DNA of 5,366 nt from Desulfobacteraceae bacterium UBA2230. GTDB lineage: Bacteria > Desulfobacterota > Desulfobacteria > Desulfobacterales > Desulfosarcinaceae. The notes beneath the pieces were generated by a model that made no database searches, was not told the origin of the DNA, and saw only the letters and a program-made list of their open reading frames with translations. The position numbers and the translations under genes are program-made. Positions 1 to 5,366 of the stretch are shown piece after piece; within the stretch, counting starts at the first letter, position 1, and each line of letters opens with the position of its first letter. Where the stretch lies: NCBI GenBank assembly GCA_002348005.1, contig DDYQ01000146.1, forward strand, positions 1-5,366, given 5' to 3'.

Positions 1-215
1 CTCAGGGCACTTTCTATATCTTTGCCCGGGCACCCGGAGGCGACGGTGACGCGCTCTTCAATTTCCTGGCCGACCGGAACGTGTTCATCATGCCCGGCAG
101 CATTCTGAAAATGCCGCACTATTTTCGTCTCTGCCTCACCGCCAACGATGACATGGTCGAATGCAGCCTGCCCGCATTTCGCGAAGCGGCCGCGAAGTTG
201 ACGGATAAAGGCTGA
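1..215 (+). CDS. PLP-dependent class I/II aminotransferase, C-terminal fragment
   Basis: The reading frame is open from the window edge (first full codon at 3) to TGA at 213-215 and gives the last 70 residues of a protein whose N-terminal part lies outside. The fragment starts QGTFYIFARAP and continues with NVFIMPGS, then MPHYFRLCLTAND. This is the usual end of fold-type I aminotransferases of the aspartate aminotransferase superfamily: the GTFY strand, the V-x-x-x-PGS turn, and the Arg in FRLCLT that normally binds the substrate alpha-carboxylate. The family transfers amino groups between amino acids and 2-oxo acids in the cytoplasm using pyridoxal phosphate. The catalytic Lys and cofactor-binding residues are outside the window, so substrate cannot be assigned. 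The next gene starts about 700 bases on behind its own promoter and riboswitch, so this gene is probably a separate transcription unit. Confidence 0.88.
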   Translation, partial: QGTFYIFARAPGGDGDALFNFLADRNVFIMPGSILKMPHYFRLCLTANDDMVECSLPAFREAAAKLTDKG

Positions 216-221
216 GTGGTC

Positions 222-281
222 GGATGTGCGCGTGCTCGGCTTGTCGATGTTAGAGGACCAATAGTCCGCGCGCACGCATCC
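222..281 (+). other. Strong inverted repeat just after the aminotransferase stop
   Basis: Seven bases after the stop codon, GTGCGCG (226-232) can pair with CGCGCAC (269-275). Alternatively GGATG (222-226) pairs with CATCC (277-281), with TGCGCG/CGCGCA stacked inside and a two-base bulge. A second small hairpin, GGAC (255-258) with GTCC (264-267) and loop CAATA, sits inside the large loop. There is no T tract after the outer stem, so it is not a classical intrinsic terminator. It may protect the mRNA 3' end or help a factor-dependent stop. It has no tRNA-like T-arm. Confidence 0.4.
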
Positions 282-478
282 AGAAAGCCGCCGCAGTTTG
301 CCTCAGCCGCCTCTGCTGCTGCCAGCCATTGCAGACATCTAAAACCGCATCTTGCGCCCTCCGGCAACAACTCTGCCCGTCTCATCGCTACCCCCAGGCA
401 AACCGACATAAACCGGACAAATCGTGTGCTGCAACTGCGGACAGTATGTTGGTTACCTGCAGTGAGGTGAATACCGGC
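282..478. other. Intergenic stretch with no supported gene
   Basis: This is the 5' half of the 695-base gap between the aminotransferase and the sensor gene. Short frames are open on both strands, but none has a ribosome binding site with a recognisable protein, and the longest one (minus strand, 119-742) runs through both the aminotransferase end and the riboswitch, which marks it as spurious. I see no repeat, tRNA or mobile element here. Spacing between the upstream gene and the operon promoter is the only role I can support. Confidence 0.5.
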
Positions 479-507
479 TTGACTCCTCATGTGTCCGGGG
501 TTAATGT
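479..507 (+). promoter_or_regulatory. Sigma70-like promoter for the riboswitch-sensor-trkH transcript
   Basis: A -35 box TTGACT (479-484, five of six consensus bases) is followed by a 17-base spacer and a weaker -10 box TAATGT (502-507). Transcription would start near 513-516, exactly at the 5' edge of the riboswitch P1 stem (516-519). That placement is what one expects for a transcript beginning with an aptamer, and it is the main reason to believe the weak -10. The boxes are seen; start-site use is inferred. Confidence 0.5.
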
Positions 508-513
508 GCGGGC

Positions 514-636
514 ATTGCCGAATCCCGACTCGGGAACGGGGGACCCAATTTTTCGGGGCGAATCGCCGCACGGCGATGGGCAGCCTCTTCGGCCCTATCC
601 CTTCAGCTAACCTCGTAGGCATCGAGGAGGAGAACC
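514..636 (+). promoter_or_regulatory. c-di-AMP riboswitch (ydaO/yuaA class) aptamer
   Basis: The conserved core of the class is present in order: GGGGGACCCA (538-547), GGGGCGAATC (555-564) and CAGCTAACCTCG (604-615). Stems that can be drawn are P1 TGCC/GGCA (516-519 with 618-621), a hairpin TCCCG/CGGGA (523-527 with 531-535), ATCGCC/GGCGAT (562-567 with 572-577), and GGGC/GCCC (578-581 with 592-595). The loop of the last one, CCTCTTCG (584-591), pairs with CGAGGAGG (623-630) over all eight positions with one G-U, forming the class's long-range pseudoknot. This class binds cyclic di-AMP and usually turns expression off at high ligand; its targets include K+ transporters and cell-wall enzymes. 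The operon downstream encodes a K+ channel subunit, which fits. The best-known examples are in Gram-positive bacteria. Identification is by motif and structure, read by eye. Confidence 0.93.
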
Positions 637-681
637 TTCGGAAGCGTTTGGAGGGATTCTCCCCATAGCGACTTTCGGAGG
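629..681 (+). promoter_or_regulatory. Candidate expression platform: two mutually exclusive hairpins
   Basis: Hairpin A pairs GGAGAA (629-634) with TTCTCC (657-662) and CCTTC (635-639) with GAGGG (651-655), with a single bulged A at 656. Hairpin B pairs 635-644 with 672-681 over ten positions (two G-U). They share 635-639 and cannot coexist. Hairpin A also needs 629-630, the last two bases of the aptamer pseudoknot, so ligand binding should weaken A and favour B. B buries GGAGG (677-681), the Shine-Dalgarno-like site of the small ORF at 689. Neither hairpin is followed by a T tract, so a simple intrinsic terminator is not visible. The pairings are read from the sequence; the switching model is inference. 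Confidence 0.4.
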
Positions 682-688
682 GTACCCC

Positions 689-814
689 ATGCCTGTCGAG
701 CCTGCACGCCGTGCCTGCGATGTTCCATCGCCGTCGATTCAATTCCGCTTCAACCCGGGTCCGTGCAAAAGATCACCGCGCTTGCTCCGACCCCATCAGA
801 ATTCGTCCGGCTGA
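689..814 (+). CDS. Possible 41-codon leader ORF behind the riboswitch
   Basis: ATG at 689 is preceded by GGAGG (677-681) seven bases upstream and opens a 41-codon frame ending at TGA 812-814. The predicted peptide begins MPVEPARRACDV and is rich in Pro, Arg and Ser, with no membrane segment or domain that I recognise, and it does not look like a typical folded protein. Its interest is its position: it lies between the aptamer and the first clear gene, and its ribosome binding site can be masked by an alternative hairpin that should respond to c-di-AMP binding. It could be a regulatory leader peptide whose translation protects the message from Rho, or a chance frame. I cannot decide between these. 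Confidence 0.22.
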   Translation: MPVEPARRACDVPSPSIQFRFNPGPCKRSPRLLRPHQNSSG

Positions 815-822
815 TTTCAGCC
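809..822 (+). other. Small hairpin before a T-rich stretch
   Basis: GGCTG (809-813) and CAGCC (818-822) enclose the tetraloop ATTT and overlap the stop codon of the possible leader ORF. A T-rich but interrupted stretch (roughly 829-842) follows after several bases. As an attenuator this is poor: the stem is short and the T tract is neither adjacent nor continuous. It is listed because it is the only hairpin-plus-T arrangement between the aptamer and the sensor gene. Confidence 0.2.
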
Positions 823-910
823 CGAGTGCTCTTTATTGTTTGCGTGAATGTTTCAATGAGCGCATGTAACAGCCGACGACCTTGAATACCTTCCTCAAAG
901 GAACACAGAG

Positions 911-1657
911 ATGAGTCTACGCATTAAGATCATTTCCGGTTTTTTGATACTGGCGGTCATGCTTTTCGCTGCAGGTGCGCTTTCGATTCATGAATTGATG
1001 CACATCGGGCAATCCGTTCAATCGCTGCTGGATGAGAATTATAGAAGCATCAATGCCGCCAAAAACATGATTGAGGCCCTGGAAAGAGAGGACAGCGGCA
1101 TCCTGCTTCTGATCTCCGGAGGGGAAGAGGAAGGCCGCCCGATTATTCAAGAAGCTGACCAGTATTTCCAGGATGCTTTTAAGGTGGCGCAAAACAACAT
1201 TACCATTCCGGGTGAGGCTGGATATGTCGAAGCCATATTGAAAGCCTATGAACTCTACCGGACTCACTGGCAAGAGGCCGTTGCAGGCGCTAAACAGGGG
1301 GATCTCGAATGGTATTACAATTTGGTGCACCCCGCTTTCAGCGAGGCCAAGAAAACAGTCAACCAACTGATGACACTGAACGACAAAACTTTGTACAAAA
1401 CCGCATCCGCCCTCAAAAACAGGGCGCGGCGATCGATTATGCCCGGTGTCATCGCCATAATTTCAGCCCTGCTTTTTACGGCTGTATTCAATTTTTTCAT
1501 TAATCTGTATTTTATCGCACCGATAAAAAAACTCACCTCCGGCATCCGAAACTACATGGTAACAGGAGAGCGATCGGGTTTGCGGGTCAGCAGTCGGGAT
1601 GAGATCTCAGATTTGGCCGCGGCTATCGAGGAACTTACCATATTGCGGAAGGAATGA
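911..1657 (+). CDS. Membrane sensor protein with HAMP domain and no output domain
   Basis: The 248-residue product starts at an ATG eight bases after AAGGA (898-902). It has a first membrane helix (about 7-25), an extracytoplasmic, mostly helical region (about 26-175), a second membrane helix (about 178-202), and a HAMP domain (about 203-245) with the expected Pro (P204) after the membrane and the DEI motif (230-232) before the second amphipathic helix. The segment from N43 to G70, NYRSINAA followed by IEALEREDSGILLL, resembles the four-helix-bundle sensor modules of KinB-type histidine kinases. The protein ends three residues after HAMP: no kinase, GGDEF or methyl-accepting domain follows, and the next gene starts three bases after the stop, so this is not a recent frameshift of a longer receptor. 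It is co-transcribed with trkH. I infer that it may sense an envelope or osmotic signal and act on TrkH or an unlinked partner; no function is established by the sequence. Confidence 0.87.
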   Translation: MSLRIKIISGFLILAVMLFAAGALSIHELMHIGQSVQSLLDENYRSINAAKNMIEALEREDSGILLLISGGEEEGRPIIQEADQYFQDAFKVAQNNITIPGEAGYVEAILKAYELYRTHWQEAVAGAKQGDLEWYYNLVHPAFSEAKKTVNQLMTLNDKTLYKTASALKNRARRSIMPGVIAIISALLFTAVFNFFINLYFIAPIKKLTSGIRNYMVTGERSGLRVSSRDEISDLAAAIEELTILRKE

Positions 1658-1660
1658 AGC

Positions 1661-3100
1661 ATGAGGCTCGAAGTCGTAATGCGATATGTGGGCTTTATTT
1701 TGCTTTTCAACGCTTTGTTCCTTTTTGTTTCCGCAATCATTTCGCTGCTGCAGGGAGATAACGCATTCAAGTATCTGGTGTTCAGTGCGACCGTCGCGCT
1801 CCTCTTCGGAGTATTCCCCTTACTGTTCGTTCCGCCTACGCTTGAAATAACCAACAAGGAAGGTCTTTTCATTATTGTATCAGGCTGGCTCTTATCATGT
1901 CTTGTGGGCCTGATGCCATTCGTGCTCTGGGGAGGGCCGTTTACCTTTACGGACGCCTGGTTCGAAAGTGTGTCAGGATTTACTACCACCGGGTCTTCAA
2001 TTCTTTCCGATATCGAATCCATACCCAAAGGATTGCTGTTTTGGCGGGCCAGCACGCACTGGCTCGGCGGGGTGGGAATCATCGTTTTTGTACTGGCGGT
2101 TCTGCCTTCGATGGGTTCAGCATCAATGGTCCTTTACCGCTCCGAGACCTCTGCCCTGGCGATCAAGGATTTCCGTTTTCGAACCCGTGAAACCATCAAG
2201 ATCATTCTTTACGTCTATCTCGGACTGACCATCCTGGAAACCATCGCCTTGATTTTAGCCGGGCTCAGCCCGTTTGACGCGGTCACCCACTCCTTTGCGA
2301 CCATCGCCACCGGCGGCTTTTCAACTAAAAATACCAGCGTCGCCTTCTTCAACAGCCCGGTCGTTGAATCGATAATCATGATTTTCATGCTGCTGTCCGG
2401 CATCCATTTCGGCCTGCTGTTTGCTTTCGTTGCCGGCAATTTCCGAACTTTATATCAATCCACAATTGTACGGTACTACCTGCTGTCAATCTTTTCAGGC
2501 ATTTTTGCAGTGACCGCAAACCTCTGGGTGAGTACATACGGCACACTGGCGGAATCCATCCGATATGCTGCCTTTCAGGTGATATCCATCGGCACCAGCA
2601 CGGGTTTTGCCAACACCGACAGCGCGGTATGGCCCCCCTTTTCCGTGCTGGTTCTGCTTTTTTTCACGCTCCAATGCGCCTGCGCCGGTTCGACGACAGG
2701 AGGCATTAAAGTCGACCGCATCGTTATATTGGGAAAAGCACTGCTGAGAGAAATCCTCTATCTTCGCCACTCCAAAGGGGTTTTTTTGATTAAAGTGAAT
2801 GACAGGACCATTGGGGATCAGCATGTAAATTCAGCTATAATTTTTATTCTGCTCTATCTGTCTGTTTTGCTGTTGTCCACTTTATGCATCACATCATTCA
2901 ACATCGATCTATTAACTGCGTTCTCAGGTGTCGCCGCTGCAATGGGCAATGTGGGGCCCGGATTCGGACTTGTGGGCTCAATGGACAATTTCAGCCATTT
3001 GCCGAGTGCCGTTAAATGGATTCTGAGTTTCGATATGCTCATGGGCAGATTGGAAATTTATTCCCTGATTCTGTTTTTCACCATGCGCCAATGGAAATAA
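1661..3100 (+). CDS. trkH: TrkH family K+ uptake channel subunit
   Basis: The 479-residue, highly hydrophobic product has the four-fold repeat of the TrkH/KtrB superfamily, each unit being helix, pore loop, helix. The four filter loops are visible: FTTTGSS (107-113), ATGGFST (216-222), GTSTGFA (311-317) and NVGPGFG (430-436). HWLGGVGI (133-140) and the glycine-rich CAGSTTGGIKVDR (341-353), the region of the intramembrane gating loop in this family, are also characteristic. Length is close to the usual TrkH of about 480 residues, and the C-terminus (LMGRLEIYSLILFF) is intact, so the gene looks functional. TrkH forms a dimeric K+ channel in the cytoplasmic membrane, normally gated by the nucleotide-binding TrkA ring; no trkA/ktrA gene lies nearby. 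The ATG follows GGAAGGA (1647-1653), which overlaps the end of the sensor gene, so the two are probably translated from one message. Control by the upstream c-di-AMP riboswitch is inferred from position and matches the known link between c-di-AMP and K+ uptake. The filter resembles TrkH more than Na+-dependent KtrB. Confidence 0.95.
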   Translation: MRLEVVMRYVGFILLFNALFLFVSAIISLLQGDNAFKYLVFSATVALLFGVFPLLFVPPTLEITNKEGLFIIVSGWLLSCLVGLMPFVLWGGPFTFTDAWFESVSGFTTTGSSILSDIESIPKGLLFWRASTHWLGGVGIIVFVLAVLPSMGSASMVLYRSETSALAIKDFRFRTRETIKIILYVYLGLTILETIALILAGLSPFDAVTHSFATIATGGFSTKNTSVAFFNSPVVESIIMIFMLLSGIHFGLLFAFVAGNFRTLYQSTIVRYYLLSIFSGIFAVTANLWVSTYGTLAESIRYAAFQVISIGTSTGFANTDSAVWPPFSVLVLLFFTLQCACAGSTTGGIKVDRIVILGKALLREILYLRHSKGVFLIKVNDRTIGDQHVNSAIIFILLYLSVLLLSTLCITSFNIDLLTAFSGVAAAMGNVGPGFGLVGSMDNFSHLPSAVKWILSFDMLMGRLEIYSLILFFTMRQWK

Positions 3101-3131
3101 CAGGATGCAGCGGCGGGTTTTCAACGATCGC

Positions 3132-3162
3132 TACCCTTTGTCATTATCGTGGGTATTTTTTT
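3132..3162 (+). terminator. Candidate intrinsic terminator after trkH
   Basis: TACCC (3132-3136) pairs with GGGTA (3151-3155), immediately followed by seven T (3156-3162). The stem is short and the loop is 14 bases, so it is weak on stability, but the uninterrupted T tract 32 bases after the trkH stop is well placed to end the operon transcript. Confidence 0.5.
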
Positions 3163-3171
3163 AAGGTTTAG

Positions 3172-3232
3172 TCCTCATGTCATTGAGGAATAAAGGCCTT
3201 CGCCGGGACTGAAGGTCCAGGGTGGCTGGACC
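3172..3232 (+). other. Cluster of overlapping hairpins between trkH and the DUF2845 gene
   Basis: TCCTCA (3172-3177) pairs with TGAGGA (3184-3189). Farther on, GGTCCAG (3214-3220) pairs with CTGGACC (3226-3232) around a five-base loop; the same bases can instead pair as CCTTC (3197-3201) with GAAGG (3211-3215), or GGAC (3206-3209) with GTCC (3215-3218). No T tract follows. This could be a small RNA or a leader for the next gene, but it matches no RNA class I recognise, and short complementary pieces do arise by chance. Confidence 0.3.
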
Positions 3233-3334
3233 CTCCTCGAGCATTCCCGCATTCAAGTCCTTGATCGAGGCGGTTCCTGCACCGGAACTCCGGCTCATAT
3301 TGCCCGCATGGGGGGGAATGATTAAAGTTACTGC

Positions 3335-3712
3335 ATGTTTAGCATGACACGTTCATTCAAGTGGGTGGGTTTGTCGCTGCTGGCGCTGCTGATATGGGGC
3401 GGCGGCGCTGCGGCCGACCGGTCTTTGCGCTGCAATGGGCAGCTTGTTTCCGTCGGATCATTCAAGGATCAGGTGCTCAGAAAATGCGGGGAACCGCATC
3501 ATGTCGAGCAGTGGGAGTCCGGCCACGGCAGTGCCATTGCAGAATATTTTGACTACGAAAAAGAACGCTTCATCCTTCCCAAACTTTACATCGGGCCCAT
3601 GCATTTCGAACGCTGGACCTACGATCTGGGGTCCAACCAGTTCATCCGCTACCTGCTGTTTAGAAACGGCGAACTCATCGATATCAAAACCGGGGAAAAA
3701 GGCAGCCGCTGA
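3335..3712 (+). CDS. Exported DUF2845 family protein
   Basis: The 125-residue product has a positively charged start, a hydrophobic segment (about 11-24), and a likely signal peptidase site at AAA|D (27/28), so it is probably periplasmic. The mature part fits the DUF2845 pattern: LRCNGQLVSVG, then VLRKCGEP, then ERWTYDLG and NQFIRYLLFRNGELIDIKTG at the C-terminus. The two cysteines (33 and 51) are typical of the family and could form a disulfide. The function of the family is unknown to me. An in-frame stop at 3323-3325 rules out a longer protein. The start is uncertain: ATG at 3335 or at 3344, both with only a distant purine run (3311-3318) upstream. It follows the probable terminator of the trkH operon and is likely a separate transcription unit. 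Confidence 0.82.
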   Translation: MFSMTRSFKWVGLSLLALLIWGGGAAADRSLRCNGQLVSVGSFKDQVLRKCGEPHHVEQWESGHGSAIAEYFDYEKERFILPKLYIGPMHFERWTYDLGSNQFIRYLLFRNGELIDIKTGEKGSR

Positions 3713-3740
3713 AAGGCGCGTCGATACCGATCCAGGAGAA

Positions 3741-3784
3741 GATCCCGGGCGAATCGGCAATTGGGATTGACACATCTTTTTTTT
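3741..3784 (+). terminator. Weak candidate terminator after the DUF2845 gene
   Basis: ATCCC (3742-3746) can pair with GGGAT (3763-3767), and a run of eight T lies at 3777-3784. The nine bases between stem and T run are too many for a good intrinsic terminator. The same segment contains a perfect TTGACA (3767-3772), but no acceptable -10 box follows at 16 to 18 bases. Either reading is weak. Confidence 0.25.
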
Positions 3785-3856
3785 CAGAGCACCTTGCGCG
3801 CGGCAATCACGCCCTCATGGCGAAACCAAAAAACGTTAAGCGGCAGGATCAAAACG

Positions 3857-4399
3857 ATGAAATCAGCTCAGGCAACAAACCAGAAAATCCACACCCGGCA
3901 AATCGACATTGCCACATACAGAGGGAACACACCGGACGCCTTCATCGTCGAAGGCATTCTAAAAGATGAACGCCTGCTGGATACGTTCGGCCCCGCCGGG
4001 AAATTTTATCCGGCCGGGACCATCCATCACATGATCGTAAGGATTACGGTTAAGGCTTTGACGCTGGTTATCGAAGACATCGAGGTCGAAATGCCGACGA
4101 TTCCGCATCAGATGTGCATCGATACGTTGAAGTGTCTTGATCCGGTAAAGGGGCTCGCAATCGTTTCCGGATTCACCTCCAGTGTTAAGAAGCTTGTGGG
4201 TGGCGTCAAAGGATGCGTTCATCTGCTGGCGCTGCTGACCGCCATGGCGCCGGCGGCGTTCCAGGGTGTTTTCAGTGCGATAGGAAAAGACCTGGATCCC
4301 TCGCATACGGCAGAGAAGATGAAAGATACCTGCCGGGTCTGGCGTGAGGATGGACCGTTGATGGAGCAATTAACGAGGTCGATGAAGAAGAAGCATTGA
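3857..4399 (+). CDS. DUF2889 family protein
   Basis: The frame is open from a TTG at 3761, but I choose ATG 3857 because AGGA (3845-3848) sits eight bases before it and the family-like sequence begins only after it; the upstream 32 codons read as random. The resulting 180 residues start with HTRQIDIATYRG (12-23), followed by FIVEGILKDE, a central IHHMIVRITV (56-65), and VGGVKGCVHLLALLTAMAPAAFQ (roughly 114-136), which is the family's hallmark G-C-x-H segment. The tail has CRVWREDGP (159-167). This order matches DUF2889, a cytoplasmic family of unknown biochemical role found widely in proteobacteria. Cys87, Cys120, His122 and Cys159 are the residues to look at if a metal site exists. There is no signal peptide or membrane helix. 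It lies 144 bases after the DUF2845 gene and may overlap a small ORF at its stop. Confidence 0.8.
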   Translation: MKSAQATNQKIHTRQIDIATYRGNTPDAFIVEGILKDERLLDTFGPAGKFYPAGTIHHMIVRITVKALTLVIEDIEVEMPTIPHQMCIDTLKCLDPVKGLAIVSGFTSSVKKLVGGVKGCVHLLALLTAMAPAAFQGVFSAIGKDLDPSHTAEKMKDTCRVWREDGPLMEQLTRSMKKKH

Positions 4400-4524
4400 A
4401 CCATCCGGACGAGAATCCACCCGACGAGAAGTCCGGGGGGATCCGGCAAATTACTACGATGAGACCATCAGACATCCGCAAATCCAAGCCTAAATACATG
4501 TCAAAACCCATTGCCGAAAAGTAG
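4396..4524 (+). CDS. Possible 42-codon ORF overlapping the DUF2889 stop
   Basis: A TTG at 4396 overlaps the TGA stop of the DUF2889 gene (4397-4399), and the frame stays open to TAG at 4522-4524. It ends with RPSDIRKSKPKYMSKPIAEK, preceded by an acidic, proline-rich stretch (NHPDENPPDEK). The composition is hydrophilic and strongly charged with no membrane helix. A shorter start is ATG 4459 (21 codons). The ribosome binding site is poor (only GAAGAAG upstream), so translation would depend on coupling with the upstream gene. I do not recognise the product. The frame is open upstream only to a stop at 4345, so a frameshifted extension of the DUF2889 protein is possible but not needed, since that protein already looks complete. 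Confidence 0.3.
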   Translation: MNHPDENPPDEKSGGIRQITTMRPSDIRKSKPKYMSKPIAEK

Positions 4525-4545
4525 TCCAATGCCCCATTTTATTTA

Positions 4546-4555
4546 CGAGCGCTCG
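4546..4555. repeat. Perfect 10-base palindrome before the PRC-barrel gene
   Basis: CGAGCGCTCG is its own reverse complement and sits 59 bases before the PRC-barrel start codon, a place where an operator would be sensible. It is followed by a G-rich stretch. No flanking -35/-10 pair is convincing, and a palindrome of this length can occur by chance. Confidence 0.25.
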
Positions 4556-4614
4556 GGGGTGTCCGGGGGAATTGATGCCTTCGCACGCTGACAAATAAAA
4601 TTCTGGAGGGTAAT

Positions 4615-5253
4615 ATGAAACTATCGAAGCATTTCTTCACTGTAACCTTTTTGAGTTTTTTTCTGATGGCGGGGCAAGCTTTTGCTGCCGAGGAAGGCGC
4701 AGTGGACCCTGCACAGAAAAGCACTGAAAAGGGCACGATGACGCGCCCCATGGACAACACCGAATCCCATATGGGTACTCAGTCAGCGGTTCATGACTTT
4801 CATCGCGCCAGTGATTTCATGGATGCCAGTGTCAAGGGAAGCGATGGCGAAGACCTGGGATCGGTTAAGGACATCATCATCTCCAGCGACGGCCAGGCCC
4901 GCTACATCGTCCTGTCCAAGGGCGGCTTTCTGGGGATTGGCGGGGACCTGATTCCGGTACCTTTCGACGTGGCCCAGCCGAGCAAAGGCACCGACGGCGA
5001 CTTGACCCTGAATATCGATGAGCAGTCCCTCGATCAGGCACCTACGGTAGCCGAGAACGATCTGCAGGACTCCACCCGTTGGGAGCAGGACGTTCGCGGT
5101 TATTTTGGCGATAACGGCATGCAGCGCGACACGCAACAGAGCACCGACACTTACAGCGACGATGTGGAAAGCGGTGCCCAACGCGACTCCGAAATCCAGG
5201 TGGAGCGTGAACAGCCTTCTACCGGTGAGACCGGCGAATACAACAAGCAGTAA
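4615..5253 (+). CDS. Exported PRC-barrel domain protein
   Basis: ATG 4615 follows a strong GGAGGG (4605-4610). The 212-residue product has a lysine-containing N-terminus, a hydrophobic core (about 8-20) and an AFA|A signal peptidase I site (24/25). After a polar linker (25-63) comes one PRC-barrel domain, about 64-145: RASDFMDASVKG, then GEDLGSVKDIIIS, then ARYIVLSKGGFLGIGGDLIPVPFD, the typical beta-barrel pattern. The tail (150-212) is acidic, rich in Asp, Gln, Ser and Thr, and probably disordered. PRC barrels occur in photosynthetic reaction centre H subunits and RimM, and in many small stress or envelope proteins of unknown role; this one is most like the last group and would act in the periplasm. 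Nothing links it to photosynthesis. It appears monocistronic, with 215 bases upstream and no gene immediately after it. Confidence 0.85.
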   Translation: MKLSKHFFTVTFLSFFLMAGQAFAAEEGAVDPAQKSTEKGTMTRPMDNTESHMGTQSAVHDFHRASDFMDASVKGSDGEDLGSVKDIIISSDGQARYIVLSKGGFLGIGGDLIPVPFDVAQPSKGTDGDLTLNIDEQSLDQAPTVAENDLQDSTRWEQDVRGYFGDNGMQRDTQQSTDTYSDDVESGAQRDSEIQVEREQPSTGETGEYNKQ

Positions 5254-5366
5254 TTAGGGTCGGCGCGCCCGCCAGCACTGCATTAACGGTGCACAGGAAT
5301 AAAGGGACACTGCGCCGATTCGCATGCCGAACCACTGAGGGCCGATGAGCGGTTACCCGCCTCATA
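5254..5366. other. Downstream flank with no supported gene
   Basis: This stretch holds the palindrome GGCGCGCC (5262-5269) and a small inverted repeat GCAC/GTGC (5275-5278 with 5289-5292), neither followed by a T tract. An ATG at 5345 is open to the window edge, but only seven codons are visible and the GAGGG before it is too close, so I do not call a gene. Confidence 0.4.

Follow-up and report, generated by a model that had tools for sequence, protein, structure and literature searches.

The window, the stretch of 5,366 nucleotides analysed here, carries on its plus strand a c-di-AMP riboswitch aptamer, a short leader open reading frame (ORF), a membrane sensor gene and a gene for a TrkH potassium channel subunit (Table 1). 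The RF00379 covariance model was matched by cmscan over its full length (1–134 of 134) at 90.7 bits (E = 4.9e-21; gathering score, 38), confirming the c-di-AMP aptamer proposed in the first-pass annotation, although the feature had been drawn there from position 479, ahead of the cmscan boundary. The pseudoknot, described at first pass as eight positions long, is present and, when read directly from the sequence, comprises nine uninterrupted pairs, including two G-U. This RF00379 RNA presumably binds c-di-AMP.

Table 1. Features of the riboswitch–leader–sensor–trkH locus (positions in the window).
Feature	Position	Strand	Remarks
c-di-AMP riboswitch aptamer (RF00379, ydaO-yuaA)	506..636	+	cmscan
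Aptamer pseudoknot, 5' strand (CCTCTTCGG)	584..592	+	pairs with 622–630
Aptamer pseudoknot, 3' strand	622..630	+	overlaps alternative helix 626–636/654–664
Anti-Shine-Dalgarno strand	635..648	+	pairs with 667–681, predicted duplex −17.9 kcal/mol
Shine-Dalgarno GGAGGG of leader ORF	677..682	+	677–681 within stem
41-codon leader ORF at platform start codon	689..814	+	short ORFs occur at this place in related genomes
Membrane sensor, 248 aa	911..1657	+	TM, four-helix bundle (4HB_MCP_1, NarQ/KinB-like), TM, partial HAMP
TrkH potassium channel subunit, 479 aa	1661..3100	+	PF02386

The predicted K+ channel gene downstream of the aptamer was verified as TrkH by a PF02386 match of 184.2 bits (4.4e-54; cut-off of 27 bits) in a protein of the expected length of about 480 aa, which scores under the stricter NCBIfam cut-offs for PRK10750 and TIGR00933. 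Its best solved relative is the TrkH structure 4j9u (4.5e-79), which we take to be from Vibrio. The nearest organism-named TrkH relatives (70 and 74% identity) are metagenome-assembled genomes (MAGs) of Desulfobacterales, supporting the earlier attribution of the DNA to a deltaproteobacterium; a plasmid search returned TrkH relatives only at below 60% identity. The sensor gene, preceded by its own Shine-Dalgarno-like AAAGGA, lies 3 nt from trkH on the same strand. Its product matches PF12729 (4HB_MCP_1) above the cut-off (2e-07), with a sub-threshold HAMP match (17.1 versus 25 bits), and an alignment-based model gave NarQ sensor-TM-HAMP fragments as nearest, none of them at E < 0.001. No output domain (MCPsignal, HisKA/HATPase) was found, the protein terminating inside HAMP; without the cytoplasmic output domain that defines them, it does not qualify as a chemoreceptor or a sensor histidine kinase. 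Neither the sensor nor TrkH yielded an RCK or TrkA_C domain, so the additional c-di-AMP control at the protein level that had been considered finds no support.

The pairing of this sensor with TrkH turned out to be widespread, in loci labelled with many phyla, and is thus not peculiar to the window. TrkH followed the sensor in 51 of 55 loci and lay within 60 nt in 45; each gap was taken to the start codon closest to the end of the sensor gene, which biases the values downwards. Within one order, short sensor forms had TrkH downstream in 12/12 cases, directly so in 11/12, and TrkH was seen in 0/18 loci of longer sensor homologues; these loci extend about 1.5 kb past the matched sensor part, so that little of what follows the longer homologues is covered. 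The sensor without an output domain thus looks like a TrkH partner. No trkA was found beside the pair among ten neighbour genes tested, and TrkA-like frames occurred elsewhere in the genome in 7/8 relatives searched. One citrate-transporter-like neighbour of the pair loci carries a TrkA_C domain. Among the titles and abstract openings listed from the open-licence literature, none describes TrkH as paired with a 4HB/HAMP protein.

The same riboswitch–sensor–trkH order, looked for in related genomes, was not recovered there: the riboswitch was absent from all 53 sensor loci scanned (of 56), 50 of which have TrkH, and from all eight of another scan, so the combination is rare. Of the pair loci compared from named genomes, those most similar to the window (L001 and L002, 69–70%) likewise lack a riboswitch; closer relatives exist at 75–79%. 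Among 50 whole genomes of sensor relatives, at least one carries the riboswitch, at another place.

The riboswitch itself is not unusual in such Gram-negative bacteria, nor confined to this locus. Taking the phylum and order of the L001 genome (Desulfobacterales), we examined 297 genomes from this phylum and found RF00379 matches in at least 39, of which 38 had one over the cut-off; these counts are lower bounds, since part of the candidates per genome was scored, and full scoring in the seven genomes of one family returned the same numbers. Kup- or KimA-like genes, labelled presumptively by motif, follow the riboswitch at 43 of the 77 places listed, and one riboswitch (L113) precedes trkA-trkH. 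A single genome carries seven riboswitches above the cut-off, or eight at E up to 0.001, before unrelated genes. When 77 aptamers were compared, the 13 most like that of the window (79–83%) came, except L082, from three genomes (G456, G480 and G530); two of the 13, L138 and L144, precede kup, so the likeness reflects kinship of lineage rather than class. The cyclase domain DAC (PF02457) was detected in 50/50 riboswitch-bearing genomes examined (of 54 found, all relatives of the window's genome) and in 42/50 genomes carrying the sensor family (from 50 of 56 loci).

The extra membrane sensor gene placed between RNA and channel by the first-pass annotation does exist, but it does not adjoin the riboswitch: the leader ORF intervenes, and the region 637–910, passed over at first, holds the expression platform together with this ORF. 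The strand adjoining the aptamer can, according to the predicted stem, sequester the Shine-Dalgarno sequence (SD) of ATG 689, as in a translational riboswitch. An equally good duplex arose in 1/300 free shuffles and, with the anchor strings fixed, in 4/500; the hairpin 631–691 (MFE −25.5, z = −2.66) was equalled by 3/200 dinucleotide shuffles. The position of the leader SD resembles that of the SD of kup or kimA in relatives, where the same platform opens the transporter gene directly, with a start at +49 to +64; such a platform start was absent in 38 of 78 loci examined. In each of 31 loci (6 of 37, lacking the anchor strings, were left out), no more than 8/300 free shuffles paired equally well. 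Because the loci were picked by ACCT and GGAGG, which builds in some pairing, the test was rerun with these strings fixed, and 29/31 loci passed at 5%; the stem was not supported in L071 and L073. At stem positions 5–11, outside the anchor, in-register pairing was seen in 180 of 217 cells, against 51–142 when slid, and columns varying on both sides (6/11) scarcely exceeded the slid controls (3–5); an ungapped register was used here in place of the MAFFT alignment, which shifted the 5' strand by one. The alternative helix 626–636/654–664 (predicted at −13.0 kcal/mol) was equalled by 0.3% of 300 shuffles. Of the 31 loci, 21, including that of the window, have such a helix that outperforms 95% of shuffles, and 10 do not.

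Several loci carry a terminator-like hairpin with a T-run in place of the SD-type platform, indicating at least two types of platform, translational control being one. This bears on the alternative that the riboswitch controls the operon in an ordinary manner, by ligand-dependent transcript stability or termination, the 41-codon ORF being a chance frame. Such control would suit an aptamer and operon on the same strand with no plus-strand terminator or promoter match between them (none was found in 216–1700), in a phylum where c-di-AMP riboswitches commonly precede K+ transporter genes, some with terminator-like platforms. We nevertheless consider it improbable: no intrinsic terminator was found after the window aptamer, the SD-sequestering stem is present and its start codon falls close to where kup or kimA begins, and three related genomes show the same arrangement at 11 riboswitches. 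The promoter scan returned no plus-strand site even upstream of the aptamer, so a promoter in 815–910 may still exist.

These 11 riboswitches, all from G456, G480 and G530 (one related family), carry a short leader ORF at the platform, those of one genome being possibly mutual copies. In ten that were measured, with gene starts picked by hand, the next gene begins at +258 to +382, compared with +275 in the window, where 96 nt separate the leader ORF from the sensor. The ORFs range from 6 to 59 aa, and in five related loci they encode proteins of 56–59 aa in which a common hydrophobic segment was recognised by eye. These proteins would fit a small functional peptide as the target of the riboswitch, with an independent downstream operon. 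This is the least probable of the alternatives weighed, given the variable ORF length, the mild third-position bias seen when five of the longer leader ORFs were compared (one pair shows none) and the window's 41-aa product, in which the hydrophobic segment was not seen and for which a word-based search of about 5.8 billion proteins found no homologue. Kinship of the window leader to the others was unconvincing both as peptide (best L143, equalled by 12/300 shuffles, in 11 comparisons) and as DNA (best L138, 3/200, and L137, 4/200, in 16 comparisons). The C/G ratio reaches 1.53 over the 150 nt downstream of ATG 689, compared with 0.94 in the sensor gene and 1.12 in trkH, and it is higher in leader-class than in direct-class loci (one-sided p = 0.0006, the sequences being related).

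Alternatively, the riboswitch may be a relic that once governed a kup or kimA gene at ATG 689, since lost, leaving sensor and trkH on their own promoter. The platform and start codon do stand where many relatives begin kup or kimA, and the absence of the riboswitch from the scanned TrkH-bearing sensor loci would be expected. Against this, the aptamer looks intact, as do the two platform helices; at the 11 related riboswitches, too, a short ORF comes first and a different gene begins at a comparable distance; and a search for a Kup remnant saw no Kup-like motif in the three forward frames of 689–1108. We regard this origin as unlikely, if the least so among the alternatives.

We favour, with a probability of roughly 0.55, a c-di-AMP translational OFF switch that heads a leader-ORF/sensor/trkH transcript and acts via leader translation. 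Computation supports the aptamer, the SD stem common to relatives, the position of the leader ORF and the sensor–TrkH pairing. At low c-di-AMP, 626–636 would pair with 654–664, occupying the anti-SD strand and freeing the SD for translation of the leader ORF. At high c-di-AMP, taken as the signal of sufficient K+, the pseudoknot would be held, the anti-SD strand would close on 667–681 and leader translation would cease. The untranslated C-rich leader would then lower expression of the sensor–trkH operon, most likely by Rho-dependent polarity, and thereby the yield of TrkH and its membrane sensor partner. We infer the polarity of the switch, the common transcript, the leader-to-operon step and the reach of riboswitch control to both sensor and trkH.

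More tentatively, and at less than even odds, a Desulfobacterales riboswitch class may act at a distance, translation of a portable leader ORF licensing transcription of whichever gene follows; c-di-AMP would then set the amount of TrkH and the four-helix-bundle sensor its gating. None of the open-licence titles and abstract openings listed describes a leader ORF behind a c-di-AMP riboswitch. If the favoured reading is true, c-di-AMP riboswitches would include switches that act on a leader ORF besides those that act directly on a gene. The sensor without an output domain would point to a TrkH partner absent from the literature searched, and the pair could help explain how TrkH channels that lack a neighbouring RCK gene are gated.

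Among known systems, TrkAH (the presumed Vibrio TrkH, 4j9u) shares TrkH family and length with the window, in which no trkA was found. NarQ/KinB-type four-helix-bundle sensor kinases have the same sensor, TM and HAMP arrangement, whereas the window sensor shows no HisKA/HATPase or other output domain and is paired with trkH. The Kup/KimA-linked riboswitches of the phylum (L068, L084, L138, L144 and others) combine the same aptamer family with an SD-sequestering platform, but their transporter starts at the platform start codon, where the window has its leader ORF. The Bacillus subtilis ydaO riboswitches (RF00379) before kimA and ktrAB share the aptamer family, the link to K+ uptake and the presumed OFF polarity; they are described as forming a terminator when ligand-bound (PMC5575661), whereas the window has an SD-sequestering platform and a leader ORF ahead of the gene, and no terminator was found there. 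The Mycobacterium tuberculosis B12 riboswitch-uORF-ppe2 system (PMC11260477) differs in ligand and RNA class, and its uORF and gene overlap at stop and start; the 96 nt gap in the window makes termination-reinitiation unlikely. The same paper describes a translational OFF riboswitch in which downstream expression depends on a short translated ORF, with Rho or coupling proposed as the link, and an OFF riboswitch with a short ORF gating the downstream gene is likewise what we propose for the window.

The first-pass annotation had proposed a c-di-AMP riboswitch heading a sensor-TrkH operon. A covariance-model scan bore out the aptamer, a clear, full-length RF00379 member (90.7 bits, E 4.9e-21), and the pseudoknot is present, although the sequence gives a run of nine pairs, including two G-U pairs, rather than the eight positions first counted. 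The order of aptamer, sensor and TrkH also holds, but the riboswitch does not sit directly on the sensor: a 41-codon ORF occupies the platform start. The best model is a revised one, in which the RNA switch would act on this leader ORF, with a sensor-TrkH pair of wide distribution lying downstream.

Features of the window, with predicted folding energies where calculated
Feature	Position	Strand	Remark
End of aminotransferase-like protein	3-215		window left end
Aptamer (RF00379)	506-636		
Pseudoknot	584-592/622-630		
Alternative helix	626-636/654-664		-13.0 kcal/mol
Hairpin enclosing the SD stem	631-691		-25.5 kcal/mol
SD-sequestering stem	635-648/667-681		-17.9 kcal/mol
Leader ORF	689-814	+	ATG at +53 from aptamer end
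Sensor	911-1657	+	start at +275
TrkH	1661-3100	+	3 nt past sensor
DUF2845	3335-3712		downstream of trkH
DUF2889	3857-4399		downstream of trkH
PRC-barrel protein	4615-5253		downstream of trkH

The strand directly 3' of the aptamer can pair with the Shine-Dalgarno (SD) region of the leader ATG, thereby burying it. The stability of this duplex was matched by 1 of 300 shuffles, or by 4 of 500 with ACCT and GGAGG held fixed, and that of the enclosing hairpin (z -2.66) by 3 of 200 dinucleotide shuffles. The 5' strand of the alternative helix (0.3% of 300 shuffles equal) overlaps both the pseudoknot and the anti-SD; the alternative-helix and SD-closed states are mutually exclusive, and c-di-AMP would favor the closed one. 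The leader start is placed like the kup and KimA-like starts behind SD-sequestering platforms (+49 to +64).

Of 37 platform-type loci, 31 were tested and six, which lacked the anchor strings, were left out. At most 8 of 300 shuffles equaled the SD stem in every locus, a lenient comparison because ACCT and GGAGG, by which the loci had been picked, pair with each other; with both strings fixed, 29 of the 31 fell under 5%, the failing loci being L071 and L073. Counted over 11 positions of the stem, pairing in register holds for 293 of 341 cells (111-224 when slid), for 180 of 217 at positions 5-11 (51-142) and for 122 of 155 at positions 7-11 (25-88). The alternative helix fell under 5% in 21 loci and not in the other 10.

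RF00379 matches occur in at least 39 of 297 genomes of the phylum to which the genome of L001, a sensor-TrkH locus, belongs (at least 38 over the cut-off) and in at least 16 of 242 genomes of its order. At 77 riboswitch places (one from another phylum, one counted twice), the first gene recognized within 1.5 kb, to judge by motifs, is Kup at 24, KimA-like at 19, one of a second APC-like group at 5, FN3-like at 7 and another at 6, with none recognized at 16; by the same motifs, TrkH is the next gene at none of the 77. A start codon with an SD lies at +25 to +80 in 40 of 78 loci (the window included) and is absent from 38, among them L068, which was missed because its SD reads GGAAGG. Several of the 38 carry a terminator-like hairpin and T-run instead; two platform types exist within one phylum. 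KimA-like genes lie behind such terminator-like elements, with no SD-sequestering platform, at L087, L088, L094, L097, L120, L124 and others.

Some riboswitches precede longer arrangements: trkA-trkH at L113, and kup followed by a TrkH-family gene at L102. At L101, kup is immediately followed by a sensor kinase (L101:395-2233; HAMP, HisKA and HATPase, 4HB below cut-off), and at L106 a permease by a 305-aa 4HB-like protein (L106:1162-2076; 26.7 against 27 bits, no kinase match). The latter two represent transporter/sensor coupling related to sensor-TrkH at riboswitch loci.

A short ORF occupies the platform start in 12 other riboswitches (L081, L116, L119, L123, L131, L134, L137, L140, L141, L142, L143, L176), 11 of them in three genomes: G480 (five), G456 (four) and G530 (two). 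These genomes supply all of the window aptamer's 13 nearest relatives (79-83%) among 77 compared, except L082, and also carry riboswitches directly before kup (L138, L144, L175); five of the seven genomes of their family have riboswitches. In 10 of these 11 the ORF is 6-59 codons long, and the following gene starts at +258 to +382 after an SD-like stretch; L141 has an ambiguous ORF with two ATGs, the first of which gives 16 codons, and its next long frame starts at +153. L081 is unlike the others in its gap of 11 nt; there, the riboswitch is followed by an ORF of 34 codons and by a KimA-like gene, and about 2.3 kb away on the same contig (G090 contig 3) riboswitch L099 directly precedes kup. 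Downstream genes in this class encode, among others, an FN3/PKD protein, a PAS protein and a multihaem cytochrome; at L176 a 22-codon ORF precedes a protein that, to judge by a motif, resembles a NiFe hydrogenase small subunit. L116, L119, L123, L131 and L134, from three Desulfobacterales genomes, share an ORF at +56 (56-59 aa) with a common hydrophobic segment, by eye. A protein database search found no homologue of the window's leader peptide. The C/G ratio in the 150 nt after its ATG is 1.53 (sensor 0.94, trkH 1.12), and the median is 1.56 in the leader class versus 1.33 in the direct class (one-sided p 0.0006, for related sequences). The C-rich leader is at most compatible with Rho loading.

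The first long gene past the aptamer codes for a membrane protein of 248 aa that combines a four-helix-bundle sensory module with a partial HAMP scoring below cut-off. The structure predicted for it (mean pLDDT 83.1, pTM 0.62) ranked nearest to sensor-TM-HAMP fragments of NarQ; sensor domains of MCP2201 and KinB were also among the matches, none of which was under E 0.001. Sensor matches were found at 55 of 56 loci of named genomes, 51 with TrkH downstream on the same strand (45 within 60 nt, 22 with a 4-nt overlap); two of the four others reach a contig end. The pair is widespread, under deposited titles from Desulfobacterales, Syntrophales, Acidobacteria, Bacteroidetes, Ignavibacteriales, Calditrichaeota, KSB1 and Neomarinimicrobiota. 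In the order, 158 of 242 genomes have some sensor-profile match. Among its best 30 loci, TrkH lies downstream of all 12 short frames (253-349 aa; 11 directly, L148 about 0.8 kb on) and of none of 18 long ones (504-662 aa), past whose ends little sequence was covered. On this evidence, the most fitting reading of the sensor is that of a partner of TrkH which descends from the input portion of a sensor kinase. TrkA was absent from ten neighbor genes tested at pair loci; seven of eight genomes searched have, at other places, frames of 458-475 aa that carry two TrkA_C matches.

A search of relatives for the riboswitch-sensor-trkH order, which the first-pass annotation had suggested, gave no further instance: RF00379 was absent from all 53 sensor loci scanned (50 with TrkH; four with under 250 nt upstream) and from eight more, some already scanned. 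At least one of 50 whole genomes has RF00379, at a place other than the sensor. The window is the sole combined case among the loci examined, and the leader ORF may pass the control on to the sensor-trkH operon. At L156 a cobalamin riboswitch (L156:1158-1336, minus strand) lies near a pair on the opposite strand.

A DAC domain was found in all 50 riboswitch-bearing genomes examined (of 54) and in 42 of 50 sensor-bearing ones, and PMC5575661 and PMC7288161 report cyclases or DAC genes in Deltaproteobacteria. In titles and abstract openings of the literature searched, we found no account of a leader ORF behind a c-di-AMP riboswitch, nor of a 4HB/HAMP-TrkH pair. c-di-AMP riboswitches are described for ktrAB and kimA (PMC5575661, PMC7288161), ydaO-yuaA is listed with osmoregulatory transporters (PMC3766115), and for a B12 riboswitch the downstream gene depends on a uORF (PMC11260477).
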